Assembly (NCBI GenBank): GCA_903946925.1
Contig: CAJAXK010000309.1
Span: 1-38,437, forward strand
From: an uncultured Bacteroidales bacterium
Lineage (GTDB): Bacteria > Bacteroidota > Bacteroidia > Bacteroidales > UBA4417
Direction of reading: 5' to 3'
DNA: 38,437 bases
The notes under the pieces were generated by a model that was given only the letters and a program-made list of their open reading frames with translations, did not search any database and was not told the DNA's origin. The translations under genes and the position numbers were made by a program. The stretch's first letter is position 1. Each line of letters starts with the position of its first letter. This document shows, piece after piece, positions 1 to 38,437 of this stretch.

Positions 1-2
1 AC

Positions 3-602
3 AAATTCCCCAAAAGGGATAAATTCCAGCATGTTAAAATGGCCGAAGTAAAAGTAACCTGGTGGGATGGCGGATTGTTGCCTCCACGCCCCGAGGAGTT
101 ACCAGCCGGAGAAATAATGGGGCGCGATTCCAATGGCGGCTGCCTATTAATTGGCTCAAAAGGCAAGATAATGACAGGTTGTTATGGCAAAGATCCTTTC
201 CTGCTTCCACTCGACTACGATAAAGACTACAAACGCCCGCCAAAGCAAATGCGAAGGGTTGATGGCCACGAAATGGATTGGGTACGCGCTTGTAAGGAAA
301 ATCCGGAAAACCGCGTAGAAACCAGTTCAAATTTTGGCTATTCGGGCCCGATGAACGAAATGGTGGTAATGGGTGTTGTTGCTGTAAGGCTTCAGGATTT
401 AAAACGCGAACTCGAATGGGACGGCGAAAACATGCGTTTCACCAACATCAGCGATACTGATGAAATCAGGGTAGTGAAAAGCGATAAATTCCAGATTATT
501 GATGGACATCCGCATTTCGATACCCAACACGATACCATGAACGCCAAACAAACTGCCGAGGAATATATCAAGCATACCTATAGGGCAGGATGGAGCTGGT
601 AG
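3..602 (+). CDS. Gfo/Idh/MocA-family oxidoreductase, C-terminal part (5' truncated by window)
   Basis: The frame is open from base 3 and ends at TAG 600-602, so the true start lies upstream; the internal ATG at 39 is not the start. About 199 C-terminal residues are visible. They look like the C-terminal substrate-binding/oligomerisation half of Bacteroidota Gfo/Idh/MocA dehydrogenases: a W-W-D-G-G-L-x-P-P-R-P segment, then a glycine-rich strand (GGCLLIGSKGK), a D-W-x-R-A-C segment, and a terminal HTYRAGWSW. The NAD(P)-binding Rossmann half is outside the window. These enzymes oxidise or reduce sugar hydroxyls with NAD(P). Bacteroidota members are often exported and occur beside DUF1080 proteins, as here (1423-2193), which suggests a role in 3-keto-sugar metabolism. 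Family assignment is confident; the substrate is unknown. Confidence 0.85.
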   Translation, partial: KFPKRDKFQHVKMAEVKVTWWDGGLLPPRPEELPAGEIMGRDSNGGCLLIGSKGKIMTGCYGKDPFLLPLDYDKDYKRPPKQMRRVDGHEMDWVRACKENPENRVETSSNFGYSGPMNEMVVMGVVAVRLQDLKRELEWDGENMRFTNISDTDEIRVVKSDKFQIIDGHPHFDTQHDTMNAKQTAEEYIKHTYRAGWSW

Positions 603-652
603 GTTTTCGTATAATAATGAAATTTGAGAAAGAGTGGAATATGGAGTAAATG

Positions 653-732
653 AACAGTTTAACAAGAGAACAAGAGAACAAGAGAACAAGAGAACAATTG
701 AACAATTGAACATTTGAACAAGCGAACAATTG
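653..732. repeat. Upstream array of ten 8-bp units (AACANNNN)
   Basis: Ten head-to-tail octamers are visible: one AACAGTTT, four AACAAGAG, two AACAATTG, one AACATTTG, one AACAAGCG and a final AACAATTG. The AACA half of each unit is constant and the last four bases vary. The array sits just before the four-helix-bundle gene. The same unit appears in reverse complement after that gene (1235-1306), so the two arrays form a long imperfect inverted repeat around it. There are no spacers, so this is not a CRISPR array. Confidence 0.9.
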
Positions 733-757
733 GTAATGAACTTTCAATACATTGATT

Positions 758-1144
758 ATGGCAGAAAAGAAGTTTGATTTAGAAGATCGTTTAATAGACT
801 TTGCTGTCGTGATAATTAATTTTGTGGAGGCATTGCCAAATAGAAAAGCTGCAAATCATTTAGGTGGCCAACTTCTAAGATCAGGAACTTCCCCTACCCT
901 AAATTATGGAGAAGCAAGAAGTGCAGAATCCCGAAATGATTTCATCCATAAAATGAAAATTTGTTTGAAAGAATTGCGCGAATCATATAATTGCTTGAGA
1001 ATTTTCCACAGAGCAGGTATTTATGATTCGGAGCAACAAATTCAATTTCTTTTGGCAGAGTGTAACGAACTTATTTCAATTTTTGTAAAAAGCATTTCTA
1101 CTGCTACCATAAAGGAAATGGGTTCAAAAAGTGAGACTGTATAG
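758..1144 (+). CDS. Four-helix-bundle protein, S23/23S rRNA intervening-sequence protein family
   Basis: 128 residues, almost wholly alpha-helical in composition. The core Q-L-L-R-S-G-T-S-x-x-x-N-Y-G-E-A-R-S-A-E-S-R-x-D-F-I-H-K-M-K-I-x-L-K-E-x-R-E (about residues 43-82) is the hallmark of the TIGR02436 four-helix-bundle family. Members were first seen encoded by intervening sequences in 23S rRNA and share a fold with Avd of diversity-generating retroelements. An in-frame TTG at 752 could extend the frame, but ATG 758 starts the conserved N-terminus (MAEKKFDLEDR). The gene lies between two inverted arrays of 8-bp units and between an oxidoreductase and a DUF1080 gene that usually go together, so it looks like an inserted cassette. 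No reverse transcriptase or rRNA is present, so the usual contexts do not apply. Molecular role unknown. Confidence 0.88.
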   Translation: MAEKKFDLEDRLIDFAVVIINFVEALPNRKAANHLGGQLLRSGTSPTLNYGEARSAESRNDFIHKMKICLKELRESYNCLRIFHRAGIYDSEQQIQFLLAECNELISIFVKSISTATIKEMGSKSETV

Positions 1145-1185
1145 CTTTATCGAATTTGTGTCATTTAAGACGGTTCAAATGCTCA

Positions 1186-1324
1186 ATGCTTCGCGTTCAA
1201 ATTTTCGGATGTTCAAGATTCAATACTTCTCGTTAAGTTGTTCAAATGTTCAAATGCTCAATTGTTCGAATGTTCAAATGTTCGAATGTTCGAATGTTCA
1301 AGTCTCTATGCTTCGCGTTCAAAT
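1186..1324. repeat. Downstream array of 8-bp units (NNNNTGTT) with a 17-bp direct repeat
   Basis: At 1235-1306 nine octamers run head to tail (CAAATGTT, CAATTGTT and CGAATGTT types). Their reverse complements are AACATTTG, AACAATTG and AACATTCG, the same unit type as the upstream array at 653-732. A perfect 17-bp direct repeat, ATGCTTCGCGTTCAAAT, brackets the array at 1186-1202 and 1308-1324. A short open frame through this region (1131-1376) only translates the repeat and is not a gene. Confidence 0.88.
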
Positions 1325-1422
1325 CTTCAATAGGTCAAGGATCTACTTCCTATCTGCCCAATTTTCAGTAAATTGAAAGATTAAAACAAACACCAATAAT
1401 AACCTCACAAAAACAAACCTTT

Positions 1423-2193
1423 ATGAAACAACTACTTTTCGTATCCCTTATCGCAATTGCTATGATTTCGTGCAAACACACAGCACCAACTACCGCATCA
1501 AAAACCGTTAAAGTCGGGACTAGTGCACCAACAGTAAATTTTGTAAGCGCTGCCGAAAAAGCAGAAGGCTGGATCCTTCTTTTTGATGGCAAAACCACCG
1601 ATCAATGGCGTGGCTATGGCAAAACCGATTTCCCAAAAGGCTGGGTAATTAACGACAATGCCATACAATGCATTGGTTCGGGCAAAGGCGAAGCTGGTCA
1701 AGGCGGCGACATTATTACCAAAGAACAATTCAAAAACTTTGAGCTTACCCTCGAATGGAAAATTTCGGAAGGTGGTAACAGTGGTATTTTCTATCAGGCT
1801 CAGGAAATTGCCGGCGAGCCGATCTGGAAAAGCGCACCCGAAATGCAAGTGCTCGATAACGCAAAACATCCTGATGCAAAATTGGGAGTGGATGGAAACC
1901 GTCAGGCAGGTTCGCTATACGATCTGATACCAGCCAAACCACAGAATGCCAAACCTGCAGGCCAATGGAACAGCGTGAAAATTATGGTGTACAAAGGAAC
2001 CGTAGTGCATTACCAGAATGGTGTTCAAGTACTTGAGTACCACCTTTGGACAGATGACTGGAAAAAAATGTGCGCCAACAGCAAGTTCAAAGATTTCAAC
2101 TACTTTGTTGATACTGCTCCCGAAGGTTATATTGGCTTACAGGATCATGGCGACGATGTGTGGTACAGGAATATAAAAATCAGAAAACTATAA
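1423..2193 (+). CDS. DUF1080 (3-keto-disaccharide hydrolase family) lipoprotein
   Basis: 256 residues. An N-terminal lipoprotein signal (MKQLLFVSLIAIAMISC) puts the lipidated cysteine at residue 17, so the protein is probably anchored in the envelope. From about residue 45 there is a DUF1080 jelly-roll domain: the G-W-x-x-L-F-D-G-K-T-x-x-x-W opening, the E-W-K-I-S-E-G-G-N-S-G-I-F-Y core, E-M-Q-V-L-D-N, and a closing G-Y-I-G-L-Q-D-H-G followed by W-Y-R-N-I-K-I. Known members hydrolyse or lyse 3-keto-glycosides made by Gfo/Idh/MocA dehydrogenases, matching the oxidoreductase upstream. The 820-bp gap to that gene is filled mostly by the four-helix-bundle cassette. A strong terminator follows 20 bp after the stop. 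Family confident; substrate inferred only. Confidence 0.9.
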   Translation: MKQLLFVSLIAIAMISCKHTAPTTASKTVKVGTSAPTVNFVSAAEKAEGWILLFDGKTTDQWRGYGKTDFPKGWVINDNAIQCIGSGKGEAGQGGDIITKEQFKNFELTLEWKISEGGNSGIFYQAQEIAGEPIWKSAPEMQVLDNAKHPDAKLGVDGNRQAGSLYDLIPAKPQNAKPAGQWNSVKIMVYKGTVVHYQNGVQVLEYHLWTDDWKKMCANSKFKDFNYFVDTAPEGYIGLQDHGDDVWYRNIKIRKL

Positions 2194-2212
2194 CCTATTT
2201 GCCCATCCAATT

Positions 2213-2239
2213 AAAAGGCAGCTTTATGCTGCCTTTTTT
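2213..2239 (+). terminator. Rho-independent terminator after the DUF1080 gene
   Basis: A perfect 10-bp stem, AAAAGGCAGC / GCTGCCTTTT, with loop TTTAT, is followed by two further T residues to give a run of six T. It starts 20 bp after the DUF1080 stop. The A-tract on the 5' side means it could also act on the opposite strand for the minus-strand operon ending at 2458. Confidence 0.9.
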
Positions 2240-2305
2240 GGTTTATTTGCTTAAAAACTAGCCCTAAACACAGGATAAAATTTCGCCAATCAGTAACACA
2301 CCTAC

Positions 2306-2436
2306 CTTCGACACTTGGGTGGCGCAGAACGATTTAACCCATTGAGAACCGCATAAACGGTATAAAAATCGTTTATTACTTGCAAAAATTCGATTCTCAG
2401 AAACTCTACTGTGAATTGGTTGGCGCATTGTCGAAG
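2306..2436. repeat. 131-bp element with short inverted ends
   Basis: The ends are CTTCGACA (2306-2313) and TGTCGAAG (2429-2436), an 8-bp perfect inverted pair, each with a GCGC-containing stretch just inside. Nested within are TTGAGAACCG / CGATTCTCAG (2341-2350 / 2391-2400, imperfect) and ATAAACG / CGTTTAT. The region lies between two convergent units and holds no convincing gene. It could be a small MITE-like repeat or a structured 3' region; one copy alone cannot decide. Confidence 0.35.
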
Positions 2437-2457
2437 CCATGAGGCCCGAAATAAATA

Positions 2458-3855
2458 TTAACGTATAGTATCCGAAACATAATCCCATCCACCACCCAAG
2501 GCTTGGTATAGTTTCACTGTTGAGGTAAGCTGAAGCTGAAAGGCTTCCGAAGCTTTGAGCTCTGAACTGAACGACGACCGTTGCAAATCAAGCACTTCTA
2601 TGTAGCTGGTCATTCCGCCATCGTATCGAACCCACGACAGTTTTACGGCATCACGCGCAGCCTTCACTTGTTCCACGCGCAGTTCAAATTCATTTTTATA
2701 ACTACTCACTGCAATCATGGCATCTTCTACTTCACGCAATGCCAGTAGTATCGAGGTTTCGTAATTATTCAGCAATTCAATGGTGCGTTCTTTTTCAATT
2801 TCAATCCTAAAATCATTTGCCTTACTGTTAAAAATGGGCCCAAGTATTTGGGCACCTATTGATGCAAAGCCTGCAACAGGGTTAACGAAATTCAACCCTG
2901 TATTTGCATTAATCGTAAACGAAGGATATTTAAGTGCTTCGGCAGCGCCAATCCGCTCGGTTTGCGCATTCAGTTTGCGTTCAGCTAACAAAATGTCGGG
3001 CCGCCTGTCGAGAAGCTCTGAGGGCAAACCCACCGGAAGTTCGGGAGGGAGGAGCTGTTGCGCGAGAGGCAATCCGCGTAGTATGGATTGTGGTGGCATC
3101 CCCATAAGGGCACTTATAACATTTTCCAACTGTTTGCGCAAACGGGTAAAAGTCTGGATGGCAGTTTGAGCCTCCAGCAATTGGATTTTGGCCATATTCA
3201 GGTCAACTTCGCTTACAAAGCCTCCTTTGTACCGTGCTTTCACTATTTCGAGGTTAGCTTTCCATGTTTCAGTGGTTTTTTCGGTAATAACCAAACGGTT
3301 GTCCAGGTCCCTCAACGTAAAATAGGCAATTGCAGTTTCCGAAATCAGCATTATTTTCAACGCCCTGTATGCTTCTTCGGAAGCCAGATATTCCTGTAAT
3401 GCCGCTTCGTTAAGCCGGCTTATTTGGCCCCACATATCAATCGAGTACGAAACATCGACTAAGGCCGAATAATCATTGTTTAATCCTGATGAACCTGTAC
3501 TCACCAATGAACTTCCACCGGCCGAATAATTGACACGCGGATACAGATCGGCTTTCGCAATGCCAATGGCCGACCTGGCCTGGTTCATGCGGGAAACAGA
3601 TGATTTTAAATCTTTGTTGTTTTCGAGCGTTAAATGGATAATATTTTCAAGCACGGTATCCTTAAACAGCGACCACCAAGGAATATTGGCGATAGAGGAA
3701 TCGGAGGGAAAATCCTGGCTGTAAGTGTTGGGCAAGGGTTCAACAGGCCGCACATAGTTTGGGCCAAGTTTGCAGGAAAATATGGCTATTGTTAGCAGGA
3801 AACTACTTGCTAAAAACGGCAAAAGGAACTTTCTATTTACTATCAATCCACTCAT
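2458..3855 (-). CDS. Outer-membrane efflux lipoprotein, NodT/OprM (TolC-like) family
   Basis: 465 residues. Lipoprotein signal with the lipobox cysteine at residue 28 (IAIFSC), followed by the family-typical K-L-G-P-N-Y-V-R-P. The two OEP repeats have the usual coiled-coil/beta-barrel pattern, and the diagnostic G-L-P-S-E-L-L-D-R-R-P-D-I-x-x-A-E motif lies near residue 284. The C-terminus G-G-G-W matches family length and ending. It forms the outer-membrane and periplasmic exit channel of a tripartite pump. It is the last gene of the minus-strand operon: its ATG overlaps the stop of the DUF2955-like gene by 4 bp (ATGA), so the two are translationally coupled. A paralogue with the same domain order is at 24966-26390 in the RND operon. 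Confidence 0.92.
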   Translation of the reverse strand: MSGLIVNRKFLLPFLASSFLLTIAIFSCKLGPNYVRPVEPLPNTYSQDFPSDSSIANIPWWSLFKDTVLENIIHLTLENNKDLKSSVSRMNQARSAIGIAKADLYPRVNYSAGGSSLVSTGSSGLNNDYSALVDVSYSIDMWGQISRLNEAALQEYLASEEAYRALKIMLISETAIAYFTLRDLDNRLVITEKTTETWKANLEIVKARYKGGFVSEVDLNMAKIQLLEAQTAIQTFTRLRKQLENVISALMGMPPQSILRGLPLAQQLLPPELPVGLPSELLDRRPDILLAERKLNAQTERIGAAEALKYPSFTINANTGLNFVNPVAGFASIGAQILGPIFNSKANDFRIEIEKERTIELLNNYETSILLALREVEDAMIAVSSYKNEFELRVEQVKAARDAVKLSWVRYDGGMTSYIEVLDLQRSSFSSELKASEAFQLQLTSTVKLYQALGGGWDYVSDTIR

Positions 3856-4892
3856 CCCTCAGATTTTAATTTTTTTATGAAGCCCATCCGGTCAATCAAT
3901 CGGAATGTAATTACCATATAAACCATTGCAACCCCTATCTGAAAGACCCTTGCCCAGACTATATCGCCAGCTTCACCGGCAAGAGAAATCACATTTCCCA
4001 AAATAAGCAGGAAGGTGGAAAATGCCATGCCAAATAATGGGGCAGTCGGTTTGCCACTAAAAAGGCCATTCGCAAAAAGCAAGCCAACCAACAAGGTAAG
4101 CATGCCCGAATATATGAAACTGGTTGCTGCCGTGAGGAGGTTAAAGACTATAATGGCAGCAAGGCCTCCGCCCAGGTTGGCCAGAATCATGGCCACGCTT
4201 GTTTTTTTATTGGCAGCCGCGGGGTTCATCGATAGTATGGCTATAAAAAATAAAATCAGCATGGAACCTGACCAGTTGAAAACAAAGAAAACTACCACTA
4301 CAGGAATTACGACCATTGATTTGGTTATGGCTGAAATAAACCGCTGCCTTGCAGATGGTTGATCAACCGCATTTTTTTTATCGCTGGCAACAACAGTCCC
4401 GGTATTTGGAAAAATGAAGTTTATCACCCATGCCAGCAGTACCGCAAGCAAAGCGTTAACAAAAAGGTTAACGGCTACAATGCTTCCCAGTTCGGCAGAT
4501 TGCAACGACATCATCGGGATCAGCAACAGCGAGATAATAAGCCAAACCTTCATGGATTGCAGGGCGGTGGTATAATAAATATGGAAGAGGATAAGTGCAA
4601 GCAAAGGGAGAAATACCAAAGGGTAAGCGAGGAAAAACCGGCTAAAAACAACTCCGGCAAAACTGGCAATTCCCACCGAAAACAGAAATCCGGCACTGCT
4701 TTTCAGTGTCGGGGCTTTTGCCGTTGGAGCCAGAAAATTCAAAGCCAGAACCGGTGTAAAATAAGCAAGTTGGTAATCGAACCCTAAAGCAACCATCATA
4801 ATAATGGCCGACCCGATGGCATACCTCAAAATCCCCTGAAGTTGTACACTGGGAAAGGTTGCAATTGTTATGGCTGATGAGTTACCTGACAT
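3852..4892 (-). CDS. DUF2955/FUSC-like inner-membrane protein
   Basis: 346 residues, very hydrophobic, with about nine or ten predicted membrane segments in two clusters (roughly residues 25-160 and 190-335) split by a polar stretch near 165-190. Sequence character and position, between a HlyD/EmrA-type fusion protein and an outer-membrane factor, match DUF2955 proteins, relatives of the FUSC/AaeB aromatic-acid efflux group. It would be the inner-membrane pump component of the operon. It overlaps the upstream fusion-protein gene by 11 bp and the downstream outer-membrane factor by 4 bp, so production is probably coupled. Family placement rests on pattern and context rather than a catalytic motif; substrate unknown. 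Confidence 0.72.
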   Translation of the reverse strand: MSGNSSAITIATFPSVQLQGILRYAIGSAIIMMVALGFDYQLAYFTPVLALNFLAPTAKAPTLKSSAGFLFSVGIASFAGVVFSRFFLAYPLVFLPLLALILFHIYYTTALQSMKVWLIISLLLIPMMSLQSAELGSIVAVNLFVNALLAVLLAWVINFIFPNTGTVVASDKKNAVDQPSARQRFISAITKSMVVIPVVVVFFVFNWSGSMLILFFIAILSMNPAAANKKTSVAMILANLGGGLAAIIVFNLLTAATSFIYSGMLTLLVGLLFANGLFSGKPTAPLFGMAFSTFLLILGNVISLAGEAGDIVWARVFQIGVAMVYMVITFRLIDRMGFIKKLKSEG

Positions 4893-6033
4893 ACGACAAC
4901 CAACTGATTAAACGTATCCTCAGTTTTCCAAGAAATTCGAGGAAACCTCTCTTTTCGCTGGTGAAAACAAGCACATCCACTTGGCCGCCTAACCGGATTT
5001 TATCAGGGAAATCGGCAGGGTTAAAGGAAATGACAACAGGAAACCGCTGCGGATCGAGCAACCAGCCGGTGGTGCCTTTAACATCGGGAAGGTCGCCGCG
5101 GTTGGTATTGCCGGTGGATACACCATATCCTATGCTTCTCACCTTGCCATGAAAGATTTTTCCCGGCAGGACATCCAGCGAAAAATCAACATCGTTGCCC
5201 GGTTTCATCAACGAAATATTATTCTCCTTCATATCGGCTTCAATCCAGTAATCGCTGCCGGAAACCAATGTTGCCAAAGCTTGGCCAGCGGCTGCGTAAT
5301 ATCCCAGGTCAATACTGAAACTTTCAATATATCCTTCGGCTGTGGCGATTACTGTGGTATAAGCCAGGTCGAGTTGTGCCTGTTCAAGAGCTTTTAGGGC
5401 AGAGATAAACTCGGGGTTTGATGGTCCGGAAACCCCTAAAGTTTGTTGTGTCCGTTCTAGGTCAGCCTCTGCTGATGTAACATGTTCAACAGCTTGCATG
5501 TATGAGGTTTCAGCCTGATCCCTGTCGGATTGTGAGAGCGCTCCCGGATTTTCCTGCATCACCTTCTGCACCCTATCCCAATTGCGCTGTGCCCGGTCGA
5601 GCTGAGCCTTTGAAACACCTAAGCGCCCGACAGCCGATTTAACCGAGGCGGTTTGGGCTGCAACACCTTGGGCTGTATTGTCGAGGTTTGCTTCGGCTTT
5701 TTCCACAGCAAGTTGAAATGGCCGCCTGTCAATCTGAAAAAGTGTGTCGCCAGGCTTCACTTTCGAATGCAGGTGAACATTAATCTGGGTGATATTGCCC
5801 GAAACGCTCGATACAATCGGAACCATCAACCCATTAAAACGCGCCTGATCCGTATATGGCGCATGACGGTCCGACAGGACATACCAAATAAAAAACAAAA
5901 CAGAAATGAGCATTACCACAACGGTAATTAGCCTAACTGGCGATGCTTTGCCTTTTGAACTTTTTTTAGCCTGTTTCGCTCCTGTTTGAAGGCTGGTTTC
6001 AGTTTGTTCAGGTTTATTTATTTCTTCATCCAT
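4882..6033 (-). CDS. HlyD/EmrA-family membrane fusion protein
   Basis: 383 residues. A polar lysine-rich N-terminus is followed by one membrane anchor (about residues 34-52) with the rest in the periplasm. After it come the first half of a biotinyl-lipoyl domain (V-S-S-V-S-G-N-I-T-x-I-N-V, with K-P-G-D-T-L-F-Q-I-D), a long alpha-helical hairpin with heptad character, then the second lipoyl half and beta-barrel (Y-I-E-S-F-S-I-D-L-G near residue 240). This is the EmrA/AaeA layout, without a lipobox, unlike the RND fusion protein at 20627. It bridges the DUF2955-like membrane protein and the outer-membrane factor encoded downstream. The start ATG at 6033 lies 43 bp after the AI-2E-family gene. 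Confidence 0.9.
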   Translation of the reverse strand: MDEEINKPEQTETSLQTGAKQAKKSSKGKASPVRLITVVVMLISVLFFIWYVLSDRHAPYTDQARFNGLMVPIVSSVSGNITQINVHLHSKVKPGDTLFQIDRRPFQLAVEKAEANLDNTAQGVAAQTASVKSAVGRLGVSKAQLDRAQRNWDRVQKVMQENPGALSQSDRDQAETSYMQAVEHVTSAEADLERTQQTLGVSGPSNPEFISALKALEQAQLDLAYTTVIATAEGYIESFSIDLGYYAAAGQALATLVSGSDYWIEADMKENNISLMKPGNDVDFSLDVLPGKIFHGKVRSIGYGVSTGNTNRGDLPDVKGTTGWLLDPQRFPVVISFNPADFPDKIRLGGQVDVLVFTSEKRGFLEFLGKLRIRLISWLSYVR

Positions 6034-6076
6034 AACGTTCTGTTGAAAAACCTATCCGTATTTCTTCCGTTGACAG

Positions 6077-7132
6077 TTATTCCTGTGGCTCCGTTTCATT
6101 TATCCACGAAACCAGCATTTTATATCCAATCGACACCACGATAGCCCCGGTGAAAAGCCCGATAAAACCCGAAAGCATAAACCCACCTATTACTCCCAGG
6201 AAAATTACCAACATTGGAACAGGCGCCCCTTTGCCAAGCAGGATGGGTTTAAGCACATTGTCGGACATACCGCCAAGAAACAAAAAGACTGACCACAAAA
6301 TAGCCGGAACGGTATTGAGAACCGAGAAAAGATAAATTATTACCGGAATTACAACCAGAGTAGGCGGGATTTGTAATATGGCCAACATCAGTACAATGAG
6401 TGTCCACAATCCTGCAAAAGGTACCCCAGCCAGCAGAAACCCTATGCCTATTATAAACGCTTGGATAAATGCCACACCCAAAACCCCTTTCACAACATTC
6501 CCCACAGTTTTTACAATAACATCGGCAAAATCGTCCCCTTTGCCGCCTGCAAGTTTCCTGAAAAGTTTCCTGGAAGAATCGCCAACGCCGGGCACTACCA
6601 ATAAAACCCCAGCTATAATCAACGATACAATCATCTGAAGCCCTCCGCTCAAGCTGCTCATCAAGCCTTTTATAAAAGCTGTGCCATAGTCGATAATCTG
6701 ATCTTTATATTGTGCCACGGTTTGTTCGAGGCTTGATGAGGCAGAACTCCAAAACCCATAAACCGCATCTCCGATCAAGGGCCAGCCTTTAACCTTCTCA
6801 GTCGGAGGGGGAATGCTGAGGGTACCGGCATCAAAATTTGTCTTTAAATCCCTTGCGCCATCAATAATCGAACCCAGAAACAACCAGCCGGGCACCAGGA
6901 TCAGGACCAAGCCTGATAAAACTATGATAAAGGAAGCAAGTTTGGGCCTATCGCCAATTTTAGCCGAAAGCGACTTGTGTAAAGGCATCATGGCAATGCC
7001 AAGAATAAATCCCCATAACAAAATACTTGTAAAAGGGAAAAGGATCATTAGGCTCCATGCAATAATCAAAGCCAGGAAAGCCAGCCGGATCATGACATCA
7101 TAAATGTTTTTGGTTGTGATTTGGTTGTCCAT
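6077..7132 (-). CDS. AI-2E family transporter (PerM/TqsA-like permease)
   Basis: 351 residues with about seven or eight membrane segments and the family layout: two N-terminal segments, a long soluble stretch (about residues 75-165), then a C-terminal bundle. It carries the conserved G-K-G-A-P-V-P-M-L-V-I-F and G-x-I-G-L-F-T-G-A-I-V stretches near residues 300-335. AI-2E permeases include exporters of autoinducer-2, Na+/H+ antiporters and uncharacterised members, so the substrate cannot be read from sequence. It is the first gene of the minus-strand operon, with a good promoter 28 bp upstream. A clear paralogue of similar length is at 18377-19438. Its presence in an efflux operon suggests a linked transport or envelope-stress role. 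Confidence 0.88.
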   Translation of the reverse strand: MDNQITTKNIYDVMIRLAFLALIIAWSLMILFPFTSILLWGFILGIAMMPLHKSLSAKIGDRPKLASFIIVLSGLVLILVPGWLFLGSIIDGARDLKTNFDAGTLSIPPPTEKVKGWPLIGDAVYGFWSSASSSLEQTVAQYKDQIIDYGTAFIKGLMSSLSGGLQMIVSLIIAGVLLVVPGVGDSSRKLFRKLAGGKGDDFADVIVKTVGNVVKGVLGVAFIQAFIIGIGFLLAGVPFAGLWTLIVLMLAILQIPPTLVVIPVIIYLFSVLNTVPAILWSVFLFLGGMSDNVLKPILLGKGAPVPMLVIFLGVIGGFMLSGFIGLFTGAIVVSIGYKMLVSWINETEPQE

Positions 7133-7159
7133 TTGTTAGTTTTTAAAGGGTTTCGGAAT

Positions 7160-7189
7160 CAAAAATATAAATGTTTCCCGTAAAAGCAA
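7160..7189 (-). promoter_or_regulatory. Bacteroidota-type promoter for the efflux operon
   Basis: On the minus strand TTG (7189-7187) is followed after 19 bases by TATTTTTG (7167-7160), a full match to the -7 consensus TAnnTTTG with a -33 TTG. The -7 box ends 28 bp before the ATG at 7132. Confidence 0.75.
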
Positions 7190-7442
7190 TCATTTTGTGG
7201 TTTTTACGCTTCCGGGGGTGCATTTCGTTTTCAGGTTTTTGCAATCAAAAAGGGTCCAGCCAGTGCTCTTTCAGAAAACTTTTCCGGTTCCCTTACTTGT
7301 ATTTTAATCCTAAGATTGGGGTAAAAATGCTTAAACCCTTATTAATTAGTAGGTTAAACTTTTCAGGCATTGTAATATGATAAAACTGGCTTTGGCAAAG
7401 ATAGGAAGCCGGACTTGACTTTTCAATAGAACTAAAGTACTA

Positions 7443-7473
7443 TTGATTTACAGCGGGTTGGTGAATACTTTTG
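7443..7473 (+). promoter_or_regulatory. Bacteroidota-type promoter for the half-receiver gene
   Basis: TTG (7443-7445), 20 bases, then TACTTTTG (7466-7473), a full match to TAnnTTTG. It ends 47 bp before ATG 7521. It lies divergent from the efflux-operon promoter, about 250 bp away. Confidence 0.7.
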
Positions 7474-7520
7474 TATAAAATCCATCAGTTATATTTTGAT
7501 CAATCAACTAAATACCATTA

Positions 7521-7727
7521 ATGGTTTACTTAATAGATGATGATAAATTTGAGAGACGGGGATTTGAGATATTTCTTAATTCCACAGGAATGGAGCATAA
7601 ATCCTTTGGGAATGCAGAAGACTATTTGTCAACTGTAAAACCAGAATCTACCGACATCCTTGTTCTTGACCTTCATCTGTCCGGAATGAATGGTTGTGAG
7701 TTGTTGAACCAAATGAAAAGCGTTTAA
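7521..7727 (+). CDS. Half-length response-regulator receiver domain
   Basis: 68 residues. The first half of a CheY-like receiver is clear: V-Y-L-I-D-D-D supplies the acidic pocket (Asp6-8), and I-L-V-L-D-L-H-L-S-G-M-N-G places the phospho-acceptor at Asp50 with the usual following loop. A complete receiver has about 120 residues; the beta4 Ser/Thr, beta5 Lys and helix alpha5 are missing. The frame ends at TAA 7725-7727, and I could not find the missing half in another frame downstream. It has its own good promoter, so it may be a transcribed remnant, a deliberate mini-receiver, or a truncated gene. It lies between an efflux operon and dcuB. No partner kinase is in the window. Confidence 0.7.
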   Translation: MVYLIDDDKFERRGFEIFLNSTGMEHKSFGNAEDYLSTVKPESTDILVLDLHLSGMNGCELLNQMKSV

Positions 7728-7776
7728 TACGGTTTTGACCAAAAAAGATAGAACAGAAAATACGGTTTATTAAGTA

Positions 7777-7807
7777 TTGCCCAGGATTTGGAAACGATGT
7801 AATTTTA
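7777..7807 (+). promoter_or_regulatory. Possible promoter for dcuB
   Basis: TTG (7777-7779), 20 bases, then TAATTTTA (7800-7807). The -7 box has A instead of the final G of TAnnTTTG. It lies 66 bp before the dcuB ATG. Weak match. Confidence 0.4.
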
Positions 7808-7873
7808 ATTCCTTCAAAACCATGCCATTTTGTAACAAACCATTAAAGTGAAAAAATTTAACCGGTATAAAAT

Positions 7874-9226
7874 ATGATTTTTCTACAACTCGCTATTTTA
7901 TTGATCTGCATCTTTTTAGGTTCCCGCATGTCGGGAATCGGTTTAGGTGTAATGGGGATGATCGGGCTGCTAATCCTGCTATTTGTATTTGGTATGCAAC
8001 CTGCCGATCCGCCACTCGAAGTCATGCTTATTATACTAAGTGTTGTAACTGCCGCTGCGGCCTTGCAAGCAGCCGGGGGCATGGACTATTTGGTGAATGT
8101 AGCAGCAAAAATACTGCGTAGCCATCCCGAGCAAATCACTATTTTGGGGCCGTTGGTTACCTATTGTTTCACGCTGTTTGCCGGCACCGCACACATTTCT
8201 TACTCCATACTGCCAATCATAGCGGAGGTTGCCACCAAAGCAAGGGTAAGGCCCGAGAGGGCATTAAGCATGAGTGTTACCGCTGCACACATGGGTATTA
8301 CAGCCAGTCCTGTATCTGCTGCCTCGGCTGCACTACTTACGGTTTTGGTTGCGAGTGGGGTCAAACTTGCTGATATTCTTCTTATCTGCATTCCTTCAAC
8401 CCTTATCGGTGTAATTATCGGAATATTGTTTGTGCTGAAACGAGGCAAAGAGCTGGATAAAGATACCGAATTCCTCGAAAAAATGAAAGATCCTGCTTTC
8501 GCCAAAAGCATTGACGGGGAACAAAACAACTCAGAAATTGTGCTAAAACCCGGTGCTATAAAATCTGTAATAATTTTTGGAATAGCTGTTTTAGGGGTTG
8601 TTTTATTGGGATCGTTTCCGGCCCTGCTCCCTGAATTTTCGGGCAAGGATGGGTTTATGCCAAATTTTGCAGTAAATGCTTCTGGTCAGGTACAAATCCC
8701 TTCAATGATCATGATGATTATGCTGGGAGCTGCCGGGTTGATAATCCTTTTCGCAAATACCACTGCAGCGCAGGTTACCAAAGCAAGTCTTTTTTCATCC
8801 GCAGGCTCGGCAACTATTGCCGTATTTGGGGTTGTGTGGATGAGCGGCACTTTTATGGAACATAATTATGTTCTGATTAAAAATACTTTAGGCGAATTGG
8901 TTACCGCTTATCCATGGACTTTCGCACTTGCACTGTTTGCACTAAGCATTTTGCTTTTCAGCCAGGCCGCAACAACCAAAGCATTGATGCCATTGGGATT
9001 GTCGCTCGGATTGGCTCCTGCTTTCCTGGTTGGGATTTTCCCCGCTGTGAACGGCCATTTTTTCATTCCCGGTTATCCCACCCTGCTCACCGCCATTCAA
9101 TTCGACCGTACCGGAACCACAAAAATAGGAAAGTATGTGCTCAACCACAGCTTTATGTTGCCCGGTATAGTTACCACCGTAGCAGCAGTGGTTGCTGGTT
9201 TAATTTTGCAGACCATATTATTATAA
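7874..9226 (+). CDS. dcuB: Anaerobic C4-dicarboxylate antiporter DcuB
   Basis: 450 residues with about ten to twelve membrane segments. Comparison with remembered DcuA and DcuB sequences favours DcuB: the N-terminus with F-V-F-G-M-Q-P-A-D-P-P-L-E-V-M-L, the loop R-G-K-E-L-D-K-D-T-E-F, and the C-terminal A-I-Q-F-D-R-T-G-T-T-K-I-G-K followed by N-H-S-F-M-L-P-G. DcuB exchanges external fumarate, malate or aspartate for internal succinate during fumarate respiration. It heads a tight run: aspartase begins 34 bp after its stop, then asparaginase and a porin. Since both of those enzymes carry signal peptides, DcuB may import fumarate formed in the periplasm. A shadow frame inside the gene (8164-8373) is ignored. 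Confidence 0.92.
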   Translation: MIFLQLAILLICIFLGSRMSGIGLGVMGMIGLLILLFVFGMQPADPPLEVMLIILSVVTAAAALQAAGGMDYLVNVAAKILRSHPEQITILGPLVTYCFTLFAGTAHISYSILPIIAEVATKARVRPERALSMSVTAAHMGITASPVSAASAALLTVLVASGVKLADILLICIPSTLIGVIIGILFVLKRGKELDKDTEFLEKMKDPAFAKSIDGEQNNSEIVLKPGAIKSVIIFGIAVLGVVLLGSFPALLPEFSGKDGFMPNFAVNASGQVQIPSMIMMIMLGAAGLIILFANTTAAQVTKASLFSSAGSATIAVFGVVWMSGTFMEHNYVLIKNTLGELVTAYPWTFALALFALSILLFSQAATTKALMPLGLSLGLAPAFLVGIFPAVNGHFFIPGYPTLLTAIQFDRTGTTKIGKYVLNHSFMLPGIVTTVAAVVAGLILQTILL

Positions 9227-9260
9227 ACCACTTTTTTACAAACCATTAAATACTTAACTA

Positions 9261-10718
9261 ATGAAAACAGTTTCCAAATTACTATTGCTTGCAACTGCTC
9301 TTTTCCTGGGTTTGGGTTCCTTTAGTCAGGAATTCAGGACAGAAAAAGATTTATTGGGCGAAAAACAAATTCCTGCCGACGCTTATTACGGAGTTCAAAC
9401 CATGCGGGCACTGGAAAATTTCCAGGTGAGCGGGGTAAAAACAAATTTCTACCCCGATTATGTTCGCGCTTATGCTATGGTTAAGCTGGCTGCTGCCCTC
9501 GCCAATACTGACGTTGGCAGGATGAAGAAAGACCGGTTGGATATGATTGAAAAAGCATGTAAAGCTGTAATGGAAGGGAAATACCACGACCAGTTTTTAA
9601 CCGACCTTTATCAGGGCGGTGCCGGTACATCGGCCAATATGAATGCCAACGAGGTATTGGCAAACATTGGGCTTGAAATGGGTGGCCACAAAAAAGGCGA
9701 GTATCAATATCTTGAGCCGCACGACGATTTAAACATGGGCCAATCTACCAACGATGTGTATCCTACCGCCATTCATGTTGCGTTGTTGTTGCATAACGAC
9801 AAGGTGGTGAAGGAAGCAGAATTACTGTCGCAGTCGTTCCATAAAAAAGGTGATGAGTTTAATACGTTCCTAAAAATGGGACGCACCGAAGGGCAAGATG
9901 CTGTACCAATGACTCTTGGGCAGGAGTTTCATGCTTTCGGGGCGCAGATTGACGATGCTATTGGGGCTTTACGCGATGCCGAAGCTTACCTTTGCCAGGT
10001 AAATATGGGAGCTACTGCTATTGGCACAGGCATTACCGCAACACCGGGCTACGATGTAAAATGCGCAGCCCAACTTGCAAAAATTACCGGGAAACCAATC
10101 ATACTTGCTAAAGATCTTATTGGTGCCACAAGCAGCATGCAGGCCTTTGTCCTGTTTTCGTCTGCCTATAAAAATTTAGCTGTTACATTATCAAAAATCA
10201 GCAGTGATTTGATTTTCCTGGCAACAGGTCCACGTACCGGAATTTTTGAAATCAATTTGCCTGCACTCCAACCGGGTTCGTCTATCATGCCCGGCAAAGT
10301 TAACCCTGTTATGCCCGAGTTGATGAACCAAATATGCTACAAAGCAATTGGTAATGATGTAACTGTTACTGTTGCTTCGCGCGATGGGCTTCTGCAGTTG
10401 AACGCTTACGAACCGGTGGTTGCTATTGCTATCATGGAAACCCAAGCAATATTTTATAAATCGATGCCCCTTTTCAGGAAAAACTGTATTGATGGCATTA
10501 CCGCCAACGAAGATGTAATGAAACATTATATCAACCGCAGCGTGGGTATTGTAACTGCGTTGAACCCTGTACTTGGGTACGAAAAAACCACCGAGCTGGC
10601 AAAAGAAGCACTCGAAACGAATAAAGGCATCCTGGAACTGATCCGCGAAAAGAAATTGCTGACCGAAGACCAGATTAAAAAACTCCTGGATCCAGCTGCA
10701 ATGACCGGGCAAAAATAG
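9261..10718 (+). CDS. aspA: Aspartate ammonia-lyase with N-terminal signal peptide
   Basis: 485 residues. From about residue 24 it aligns throughout with aspartase: D-L-L-G-x-x-x-I-P-A-D-A-Y-Y-G-V-Q-T at the N-terminus, N-M-G-Q-S-T-N-D-V-Y-P-T, Q-D-A-V-P-M-T-L-G-Q-E-F, and the fumarase/aspartase signature G-S-S-I-M-P-G-K-V-N at residues 339-348 containing the catalytic-loop serine. It converts L-aspartate to fumarate and ammonia. The oddity is the first ~22 residues, MKTVSKLLLLATALFLGLG then SFSQ: a charged n-region, hydrophobic core and Bacteroidota-style cleavage site just before the normal start of the enzyme. The same S-F-S-Q site ends the signal of the exported protein at 28422. A periplasmic aspartase is therefore predicted, unlike the cytosolic E. 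coli enzyme. Neighbours dcuB and ansB support this. Confidence 0.93.
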   Translation: MKTVSKLLLLATALFLGLGSFSQEFRTEKDLLGEKQIPADAYYGVQTMRALENFQVSGVKTNFYPDYVRAYAMVKLAAALANTDVGRMKKDRLDMIEKACKAVMEGKYHDQFLTDLYQGGAGTSANMNANEVLANIGLEMGGHKKGEYQYLEPHDDLNMGQSTNDVYPTAIHVALLLHNDKVVKEAELLSQSFHKKGDEFNTFLKMGRTEGQDAVPMTLGQEFHAFGAQIDDAIGALRDAEAYLCQVNMGATAIGTGITATPGYDVKCAAQLAKITGKPIILAKDLIGATSSMQAFVLFSSAYKNLAVTLSKISSDLIFLATGPRTGIFEINLPALQPGSSIMPGKVNPVMPELMNQICYKAIGNDVTVTVASRDGLLQLNAYEPVVAIAIMETQAIFYKSMPLFRKNCIDGITANEDVMKHYINRSVGIVTALNPVLGYEKTTELAKEALETNKGILELIREKKLLTEDQIKKLLDPAAMTGQK

Positions 10719-10846
10719 GGATATGGCAAAGTCGGCCGGGAATTTGAAAGTGCGTTTTTAAACTTGCCGTAAACCCGAAAATCAAACCCAAAAATAATAG
10801 CAAAAATAATAGCAAACTTTTCATCATTAACTTAAAAACCAAAACT

Positions 10847-11914
10847 ATGAAACAAATTTCTTTCAAAAGCACTCTTGTTGCTTTATTGCTCATTGTGAGC
10901 ATAATTGCTAATGCGCAGGACAAAAAACTGCCCAATATTGTTATACTTGCTACAGGCGGTACCATTGCCGGTGCCGGTGCAAGTTCCACAGGCTCGGCTT
11001 ATACTTCGGGTCAGGTTAAAATTGAGGCAATGATCGATGCTGTTCCGAATATCAGGACATTGGCCAATTTAAAAGGGGAACAACTTGCTAACGTAGGCTC
11101 GCAGGATATGAGCGTAAAAGTGTGGCTCGACCTTGCAAAACGGGTTAACGAGCTTTTGGCAACAAAAGAATGTGATGGTGTTGTAATTACCCACGGAACC
11201 GATACACAGGAAGAAACTGCTTATTTCCTGAACCTAACCGTTAAAAGTGATAAGCCGGTTGTGTTAACGGGTTCCATGCGCCCTTCAACAGCATTAAGTG
11301 CCGACGGCCCGCTTAACATGTACAATGCCGTTGCCCTAGCTGCAAATCCTGCCGCTAAAGGTTATGGGGTTATGGTGGTTATGAACGATGAAATACACGC
11401 AGCCAAGGACGTTAAAAAAATGTATTCTACACCTGTTCAAACATTCCAATCGCCACAAGAAGGTATGATAGGGACTGTAATTTTTGGCGATATTTTGTTT
11501 TTCCACAAACCTCATGGAAGAAATACCATAAACAGCGAGTTCTCAGTAGCTGGGGTTACATCTTTGCCACGTGTTGACATTGTGTATGGATGTGCCGACA
11601 TGTCTCCCGATTTAATCGATATTATGGTTAAAGCAGGTGCCAAAGGGATTGTTATTGCAGGGGTTGGAGATGGAAATATGAATGCCGCAACGCTTGAAGC
11701 TGCAAAAAAAGCTGCAAAAAATGGCATTACGGTTGTAAGGGCCACGCGTGTGCCAATAGGGGCAGTGCTCGTTAAAGGCGAAGTGAACGATAAAGAATTT
11801 GGCACCATCTGCTCCGATGAATTGAACCCACAAAAAGCCCGGGTGCTTTTAATGCTTGCCTTACAGAAACAAAGGAGCTGGGACGATATGCAGAGACTGT
11901 TCCTCGAATATTAA
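10847..11914 (+). CDS. ansB: Periplasmic L-asparaginase, type II
   Basis: 355 residues. A signal peptide of about 24 residues ends I-A-N-A-Q. The first catalytic motif A-T-G-G-T-I-A-G contains Thr39, the nucleophile by comparison with Thr12 of E. coli AnsB. The second, T-H-G-T-D-T, puts Thr118 and Asp119 at the positions of Thr89/Asp90. V-G-S-Q-D-M and S-M-R-P-S-T-x-x-S-A-D-G-P match type II enzymes. It deamidates asparagine, and usually some glutamine, to aspartate and ammonia in the periplasm. It follows aspA by 128 bp and precedes the porin by 17 bp. The product, aspartate, is the substrate of the signal-peptide-bearing aspartase upstream. An A-rich leader (AAAAACCAAAACT) precedes the ATG. 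Confidence 0.95.
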   Translation: MKQISFKSTLVALLLIVSIIANAQDKKLPNIVILATGGTIAGAGASSTGSAYTSGQVKIEAMIDAVPNIRTLANLKGEQLANVGSQDMSVKVWLDLAKRVNELLATKECDGVVITHGTDTQEETAYFLNLTVKSDKPVVLTGSMRPSTALSADGPLNMYNAVALAANPAAKGYGVMVVMNDEIHAAKDVKKMYSTPVQTFQSPQEGMIGTVIFGDILFFHKPHGRNTINSEFSVAGVTSLPRVDIVYGCADMSPDLIDIMVKAGAKGIVIAGVGDGNMNAATLEAAKKAAKNGITVVRATRVPIGAVLVKGEVNDKEFGTICSDELNPQKARVLLMLALQKQRSWDDMQRLFLEY

Positions 11915-11931
11915 CCAAACGACCCCAAACT

Positions 11932-13143
11932 ATGAAAGCAATCTATAGTAAAATATGGATACTTGCAATCCTGTTTCTGCCTGTCGCATTAATGGCACAG
12001 GTTAAAGAACCACAGGCAGGTGACACAACGTATTACAAGACACTCATCCCGGCAGAAAAACAAAACCTGCTGAAGAATATGAGTATGATAGCAAACATGC
12101 GTTTTGCCCTGCGTAATGAATTTCAGGATGGCGAATACACCCAAACAAGGTTCTCGAATGAACAATTCAGGCTGGAAATAAAGGGTAAAGTGCATGACAG
12201 GGTGTACTTCCGTTTCCGTGATCGTTATACGCGGGCCCAAACTGCCGAATCGGTCGATAACCTCAGCCGCTCAACCGACCTTGCTTTTGTGAGGGTTGAT
12301 TTAACCGATAAGTTAAGTATTGCCGGCGGTAAAATGTGTGCCGACTGGGGCGCCTACGAATTCGATTACAATCCGATCGACATCTATGAGTACTCCGATA
12401 TTATTGAATATGCCGATAATTTCCTTACCGGGGCACAGTTAGCCTATACCATTACGCCCAAGCACCAGTTAACTTTCCAGATACTCGATTCGAGGACAAA
12501 AACCTTCGACGAATTGTATGGCCCACAGCCTAATTTCGAAGAATCAAAAATGCCCCTTGCTTTTGTGCTCAATTGGCGCGGTAGTTTCTTCGAAGGCAAG
12601 TTTAACACCATTTGGGCGTATGCATTTCACAACGAAGCCAAAAACACGCTGTTGGATGAACCAGGCGGGATGAATTACATTGCACTGGGCAACCAGTTGA
12701 AACTTGGTAAATTTACTGTGGAATACGATTATAAATGGAGTCAGGAAGATCTTGACCGTACACATATTGTAAGTGATGAAATCCCTGATGATTTGTATAG
12801 CTATGCTGTAGAGAAAACCGTTTATATCGGACATTGGCTGCACCTGTATTACAGGGTAAGCCCCAAAGTTAATCTGGCTTTTGTTGGCATGGTTGACATA
12901 GCCAACTGGCAGGATGACCTGGATCCACAGAAACCAACAGGAGATGACAATATACGTAAAGCCTACGGTTTTATCCCTACAGTTGAGTACTATCCGTTCA
13001 AAGACCTGAACCTGCGGTTTTATGCAAACTTTGTTGGCAGATCGTATGTGTATTCCGACAATGCTAAAAACCGGTTCGGCGTTGTTGATCATAATAATGG
13101 AAGATTTGCCATTGGATTTGTAACACCATTAGGAATTTTCTAA
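11932..13143 (+). CDS. Outer-membrane porin, O/P-like beta-barrel
   Basis: 403 residues. The signal peptide (about 22 residues, ending A-L-M-A-Q) is followed by alternating hydrophobic/polar strands rich in Tyr, Phe, Arg and Asp, with many F-R-x-R-D-R-type strands, and a C-terminal strand ending in Phe (G-F-V-T-P-L-G-I-F), as expected for a barrel recognised by BamA. The layout resembles phosphate-selective porin O/P-type proteins found beside catabolic genes in Bacteroidota. It lies 17 bp after ansB, so it is very probably in the same transcript and provides the entry route for asparagine, aspartate or dicarboxylates. Exact specificity cannot be read from sequence. Confidence 0.82.
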   Translation: MKAIYSKIWILAILFLPVALMAQVKEPQAGDTTYYKTLIPAEKQNLLKNMSMIANMRFALRNEFQDGEYTQTRFSNEQFRLEIKGKVHDRVYFRFRDRYTRAQTAESVDNLSRSTDLAFVRVDLTDKLSIAGGKMCADWGAYEFDYNPIDIYEYSDIIEYADNFLTGAQLAYTITPKHQLTFQILDSRTKTFDELYGPQPNFEESKMPLAFVLNWRGSFFEGKFNTIWAYAFHNEAKNTLLDEPGGMNYIALGNQLKLGKFTVEYDYKWSQEDLDRTHIVSDEIPDDLYSYAVEKTVYIGHWLHLYYRVSPKVNLAFVGMVDIANWQDDLDPQKPTGDDNIRKAYGFIPTVEYYPFKDLNLRFYANFVGRSYVYSDNAKNRFGVVDHNNGRFAIGFVTPLGIF

Positions 13144-13453
13144 TTAGGGTTTGTTTTAAAACTTGATTCACCCTAAAATTTACGAATTACAAATTACGAT
13201 TTACGATTGTTTTTCAGCGAGTTAGATTCGTCAATCGTAACTCGCACATAGTAAATAGAAATAAGTATCGACTTTATGGACAGACGCTAATTAAAGGGTT
13301 GGTTGATGGTTGGCCGGAGGCGGTATTTTGAAAGTTTGGTATAACTGAAATCAAATTGAGGTTTTTTCATTTGTACTGAACAATACGGCTTCCGGCTTTT
13401 TTATGTCGCAATTTTCTTAAAGCGGGAAAATAATTACCTGAAATAGAATAATT
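13144..13453. other. Intergenic region with 7-bp units and interlocked hairpins
   Basis: No gene is visible. At 13179-13206 four 7-bp units run in tandem (TTTACGA, ATTACAA, ATTACGA, TTTACGA). TTACGATTG (13201-13209) pairs with CAATCGTAA (13232-13240). GCGAGTTA (13217-13224) pairs with TAACTCGC (13238-13245). The two stems share bases and cannot both form in nested fashion. No T-run follows, so this is not a classical terminator. Confidence 0.6.
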
Positions 13454-14842
13454 ATGGAAGAGAATACCATACAAACTGGATGGAAAAAAAATAAAAAGGT
13501 TTTCCTTTTCATTTTGTCGTTTCTACTCGCATTGGGTTTAACTTTTTTATTGAAGGAACCAACATTTACCGACTCTCAGGTTTATGTAATCTTTCTTTTG
13601 TTATTCTCAATTAGCTTGTGGCTTACCGAAGCCATGCCGGCTTTTGCGGTTAGTTTGTTCATAATAGCCTATCTGGTATTTGCCTTGGGTAACAGCTACC
13701 TGAATTCAGCACCCGAAAATATTGAAAAGTATGCCCAAACATTTTCGAGCAGCATGATATGGCTACTGCTTGGCGGTTTTTTTTTGGCTGCCGCCATGAC
13801 AAAAACCAAGCTCGACCAGGCACTTTTTAAATACACACTTAAAATATCGGGGACAAATCCACGACACTTGCTTATTGGCCTCATGGGCACAACCATGGTC
13901 GCCTCCATGCTTATGTCGAACACCGCAACAACTTCCATGGTTATTGCAGCCATTCTACCATTGGTGGCATCACTCGGAAAAAAATCAGGCATTTCAAAAG
14001 CACTACTCTTAGGGATTCCTTTGGCCGCCGCCACTGGGGGCATTGGCACAATTATCGGAACGCCCCCAAATGCAATTGGTGTCGGAGCTTTGAAAAGTGC
14101 AGGAATTATTGTCGAGTTTATCGACTGGATGAAATTTGGCATCCCTGTTTCATTTGTCCTTACAGCTATTGGTTGCTTTGCATTGATCAGGATATATATA
14201 AAGGACACATCCCCCATATCGCTGGCTTTCCTCGAAGATCAAGAGGCTAAATCTTCCGGTGAATCAATCCTGAAACGTAAAATTGTAGTTGGAGTAATCG
14301 TGTTGACTGTTGGATTATGGTTGACTGCTTCCCTGCATGGGCTAACAGTGGCATCTATTTGCGCTATTCCGCTGGTAATACTTACAGTTACAGGTGTGCT
14401 TGAGGGAAAAGATATTCAGGGATTGCCCTGGGATACATTGCTGCTGGTTGCCGGGGGTTTGTCGCTCGGATTGGCTCTTGAACAGACTGGTTTGCTAAAT
14501 CATTACGCTGATATGCTGATATCTATGAAATTAAACAGCATGGTGTTGATTTTTGTTTTTGCCTATTTAACAATGCTTGTTTCCAATATTATGAGCAATA
14601 CGGCAGCAAGTACGGTTATGATTCCGCTGGGGATGGCAATTTTGCCGGACCTGAAGTTAGAAATTGCAATGATTATAGCTATTTCGGCTTCCACTGCAAT
14701 GTTTTTGCCGGTTTCAACGCCTCCGAATGCAATTGCTTACAGCACAGGTTTACTCGAACAAAAGGATTTCAGGCTGGGAGGAATATTGGTTGGTTTGCTT
14801 GGGCCGATGCTGGCGATACTTTGGGTAATGCTTGTCGCCTGA
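13454..14842 (+). CDS. DASS/SLC13-family dicarboxylate (anion) transporter
   Basis: 462 residues with about eleven to twelve membrane segments. It shows both SNT-type motifs of the divalent anion:sodium symporter family: M-S-N-T-A-T-T-S-M-V near residue 155 and M-S-N-T-A-A-S-T-V-M near residue 380. Each is followed by the paired Pro-Pro-Asn-Ala loop (G-T-P-P-N-A-I-G and S-T-P-P-N-A-I-A). Members take up succinate, fumarate, malate, citrate or sulfate, usually with Na+. Placed just after the dcuB-aspA-ansB-porin run and before a malic enzyme remnant, a C4-dicarboxylate substrate is likely but inferred. It is separated from the porin by 310 bp containing small repeats, so it probably has its own transcript. 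Confidence 0.88.
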   Translation: MEENTIQTGWKKNKKVFLFILSFLLALGLTFLLKEPTFTDSQVYVIFLLLFSISLWLTEAMPAFAVSLFIIAYLVFALGNSYLNSAPENIEKYAQTFSSSMIWLLLGGFFLAAAMTKTKLDQALFKYTLKISGTNPRHLLIGLMGTTMVASMLMSNTATTSMVIAAILPLVASLGKKSGISKALLLGIPLAAATGGIGTIIGTPPNAIGVGALKSAGIIVEFIDWMKFGIPVSFVLTAIGCFALIRIYIKDTSPISLAFLEDQEAKSSGESILKRKIVVGVIVLTVGLWLTASLHGLTVASICAIPLVILTVTGVLEGKDIQGLPWDTLLLVAGGLSLGLALEQTGLLNHYADMLISMKLNSMVLIFVFAYLTMLVSNIMSNTAASTVMIPLGMAILPDLKLEIAMIIAISASTAMFLPVSTPPNAIAYSTGLLEQKDFRLGGILVGLLGPMLAILWVMLVA

Positions 14843-14947
14843 CCGAATGCTTTTCTTTATAAAAATTGTATTGGGTGAAAACAAACAAGCCGTATTGAGT
14901 GCATAAAGTTCCGCACAAATTGTATTTGCCTGCTTATAAGCATTCGG
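14843..14947. repeat. 105-bp segment with 10-bp inverted ends, directly after the DASS gene
   Basis: CCGAATGCTT (14843-14852) begins on the base after the TGA of the DASS transporter gene, and AAGCATTCGG (14938-14947) closes the segment. The pairing is perfect. The interior has no gene. It could be a small palindromic element or a structured 3' untranslated region. The remaining 14948-15331 shows no convincing feature. Confidence 0.45.
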
Positions 14948-15331
14948 ACTCAAATAGATTAATTGAACACTTTAATTGGGAGGCCCTCAGAAAACTTTGT
15001 TACTCAAAAATGTTTAGAAAAATCGCCTTTTCAACAAACGAAAAAAAACATTGATAGACGGAAAGTGAAATGGCCTCTCGAGACGACTGAATTTCAACAA
15101 ACTAATTACTAAACTCTTAATGGGCTGAGGTAAATTTGTTATTTTTACCCTCAGGTTTCGCTGCTGATAATTGAGGTTTCAGTTTTTTAGGATATACATT
15201 CTACAGTTCGTAGAGACCTCAGCATTAAATTTTTAGTACCGGTTCATCTTATGCTGAAATGGAGAGTTGGGAAATTATTAGTTGATTTATGATTTTCGGC
15301 AATGGAACTTTAAGTTTTGGTATTCGCCTGA

Positions 15332-15597
15332 CGCTTGAGTTTAGCTTATAAAATCGCAAAAAGGGTAACAAACGAAATCTCTAATATGTCGCCCAAGCAG
15401 TGGCCGAACAAGTTACCCAGGATGATTTTGAAAACGGTTTAATTTATCCGCGTGTAAGCGATATTTTGAAAGTTTCGCTAAATGTAGCTGTAAAAGTAGC
15501 CGAAGAAGTTTTTGCAAGTAAATTGGCCGGAATCGAACAACCAAATGACATCAGGGCATTTATAAAAGAAAAAATGTTTGTTCCTTTGTACAAATAA
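15332..15597 (+). pseudogene. Remnant of malic enzyme (C-terminal tail only)
   Basis: From 15385 to TAA 15595-15597 the frame reads Y-V-A-Q-A-V-A-E-Q-V-T-Q-D-D-F-E-N-G-L-I-Y-P, then D-I-L-K-V-S-L-N-V-A-V-K-V-A-E, and D-I-R-A-F-I-K-E-K-M-F-V-P-L-Y-K. This is the C-terminal end of NAD(P)-dependent malic enzymes (malate to pyruvate + CO2), about 70 of some 540 residues. An in-frame stop (TAA 15382-15384) precedes it. In the next frame, about 15350-15376, the stretch K-I-A-K-R-V-T-N-E resembles the segment that should come just before, so a frameshift near 15380 is likely. The nucleotide-binding and catalytic parts are absent. It is a deletion remnant that fits the neighbouring C4-acid genes. The upstream boundary is uncertain. 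Confidence 0.75.
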
Positions 15598-15717
15598 TGC
15601 CGAGATTATCAAACGGAATCCATAAACAAACAACTTACACACCAATAAGCTTTACCTCACTTTAGAAAATTAACTAAACATCAAATTTTTACTAATAAAT
15701 CCTAAAAACCAAAAACT

Positions 15718-16347
15718 ATGAAACTAAAATTCCTTTTCCCATTTATGGCCATGGCATTTCTTGTTGCATGCGGCCCTTCCACCAAACTCGAAAAGAGCTG
15801 GGCCGACCCTTCGTTTAATGCATCAATGAAGCCTTTTACCAAAGTTTTGGTTATTGCCCCACTCCGCGATGTTAATTCGCAAAGGATTGCTGAGGATAAA
15901 ATTGTAATGCAACTTCAAAAAGGCGTGGTTGGGATCCAGTCCTATTCATACCTCACCCCTGCAGATACCGCTTTAACTTTGGTTGAGAGCAAACTAAAGA
16001 AAGATGGTTTTGATGGCCTAATTGTTATGCGCCTCACCACCGTTGAAAAATCACTATCGTATAACCAAGGCAGCTATTACGGTGGTTATGGATATCCTTA
16101 TGGCGGGTACTACGGATATCGTGGATATGGATATGGCGGATATTATGGTGGCGGATATTCACCGGGATATTATTCCGAAGACAAAACCTTCCTGGTCGAA
16201 ACAAACTTCTATTCAATCAGTAGCCGCAAATTGCTTTGGTCCGGAACAACTTCAACATTAAACCCCACAAGTTTGGATCAAACCCTTGGTGAGATTATAG
16301 CTACAATTAAGTATGAGCTTAAGAAAAAGGGGATTTTGGCAAAGTAA
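15718..16347 (+). CDS. DUF4136-like lipoprotein with Tyr/Gly-rich loop
   Basis: 209 residues. Lipobox cysteine at residue 18 (FLVACG). After it come K-L-E-K-S-W-A-D-P and a fold with K-V-L-V-I-A-P-L, D-G-L-I-V-M-R-L and a closing helix (T-I-K-Y-E-L-K-K-K-G-I-L), as in DUF4136-type envelope lipoproteins. Residues about 118-152 are an unusual insertion made almost wholly of Tyr and Gly (repeats of Y-G-G-Y and Y-G-Y). A paralogue at 29844-30476 shares the signal, the S-W-x-(N/D)-P start, the D-G/A-hydrophobic strand and the L-L-W-S end, with a Tyr-rich but Gly-poor loop in the same place. The A-rich leader before ATG 15718 is almost identical to that of ansB. Function unknown. Confidence 0.75.
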   Translation: MKLKFLFPFMAMAFLVACGPSTKLEKSWADPSFNASMKPFTKVLVIAPLRDVNSQRIAEDKIVMQLQKGVVGIQSYSYLTPADTALTLVESKLKKDGFDGLIVMRLTTVEKSLSYNQGSYYGGYGYPYGGYYGYRGYGYGGYYGGGYSPGYYSEDKTFLVETNFYSISSRKLLWSGTTSTLNPTSLDQTLGEIIATIKYELKKKGILAK

Positions 16348-16476
16348 ATTCAACCGCTTTCGTAACCTTGGGTAAAACGGATTGGTGCCAATTCAGTTTT
16401 TACAAAGCGTTATAAAACATATATTTGCCAAGGGTTTAGCAGTGGGTTCAGTAAGTATTAATAAAAAACCAACTGA

Positions 16477-16626
16477 GAGTCCCCTCCGATAACCCTAAAA
16501 AGAGGAAACCACGGAGGCACAGAGGACACAGAGGTACACGGAGTATTGTTAATCAGCACTATAAACTTTGTGAACCTTAGAGTTTTAGTGCCTTTGTGGC
16601 AAAAATAGACTTATCGGAATAGACTC
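16477..16626. repeat. ~150-bp palindromic dispersed element, copy 1
   Basis: The left end GAGTCCCCTCCGATAA (16477-16492) and right end TTATCGGAATAGACTC (16611-16626) are imperfect inverted repeats. The interior is itself palindromic: GGAGGCACAGAGG-type left arm against the TTTAGTGCCTTTGTGG right arm. A second copy with the same ends and inner TGCCTTTGTGGC is at 35730-35882. AACT occurs on both outer sides (16471-16474 and 16627-16630), possibly a target duplication. No transposase is encoded. Just after it, AATCTGTGA and AATCCGTGA (16640-16657) form two 9-bp units. Confidence 0.75.
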
Positions 16627-16724
16627 AACTAAATACTCAAAATCTGTGAAATCCGTGACAATAATGGTAGATTGAGGGGTGATAGGTTACAATTCAGAAA
16701 AGTAAAACATCAGTAAAAAGAAAC

Positions 16725-17555
16725 ATGACCTTTGGAGCAACAGCTACTTTCAAACAAGCTTTTGAAATAAAGGCTGTTGCTTCATTTCGTAATATACTGG
16801 TTTTCATAATTGTATGCTCTTGTTTACATACTAAGGCACAAACTACCAGTTTTACCCAATTGGGCAATGAAATACAATTTGTGCGTGCAATTAGCGACAA
16901 ATTTGCAGCCGAGGTATATTTGGGGGGCACATTCAGCAACACGCCTACCGAAAACACGGTGCTGAGCACAAATATCCAACGCTATTTTACAGCTTGGGTC
17001 CATTATTATTATTCGCCGCGCTGGAAATTTTCCTCCTCGCTTGCTTACTATTACAACAAAGATGTACCCGATATTGGACAGTATTTTTCGCCCGAATGGC
17101 GGTTAAGCTTGCAGGGGATGTATTATTTCCATAAAACCGGATATACGTTGGTTACACGGATGAGGGGCGAGTTCAGGTACATGATGAATTCGGAAGGGGT
17201 TTACGAGGACAAGTACCGCTATAGGCAGATGATAAAATATGTAAAGCCAATCAATGGAAAAGCAATGCGAAAAGGGATTGTATATTTTCTCACTTCTGAG
17301 GAACTGTTGTTCAAGCCAAAAGCCAAAACCACCGGTGTAACATTTTTCGACCGCAACCGTTTCGAACTTGGTGCCGGCTATATGGTAACCGACGATTTAC
17401 AGCTTGAATTATCGTATGTAAATGAGTTTGTTCCCCGCGATAATGGTAACGAAATGTATAATGTTGTGAATTTTACGGTAACGTTTAACAACCTCTTGTC
17501 GAAGCTGAAAAAACATATTGGTTTACAATCGTTGAAAGAGATTCCTGAAGAATAA
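16725..17555 (+). CDS. DUF2490-like outer-membrane protein
   Basis: 276 residues. The only candidate start is ATG 16725. The signal sequence has a long polar n-region, a core N-I-L-V-F-I-I-V-C-S-C and a likely cleavage at T-K-A-Q near residue 39. The mature part is a run of amphipathic beta-strands rich in Tyr/Phe/Arg (W-V-H-Y-Y-Y, Y-Y-Y-N-K-D, Y-R-Y-R-Q-M, F-D-R-N-R-F-E-L-G-A-G-Y), typical of DUF2490 beta-barrels in Bacteroidota. The barrel is followed by a short helical tail. Its TAA ends exactly where the convergent gene's stop begins (17556). Function unknown. Confidence 0.72.
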   Translation: MTFGATATFKQAFEIKAVASFRNILVFIIVCSCLHTKAQTTSFTQLGNEIQFVRAISDKFAAEVYLGGTFSNTPTENTVLSTNIQRYFTAWVHYYYSPRWKFSSSLAYYYNKDVPDIGQYFSPEWRLSLQGMYYFHKTGYTLVTRMRGEFRYMMNSEGVYEDKYRYRQMIKYVKPINGKAMRKGIVYFLTSEELLFKPKAKTTGVTFFDRNRFELGAGYMVTDDLQLELSYVNEFVPRDNGNEMYNVVNFTVTFNNLLSKLKKHIGLQSLKEIPEE

Positions 17556-18080
17556 CTACTTCTTTTTTTCTTCCTCGGCCTCCTTCAAAAAACAATTCAA
17601 CTGTTCCATAAGTGCTGCTTTATGCAATTTAAAAACATAAGCCCTTATGCCTTCATCCCCGTTCATGTTTATCCTGGCTTCGGTAACTTCAAAATTGGTC
17701 AACAGTTCAAGATCCTTATTTTCAATCAGGTACACTAATTTGAAAACGGTATCCTTTCTGATATAGCGGCTGTCGAAATGTTCGAGGGTACAGGTTTTAC
17801 CGCCCGAAAGTTTTAGCTCAAGGTTATCCTTCAAATCGTTTCCTGCTGGTTTTTCAGGAAAAGGTATTGGAAACAACTCGAGGAAATAGCTTTCTTTATC
17901 GGTAGAAATACAACCGTTCAACGATTTGGAGCTTGTCCAGTAAAAGTTAACCGGTTCCATAAAATAAACCATTGATCCAGTGGCCGATACACGGTTTTGA
18001 ATTTCGCATTGCGGGAACGAAACAAGGGAAATTAATAGTAAACCCGACAGCAGGGCCGTCTTTTTGATCAATGAATCCAT
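17556..18080 (-). CDS. Exported hypothetical protein
   Basis: About 174 residues from ATG 18080. A GTG at 18098 would add six residues, but a -7 promoter box overlaps it, so ATG 18080 is preferred. An N-terminal signal peptide (K-K-T-A-L-L-S-G-L-L-L-I-S-L-V-S-F-P-Q) implies export. The mature part has several cysteines and beta-strand character and ends in a lysine/glutamate-rich helix (K-E-A-E-E-E-K-K-K). I do not recognise the family. It is convergent with the DUF2490-like gene, with no bases between the stops. Confidence 0.65.
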   Translation of the reverse strand: MDSLIKKTALLSGLLLISLVSFPQCEIQNRVSATGSMVYFMEPVNFYWTSSKSLNGCISTDKESYFLELFPIPFPEKPAGNDLKDNLELKLSGGKTCTLEHFDSRYIRKDTVFKLVYLIENKDLELLTNFEVTEARINMNGDEGIRAYVFKLHKAALMEQLNCFLKEAEEEKKK

Positions 18081-18097
18081 ATTGCTCGTGTTTACCA

Positions 18098-18105
18098 CAA
18101 AGATA
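18098..18105 (-). promoter_or_regulatory. -7 promoter box for the exported hypothetical gene
   Basis: TATCTTTG on the minus strand fits TAnnTTTG and lies 17 bp before ATG 18080. No clear -33 TTG is seen at the right spacing. It excludes the GTG at 18098 as the translation start. Confidence 0.5.
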
Positions 18106-18376
18106 ATTAAATTTCGCCTTAAAAAGTTTTCTTTCTGGAATAATAATTAGTGGGATTTCTAAAAGGATTACGAAAAATGAGGGTTGTTGTGATTTTTTTG
18201 TAAACAATACACTTGCCGCCCTACCAAAGCAATAGTTTAGTCGGCCACTATCAATTTTCATTGTTTGCTAAATGCAGCCGATTGAACAAATAATTCAAAT
18301 CCTAAAAATTCCCCCTTTCGAATACTTCTTATTACCACCTGATAAAATGAACACTAACATTAAAAACTAAGAAAAT

Positions 18377-19438
18377 ATGGAAAATCAATCTACAAACAAT
18401 TCGGTGTACGATGTAACTATCCGCCTTTTTATCCTCACATTAGTTGTAGGCTGGTGCCTCATGATCCTCTATCCTTTTGTGAGCATTATTTTGTGGAGCC
18501 TAATACTTGCAATGGCAATGCACCCACTGCATAGCCTCTTATCGCGAAAAATGGGCGCGAAACCAAAACTCGCATCAGCTATTATCATTCTATCATTGCT
18601 TATTGTTGTAATTCTTCCAACATGGATGTTGATTGATTCGCTTGTTATTGAAATAAAAATGCTCAAAACTGCCTACGATAGCGGCAGCTTAGCGGTTCCA
18701 CCACCTAACGAAACAGTAAAAACCTGGCCAATTATTGGCAACAGCCTTTACGATATCTGGTACAATGCCTCTGAAAACCTGGAGCAACTGGTAGTGAAGT
18801 ATAAAGACCAACTTCTTGCCATTGGGGGTGTGGTTGGTAAAGGGATATTAAATGCTATAAGCGGAGTAGCTCAGATTGCAATCTCATTTGCCATAGCCGG
18901 CGTGCTTTTAGCATTTGGCGGGGCTGGCGATGAAGTGCGTAAATTCTTCAGGAAATTGGCTGGTAAAAGGGGCGATGAATTTGCCGATATGACCGTTAAA
19001 ACCGTGAGCAGTGTTGTAAAAGGGATTATTGGGGTAGCTCTGATATTGGCCATTTTAAACGGGTTGTTGTTCCTTTTGGCAGGCATTCCGTATGCCGGAA
19101 TATGGACATTGTTGGTGTTTGTTTTAGGGGTACTGCAATTGCCATTATTCTTTATCACAGTGCCTGTTATTGCATATATGTTTGCAGAAAAAGAGCTTGT
19201 ATCAGCAATAATTTGGACGGTTTTGCTGTTGATTGCAGGCCTGTCCGACAATGTCCTCAAGCCCATTTTGCTGGGTAAAGGAGCACCGGTGCCAATGCTC
19301 GTGATTTTTATCGGTGTTATTGGAGGGTTTATATTCTCAGGCTTTCTCGGGCTTTTTACAGGTGCAATCGTTTTTTCGTTCGGGTATAAGTTATTTGTTG
19401 CCTGGATTAACTCCGATGATGTAGAAGAAACGGAATGA
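18377..19438 (+). CDS. AI-2E family transporter, paralogue of the 6077-7132 gene
   Basis: 353 residues with the same order of segments as the minus-strand paralogue: N-terminal pair of membrane helices, a soluble stretch containing (S/A)-V-P-P-P-x-E-x-V-K-x-W-P-(I/L)-I-G, then F-R-K-L-A-G-x-(R/K)-G-D-(E/D)-F-A-D and the C-terminal L-S-D-N-V-L-K-P-I-L-L-G-K-G-A-P-V-P-M-L-V-I-F stretch. These long shared stretches indicate duplication within the lineage. The substrate is unknown, as for the family. It is apparently monocistronic; the next gene starts about 180 bp downstream. The leader before ATG is A-rich. Confidence 0.88.
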   Translation: MENQSTNNSVYDVTIRLFILTLVVGWCLMILYPFVSIILWSLILAMAMHPLHSLLSRKMGAKPKLASAIIILSLLIVVILPTWMLIDSLVIEIKMLKTAYDSGSLAVPPPNETVKTWPIIGNSLYDIWYNASENLEQLVVKYKDQLLAIGGVVGKGILNAISGVAQIAISFAIAGVLLAFGGAGDEVRKFFRKLAGKRGDEFADMTVKTVSSVVKGIIGVALILAILNGLLFLLAGIPYAGIWTLLVFVLGVLQLPLFFITVPVIAYMFAEKELVSAIIWTVLLLIAGLSDNVLKPILLGKGAPVPMLVIFIGVIGGFIFSGFLGLFTGAIVFSFGYKLFVAWINSDDVEETE

Positions 19439-19616
19439 TGGTTTGTTTTGCAGGGGTTATATGTTTTGCAGACTAAATTTTCAGTCTTTCCCGTTGGACT
19501 TTTATAATAGGCATCAATTGTGATGGTATTCGGATTGTAGGTATGTGTACAGTTCAGTAGTAGTCTTGCTAATCCCCACTTCAAATAAAGCATTTAGCAA
19601 TTTACACATTCAAAAT

Positions 19617-20318
19617 ATGGTAACCCGGACTTATAAAAAAACAATATGTTGGATCGAACGCAATAGGTTTGTGCTTTTGCTCATGGCCACAGTTCTTACC
19701 TTGGTATTGCCAGCATTTTCGGGCGATGGCCTGCTTTCAGAAATCATTTTCGTAACAACTTTAAGTTTCCTGTTTATTCAGAGTACAGTAGTTGCCAAAG
19801 TAACAAAATCAAAAAAAATCATTCTCAGGATTATTGTACTCTCAATGATCTTTGTTATTTGGCTCAAACCGGCAGGATATGATTCCTGGTTTATCGATCT
19901 GGTAAAGTTCGGCTTTTTCGTTTCTTTCTTCATTTTTGTAATGTCGTTCCTTCTCCGATTTATTACCCAATCCGCCTATGTAACAGTTGATGTAATCATT
20001 ACTTCAATAAATGTTTATCTTCTTGCAGGGATTGTTGGTGCAAGTTTGTCAATGGCATTTTTCCGTATTTATCCCGAAGCCTATAATTTTCCCGCTTACA
20101 TCAAACAGCCTATGTTCACTGATTTCCTGTATTATAGTTTCATAACCATGTCAACGGTTGGCTATGGCGACATTACCCCACGCATCCCTGAAACCCAAAC
20201 GCTTGCATACATCCTTTCTATTTCGGGGCAGTTGTACGTGGCTATAATAATAGCTTTCCTGATTGGTAAAATGTTGATGCAGGGCGAACAAAAGAAAAGC
20301 ACACATTTTAGGGATTGA
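19617..20318 (+). CDS. Potassium channel-like protein (ion channel domain)
   Basis: 233 residues from ATG 19617. The frame is open from 19545, but the added residues look non-natural, and the charged M-V-T-R-T-Y-K-K start fits a membrane protein. There are about five hydrophobic segments before the pore, a pore helix (F-L-Y-Y-S-F-I-T-M-S), the K+ selectivity filter T-V-G-Y-G-D at residues 180-185, and a final pore-lining helix (Q-L-Y-V-A-I-I-I-A-F-L-I-G-K). No regulatory RCK/TrkA-N domain follows; the protein ends in a short polar tail. It probably forms a tetrameric K+-selective channel. It stands alone between the AI-2E gene and the RND operon. Confidence 0.85.
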   Translation: MVTRTYKKTICWIERNRFVLLLMATVLTLVLPAFSGDGLLSEIIFVTTLSFLFIQSTVVAKVTKSKKIILRIIVLSMIFVIWLKPAGYDSWFIDLVKFGFFVSFFIFVMSFLLRFITQSAYVTVDVIITSINVYLLAGIVGASLSMAFFRIYPEAYNFPAYIKQPMFTDFLYYSFITMSTVGYGDITPRIPETQTLAYILSISGQLYVAIIIAFLIGKMLMQGEQKKSTHFRD

Positions 20319-20626
20319 TACCCTCAAGTTCCAAAATCTGTCTTATCTTTGTTTCAAATTAATCTGTTTTTGGGTTTTTGGTAACTGAACCCTTACCATC
20401 ATAGAGCTTTAGTTCTATTGAGAGTTGTTAGATGAACCAATACTTTTGTAACTCATGCTTAAATTCGAAACCTAAAAAATAGCACTTATTCATAAAGTCA
20501 AGTTTTGTTTTTTGTGTGATGTACGGATTATGATAGCTGGGTTTAACCCGTAGAAAGTAAATCCGCAATCCACAATCCAAAATAGTTAAACACTATACCC
20601 TATTAGTCCTTAGTCCCTCTAAAAAA
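20319..20626. other. Intergenic region before the RND operon
   Basis: No gene. TATCTTTG (20344-20351) fits a -7 box but has no -33 box and lies about 280 bp from the next gene. At 20560-20580 three 7-bp units (AATCCGC, AATCCAC, AATCCAA) run in tandem, with one inverted GGATT unit at 20525-20529. Nothing else stands out. Confidence 0.5.
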
Positions 20627-21793
20627 ATGAATATGAAAAAGACAATTACGATCCTACTGGTATTGCCGGTAATGTTTCTGGTTTTCTCCTGCGGGGGTAA
20701 AAAAACTGCCCCAGTGGTGGCTGCACTTGAGGTTCCGATAACTGGCGTTGTGCAACAGGATGTCCGCATCGAATCGGAATATACAGGGCAAACTTTTGGG
20801 CAATCGGACATCCAGATTAATCCAAGAGTTGATGGCACACTTTTAAGCCTCAATTTTAAGGAAGGCAATTTAGTTACCAAAGGGCAATTGTTGTACACCA
20901 TCGATCCGCTGCCCTACCAGACCAAGGTGAATGAAGCGGATGCCTCACTGGCACAGGCGCAGGCAAATCTGGCCAAATCCAAATCCGACCTCGACATGAT
21001 TGAGCCACTGGCTAAAATTAATGCAGTCAGCCAACGGGAACTGATAGCCTCCAAAGCGACTTATGAAGCATCACTAGCTTCTGTAAAAGCTGCTGAGGCT
21101 TCCCTCGAAAATGCGAAAATCAAGTTAAGTTACTGCAGAATCACTGCTCCTATTTCAGGTTTAATAGGAATATCGAAAGTTAGAGTCGGCGATTATTTGC
21201 AGCCCGGACCTATGTCAGTTTTAAATACCATTTCCGATCTGGGAGATGTCAGGGTGCAGTTTACCATTAGTGAACAGGAATTCCTTCGCATTTTTAGGGA
21301 AATAAACAAAGAGAATTCGCAATTGAAAGGTGCTGGCCAAAACATTGCTTTGAAATTATCAGATGGAACAATGTACTCACATGCTGGTAAACTGAGTTTT
21401 GCCGACAGGCAGATAGACCCGACCACAGGTGCAATGACATTTGAAGCTTCATTTCCCAATCCTGAAAAACTACTTCGGCCGGGGCAATATGTAAAAGTAT
21501 TGTTGGTAACTGATGTAAGAAAAGATGCTTTGCTTATACCACAGCGTGCTGTTATCGAAATGCAGGGGATAAGCCAGGTTTATCTCTTAGGCGACAGCAG
21601 CAAAGTACAGATGAAAATAATTGTTACAGGGCCTACATACAAAGATGCCTACATTGTTGAGGATGGTTTGGCAGCAGGTGATAAAATCGCTTTCGGCGGA
21701 ACACAATTATTGAGAAATGGCACTGCCATTACTCCAAAACCTACAGATTGGCAACCCGGCATGCCCGGCGCTAAAACAGCACCTTCTAAATAA
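20627..21793 (+). CDS. RND efflux membrane fusion lipoprotein (AcrA/MexA family)
   Basis: 388 residues from ATG 20627; ATG 20633 (M-K-K-T) is equally possible. Lipobox cysteine at residue 22 (V-F-S-C-G-G). Domains follow AcrA order: N-terminal strand of the beta-barrel (D-V-R-I-E-S-E-Y-T-G-Q), lipoyl half (I-N-P-R-V-D-G-T-L-L-S-L-N-F), a helical hairpin with heptads (A-Q-A-Q-A-N-L-A-K-S), the second lipoyl half (Y-C-R-I-T-A-P-I-S-G-L-I-G), then beta-barrel and membrane-proximal domains with G-Q-Y-V-K-V and I-P-Q-R-A-V. It is anchored in the inner membrane and links the pump to the outer-membrane factor. First gene of a three-gene operon; 18 bp to the pump gene. Confidence 0.93.
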   Translation: MNMKKTITILLVLPVMFLVFSCGGKKTAPVVAALEVPITGVVQQDVRIESEYTGQTFGQSDIQINPRVDGTLLSLNFKEGNLVTKGQLLYTIDPLPYQTKVNEADASLAQAQANLAKSKSDLDMIEPLAKINAVSQRELIASKATYEASLASVKAAEASLENAKIKLSYCRITAPISGLIGISKVRVGDYLQPGPMSVLNTISDLGDVRVQFTISEQEFLRIFREINKENSQLKGAGQNIALKLSDGTMYSHAGKLSFADRQIDPTTGAMTFEASFPNPEKLLRPGQYVKVLLVTDVRKDALLIPQRAVIEMQGISQVYLLGDSSKVQMKIIVTGPTYKDAYIVEDGLAAGDKIAFGGTQLLRNGTAITPKPTDWQPGMPGAKTAPSK

Positions 21794-21811
21794 TTTAAGA
21801 CAGCAAGTATT

Positions 21812-24800
21812 ATGGGAGAATTTTTCGTTCGACGACCGATAGTTGCCATGGTAATAAGTATCATAATTGTGATACTGGGTTACCTTTCGCTGCAAAAAAC
21901 GCCTGTAGCCCAATATCCCGATATTGTTCCTCCAATGGTAAAAATATCTACCAGTTTCACAGGAGCAAATGCGTTAAATGTTGAACAGGCTGTAGCCACA
22001 CCCATCGAGCAGAAAGTGAACGGGGTGGAAAACATGCTGTACATGAAATCAATCAATACTTCCGATGGAGCATGTTCTATTGAAGTAACTTTTGATGTAG
22101 GTACCGACCTTGACAACGCAAATATGCTTACCCAAAACAAGGAAAAGCAGGCTGAACCATTCTTACCTCAAAGTGTGAAGCAACAGGGTGTTTCGATCAA
22201 GAAATCATTGTCGTTCCCCATGTTACTTTTTACAATTACTTCTAAAAATCCCAAATACGATGCGAAATTCCTGAATAATTATGCAAGTATCAATGTGCTT
22301 GATGCTATTGCCAGGATAAAGGGAGTAGGCGAAGTTTCTCTTTTTGGAAGTGATTACTCTATGCGGATATGGCTGAAAGCAAGCCAGATGACTAAACTTG
22401 GTGTTACCGTTGCGGATGTAAAAAATGCGCTTAACGCCCAGAACATGATTAGCCCGGGCGGGAAATTTGGTGCCGAGCCAGCCCCTGTAGGAACCGAATT
22501 TACCTATAGTGCTACCCTGCAGGATCGGTTGGTGACCGAAAAACAATTTGCCGAAATTATTGTAAGAAGCAAAGAAGATGGGGCGCAAGTATTACTTGGC
22601 GATATTTCGCGTATTGAACTCGGAACAGAAAATTACAGTACATTGACCCGCAGAAACGGATTGCCGGCTGCCACCCTGGCCATATACCAGATGCCTGGCA
22701 GCAATGCCCTTGAAGTAGCTGCGACTGCAAAAGCAGCCATGCTTGAAATGGCACAAAAGTTTCCTAAAGATATCGAATACCAGGAATCGCTTGATACTAC
22801 ACTTGCCATTACTGCCGGGATTGATGATATTGTTAAAACCCTGTTTGAGGCAATTCTTCTTGTAATTCTGGTGGTTTTTGTCTTCCTCCAAAACTGGAGG
22901 GCAACTCTTATTCCACTTATCACCGTACCGGTTTCCCTAATGGGTGCGATAGCCGTTTTTCCATTGTTGGGATTTTCTATCAATACACTTTCTTTACTGG
23001 GGCTGGTGCTTGCTATCGGAATAGTAGTTGACGATGCCATTGTGGTGGTAGAAGCCGTTATGCATCATATAGAGCATGGCAAATCACCAAAAGATGCTAC
23101 CATTCAGGCTATGAAAGAAGTATCCGGACCGGTAATGGCCATTGCCCTTATTTTAATTGCTGTGTTTGTTCCTGTTGCTATGACTCCTGGTATTACAGGC
23201 AGGTTTTACCAGCAATTTGCACTCACCATTGCGGTTTCTGTAGCTTTCTCAGCTTTCAGTGCTTTATCGCTAAGTCCAGCTTTGTGTGCCATGTTGCTTA
23301 AGCCAACCAAGCCTCTCGACCAGCAAAAAGGCTTAATGCCTATGTTTTACCGAGGTTTCAACAAGGTATTCGGAAGTGTGACCAACAAATATTTAAGTGG
23401 TGCAGGATTTTTTGCACGGAAATCTATCCGTGTTGTTGCTTTGCTTGTAATAACGGTTATTGTTGCAGGATTTTTAGGGTTAAAGGTTCCTCCCGGCTTT
23501 GTTCCCGAAGAAGATATGGGCTATTTACTCGTAAACGTTGCTACTCCTCCTGCTTCGTCCTTGCAACGAACCGATGAGGTTACACGAAAAGTGGAAGCTA
23601 TCCTGGCAAAAGAAGAATCCCTGCTGGCATATACAACCATTAATGGATTCAGTTTGCTCACAGGCTCAAATTTACCTTCCAACGGATTTATATTTGTGTC
23701 GTTGAAACCCTGGGAAGAACGGGAAATGACTGCTAAACAACTGGCAGATAAACTAAATAAAATTTTCGGGGCCAAAATTACAAATGCAACTGTAATGGCA
23801 TTCGGACCACCGGCTATTCAAGGCTTAGGGGCATCGGCAGGTTTTAGCATGATGTTGCAGGACAGGGGAGGAAATACACCACTTTACCTGCAGCAGCAAA
23901 CACAGGCCTTTATTGCCGCCGCTCAGAAACGACCCGAAATAAAAAGGGTTTATTCTACCTTCAACGCAGGTTCTCCTCAGTACAAACTTGAGATTGACAA
24001 CGAAAAAGCCATGAAACTTGGGGTAACGGTTACCACAGTCACCGAGGCTCTCGGTGCATTTTTGGGTGCCAGTTATGTGAACGATTTCAACCGCTTCGGA
24101 CGGCAGTACAAAGTGTTTCTCCAGGCTGAAGGACAGGATCGGTTAAACCCTGAGGCTTTGCAACAAATGTCAGTTAAAAACAGTGATGGGAATATGGTGC
24201 CGCTTTCAACACTGGTTACCGTAACTAAAGTAATCGGACCGGATTTTACAAACAGGCTCAACCTTTTCCGTGCCGCCGAGGTCGGTGGTGAACCTGCCGA
24301 AGGATATAGCAGTTCACAGGCACTTACGGCACTGGAGGAGGTGGCTAAGGAAGTACTTCCAACCACCATGAGCTACGATTACATTAACCTTTCGTATCAG
24401 GAAAAACATTCTCCCGGTGGAAGCTCAGTTTTCATAATGGCACTTGTGTTTGTTTTCCTCATTCTTGCAGCCCAGTACGAAAGCTGGAAACTTCCTTTCA
24501 GCGTTCTTCTGGGTACCCCGTTTGCCCTTTTCGGCGCATTCCTGGGATTGTTCCTGGCCAGGTTTGGAAATGATGCTTATGTCAATAACGTGTTTGCCCA
24601 GATCGGGCTGGTTATGCTCATTGGACTGGCTGCCAAAAACGCAATTTTAATTGTGGAATTTGCCAAAGCCGAGCACGAAAAAGGCGTTCCACTTCTGGAA
24701 GCTGCCATGACTTCAGCCAAATTGCGCTTCCGGCCTATCCTTATGACAGCCTTTGCATTTATCCTGGGGGTTACACCTTTGCTTACCGCTACAGGTGCAG

Positions 24801-24964
24801 GCTCCCAGGCACGTATCGTTATGGGTATGGCTGTATTCAGCGGGATGCTTATAGCTACCATACTTGGTGTACTTTCTATTCCGGCACTGTTTGTTATGAT
24901 TGAAAGTATGGGTAAGAAGAAACAAGTTGCACCTGAAGTAATTAAAACTGAGGAGGGAAAGTAA
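21812..24964 (+). CDS. RND multidrug efflux pump (AcrB/HAE1 family)
   Basis: 1050 residues, the normal HAE1 length. The N-terminus F-F-V-R-R-P-I-V-A-M-V is diagnostic. The proton-relay residues are intact: Asp407-Asp408 in the fourth membrane helix (G-I-V-V-D-D-A-I-V) and Lys942 in the tenth (G-L-A-A-K-N-A-I-L-I-V-E-F), matching AcrB Asp407/Asp408/Lys940 in place and order. Two large periplasmic loops carry the porter and docking domains. It exports hydrophobic or amphiphilic compounds from periplasm and inner leaflet using the proton gradient. It sits between its fusion protein (18 bp upstream) and outer-membrane factor (1 bp downstream). No local TetR/AraC regulator is seen. Confidence 0.95.
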   Translation: MGEFFVRRPIVAMVISIIIVILGYLSLQKTPVAQYPDIVPPMVKISTSFTGANALNVEQAVATPIEQKVNGVENMLYMKSINTSDGACSIEVTFDVGTDLDNANMLTQNKEKQAEPFLPQSVKQQGVSIKKSLSFPMLLFTITSKNPKYDAKFLNNYASINVLDAIARIKGVGEVSLFGSDYSMRIWLKASQMTKLGVTVADVKNALNAQNMISPGGKFGAEPAPVGTEFTYSATLQDRLVTEKQFAEIIVRSKEDGAQVLLGDISRIELGTENYSTLTRRNGLPAATLAIYQMPGSNALEVAATAKAAMLEMAQKFPKDIEYQESLDTTLAITAGIDDIVKTLFEAILLVILVVFVFLQNWRATLIPLITVPVSLMGAIAVFPLLGFSINTLSLLGLVLAIGIVVDDAIVVVEAVMHHIEHGKSPKDATIQAMKEVSGPVMAIALILIAVFVPVAMTPGITGRFYQQFALTIAVSVAFSAFSALSLSPALCAMLLKPTKPLDQQKGLMPMFYRGFNKVFGSVTNKYLSGAGFFARKSIRVVALLVITVIVAGFLGLKVPPGFVPEEDMGYLLVNVATPPASSLQRTDEVTRKVEAILAKEESLLAYTTINGFSLLTGSNLPSNGFIFVSLKPWEEREMTAKQLADKLNKIFGAKITNATVMAFGPPAIQGLGASAGFSMMLQDRGGNTPLYLQQQTQAFIAAAQKRPEIKRVYSTFNAGSPQYKLEIDNEKAMKLGVTVTTVTEALGAFLGASYVNDFNRFGRQYKVFLQAEGQDRLNPEALQQMSVKNSDGNMVPLSTLVTVTKVIGPDFTNRLNLFRAAEVGGEPAEGYSSSQALTALEEVAKEVLPTTMSYDYINLSYQEKHSPGGSSVFIMALVFVFLILAAQYESWKLPFSVLLGTPFALFGAFLGLFLARFGNDAYVNNVFAQIGLVMLIGLAAKNAILIVEFAKAEHEKGVPLLEAAMTSAKLRFRPILMTAFAFILGVTPLLTATGAGSQARIVMGMAVFSGMLIATILGVLSIPALFVMIESMGKKKQVAPEVIKTEEGK

Positions 24965-24965
24965 T

Positions 24966-26390
24966 ATGAAAAAGATACTAAGTGTTATTGTACTCATAAC
25001 AATACTTTCATCCTGCCTGGTCGGGCCTAAATATGAGCGTCCCGAAATGAAAGCCAACACTGCCTATTCCGGTGGCGACCCAACAGTTGCTGTTTCAACA
25101 GTTGTTATCGATTCTTCCGCCTTTAAAGATTCAGTTGCCTTGATTGCCTGGACTGAAGTGTATAAAGATCCTGAGCTGACAAAACTTATCCAAACCGTTT
25201 TGAAAACCAACCTTGACCTGCTCACCGCAATTTCACGTGTTGACGAGGCCCGCGCAACCTATGGTATTTCAAAGGCTGGTTTGTATCCTTCGTTTGGCTA
25301 CAAGGCAAATGCCGGCATCAGTGAAATTGGCGATAATGCGCGGAGTGCAGGTGCAGGCCTTGATGGACAATCTTATGGCGCTTTTGCTACAATGAACTGG
25401 GAGATTGATCTGTTCGGGAAACTGAGGCATCAGAAGCGCTCAGCATGGGCGCAGTTTTTAGCGACCGAAAACAATGCCCAGGCAGTCCGGGTGAGTTTGA
25501 TTGCCGAAACAGCAACGCTATATTTCATTCTTCGCGATGCGGATAACCGGCTGGCAATTGCCAATAAAACTGTAAAATCACGATCCGAATCATTAAAAAC
25601 GATTTCTGAAAGATTTAGTAAAGGATATGTGTCAGAATTGGATCAGCTACAGGCACAGCAGCAACTGGCGGTCGCAATGGCAGCGGTTCCCAATGCCGAA
25701 AGCGAAGTTATTTCAACCCAGAATGCTTTGAGGATTTTAACAGGACTCACACCAGGTTCAATCGCTCGTGGAAACAGTATTTACCAACAGCAACTACCTC
25801 CCGAAATTCCTGCCGGTATTCCATCTGATTTGTTGCTGCGCAGGCCTGATATTATTGCTGCCGAGCAAACCCTTATTGCTCAAACCGAACAGATAGGTGT
25901 AGCAACAGCTATGCGTTTCCCTTCCATCAGCCTGACAGGTTTTTTGGGGACAGCAACTCCAGACTTAGGAACAATTGTTGACCCGGCTTCTCTTGCATTT
26001 GGAATAAGCGGAAATCTGCTCGGACCCATATTTGAGTTTGGAAAAAATAAACGACGTGTCGAAGCTCAGCGCTATAAAACTGACCAATACAACTATCAAT
26101 ATCAGAAAACGGTGTTGACTGCTTTTGCCGAGGTTGATAATTCGCTGGCATCGCTTCGCCTTAACAAACAGGCAAATGTGGCGTATAAATTAGCTCTGGA
26201 CGCAGCAACAAAAGCTTATGTTCTAACCGAAGCCCGTTACTACGATGGCTATACCAATTATCTGGAGTTGCTCATCCAGCAAGACAACCTCTTTGCCGCA
26301 GAATTCAATGAATCGGCTTCACAAACCCAGCAAAATATAGCCGTGGTTAACCTGTTTAAGGCACTTGGCGGAGGTTGGAATGTGAAGTAA
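24966..26390 (+). CDS. RND efflux outer-membrane lipoprotein, NodT/OprM family
   Basis: 474 residues. Lipobox cysteine at residue 17 (I-L-S-S-C), followed by L-V-G-P-K-Y-E-R-P. Both OEP repeats are present, and the motif G-I-P-S-D-L-L-L-R-R-P-D-I-x-x-A-E lies near residue 290. The C-terminus G-G-G-W-N-V-K is standard. It is the exit duct of the pump encoded just upstream, whose stop is one base before this ATG, so the genes are co-transcribed and probably coupled. It is a paralogue of the minus-strand gene at 2458-3855; the shared motifs and similar length suggest the two factors could be interchangeable between the two efflux systems. Confidence 0.94.
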   Translation: MKKILSVIVLITILSSCLVGPKYERPEMKANTAYSGGDPTVAVSTVVIDSSAFKDSVALIAWTEVYKDPELTKLIQTVLKTNLDLLTAISRVDEARATYGISKAGLYPSFGYKANAGISEIGDNARSAGAGLDGQSYGAFATMNWEIDLFGKLRHQKRSAWAQFLATENNAQAVRVSLIAETATLYFILRDADNRLAIANKTVKSRSESLKTISERFSKGYVSELDQLQAQQQLAVAMAAVPNAESEVISTQNALRILTGLTPGSIARGNSIYQQQLPPEIPAGIPSDLLLRRPDIIAAEQTLIAQTEQIGVATAMRFPSISLTGFLGTATPDLGTIVDPASLAFGISGNLLGPIFEFGKNKRRVEAQRYKTDQYNYQYQKTVLTAFAEVDNSLASLRLNKQANVAYKLALDAATKAYVLTEARYYDGYTNYLELLIQQDNLFAAEFNESASQTQQNIAVVNLFKALGGGWNVK

Positions 26391-26405
26391 GGCTGGAAAT
26401 AATTC

Positions 26406-26413
26406 TATTTTTG
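26406..26413 (+). promoter_or_regulatory. -7 promoter box before the NTF2-like gene
   Basis: TATTTTTG fits TAnnTTTG and ends 34 bp before ATG 26448. No -33 TTG at the usual spacing. Confidence 0.45.
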
Positions 26414-26447
26414 AATAAAAATCTACACTAATTAAAACCAAATCAGT

Positions 26448-26933
26448 ATGAAAAAGACAATTATAAAGGGTGTATTATTTGGATGTATAGTGGCTTTATT
26501 TTTTGCCTGTACTCCAGAGAAACCAGAAGCACAAGCAGTAGTGATTGATAAAGAACAAATCAAAAAAGAAATTCAGGCTAAGGAAGATGCATTTGCTGAA
26601 TTATACAATTCCGGCGAATTGAAGGACATAGGCTATTATGCGGATGATGCAACAACCTTTTACCAAAATAAAGCGCCATTGGTTGGCAAACAGGCAATTG
26701 TCGATTTTTTGAAATCTGATTTAGTCAATAATTCCAATAAAATTTCTTTTACCACCAACGATGTTTTTCCTTCAACTGATGGTAATCAGGTAGTTGAGAT
26801 TGGTTCCTATAAAGTGGTTGATTCTGCCAATACTGCCATTAATACCGGGAATTACATGGTTTTATTCGAAAAAAGGGATGGGAAATATGTCAGCATAAGG
26901 GAAATGAGCGCTTCGGATATGCCGATAAAATAA
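26448..26933 (+). CDS. NTF2-like (SnoaL/DUF4440-type) lipoprotein
   Basis: 161 residues. Lipobox cysteine at residue 21 (L-F-F-A-C-T). The mature protein has the cone-shaped NTF2-like pattern: an N-terminal helix (E-D-A-F-A-E-L-Y-N-S-G-E), Y-Y-A-D-D-A-T-T-F, the loop P-L-V-G-K-Q-A-I-V-D-F-L, then paired strands ending G-N-Y-M-V-L-F-E-K-R-D-G-K-Y. In cytosolic relatives the fold binds small ligands or acts as an enzyme, but no catalytic residues can be assigned here. It follows the RND operon by 57 bp with a possible promoter of its own. Role unknown, probably periplasmic. Confidence 0.75.
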   Translation: MKKTIIKGVLFGCIVALFFACTPEKPEAQAVVIDKEQIKKEIQAKEDAFAELYNSGELKDIGYYADDATTFYQNKAPLVGKQAIVDFLKSDLVNNSNKISFTTNDVFPSTDGNQVVEIGSYKVVDSANTAINTGNYMVLFEKRDGKYVSIREMSASDMPIK

Positions 26934-26954
26934 AGGCGGAAATATATTTTTCAG

Positions 26955-26991
26955 AAAAGCTGTCCGGAACATATTTTGGGTGGCTTTTTTT
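26955..26991 (+). terminator. Possible terminator after the NTF2-like gene
   Basis: AAAAGC (26955-26960) pairs with GCTTTT, starting at 26983, over an imperfect G/C-rich inner stem, and the right arm runs into seven T residues. It begins 22 bp after the stop. The stem has mismatches, so confidence is limited. Confidence 0.45.
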
Positions 26992-27228
26992 GTGTAAACC
27001 TGATTTTGTTGACGATTTCAGTTTTTTTATTCTATAAGCAAACAATAGAACCCTCTAATTTTCACTTATTTATTTTCCAAACGTATTCAGGCTAAAATCT
27101 ATAAGCAGAATCAAATCCAAAAGAAAATCCCTGGCAACATATTCTGCAGCCAGGGATAAACCTGCGTGTATAATCTGTTGGGGTTTTTATGGAAGATTGT
27201 TTTCAACCTTTCACCCAGAAACGGTTGA

Positions 27229-28422
27229 TTATCTCCTTCGGCCACCACTGCCTCCGCCACCCCTGGAAGCTCCACCGCCGCTAAAGCCGCCACTGCTTCT
27301 GGAACTTCCACCGCTACCATAACCTGAACTTCCGCTGTTGCGGGTGCGCGATGCTCCTGCAGAAGAAGGGGATTTGGAAGGCTGGGAAGAATAGTTTGGA
27401 CTTGATTGCCGTGTTGAGGCACCGGAGCTACCGGATTGTCGGGTTGATGGAGATGCCGTTTGACCTGTAGAGGATGCAGTTCTGCCTGATTGACGTGTTG
27501 AAGGCGAAGTTCCGGTCGAAGGGCGCGTGGTGGCAGAAGTGCCGCCTGCAGGGCGTGTTGATGCAGAAGTTCCTCCTGAGGGACGTGTAGTTGCACCTCC
27601 TTTGTTCCCGTTATAATTGCCACTTGCATTATAACGGTTCACAGTATTGGAAGTGTTCCTTGAATTATTGTAATTATTGTAGTTATTCGTATTATGAATC
27701 ACTACAGTATTTCCTCCGCCATGATAACCTCCATGATAACCGCCGTGATAGCCGCCATGGTAGTAATAATTATTATGATGATACGCGCTTATTGCCACTA
27801 CTGCAAATGCGGTAAAATAAGGCGGAGGATATGAGTAAGTATATGGGGGATAATAGGGTACATACACAGGTGAATACACATACTGCACAATAGGCGCCGA
27901 TTCAACTACAACCACGGTAGTTGATGGTGCCGGAACAGTAACGACAACTGGATCTGCACCCGAATAAGCAGGATTAGCCGTAACTGGAGCAGCAGCAGGC
28001 TTGGGTTCAATAACATAATCTTTGCCGTATAAATCTTTATCCCCCACAATCTGTAAGGTTACTTTATCATTTTTGTCTTTTGACACCAGGATAACGGCAA
28101 CGTCTTGTTTTTCTTTTTCAGTTACATCAACCTGAAGTATAAATGTGAAATCCTTGTCTTTTTGTTGAGTTACAACCTTAATGAAATCAGCCTTCTTGTC
28201 CAAATTCAAATCCAGGTTGTTAATTCCGGTTTTTTCCGTATTTAAAGTCTTTTCGAATTCTTCAATGGTTTTCGACTTTTGGAAAAGATCCAACACAGCA
28301 TATAGGTCGAGGTTATCCCCGGGCAAGCCCAATAATGTTGTATCCTTCTCCGTTTGGGAAAAGCTTGTTAAGCTCAAAATGCTCATGGCAGATACAAGCA
28401 TTATTATAAATCTGTTTTTCAT
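27229..28422 (-). CDS. Exported low-complexity protein with His/Gly/Tyr and Ser/Gly/Thr-rich tail
   Basis: 397 residues. A signal peptide ends T-S-F-S-Q near residue 23. Residues about 25-140 form the only globular part: a helical segment (L-D-L-Y-A-V-L-D-L-F-Q-K-S) and a strand region (D-F-I-K-V-V-T-Q-Q-K-D-K-D-F-T-F-I-L-Q-V). After that come a Pro/Val/Tyr-rich stretch, a hydrophobic patch (F-T-A-F-A-V-V-A-I-S), tandem Y-H-G-G units near residue 220, an Asn/Tyr tract, and many G-G-T-S-x-x-T-R-P-type repeats ending in Gly/Ser/Arg (R-R-R). The His-Gly tract could bind metal. I do not recognise a named family. A minus-strand -7 box TAATTTTG (28464-28457) lies 34 bp upstream. Confidence 0.72.
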   Translation of the reverse strand: MKNRFIIMLVSAMSILSLTSFSQTEKDTTLLGLPGDNLDLYAVLDLFQKSKTIEEFEKTLNTEKTGINNLDLNLDKKADFIKVVTQQKDKDFTFILQVDVTEKEKQDVAVILVSKDKNDKVTLQIVGDKDLYGKDYVIEPKPAAAPVTANPAYSGADPVVVTVPAPSTTVVVVESAPIVQYVYSPVYVPYYPPYTYSYPPPYFTAFAVVAISAYHHNNYYYHGGYHGGYHGGYHGGGNTVVIHNTNNYNNYNNSRNTSNTVNRYNASGNYNGNKGGATTRPSGGTSASTRPAGGTSATTRPSTGTSPSTRQSGRTASSTGQTASPSTRQSGSSGASTRQSSPNYSSQPSKSPSSAGASRTRNSGSSGYGSGGSSRSSGGFSGGGASRGGGGSGGRRR

Positions 28423-28456
28423 CGCTTTATGAATTATTTTTTAACAAAATCAGTCC

Positions 28457-28464
28457 CAAAATTA
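28457..28464 (-). promoter_or_regulatory. -7 promoter box for the low-complexity exported gene
   Basis: TAATTTTG on the minus strand fits TAnnTTTG. The nearest upstream TTG is 23 bases away rather than 19-20, so the -33 box is doubtful. Between here and 28860 the intergenic region holds only two 9-bp units (CACAGATTA, CGCAGATTA at 28532-28549). Confidence 0.4.
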
Positions 28465-28860
28465 CTATAAATTTCGGTACGCTTGTACAATTCTTATATC
28501 CGATTAAATCCGTAGGCTTATTTCTTTAAGCCACAGATTACGCAGATTAGTCAGGTTTCATATCAACTTTTCTGAAACGATAAAATTAGTATAAATCGTT
28601 GGGAATAATGCTCAAATGGAAATCCGATCGGATTTTAGGTATCAACAAAAATCCCGATCTGTACTTTTCTGTTTTTACTGCTAAATTTTTTTGCAAATTT
28701 TAAATTTGGAGGAATAATAGTCAGCTTTGCGAAGCTACCTACTCATAATAAATCCATTGAATAATTATTTTATTAGATTGTCATTTAAGTGCTTAGAAGG
28801 CATAGTTTACTTTCTTGGCAGGTTTTAGCTCCAAGGTAAAAACCATTTACAGACTGAATA

Positions 28861-28891
28861 TTTGTTCAAATCTACATTTTTTTTATCTTTG
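28861..28891 (+). promoter_or_regulatory. Consensus Bacteroidota promoter
   Basis: TTTG (28861-28864), exactly 19 bases, then TATCTTTG (28884-28891): both boxes match the sigma-ABfr consensus. It overlaps the possible ATG at 28862, which rules that start out and supports ATG 28943, about 50 bp downstream. Confidence 0.85.
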
Positions 28892-28942
28892 AAGATTATT
28901 ACCACAAAAACACTTTATTCACTAATACCAAAATCCAAATCA

Positions 28943-29560
28943 ATGATGAAAAAATTACTCATTACCTCAACATTCCTGCTTATAGCAGCCTTAACCTCAA
29001 TTGCTCAAACAGTTGAACTAACCCCATTTGCGGGTTATACGTTCCGCAGTACAAAAAATTATAGTGCTGGTTGGACCAGGGTTAACGATGGGTTTACTTA
29101 TGGCGGCGCACTAACTATCGCCCCAAGCCCGTACAATGCCATCGAAATTTCCTATTACCGTTATGAAACAACTGCTGAAGCCAATACCAGCTACAGTGGT
29201 TATGAGTTTTTCAACGGGCCTGTGGCTATGAATTATATGTTTATCGGTGGGCAACGCCTATTTCCGGCCTCGGACAAAGTAACCGGGTTTACCGGATTTA
29301 ACGTGGGCGCAGGATGGATGGGCTCACAGGACAACAAATTCAACACTATGACCAAATTTGCTATGGGTATTGATGCCGGTGTAAAAATTATGGCGAGTGA
29401 AAAAATCGGGATCCGCTTGCAAACCAACCTCAATTTTCCTATCGTAGGTTCAGGTGGCAGTTTTTATGTAGGCACTGGAGGCAGTGGAGTTGCAATGTAT
29501 GGATATGTTCCGGTATTATCCTTCGGTTTTACTGGTGGATTAATTTACAAAGTAAAGTAA
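28943..29560 (+). CDS. Exported outer-membrane beta-barrel-like protein
   Basis: 205 residues from ATG 28943; the next codon is also ATG. The frame opens at 28862 but a consensus promoter overlaps that start. The signal peptide is K-K-L-L-I-T-S-T-F-L-L-I-A-A-L, cleaved after T-S-I-A near residue 22. The mature part is a chain of short amphipathic strands with aromatic girdle residues (T-P-F-A-G-Y-T-F-R, A-I-E-I-S-Y-Y-R-Y, M-N-Y-M-F-I-G-G-Q, L-S-F-G-F-T-G-G-L-I-Y-K), like small eight-stranded OmpW/OmpA-type barrels. It appears monocistronic. Function unknown. Confidence 0.75.
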   Translation: MMKKLLITSTFLLIAALTSIAQTVELTPFAGYTFRSTKNYSAGWTRVNDGFTYGGALTIAPSPYNAIEISYYRYETTAEANTSYSGYEFFNGPVAMNYMFIGGQRLFPASDKVTGFTGFNVGAGWMGSQDNKFNTMTKFAMGIDAGVKIMASEKIGIRLQTNLNFPIVGSGGSFYVGTGGSGVAMYGYVPVLSFGFTGGLIYKVK

Positions 29561-29640
29561 GTACATCTAAATTAGACAGGTATAATTTTGTTGCCAAACA
29601 ATTTATTTAGAGTCTGTCTATAGAGTCTGATTTTAATTCT

Positions 29641-29752
29641 ATTTACGGTGTACGATTGGCGATTATAACCCGCTGAAATAAATAGTACATTCCGGCAGGC
29701 AGTTCGGTAGCACTAACTGTGGAACCCACTGTAAAAATCGTACACCGTAAAT
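29641..29752. repeat. 112-bp element with perfect 16-bp inverted ends
   Basis: ATTTACGGTGTACGAT (29641-29656) and ATCGTACACCGTAAAT (29737-29752) are perfect inverted repeats around an 80-bp interior without a gene. This has the form of a MITE or palindromic unit. The inner bases of the arms (TACGAT) resemble the 7-bp TTTACGA units at 13179-13206. Confidence 0.8.
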
Positions 29753-29790
29753 TTATCGAATGGGCCAAGTTTAAAAACAAACCCTAACCT

Positions 29791-29798
29791 TACTTTTG
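29791..29798 (+). promoter_or_regulatory. -7 promoter box before the second DUF4136-like gene
   Basis: TACTTTTG fits TAnnTTTG and ends 45 bp before ATG 29844. No -33 TTG at the right distance. Confidence 0.5.
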
Positions 29799-29843
29799 CT
29801 TATTCCATACGTTCGTTAAAAAATCAATGATTAAACCTAACTT

Positions 29844-30476
29844 ATGAAACCAATTATTGTAACATTGCTGTTGCTTATAAGCATTACGGCCTGTACCCCG
29901 CCGCAACAAATATTGGGCTCGTGGGTCAATCCCGAGGCAAAAACAAAAGGGTCTTACAATTCCATTTTTGTACTTGCCCTCACGCAGAATATTGGAGCCA
30001 AACTCACAGTTGAAAACGAATTGGCAAAAGCAATTACTGCCCGTGGCAAAAAAGCTGTCCGAAGCGGCGACATACTTATGCCAAACCTTCAGTCGAACGA
30101 CGAAAACACCAGGGCAGCATTGACCAAAGCCATTAAAGATGCAGGTTGTGATGCGGTTCTGGTAGTTGCATTGCTTGATGTAAAATCAGAAGAACGCCTC
30201 GAACAAGGTTCAACTTACTATCCGCTAACACACGATTATTACGATAGCTACAACAGATACGCTTTCTATTATTTTGAAGAGGTTTCGGAACCTGATTATT
30301 ATGTAACGGATAACACCTACTTTATTGAAGGGAATTTCTACGATGTTGCCGAAGATAAACTTTTGTGGTCGGTTCAATCCGATTCGTATAACCCAACAAG
30401 CCTCGAAAGTTGGTTCCGTGCTTATTCGAAGTTGATAATTAAGCACCTTAAAGAAGAAGGCTTGATAAAAAAATAG
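29844..30476 (+). CDS. DUF4136-like lipoprotein, paralogue of the 15718-16347 gene
   Basis: 210 residues. Lipobox cysteine at residue 17 (S-I-T-A-C-T). The mature start I-L-G-S-W-V-N-P, the strand S-I-F-V-L-A-L, the D-A-V-L-V-V-A-L-L strand and the end L-L-W-S-V-Q-S-D-S-Y-N-P-T-S-L-E match the paralogue. The mid-protein loop is Tyr-rich (H-D-Y-Y-D-S-Y-N-R-Y-A-F-Y-Y) but lacks the Gly of the other copy. It is followed 71 bp downstream by the META-domain lipoprotein gene and may be co-transcribed with it. Envelope lipoprotein of unknown function. Confidence 0.75.
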   Translation: MKPIIVTLLLLISITACTPPQQILGSWVNPEAKTKGSYNSIFVLALTQNIGAKLTVENELAKAITARGKKAVRSGDILMPNLQSNDENTRAALTKAIKDAGCDAVLVVALLDVKSEERLEQGSTYYPLTHDYYDSYNRYAFYYFEEVSEPDYYVTDNTYFIEGNFYDVAEDKLLWSVQSDSYNPTSLESWFRAYSKLIIKHLKEEGLIKK

Positions 30477-30547
30477 TAGGCCTGTTTAGAAATTGATTAT
30501 ATCATTTTTACATAAAGTACAATAATACAAACACTTAAAGATAATTT

Positions 30548-30973
30548 ATGAAAAGAATACTTTCTTGTTTTGCAATAGCCAGTATGTTGGTAATCCTCAT
30601 AAGTTCCTGTGGATCTACCTGCAAAATGGCCAATAAAAACTTGTTGAAATCCAATACCTGGGAATTAAAAACTATAAATGGAAGTGCTTTTGAAACAAAA
30701 GAGTTCCTGACGGGAACGCCTTATTTGCTGTTTCAAAAAAGTGGTAAACTGTTAGGATCAACAGGATGTAACAACATGATGGGCACTTACAAGCTCAAAA
30801 AAGCTTGTCTGCAACTTGATCCCGGTGCAATTACCCGGATGGCTTGCCAAGGTAATGGGGAAGCCATTTTTCTCGATGCCATGAAGAAAGTACAAAGCAT
30901 GAAAATTGATGCCGAAAAACTTACTTTATCAGGCGACAACAAGGAAATTATGACTTTCGTGCCAAAAAAATAA
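30548..30973 (+). CDS. META-domain (HslJ-like) lipoprotein
   Basis: 141 residues. Lipobox cysteine at residue 21 (L-I-S-S-C-G). The META/HslJ fold is visible: T-W-E-L-K-T-I-N-G at the start, then F-Q-K-S-G-K-L-L-G-S-T-G-C-N-N-M-M-G-T-Y, then I-T-R-M-A-C-Q-G and a C-terminal L-S-G-D-N-K-E-I-M-T-F. HslJ-type proteins are linked to heat shock, novobiocin resistance and envelope stress, mechanism unclear. Several cysteines are present in the mature part. An 8-bp perfect stem-loop lies about 75 bp after its stop. Confidence 0.88.
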   Translation: MKRILSCFAIASMLVILISSCGSTCKMANKNLLKSNTWELKTINGSAFETKEFLTGTPYLLFQKSGKLLGSTGCNNMMGTYKLKKACLQLDPGAITRMACQGNGEAIFLDAMKKVQSMKIDAEKLTLSGDNKEIMTFVPKK

Positions 30974-31046
30974 ATTTCCGCATCCCAGGTTTTTCTTTCG
31001 GGTTTTGCTGGGTTTTTGCTGCTTGCTTGTTACGCAATTTGTAAAT

Positions 31047-31068
31047 ATTGCTGTTCAAGGACAGCAAT
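31047..31068 (+). other. Stem-loop downstream of the META-domain gene
   Basis: ATTGCTGT (31047-31054), loop TCAAGG, ACAGCAAT (31061-31068): a perfect 8-bp stem. No T-run follows, so it is not a standard terminator; it may stabilise the transcript end. Confidence 0.4.
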
Positions 31069-31227
31069 GTGCATGAAATGTTATTAAATGTATCTTCCTG
31101 TTTACTATGGGTTTTATGAATTTGTTAATTAGTGAATTGTTTTTCTGCCTACAAATTAAATCAGCAAATTGTTTATTACTAAGCAATTGTAAAATAGATT
31201 TTGGTGCATCAGATCAGGTAAAAAAGG

Positions 31228-31890
31228 ATGAGTATAAAAATTGGTGATAGCGTAATAGTAAAAGCGGGAATTAAAGAACCGGATACAGAGGCTTTTGAAA
31301 TCGGTGGGTGGCAGGGTCGTGTAATAGAAATAGATCCTGAATTCGACAATGTAAACACCATGATTACTATTGAATGGGATTCGTTTACATTACAACAAAT
31401 GCCGGATTCCTATATCCATGAATCAGAAGTTGATGGTTTGGATTGGCGGTTAATGAATGTATTTGAAACGGATGTGGAAAAATCTGTTGCAAGAGATAAG
31501 CCGGAGAATGTAATAAAACAGCAGGATTTGCTTTCTGACAAATTCAACTGGTCTTCTTGTGGCGAGGAAGGGCTTCGGATTTCGAAAATACTGGAAGGCA
31601 TAAACCCAAAAGACGAAATGAAATGTTTGCAGAAATGGATCGATTATCTGCAAATTGAATTAAATTTCCCGATTGAAGCAAAAGTAAAGGACACCGGTGG
31701 TTATGGTCCATTTAAGTTAGGCGACAAAGTACAGATTAGGTCGCTTGCTCATATTGTTGATTTATATGGAATAATAGCAACTATACATGTGAATAGGAAA
31801 AAATTCGGCTTCCCTCTTTGCGATTTGCAAGTTGTAGGGGTGAAATCAAGTAATTTTCAGTTGATTCATCTGTTATTATTTATTTTTTAG
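31228..31890 (+). CDS. Cytosolic protein with two SH3/KOW-like motifs
   Basis: 220 residues with no signal peptide. Two similar beta motifs are seen: residues about 4-50 (I-G-D-S-V-I-V-K, then W-Q-G-R-V-I-E-I and the strand T-M-I-T-I-E-W-D) and residues about 152-205 (L-K/R-G-D-K-V-Q-I-R, Y-G-I-I-A-T-I and F-P-L-C-D-L-Q-V). Each begins with a G-D-x-V-x-(V/I) strand like SH3/KOW barrels. Between them is a helical region (E-M-K-C-L-Q-K-W-I-D-Y-L-Q). Similar Bacteroidota proteins carry a 'calcium-binding' label I cannot support here. The end (F-Q-L-I-H-L-L-L-F-I-F) is oddly hydrophobic and may be a frameshifted tail. Stands alone. Confidence 0.6.
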   Translation: MSIKIGDSVIVKAGIKEPDTEAFEIGGWQGRVIEIDPEFDNVNTMITIEWDSFTLQQMPDSYIHESEVDGLDWRLMNVFETDVEKSVARDKPENVIKQQDLLSDKFNWSSCGEEGLRISKILEGINPKDEMKCLQKWIDYLQIELNFPIEAKVKDTGGYGPFKLGDKVQIRSLAHIVDLYGIIATIHVNRKKFGFPLCDLQVVGVKSSNFQLIHLLLFIF

Positions 31891-32694
31891 GGGTCAGATG
31901 GAATACGCCAGATTGATTATAATATCATCTTCGGTTGGTGATTTTTTACAATCATGGCTATTTCAAGATTATAGAACTTGGTTCTCGAATAGGTAATTAT
32001 TACAGATTCTGATAAAAACCATTCACAAATAGCACATATATAGCATATTGATAAATGCACTGCGCCTGCTTATCGTCATTTCCAATTTTGATTTCACGGC
32101 GAATCTATATTTTATATGGGATAAAAACCATCATTTATTGTTTACGAAAACATTGACCCTGCTGACACGGGAACCACTCACAAAAACCCTGAAAATAAAC
32201 TCTGAGACATTCTGTAGATTCCGCGCTGCTTCGGCAGGTAAAGCACAATACTACGGGGTAAAAATTTGAAAACTATATGCAGCAATTTACTTTTTTAGTA
32301 TTACGGAATTTTTCACTCTTTGGCTCAAGGTAAAAATCCTATTTCTCCGAGGCAAGACTGATTTGAAAGAAATCGAATAAAACAACAATTAAAATCCAAT
32401 TAAGAAAAGTATATTTGTAACCTAAAGTATGCAATACAAAATAAAAGGATCGCAAGCAATTTTAGCATTTGGCTTGCATAAAATACCAACCTTGTTGTTT
32501 ATCCACCATTTCGACAACTAACAGTAACATTCACTAATTGAGGCTTATTTGTTTAAACACTTTCTGGTTTTTGAAAACATTCGATTGCTTATTCAAACAG
32601 TAAATTAGGCATTTTAGCAATTAAGTGCTCTTAAAACATAACACATAAAACAAGGGCGAATAGTTGCTTTGATATTAAAACATGCTTTCGTACA
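31891..32694. other. 800-bp intergenic region, no gene recognised
   Basis: The only open frames are short and lack codon character (for example 32048-32269, 73 residues). TATATTTG at 32410-32417 fits a -7 box but has no -33 partner and lies about 280 bp before the regulator gene. No clear inverted repeats, RNA gene or remnant is visible. Confidence 0.5.
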
Positions 32695-35619
32695 ATGGTT
32701 AAAATGCTGAAAATAAACACTATGGTTTTTAAAGCAATAACGTCAATCGTGGTTTTTTGGTGTTTGGCGTTAAACAGCATTACGGTACATGCGCAGCAGC
32801 CAATGTATGGATTGCCCGGGATAAGGAATTTCACCCGCCCCGAATACAAAGGCGGCATCCAAAGCTGGTCGTTTACCGAAACCGAAAATGGGCTTTCCTA
32901 TTTCGCCAACAACAGTGGCTTGCTCGAATACGATGGCTCAACATGGAAACTATACCAATCGGTAAAAGCTGTCAACAGGGTTGTGTGTGCCGATGGAAAC
33001 AGGGTTTATGTAGGTGCTTTCAATGATTTTGGGTATTATGAAGAAAACGAAAGGGGAACTTTAAACTACCATTCCCTCACGCATTTGGTAAAAGGGAAAA
33101 TTGGTGATTTTGATGAAATATGGCGTATCCATAAAACCAGTTTCGGGATTGTTTTCCAATCGTTTAAAGCAATTTTTATTTTCAAGGATGGTAAAATACA
33201 AGTAGTTACGCCCCGATCGGGCTTTCATCTTTCATATTATGTTAACGGCATCTTATGGGTTTACGACGAAGAAGAAGGGTTGATGAAATACTGCAATGGC
33301 AAGCTATGCCCGCTGCCCGGAGGGGAATTTTTTGTGGGAACCAATATCTGGGCAATACTACCATTGAACGACAATGAAATATTGATTGGAACCAGCAAAA
33401 AAGGCATGTTCCGATACAAAGGATCCAAAGTAAGCCCGTGGGAGCCCAAAATTAACGAGCAATTAAAGAAATATCAGCTTTATTCGGCTATACGGTTGAA
33501 AGACAACTATTTCGCATTCGGCACAATACAAAACGGCATAATTGTAACCGACACCATGGGCAACCTGGTTTTCGGGATGAACAAAGAACGCGGTATGCAG
33601 AACAATACCGTTTTAGGCATTGGGCAAGACTACAAAGGAAACATTTGGCTATGCCTCGATAGCGGGATTACGATGATTGAATTCAATTCGCCGATTTCGT
33701 ATTTTCAAAACTACTTTGATATTGGGACGGGATATGCTTCAGTAAAATTTGGCGATAATATTTACCTGGGCACCAACCAGGGTCTTTTCTATATCAAATT
33801 AAACGATTTTAGTAATCCTTCGAAGACAAAGTCTGACTTTAAATTGATTGAAGGCACCGAAGGGCAGGTTTGGAACCTTTCGATGATTGACAATACCTTG
33901 TTTTGTGGGCACAATAATGGGGTATATCAGGTGATGGGCGACCATGCCATAAAAATATCTTCGATACCCGGAACCTGGAATTTGCTGAAAATCAACCATA
34001 CAGGTTTTATCTTGGTTGGTTCCTACACAGGTTTATCAATTTTAGAGAACCGTGGCGGTTTATGGCAATTAAGAAATAGGATCAAAGGGTTTACAGAGTC
34101 GTCGCGGTTTGTTCAATACGACCAAAAGGGCGATATATGGGTGAGCCAAACATATAAAGGTATTTTCAGGCTTAAACCCGATAGTTCGTGGAAGAATATA
34201 TTGGATACAAAACTTTATACGTCAAAAAACGGCTTGCCTTCCGAGCAATCGAATTTATTGTTCAGTATCCAGTCCGAAATATTGTTGGCTACCAAGAAAG
34301 GCATATATGCCTTCAACTATAAAACCGGGAAGTTTGAGAAAAAGTCGAAATTCGCACCCTATTTCAACAACGACCCTTGGATTGATTACCTGTATCAGGA
34401 TTCGGAGCAGAATATTTGGTTTTCAGCCGACAAGCAATTGGGGGTTTTGCGCTTGCAGGAAGATGGTTCGTATAAAAAGATCACAACGCCTTTGCTCAAA
34501 CTCACCAACCTTATCCTCCCATCCTTCGAAAACATTCAGGAATTGGATCAGGATAATGTGCTAATAGGGATTGAAGGGGGGTTTGCAAGTTACATTTCGA
34601 AAAACAAGAAGGATTTTTCTAAACAGTTTACTCTCTTTATCAGCGATTTCAGGTCGCGTGATACAGCAGAAGGGATATATAGGTTTAACAGCAAAAACGA
34701 AAACCAAGCCCTCGTGCCCGCTTTTAGGTTCAAAAACAATGCTATTTCAATTTCATTTGCTGCTAACAATTTCGAGTCGGACGAAACAGGTTTTCAATAC
34801 AAGCTATCAGGTTTTGATGCCGAATGGTCGGAATGGACCACACTTAGAATAAAAGAATATACCAACCTGCCATCGGGCCGATATACGTTTTTGCTCCGTG
34901 CCCGCAGCAGCGACCATGCCAATCCTATCGAAATAGCCTACAAATTCGTTGTTAAGGCACCATGGTACCGTACAACTTTGGCCATGATTGTTTACATTTT
35001 CCTGTTCATGCTTTCAATTTATTATGTCAAACGTTATTTATCGTTCAGGATTGAGAAGTCGCGCATTGCCGAAAAACAGAAACAAAAAGAAAAATACCTT
35101 AGCCGTGAGCAAAAGCTAAAAGAAGAAGCCCTGATTACCGAAAAAGAAATTGAGCACCTCCGAAACGAGGCTTTACGCACCGAAATGATACATAAAGAAA
35201 AAGAGCTGGCCAATTCGACCATGCTTTTGATCAAAAAAAATGACATACTCAACAAACTTCGGACTGATTTGCATGGGGTTAGTACCACCATGGACAATAC
35301 TCAATCTAAAACAAGTATCAACAGCCTGATAAAACGTATTGATAAAGAAATTGACAACGAAAAACAGTGGAAGGTTTTTAATATGCATATTGAGCAGGTT
35401 TATGAAGATCTGTTCAAAAAACTCAAAAACAACTATCCCGACCTTTCTCCGCGCGAGTTAAGTTTATGTGCTTACCTCAGGATGAACATTTCGAGCAAGG
35501 AAATTGCAACCCTTATGAATATTAGTGCCCGTGGCGTTGAAATAAGCCGTTACAGGATCAGGAAAAAACTTAGGTTGGATCGCGAGGCCAACCTTACCGA
35601 ATTTATGATAAACCTTTAA
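32695..35619 (+). CDS. Membrane-spanning sensor/regulator: Reg_prop propeller, Y_Y_Y domain and LuxR-type HTH
   Basis: 974 residues. Signal sequence (about 34 residues, ending V-H-A-Q); then a periplasmic sensor to about residue 670 made of beta-propeller strands with Reg_prop-like motifs (N-G-L-S-Y-F-A-N-N-S-G-L-L-E-Y-D-G, G-N-I-W-L-C-L-D-S-G-I-T, Q-N-I-W-F-S-A-D). A Y_Y_Y domain follows (about 680-745; Y-K-L-S-G-F-D-A-E-W and L-P-S-G-R-Y-T-F). There is one membrane segment at about 757-778, a cytosolic coiled coil (about 780-900, K/E-rich) and a C-terminal LuxR-like HTH (about 914-972; L-S-P-R-E-L-S-L-C-A-Y-L-R and S-S-K-E-I-A-T-L-M-N-I-S). No kinase or receiver is present, so the DNA-binding part is tied to the sensor in one chain. 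Such proteins control carbohydrate or secreted-protein genes; the adjacent repeat protein is the natural target. Confidence 0.9.
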   Translation: MVKMLKINTMVFKAITSIVVFWCLALNSITVHAQQPMYGLPGIRNFTRPEYKGGIQSWSFTETENGLSYFANNSGLLEYDGSTWKLYQSVKAVNRVVCADGNRVYVGAFNDFGYYEENERGTLNYHSLTHLVKGKIGDFDEIWRIHKTSFGIVFQSFKAIFIFKDGKIQVVTPRSGFHLSYYVNGILWVYDEEEGLMKYCNGKLCPLPGGEFFVGTNIWAILPLNDNEILIGTSKKGMFRYKGSKVSPWEPKINEQLKKYQLYSAIRLKDNYFAFGTIQNGIIVTDTMGNLVFGMNKERGMQNNTVLGIGQDYKGNIWLCLDSGITMIEFNSPISYFQNYFDIGTGYASVKFGDNIYLGTNQGLFYIKLNDFSNPSKTKSDFKLIEGTEGQVWNLSMIDNTLFCGHNNGVYQVMGDHAIKISSIPGTWNLLKINHTGFILVGSYTGLSILENRGGLWQLRNRIKGFTESSRFVQYDQKGDIWVSQTYKGIFRLKPDSSWKNILDTKLYTSKNGLPSEQSNLLFSIQSEILLATKKGIYAFNYKTGKFEKKSKFAPYFNNDPWIDYLYQDSEQNIWFSADKQLGVLRLQEDGSYKKITTPLLKLTNLILPSFENIQELDQDNVLIGIEGGFASYISKNKKDFSKQFTLFISDFRSRDTAEGIYRFNSKNENQALVPAFRFKNNAISISFAANNFESDETGFQYKLSGFDAEWSEWTTLRIKEYTNLPSGRYTFLLRARSSDHANPIEIAYKFVVKAPWYRTTLAMIVYIFLFMLSIYYVKRYLSFRIEKSRIAEKQKQKEKYLSREQKLKEEALITEKEIEHLRNEALRTEMIHKEKELANSTMLLIKKNDILNKLRTDLHGVSTTMDNTQSKTSINSLIKRIDKEIDNEKQWKVFNMHIEQVYEDLFKKLKNNYPDLSPRELSLCAYLRMNISSKEIATLMNISARGVEISRYRIRKKLRLDREANLTEFMINL

Positions 35620-35652
35620 ATGGGGGTTGGACCTAACTTATAAAGAAGATAA

Positions 35653-36012
35653 GGTCAAAGTGCAAAAGTCAAAGGGCAAAGTGCAAAGGTGATGAATTGA
35701 ACCTGTAGAAATTTCAAAGTTTGAACATTGAGTTCACTCCGAAAACCCCAAAAATGAAGAAACGCCACTAAGGCACTATGATACAAAGGTTCACAAAGAC
35801 TTATTAATCAATACTATATACTTAGTGAAACTTAGGCGCTTTGTGCCTTTGTGGCAAAAAATAGACTTTTCGGAGCGGACTCAACAATGATGTAAACACA
35901 AAAAAATAGTGGAATTGAAAGTGGCGGAATTATTTTGAAATATTGTTATGAAATACAAATATTGTTGGTGAGGCACCTTTGACTTTTGCCTTTTAACTTT
36001 TGCCTTTTGACC
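35653..36012. repeat. Inverted pair of 7-bp-unit arrays
   Basis: The left array 35653-35691 consists of 7-bp units (GGTCAAA, GTGCAAA, AGTCAAA, GGGCAAA, GTGCAAA, then GGTG). The right array 35974-36012 is its inverted counterpart (CACC, TTTGACT, TTTGCCT, TTTAACT, TTTGCCT, TTTGACC). By eye 32 of 39 positions agree between the left array and the reverse complement of the right, without gaps. The enclosed 282 bp hold copy 2 of the ~150-bp palindromic element and no gene. Confidence 0.82.
35730..35882. repeat. ~150-bp palindromic dispersed element, copy 2
   Basis: The left end GAGTTCACTCCGAAAA (35730-35745) and right end TTTTCGGAGCGGACTC (35867-35882) are inverted repeats matching the ends of copy 1 at 16477-16626. 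The interior shares TGCCTTTGTGGCAAAAA and a run corresponding to AATCA-CTATA with copy 1. The inner arms CCACTAAGGCAC and GTGCCTTTGTGG are also roughly complementary. No coding capacity. Confidence 0.78.
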
Positions 36013-36232
36013 TATATCCTAAACGGCATTTGAACATTTTTGTTCTAAAGAAACATCATCTTAGCGAAGCGACCTTATTCGCTCATTTAAAGTATTCAAG
36101 GAGCAATACTTTGAAAGATTATTTACTAAGTATCCAGAATTTGGGGTGTTAAAAATGAACCAATTATATAATTTCAATTTAACAAAGAATTAATCTTTTG
36201 TATCTTGGTATTTGTTGATTGTTAATTTCATG

Positions 36233-36314
36233 TATCTGATATACAGATATATAAATTAGCTTTGATGTAATATTGATGTAGTTTCAAGTATGAGTTTGTT
36301 GTATATTTGATGCA
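36233..36314 (+). promoter_or_regulatory. Candidate operator: dyad plus three phased direct repeats
   Basis: A perfect dyad, TATCTG / CAGATA with ATATA between (36233-36249), is followed by TTGATGTA (36262-36269), TTGATGTA (36273-36280) and TTGATGCA (36307-36314). The starts are 11 and 34 bp apart, about one and three helical turns, and the last ends 32 bp before the -7 box. This suits a DNA-binding regulator such as the LuxR-type protein encoded upstream. Binding is inferred. Confidence 0.4.
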
Positions 36315-36346
36315 ACGGTTTATTTTATTTCGCGGTGGTGTTAAAT

Positions 36347-36354
36347 TATGTTTG
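36347..36354 (+). promoter_or_regulatory. -7 promoter box of the repeat-protein gene
   Basis: TATGTTTG fits TAnnTTTG and ends 43 bp before ATG 36398. The -33 position (about 36323) reads TTTTA rather than TTTG, which would suit an activator-dependent promoter. Confidence 0.55.
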
Positions 36355-36397
36355 CACTTTGAAACCCAATTATTAACCTTTAATCAAATTGAACACT

Positions 36398-38437
36398 ATG
36401 AAAAAACAATTACTAACCATCTCCCTCAGTTTATTACTTGTGGCGTTTGGTTTCGGGCAAGCGTTAAACTTGCCTGTAAATTTTGAGAACGCAACACCGA
36501 ACTATTATGGTTTGACCGATTTTGGAGGCAACTCATCCGAATTGGTTGTTGACCCGACCAATGCCAGCAACCACGTTGTAAAAACCATTAAAACCGCCGG
36601 TGCCGAAACATGGGCAGGAACAACCGTAGGCGGAACCACAGGATTTGCCACACCAATCCCATTCGCAGCCGGATCAACCAGCATGAGCGTAAGGGTTTGG
36701 TCGCCAACAGCAGGTACACCAATCCGCTTGAAAGTCGAAAACTCGGGCAACGCCGGCATCACCGTTGAAACCGAAGCACTCACAACAGCAGCATCCACAT
36801 GGGAAACCTTGGTTTTCAATTTCAGCAACCAAGCACCGGGAACGGCTGCGCTCAACCTTGCAAATTCGTACAACAAAGCATCCATTTTCTTCAATTTTGG
36901 AACAACCGGCGCAGCAGCAGGGGAGAAGACCTATTATTGGGACGATATGGAGTTTTTAGCAGGCCCACCGCCAACAGGCTTAAACCTTCCTGTAAATTTT
37001 GAAAACCCAACACCTGATTACTACGGCCTTACCGATTTTGGCGGCAACTCATCCGAATTAGTTATTGACCCGACCAACGCAAGCAACCATGTTGTAAAAA
37101 CCATTAAAACCACCAGTGCCGAAACATGGGCAGGTACAACCGTAGGCGGGACAACAGGTTTTGCCACTCCAATCCCATTTGCAGCCGGATCCACCAGCAT
37201 GAGCGTAAGGGTTTGGTCACCAACAGCAGGAACGCCAATCCGTTTGAAAGTCGAAAACTCAGGCAATGCCGGCATCACCGTTGAGACCGAAGCCCTCACC
37301 ACCGCAGCATCTACATGGGAAACCTTGGTTTTCAACTTTAGCAACCAAGCACCGGGAACGGCTGCCCTCAACCTTGCAAATTCGTACAACAAAGCTTCCA
37401 TCTTCTTCAATTTTGGCACAACTGGCGCAGCAGCCGGGGAAAAAACCTATTATTGGGACGATATGGAATTTTTAGCTGGCCCACCACCAACAGGCTTAAA
37501 CCTTCCGGTAAATTTCGAGAACCCTACACCTGATTATTACGGCCTCACCGATTTTGGAGGCAACTCATCCGAATTGGTTATTGACCCGACCAATGCCAGC
37601 AACCACGTTGTAAAAACCATTAAAACCGCCGGTGCCGAAACATGGGCAGGTACAACCGTTGGCGGAACCACAGGTTTTGCCACGCCAATCCCATTTGCAG
37701 CCGGGTCAACCAGCATGAGCGTAAGGGTTTGGTCGCCAACAGCAGGCACTCCAATCCGTTTGAAAGTCGAAAACTCTGGCAACGCCGGCATCACCGTTGA
37801 AACCGAAGCCCTCACAACCGCAGCATCCACATGGGAAACCTTGGTTTTCAACTTTAGTAACCAAGCACCCGGCACTGCCGCACTCAACCTTGCAAATTCG
37901 TACAACAAAGCATCCATTTTCTTCAATTTTGGAACAACCGGCGCAGCAGCAGGGGAGAAGACCTATTATTGGGACGATATGGAATTTTTGGCAGGCCCAC
38001 CGCCAACTGGTTTAAACCTTCCGGTAAATTTCGAGAATCCAACACCTGATTACTACGGCCTTACCGATTTTGGAGGTAACTCATCCGAATTGGTTGTTGA
38101 CCCGACCAATGCCAGCAACCACGTTGTAAAAACCATTAAAACCGCCGGTGCCGAAACTTGGGCTGGTACAACCGTTGGCGGAACCACAGGTTTTGCCACT
38201 CCAATACCTTTCGCAGCCGGATCCACCAGCATGAGCGTAAGGGTTTGGTCGCCAACAGCAGGCACACCAATCCGTTTGAAGGTAGAAAACTCTGGCAACG
38301 CCGGCATCACCGTTGAAACCGAAGCACTCACAACAGCAGCATCCACATGGGAAACCTTGGTTTTCAATTTCAGCAACCAAGCACCGGGAACGGCTGCGCT
38401 CAACCTTGCAAATTCGTACAACAAAGCCTCCATCTTC
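36398..38437 (+). CDS. Secreted protein of tandem 172-residue jelly-roll-like repeats (3' truncated by window)
   Basis: Open from ATG 36398 to the window end, 680 codons with no stop, so the gene continues. The signal peptide (K-K-Q-L-L-T-I-S-L-S-L-L-L-V-A-F-G-F-G-Q) ends at residue 21. Then come repeats of exactly 516 bp (172 residues): 36464-36979, 36980-37495, 37496-38011 and 38012 to the end (142 residues seen). Each begins L-N-L-P-V-N-F-E-N and ends Y-Y-W-D-D-M-E-F-L with a P-P-P-T-G linker. The pattern (D-F-G-G-N near the start, A-E-T-W-A-G-T-T, V-R-V-W-S-P-x-A-G-T-P-I-R-L-K-V-E-N) is that of carbohydrate-binding-like beta-sandwich domains common in secreted Bacteroidota proteins, often with a type IX sorting tail; any such tail is beyond the window. 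Probably a surface glycan-binding protein or adhesin, controlled by the upstream sensor. Confidence 0.88.
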   Translation, partial: MKKQLLTISLSLLLVAFGFGQALNLPVNFENATPNYYGLTDFGGNSSELVVDPTNASNHVVKTIKTAGAETWAGTTVGGTTGFATPIPFAAGSTSMSVRVWSPTAGTPIRLKVENSGNAGITVETEALTTAASTWETLVFNFSNQAPGTAALNLANSYNKASIFFNFGTTGAAAGEKTYYWDDMEFLAGPPPTGLNLPVNFENPTPDYYGLTDFGGNSSELVIDPTNASNHVVKTIKTTSAETWAGTTVGGTTGFATPIPFAAGSTSMSVRVWSPTAGTPIRLKVENSGNAGITVETEALTTAASTWETLVFNFSNQAPGTAALNLANSYNKASIFFNFGTTGAAAGEKTYYWDDMEFLAGPPPTGLNLPVNFENPTPDYYGLTDFGGNSSELVIDPTNASNHVVKTIKTAGAETWAGTTVGGTTGFATPIPFAAGSTSMSVRVWSPTAGTPIRLKVENSGNAGITVETEALTTAASTWETLVFNFSNQAPGTAALNLANSYNKASIFFNFGTTGAAAGEKTYYWDDMEFLAGPPPTGLNLPVNFENPTPDYYGLTDFGGNSSELVVDPTNASNHVVKTIKTAGAETWAGTTVGGTTGFATPIPFAAGSTSMSVRVWSPTAGTPIRLKVENSGNAGITVETEALTTAASTWETLVFNFSNQAPGTAALNLANSYNKASIF
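36464..38437 (+). repeat. Coding tandem repeat, 516-bp period, at least 3.8 copies
   Basis: The marker ACCGATTTTGG recurs at 36515, 37031, 37547 and 38063, exactly 516 bp apart. Protein differences between copies are very few: Ala/Pro and Asn/Asp near the start of copy 1, Val/Ile before D-P-T-N, and Ala-Gly/Thr-Ser in copy 2. Many third-codon positions differ. The minus strand of each copy has a long open frame that is only a shadow. Confidence 0.95.

Follow-up and report, generated by a model that had tools for sequence, protein, structure and literature searches.

A candidate extracytoplasmic asparagine/aspartate deamination unit with a predicted exported aspartase-family lyase in Bacteroidota

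The genes Asuc_0140-0142 of Actinobacillus succinogenes are described as encoding a putative periplasmic asparaginase II, the aspartase AspA and the antiporter DcuA, a cluster leading from asparagine and aspartate to fumarate in which DcuA takes up the aspartate and AspA deaminates it inside the cell (PMC10634366). A Sec signal likewise moves a catabolic enzyme, the asparaginase AnsB(s), to the periplasm of Campylobacter jejuni for asparagine use, but in the account given there only the asparaginase is relocated, and aspartate is imported before deamination (PMC4178425). The asparagine-utilisation operon of Corynebacterium glutamicum combines asparaginase, aspartase and a transporter for sequential deamination to fumarate; its pathway includes amino-acid uptake, and the opening of the abstract does not mention an exported aspartase (PMC9145765). 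In Escherichia coli K-12, aspA lies beside a Dcu gene (aspA-dcuA), AspA starts at the lyase domain without an extension, ansB is located elsewhere, and no porin linkage was seen within the stretch compared. A literature search for the phrases periplasmic, exported, secreted and extracellular aspartase found nothing relevant, and a wider search gave no exported aspartase in titles or abstract openings among the matches listed. Comparable enzymes in the related literature, as these sources present them, act inside the cell, and it appears that some Bacteroidota export an aspartase-like enzyme.

The stretch of DNA analysed here (the window) comprises 38,437 nucleotides from an uncultured Bacteroidales bacterium. 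It carries a same-strand run of Dcu, AspA, AnsB and porin genes, followed by a DASS carrier. An ORF check returned the first four (450, 485, 355 and 403 aa) where the original prediction had placed them, with the same gaps of 34, 128 and 17 bp. The features are as follows.

7874..9226, plus strand: Dcu-family C4-dicarboxylate carrier of the DcuA/DcuB type (PF03605, 459.5 bits; NF006927, NF009136 and TIGR00770 above cut-off)
9261..10718, plus strand: predicted exported aspartase-family lyase AspA, 485 aa (Lyase_1 and FumaraseC_C; NF008909 above cut-off)
9261..9326, plus strand: predicted Sec/SPI signal peptide of AspA, residues 1-22, cut before Gln23 (hydropathy 2.85; rule-based calls over the clade)
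9885..9893, plus strand: AspA residues 209-211, T-E-G, with Glu210 at the amine-contact position (alignment with AspB and E. coli AspA)
10847..11914, plus strand: type II L-asparaginase AnsB with predicted signal peptide (TIGR00520, 435.8 against a cut-off of 314.3)
11932..13143, plus strand: Porin_O_P outer-membrane porin with signal-like N-terminus (PF07396, 102.9 bits)
13454..14842, plus strand: DASS-family carrier, which may be the set's second importer of C4-dicarboxylates (TIGR00785, 246 bits against a cut-off of 198.6)

We judge it likely, from the sequences compared, that these genes form an extracytoplasmic asparagine/aspartate deamination unit. The linked porin would admit asparagine and aspartate to the periplasm, where AnsB would convert asparagine to aspartate and ammonium, and the exported lyase would convert aspartate to fumarate and ammonium. 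Only the carbon skeleton would then be imported, in the window's organism via Dcu and/or DASS, with the ammonium left outside or taken up separately. This putative periplasmic route from asparagine through aspartate to fumarate, put forward by the original prediction, is well supported by comparison, namely by the signals found across the clade and by the linkage to AnsB and the porin. Relative to the A. succinogenes cluster as described, the window-type lyase has an export signal and a changed active site, and its loci have a porin and often no Dcu (PMC10634366). A scan of regulatory sites found 10 that resemble promoters (17.9 in shuffles) and 13 that resemble terminators (9.1 in shuffles).

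The lyase is complete and scores above the cut-off of the AspA subfamily model NF008909 (648.8 against 510) and below that of the equivalog TIGR00839 (603.8 against 681.2). It is 49% identical to E. coli AspA and 37% to FumC, and its structural model aligns with aspartase 6wng over 457 residues (Z 50.2, rmsd 2.6). The exported lyases, 71 close relatives in Bacteroidota and three distant ones from another class, fall into a single clade separate from the cytosolic aspartases and supported at 100/100 with the distant members included; the tree leaves out L081 and five duplicate rows. This exported clade groups with aspartases, and class II fumarases lie beyond a 100/100 branch; a fumarase identity is rejected on tree and identities. 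The 74 rows of the residue and signal counts include duplicates (69 are unique with L081, 68 without), and the partial rows L021, L111 and L113 were left out of alignment counts for their length. Because of the duplicates and the many close Flavobacterium relatives, the clade counts do not represent independent events. The nearest relatives outside the clade include Bacteroidota aspartases of about 625 aa, about 50-54% identical, which differ in having no called signal (0/16), no AnsB at 22 of 22 non-exported loci and Gln at the amine contact; the one scanned for domains (L010) has an N-terminal cNMP-binding domain. A second aspartase-like match (E<=1e-113) is present in 13 of 45 carrier genomes and absent from the other 32. 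Plasmid records yielded 359 matches, all below 60% identity, which indicates that none of them is a close clade member.

The N-terminus of the window lyase reads MKTVSKLLLLATALFLGLGSFS^QEFRTEKDLLGE, where ^ marks the predicted cut. In the structural comparison, residues 23-485 are spanned by at least a fifth of the 50 rows, which start at residues 18-26; the signal is the stretch left over. A rule-based scan and hydropathy with controls found a positive n-region, a hydrophobic core and small residues at -3/-1. The rule is home-made and lenient: it also calls signals in 303 of 578 other neighbouring ORFs, in 12 of 13 DASS and 9 of 26 Dcu sequences, and in E. coli AspA when read from an internal Met. 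Of the 74 clade rows, 73 received a call (L090, the sole miss, has Pro at -2), as did 131 of 1480 shuffled controls and 2 of 36 non-exported rows (0/16 cytosolic relatives, 1/18 fumarases and others, 1/2 references). The highest 10-residue hydropathy ahead of the lyase domain ranges from 1.86 to 3.43 in the 68 unique clade rows, against -0.18 to 1.75 within the first 40 residues of the 36 non-exported rows. Mean between-row identity is 20% in the signal block and 85% in the next 100 residues. The signal peptide that the original prediction had proposed for the aspartase is therefore borne out, as a prediction from rule calls and hydropathy, across the clade; the suggestion had been that it should fall if the extension of relatives proved absent or non-hydrophobic, and within the clade it is present and hydrophobic.

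Could this stretch instead be an uncleaved membrane anchor or the product of a misread start, with a cytosolic enzyme behind it? We regard this as highly improbable, even though the signal rule does not discriminate between anchor and signal peptide. Against it, the first in-frame Met after the start is residue 48, which already belongs to the conserved beginning of the lyase. By the positive-inside rule, an anchor with a Lys-bearing N-terminus would leave the enzyme outside all the same. In addition, when the rule gives Gln no bonus, 57 of the 68 unique rows with a call have Gln directly after the last permitted cut; together with Gln23 of the window protein this matches the Bacteroidetes Q-rule of Gln at +1 as set out in PMC5837995, though an AQ/SQ/GQ pair alone is seen in the N-termini of 17 of 36 non-exported rows too. 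A first version of the rule gave a bonus for Gln at +1, and its 63/73 is not counted as evidence.

Other marks of export were considered and set aside. Tat export was rejected for the clade, with an RR pair in none of the 73 called signals, and lipoprotein export was rejected for the main clade, with Cys at +1 in none of them. Depletion of Cys, with means of 4.8 in exported and 6.3 in cytosolic proteins, was too weak a mark. A hydrophobic signal also opens the sequences of the distant members L131, L146 and L147. In L146 and L147 it leads into a conserved F[DE]GGCG and a polar linker, resembling a lipoprotein signal, and an SPI site is called there as well; Asp or Glu at -3 does not belong to a standard lipobox. 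These two lyases are possibly lipoproteins.

The most constant companion of the exported lyase is the type II asparaginase, adjacent or one gene away at 73 of 74 loci (the remaining contig stops inside AspA), compared with 0 of 22 loci of non-exported relatives. All 73 AnsB genes lie on the strand of AspA, which comes first in 49 loci and second in 24. The original prediction of a signal-bearing type II asparaginase beside the aspartase is upheld by the TIGR00520 score, the catalytic residues and the signal call. Its score against the equivalog NF008304 (434.4) is under the cut-off of 506, and it is 50% identical to E. coli AnsB. It keeps the catalytic Thr12, Tyr25, Thr89, Asp90 and Lys162, in the numbering of E. 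coli AnsB; eight active-site columns equal those of E. coli AnsB in the window protein and in 69 of 69 relatives, and the rule calls a signal in 72 of 72. The Porin_O_P type occurs at 23 of 74 loci. The linkage survey agrees with the proposed coupling of the predicted exported lyase to a porin and to an asparaginase that is itself exported. Gene order does not cleanly track the type of AnsB: in AnsB-first loci AnsB is 48-52% identical to that of the window (21/21), and in AspA-first loci 47-86%, with 8 of 49 below 53%. A few loci have recurrent AI-2E and DUF2490 neighbours; no reason was found for including these in the module.

The exported enzymes differ from the compared aspartases at the amine-contact position. 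Glu210 of the window lyase aligns with Gln190 of E. coli AspA and with His188 of AspB, the contact to the substrate amine and a position deliberately left unvaried in the redesign described in PMC11744663. Glu is present here in all 77 exported rows (74/74 plus 3/3 distant ones, some of them duplicates) and in none of 24 non-exported aspartase relatives, all of which have Gln; the His or Gln of the aspartases compared, which is no formal family criterion, is missing in 74 of 74 clade rows. This clade-specific change did not figure in the original prediction. Residues 154, 156, 160, 211 and 382 of the window protein are also unlike those of non-exported relatives, Asp156 being of fumarase type and Ala382 occurring in single outside rows.

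Since the active site is unlike that of known aspartases, another amino-dicarboxylate could be the substrate, such as an N-substituted aspartate, with AnsB belonging to a general deamidation set. The Glu substitution and its five accompanying changes, the unreached TIGR00839 cut-off, the glutaminase homologue at 13 of 74 loci and the amidohydrolase at some would fit this. We nevertheless consider such a substrate rather unlikely, as AnsB, the near-invariant neighbour, yields L-aspartate and the binding apparatus is kept: the catalytic SS-loop GSSIMPxKVNP and the carboxylate-binding Thr/Ser/Asn are found in every one of the 74 rows (duplicates counted), and the exported clade retains the residues Thr187, Met321, Lys324 and Asn326 described for the AspB alpha-carboxylate pocket (PMC11744663). 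Deamination of L-aspartate remains our preferred reading. It seems fairly likely that the clade is a branch of the aspartase/fumarase superfamily working outside the cytoplasm, with an amine site retuned by Glu, almost always an exported asparaginase partner and usually a porin, through which Bacteroidota would deaminate asparagine and aspartate outside and import the carbon skeleton only; two distant members may be lipoproteins. For enzymology, the clade is a collection from nature of aspartase-like enzymes in which Glu is invariant at the amine contact.

What purpose might the fumarate serve? The original prediction saw an anaerobic electron-acceptor module, in which periplasmic fumarate is swapped for succinate via DcuB as the only transport step and reduced by fumarate reductase. 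A Dcu homologue is indeed found at 28 of 74 loci, directly upstream of the lyase in the window, whose genome also has one Sdh/Frd-type cytochrome b, and the cytosolic analogue in A. succinogenes is described as serving fumarate respiration (PMC10634366). The window protein, the only Dcu member found in its genome, is about equally close to E. coli DcuA and DcuB (38.8% and 39.7% identity; 286 and 281 bits), and we dropped the DcuB assignment. Nor does Dcu appear to be a necessary or sole step: a DASS homologue, present in the window as well, occurs at 13 of 74 loci, 39 of 74 have neither carrier (some on short contigs), and of 45 genomes without a Dcu at the locus, 39 contain none above the family cut-off anywhere. 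Bacteria with the module, among them the culturable Chryseolinea serpens DSM 24574 and Flavobacterium denitrificans DSM 15936, often come from mostly aerobic genera such as Flavobacterium, Algoriphagus and Adhaeribacter, and the window's genome has four COX1-family matches above cut-off (haem-copper-oxidase family). Fumarate respiration is therefore demoted as the general purpose, and we regard it as doubtful. Scavenging of carbon, and of ammonium, fits better as the general role of the deamination unit, and in the window's genome fumarate could secondarily serve as electron acceptor when oxygen is short.

In lineages lacking both Dcu and DASS, fumarate would enter via other carriers. Carriers of the SDF family (DctA/GltP) occur in 50 of 50 genomes; they are not decisive as the missing importer, because some members of the family carry dicarboxylates and others amino acids. 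The usual picture of amino-acid catabolism is one of uptake followed by deamination, an order that looks reversed here for both nitrogens of asparagine. Amino-acid carbon would then be usable without an amino-acid transporter, ammonium would stay outside, dilution would presumably pull the reversible reaction forward, and ammonium and fumarate would become goods common to the microbial communities of soils and lakes. Once imported, fumarate would feed the TCA cycle, and a malic enzyme is linked to the module in five relatives.

The ORF coordinates bear out the original prediction of four adjacent genes on the plus strand, separated by gaps of 34, 128 and 17 bp, and each gene is identified by a family-model match. 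A second carrier gene follows the run.

7874-9226, + strand: Dcu-family carrier, first of the four-gene run
9261-10718, + strand: aspartase-family lyase (AspA), second of the run
10847-11914, + strand: type II asparaginase (AnsB), third of the run
11932-13143, + strand: Porin_O_P porin, fourth of the run
13454-14842: DASS carrier, 310 bp after the porin

The lyase begins MKTVSKLLLLATALFLGLGSFS^QEF (^, predicted cleavage), and the claim that it carries an N-terminal signal holds across its relatives, where the predicted signal looks real and maintained by selection. A rule-based scan called 73 of the 74 rows of the exported clade, the sole miss (L090) failing only by a Pro at -2. The same rule called none of 16 cytosolic relatives, 1 of 18 fumarase or other rows, one of two references (E. 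coli AspA, via an internal Met at residue 50) and 131 of 1480 shuffled sequences. It also called 72/72 asparaginases, and it is a lenient rule that does not tell signals from membrane helices, as the calls in 303/578 other neighbour ORFs, 12/13 DASS and 9/26 Dcu proteins indicate. Hydropathy sets the groups apart: in 68 unique exported rows, the 40 residues upstream of the lyase domain score 1.86-3.43, against -0.18 to 1.75 for residues 1-40 of the 36 non-exported rows. Row-to-row identity averages 20% in the signal block against 85% in the following 100 residues; a variable block before a conserved domain is the expected pattern for signal peptides. With no scoring bonus for Gln, it is the first residue after the last allowed cut in 57/68 called unique rows, in keeping with the published Bacteroidetes Q-rule (PMC5837995). 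An AQ/SQ/GQ pair alone is uninformative, because 17/36 non-exported N-termini contain one. The AlphaFold model of the window lyase (mean pLDDT 85.4) matches solved aspartases from about residue 23 (6wng: Z 50.2, rmsd 2.6, 457 aligned), with class II fumarases ranking after aspartases in the structural comparison (Z 45-49).

What is the position of these enzymes among the aspartases? The exported rows and three distant members form one clade (support 100/100) on a long stem of 0.86 changes per column, separate from E. coli AspA, the ~625 aa aspartases and the fumarases; without the distant three, the 68 main-clade rows are supported at 99 SH-aLRT. The best grouping with a sister aspartase is supported at 89/63 only. 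Catalytic and carboxylate-binding motifs are retained in 74/74 rows. At the position of E. coli AspA Gln190 and Bacillus AspB His188, Glu occupies all 74 rows and all three distant members, and 0 of 24 non-exported aspartase relatives, all of which have Gln (16 and 8 from two comparisons). His154, Asp156, Gly160 and Gly211 are invariant in the main clade and differ from the non-exported relatives, although Asp156 is common to fumarases as well. The distant branch shares the Glu, but there position 211 is Leu or Met, position 160 Ser and position 156 His; most simply, therefore, Glu would have been acquired first. Our guess is that it makes a charge contact to the ammonium group of the substrate.

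The distant members (G744, G974 and G934) belong to another class of the same phylum. All three have AnsB in their gene sets; Dcu is found in G744 and G934, and a porin in G974 (whose contig is only 5 kb) and G934. The G744 lyase has an ordinary-looking Sec signal. The lyases of G974 (L146, 1935-3500, - strand) and G934 (L147, 7755-9305, + strand) begin with a hydrophobic stretch; a common F[DE]GGCG motif comes next, and a polar linker then leads into the lyase domain. This start is possibly an unusual lipoprotein signal; Asp or Glu at -3 is not standard for one, and the SPI rule likewise fits both N-termini.

In 72 of 74 loci AnsB is the immediate neighbour of the exported lyase, and in the G744 locus it lies one gene off, with Dcu between; the only locus without it (L111) is on a contig ending inside AspA. 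The strand is shared in 73/73 cases. Among 22 loci of non-exported relatives, with flanks mostly of about 1.5 kb or less (more in L106), none has AnsB. AspA comes first in 49 loci and AnsB in 24, so the pairing has outlasted rearrangement. AnsB identity to the window's copy (47 to 86%) correlates with gene order only in part; the active-site columns of the enzyme are kept in the window and in 69/69 relatives. Of the 74 loci, 66 contain one of three porin types. A Dcu gene is present in 28 and a DASS gene in 13, while 39 have no carrier of either family; 13 loci hold a glutaminase homologue and five a malic enzyme.

What could be the use of such a module? The original prediction, supply of an electron acceptor through DcuB, depends on Dcu and on lack of oxygen, and is not supported as the general purpose. 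In 45 carriers the locus lacks a Dcu gene, and for 39 of these the rest of the genome holds no Dcu that passes the family cut-off either; the search detected Dcu in 5/5 control genomes with a local copy. The window's genome has one Sdh/Frd-type cytochrome b and four hits to the COX1 family that pass the cut-off, of which two are partial; the COX1 family may include nitric-oxide reductases. With Dcu often missing and COX1-family hits present, fumarate respiration is at most one use. The core common across lineages appears to be an exported asparaginase and an exported lyase, usually with a porin. These would deaminate Asn and Asp outside, and the carbon skeleton alone would then be imported; the malic enzymes linked in five loci are consistent with carbon use. 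The exported enzyme is the sole match at E<=1e-113 in 32/45 genomes, a limit at which more distant aspartases are invisible. A second copy occurs in 13/45, and in both cases inspected it is adjacent and signal-less. In these, Flavobacterium aquariorum (L049, 4564-5970) and F. taihuense (L094, 4562-5968), it directly precedes the exported one, in one run with AnsB, Dcu and porin. Aspartase is reversible, as stated for the amination direction (PMC11744663); low external ammonium and fumarate would therefore favour the forward reaction.

The exported module is widespread yet patchy. Exact peptide patterns, which reach close relatives only, were scanned across 84,980 species genomes and gave 72 loci, 71 in the exported clade and one (L106) outside. 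The counts given throughout include numerous closely related Flavobacterium members and a few duplicates. Carriers include Flavobacterium, Chryseolinea, Algoriphagus, Adhaeribacter, Niastella, Taibaiella and Flavihumibacter, and MAGs labelled Bacteroidales, Cytophagales, Cyclobacteriaceae and others. In even samples, counting matches of at least 67% identity apart from the window's own genome, the module is rare: a sample of 395 genomes from the class has three, and one of 395 from the phylum has six, those three included. Of 15 other genomes in the window's genus, two have it, one of them partial.

The closest described system is Asuc_0140-0142 of Actinobacillus succinogenes, which has the same three functions but converts aspartate inside the cell (PMC10634366), whereas export of the lyase is predicted here. 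In Campylobacter jejuni, asparaginase alone is relocated (PMC4178425); here the lyase would be too, by its predicted signal. Phrase searches confined to an open-access library found no periplasmic, exported, secreted or extracellular aspartase, the single paper returned being unrelated. Since the nearest systems deaminate inside and that search found no exported aspartase, the novelty of the module lies in its predicted placement and active-site signature; its reactions and families are known.

The source genome comprises 6.17 Mb in 498 contigs, one of which is the entire window. It holds two further lyase matches. That on contig C367, which we take to be fumarase-like, groups with fumarases in both trees. 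That on contig C379 (L005, 1181-2629, + strand) is distant and aspartase-like, 33% identical, and lies directly 5' of a presumably HydF-like GTPase gene, a neighbour that suggests a hydrogenase-maturation role. Elsewhere, a domain scan of one ~625 aa Bacteroidota aspartase, L010 (1039-2895), placed a cyclic-nucleotide-binding domain (PF00027) at its N-terminus; other aspartases of this size have similar N-termini.

Upstream of the window's Dcu gene, a 68-residue fragment (7521-7727, + strand; MVYLIDDDKFERRGF...), presumably of the CheY-receiver family, stops early and may be a decayed response regulator. AI-2E-family permease genes lie on either side of the module (6077-7132, - strand; 18377-19438, + strand); both are YdiK-like but score below the equivalog cut-off, with homologues in 6 other module loci. 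At 36389-38437 (+ strand), the low ends of ORFs on the opposite strand fall at 36505, 37021, 37537 and 38053, a spacing of exactly 516 bp that suggests a protein repeat with a unit of about 172 aa; a repeat search with a period limit of 500 did not report it. A SnoaL/DUF4440-like protein (26448-26930, + strand) has homologues in 16 of the module loci searched, and a 397 aa protein (27232-28422, - strand) in 15. Nearly all of these loci are from Flavobacterium, and in many Flavobacterium loci the homologues lie just 3' of AnsB.
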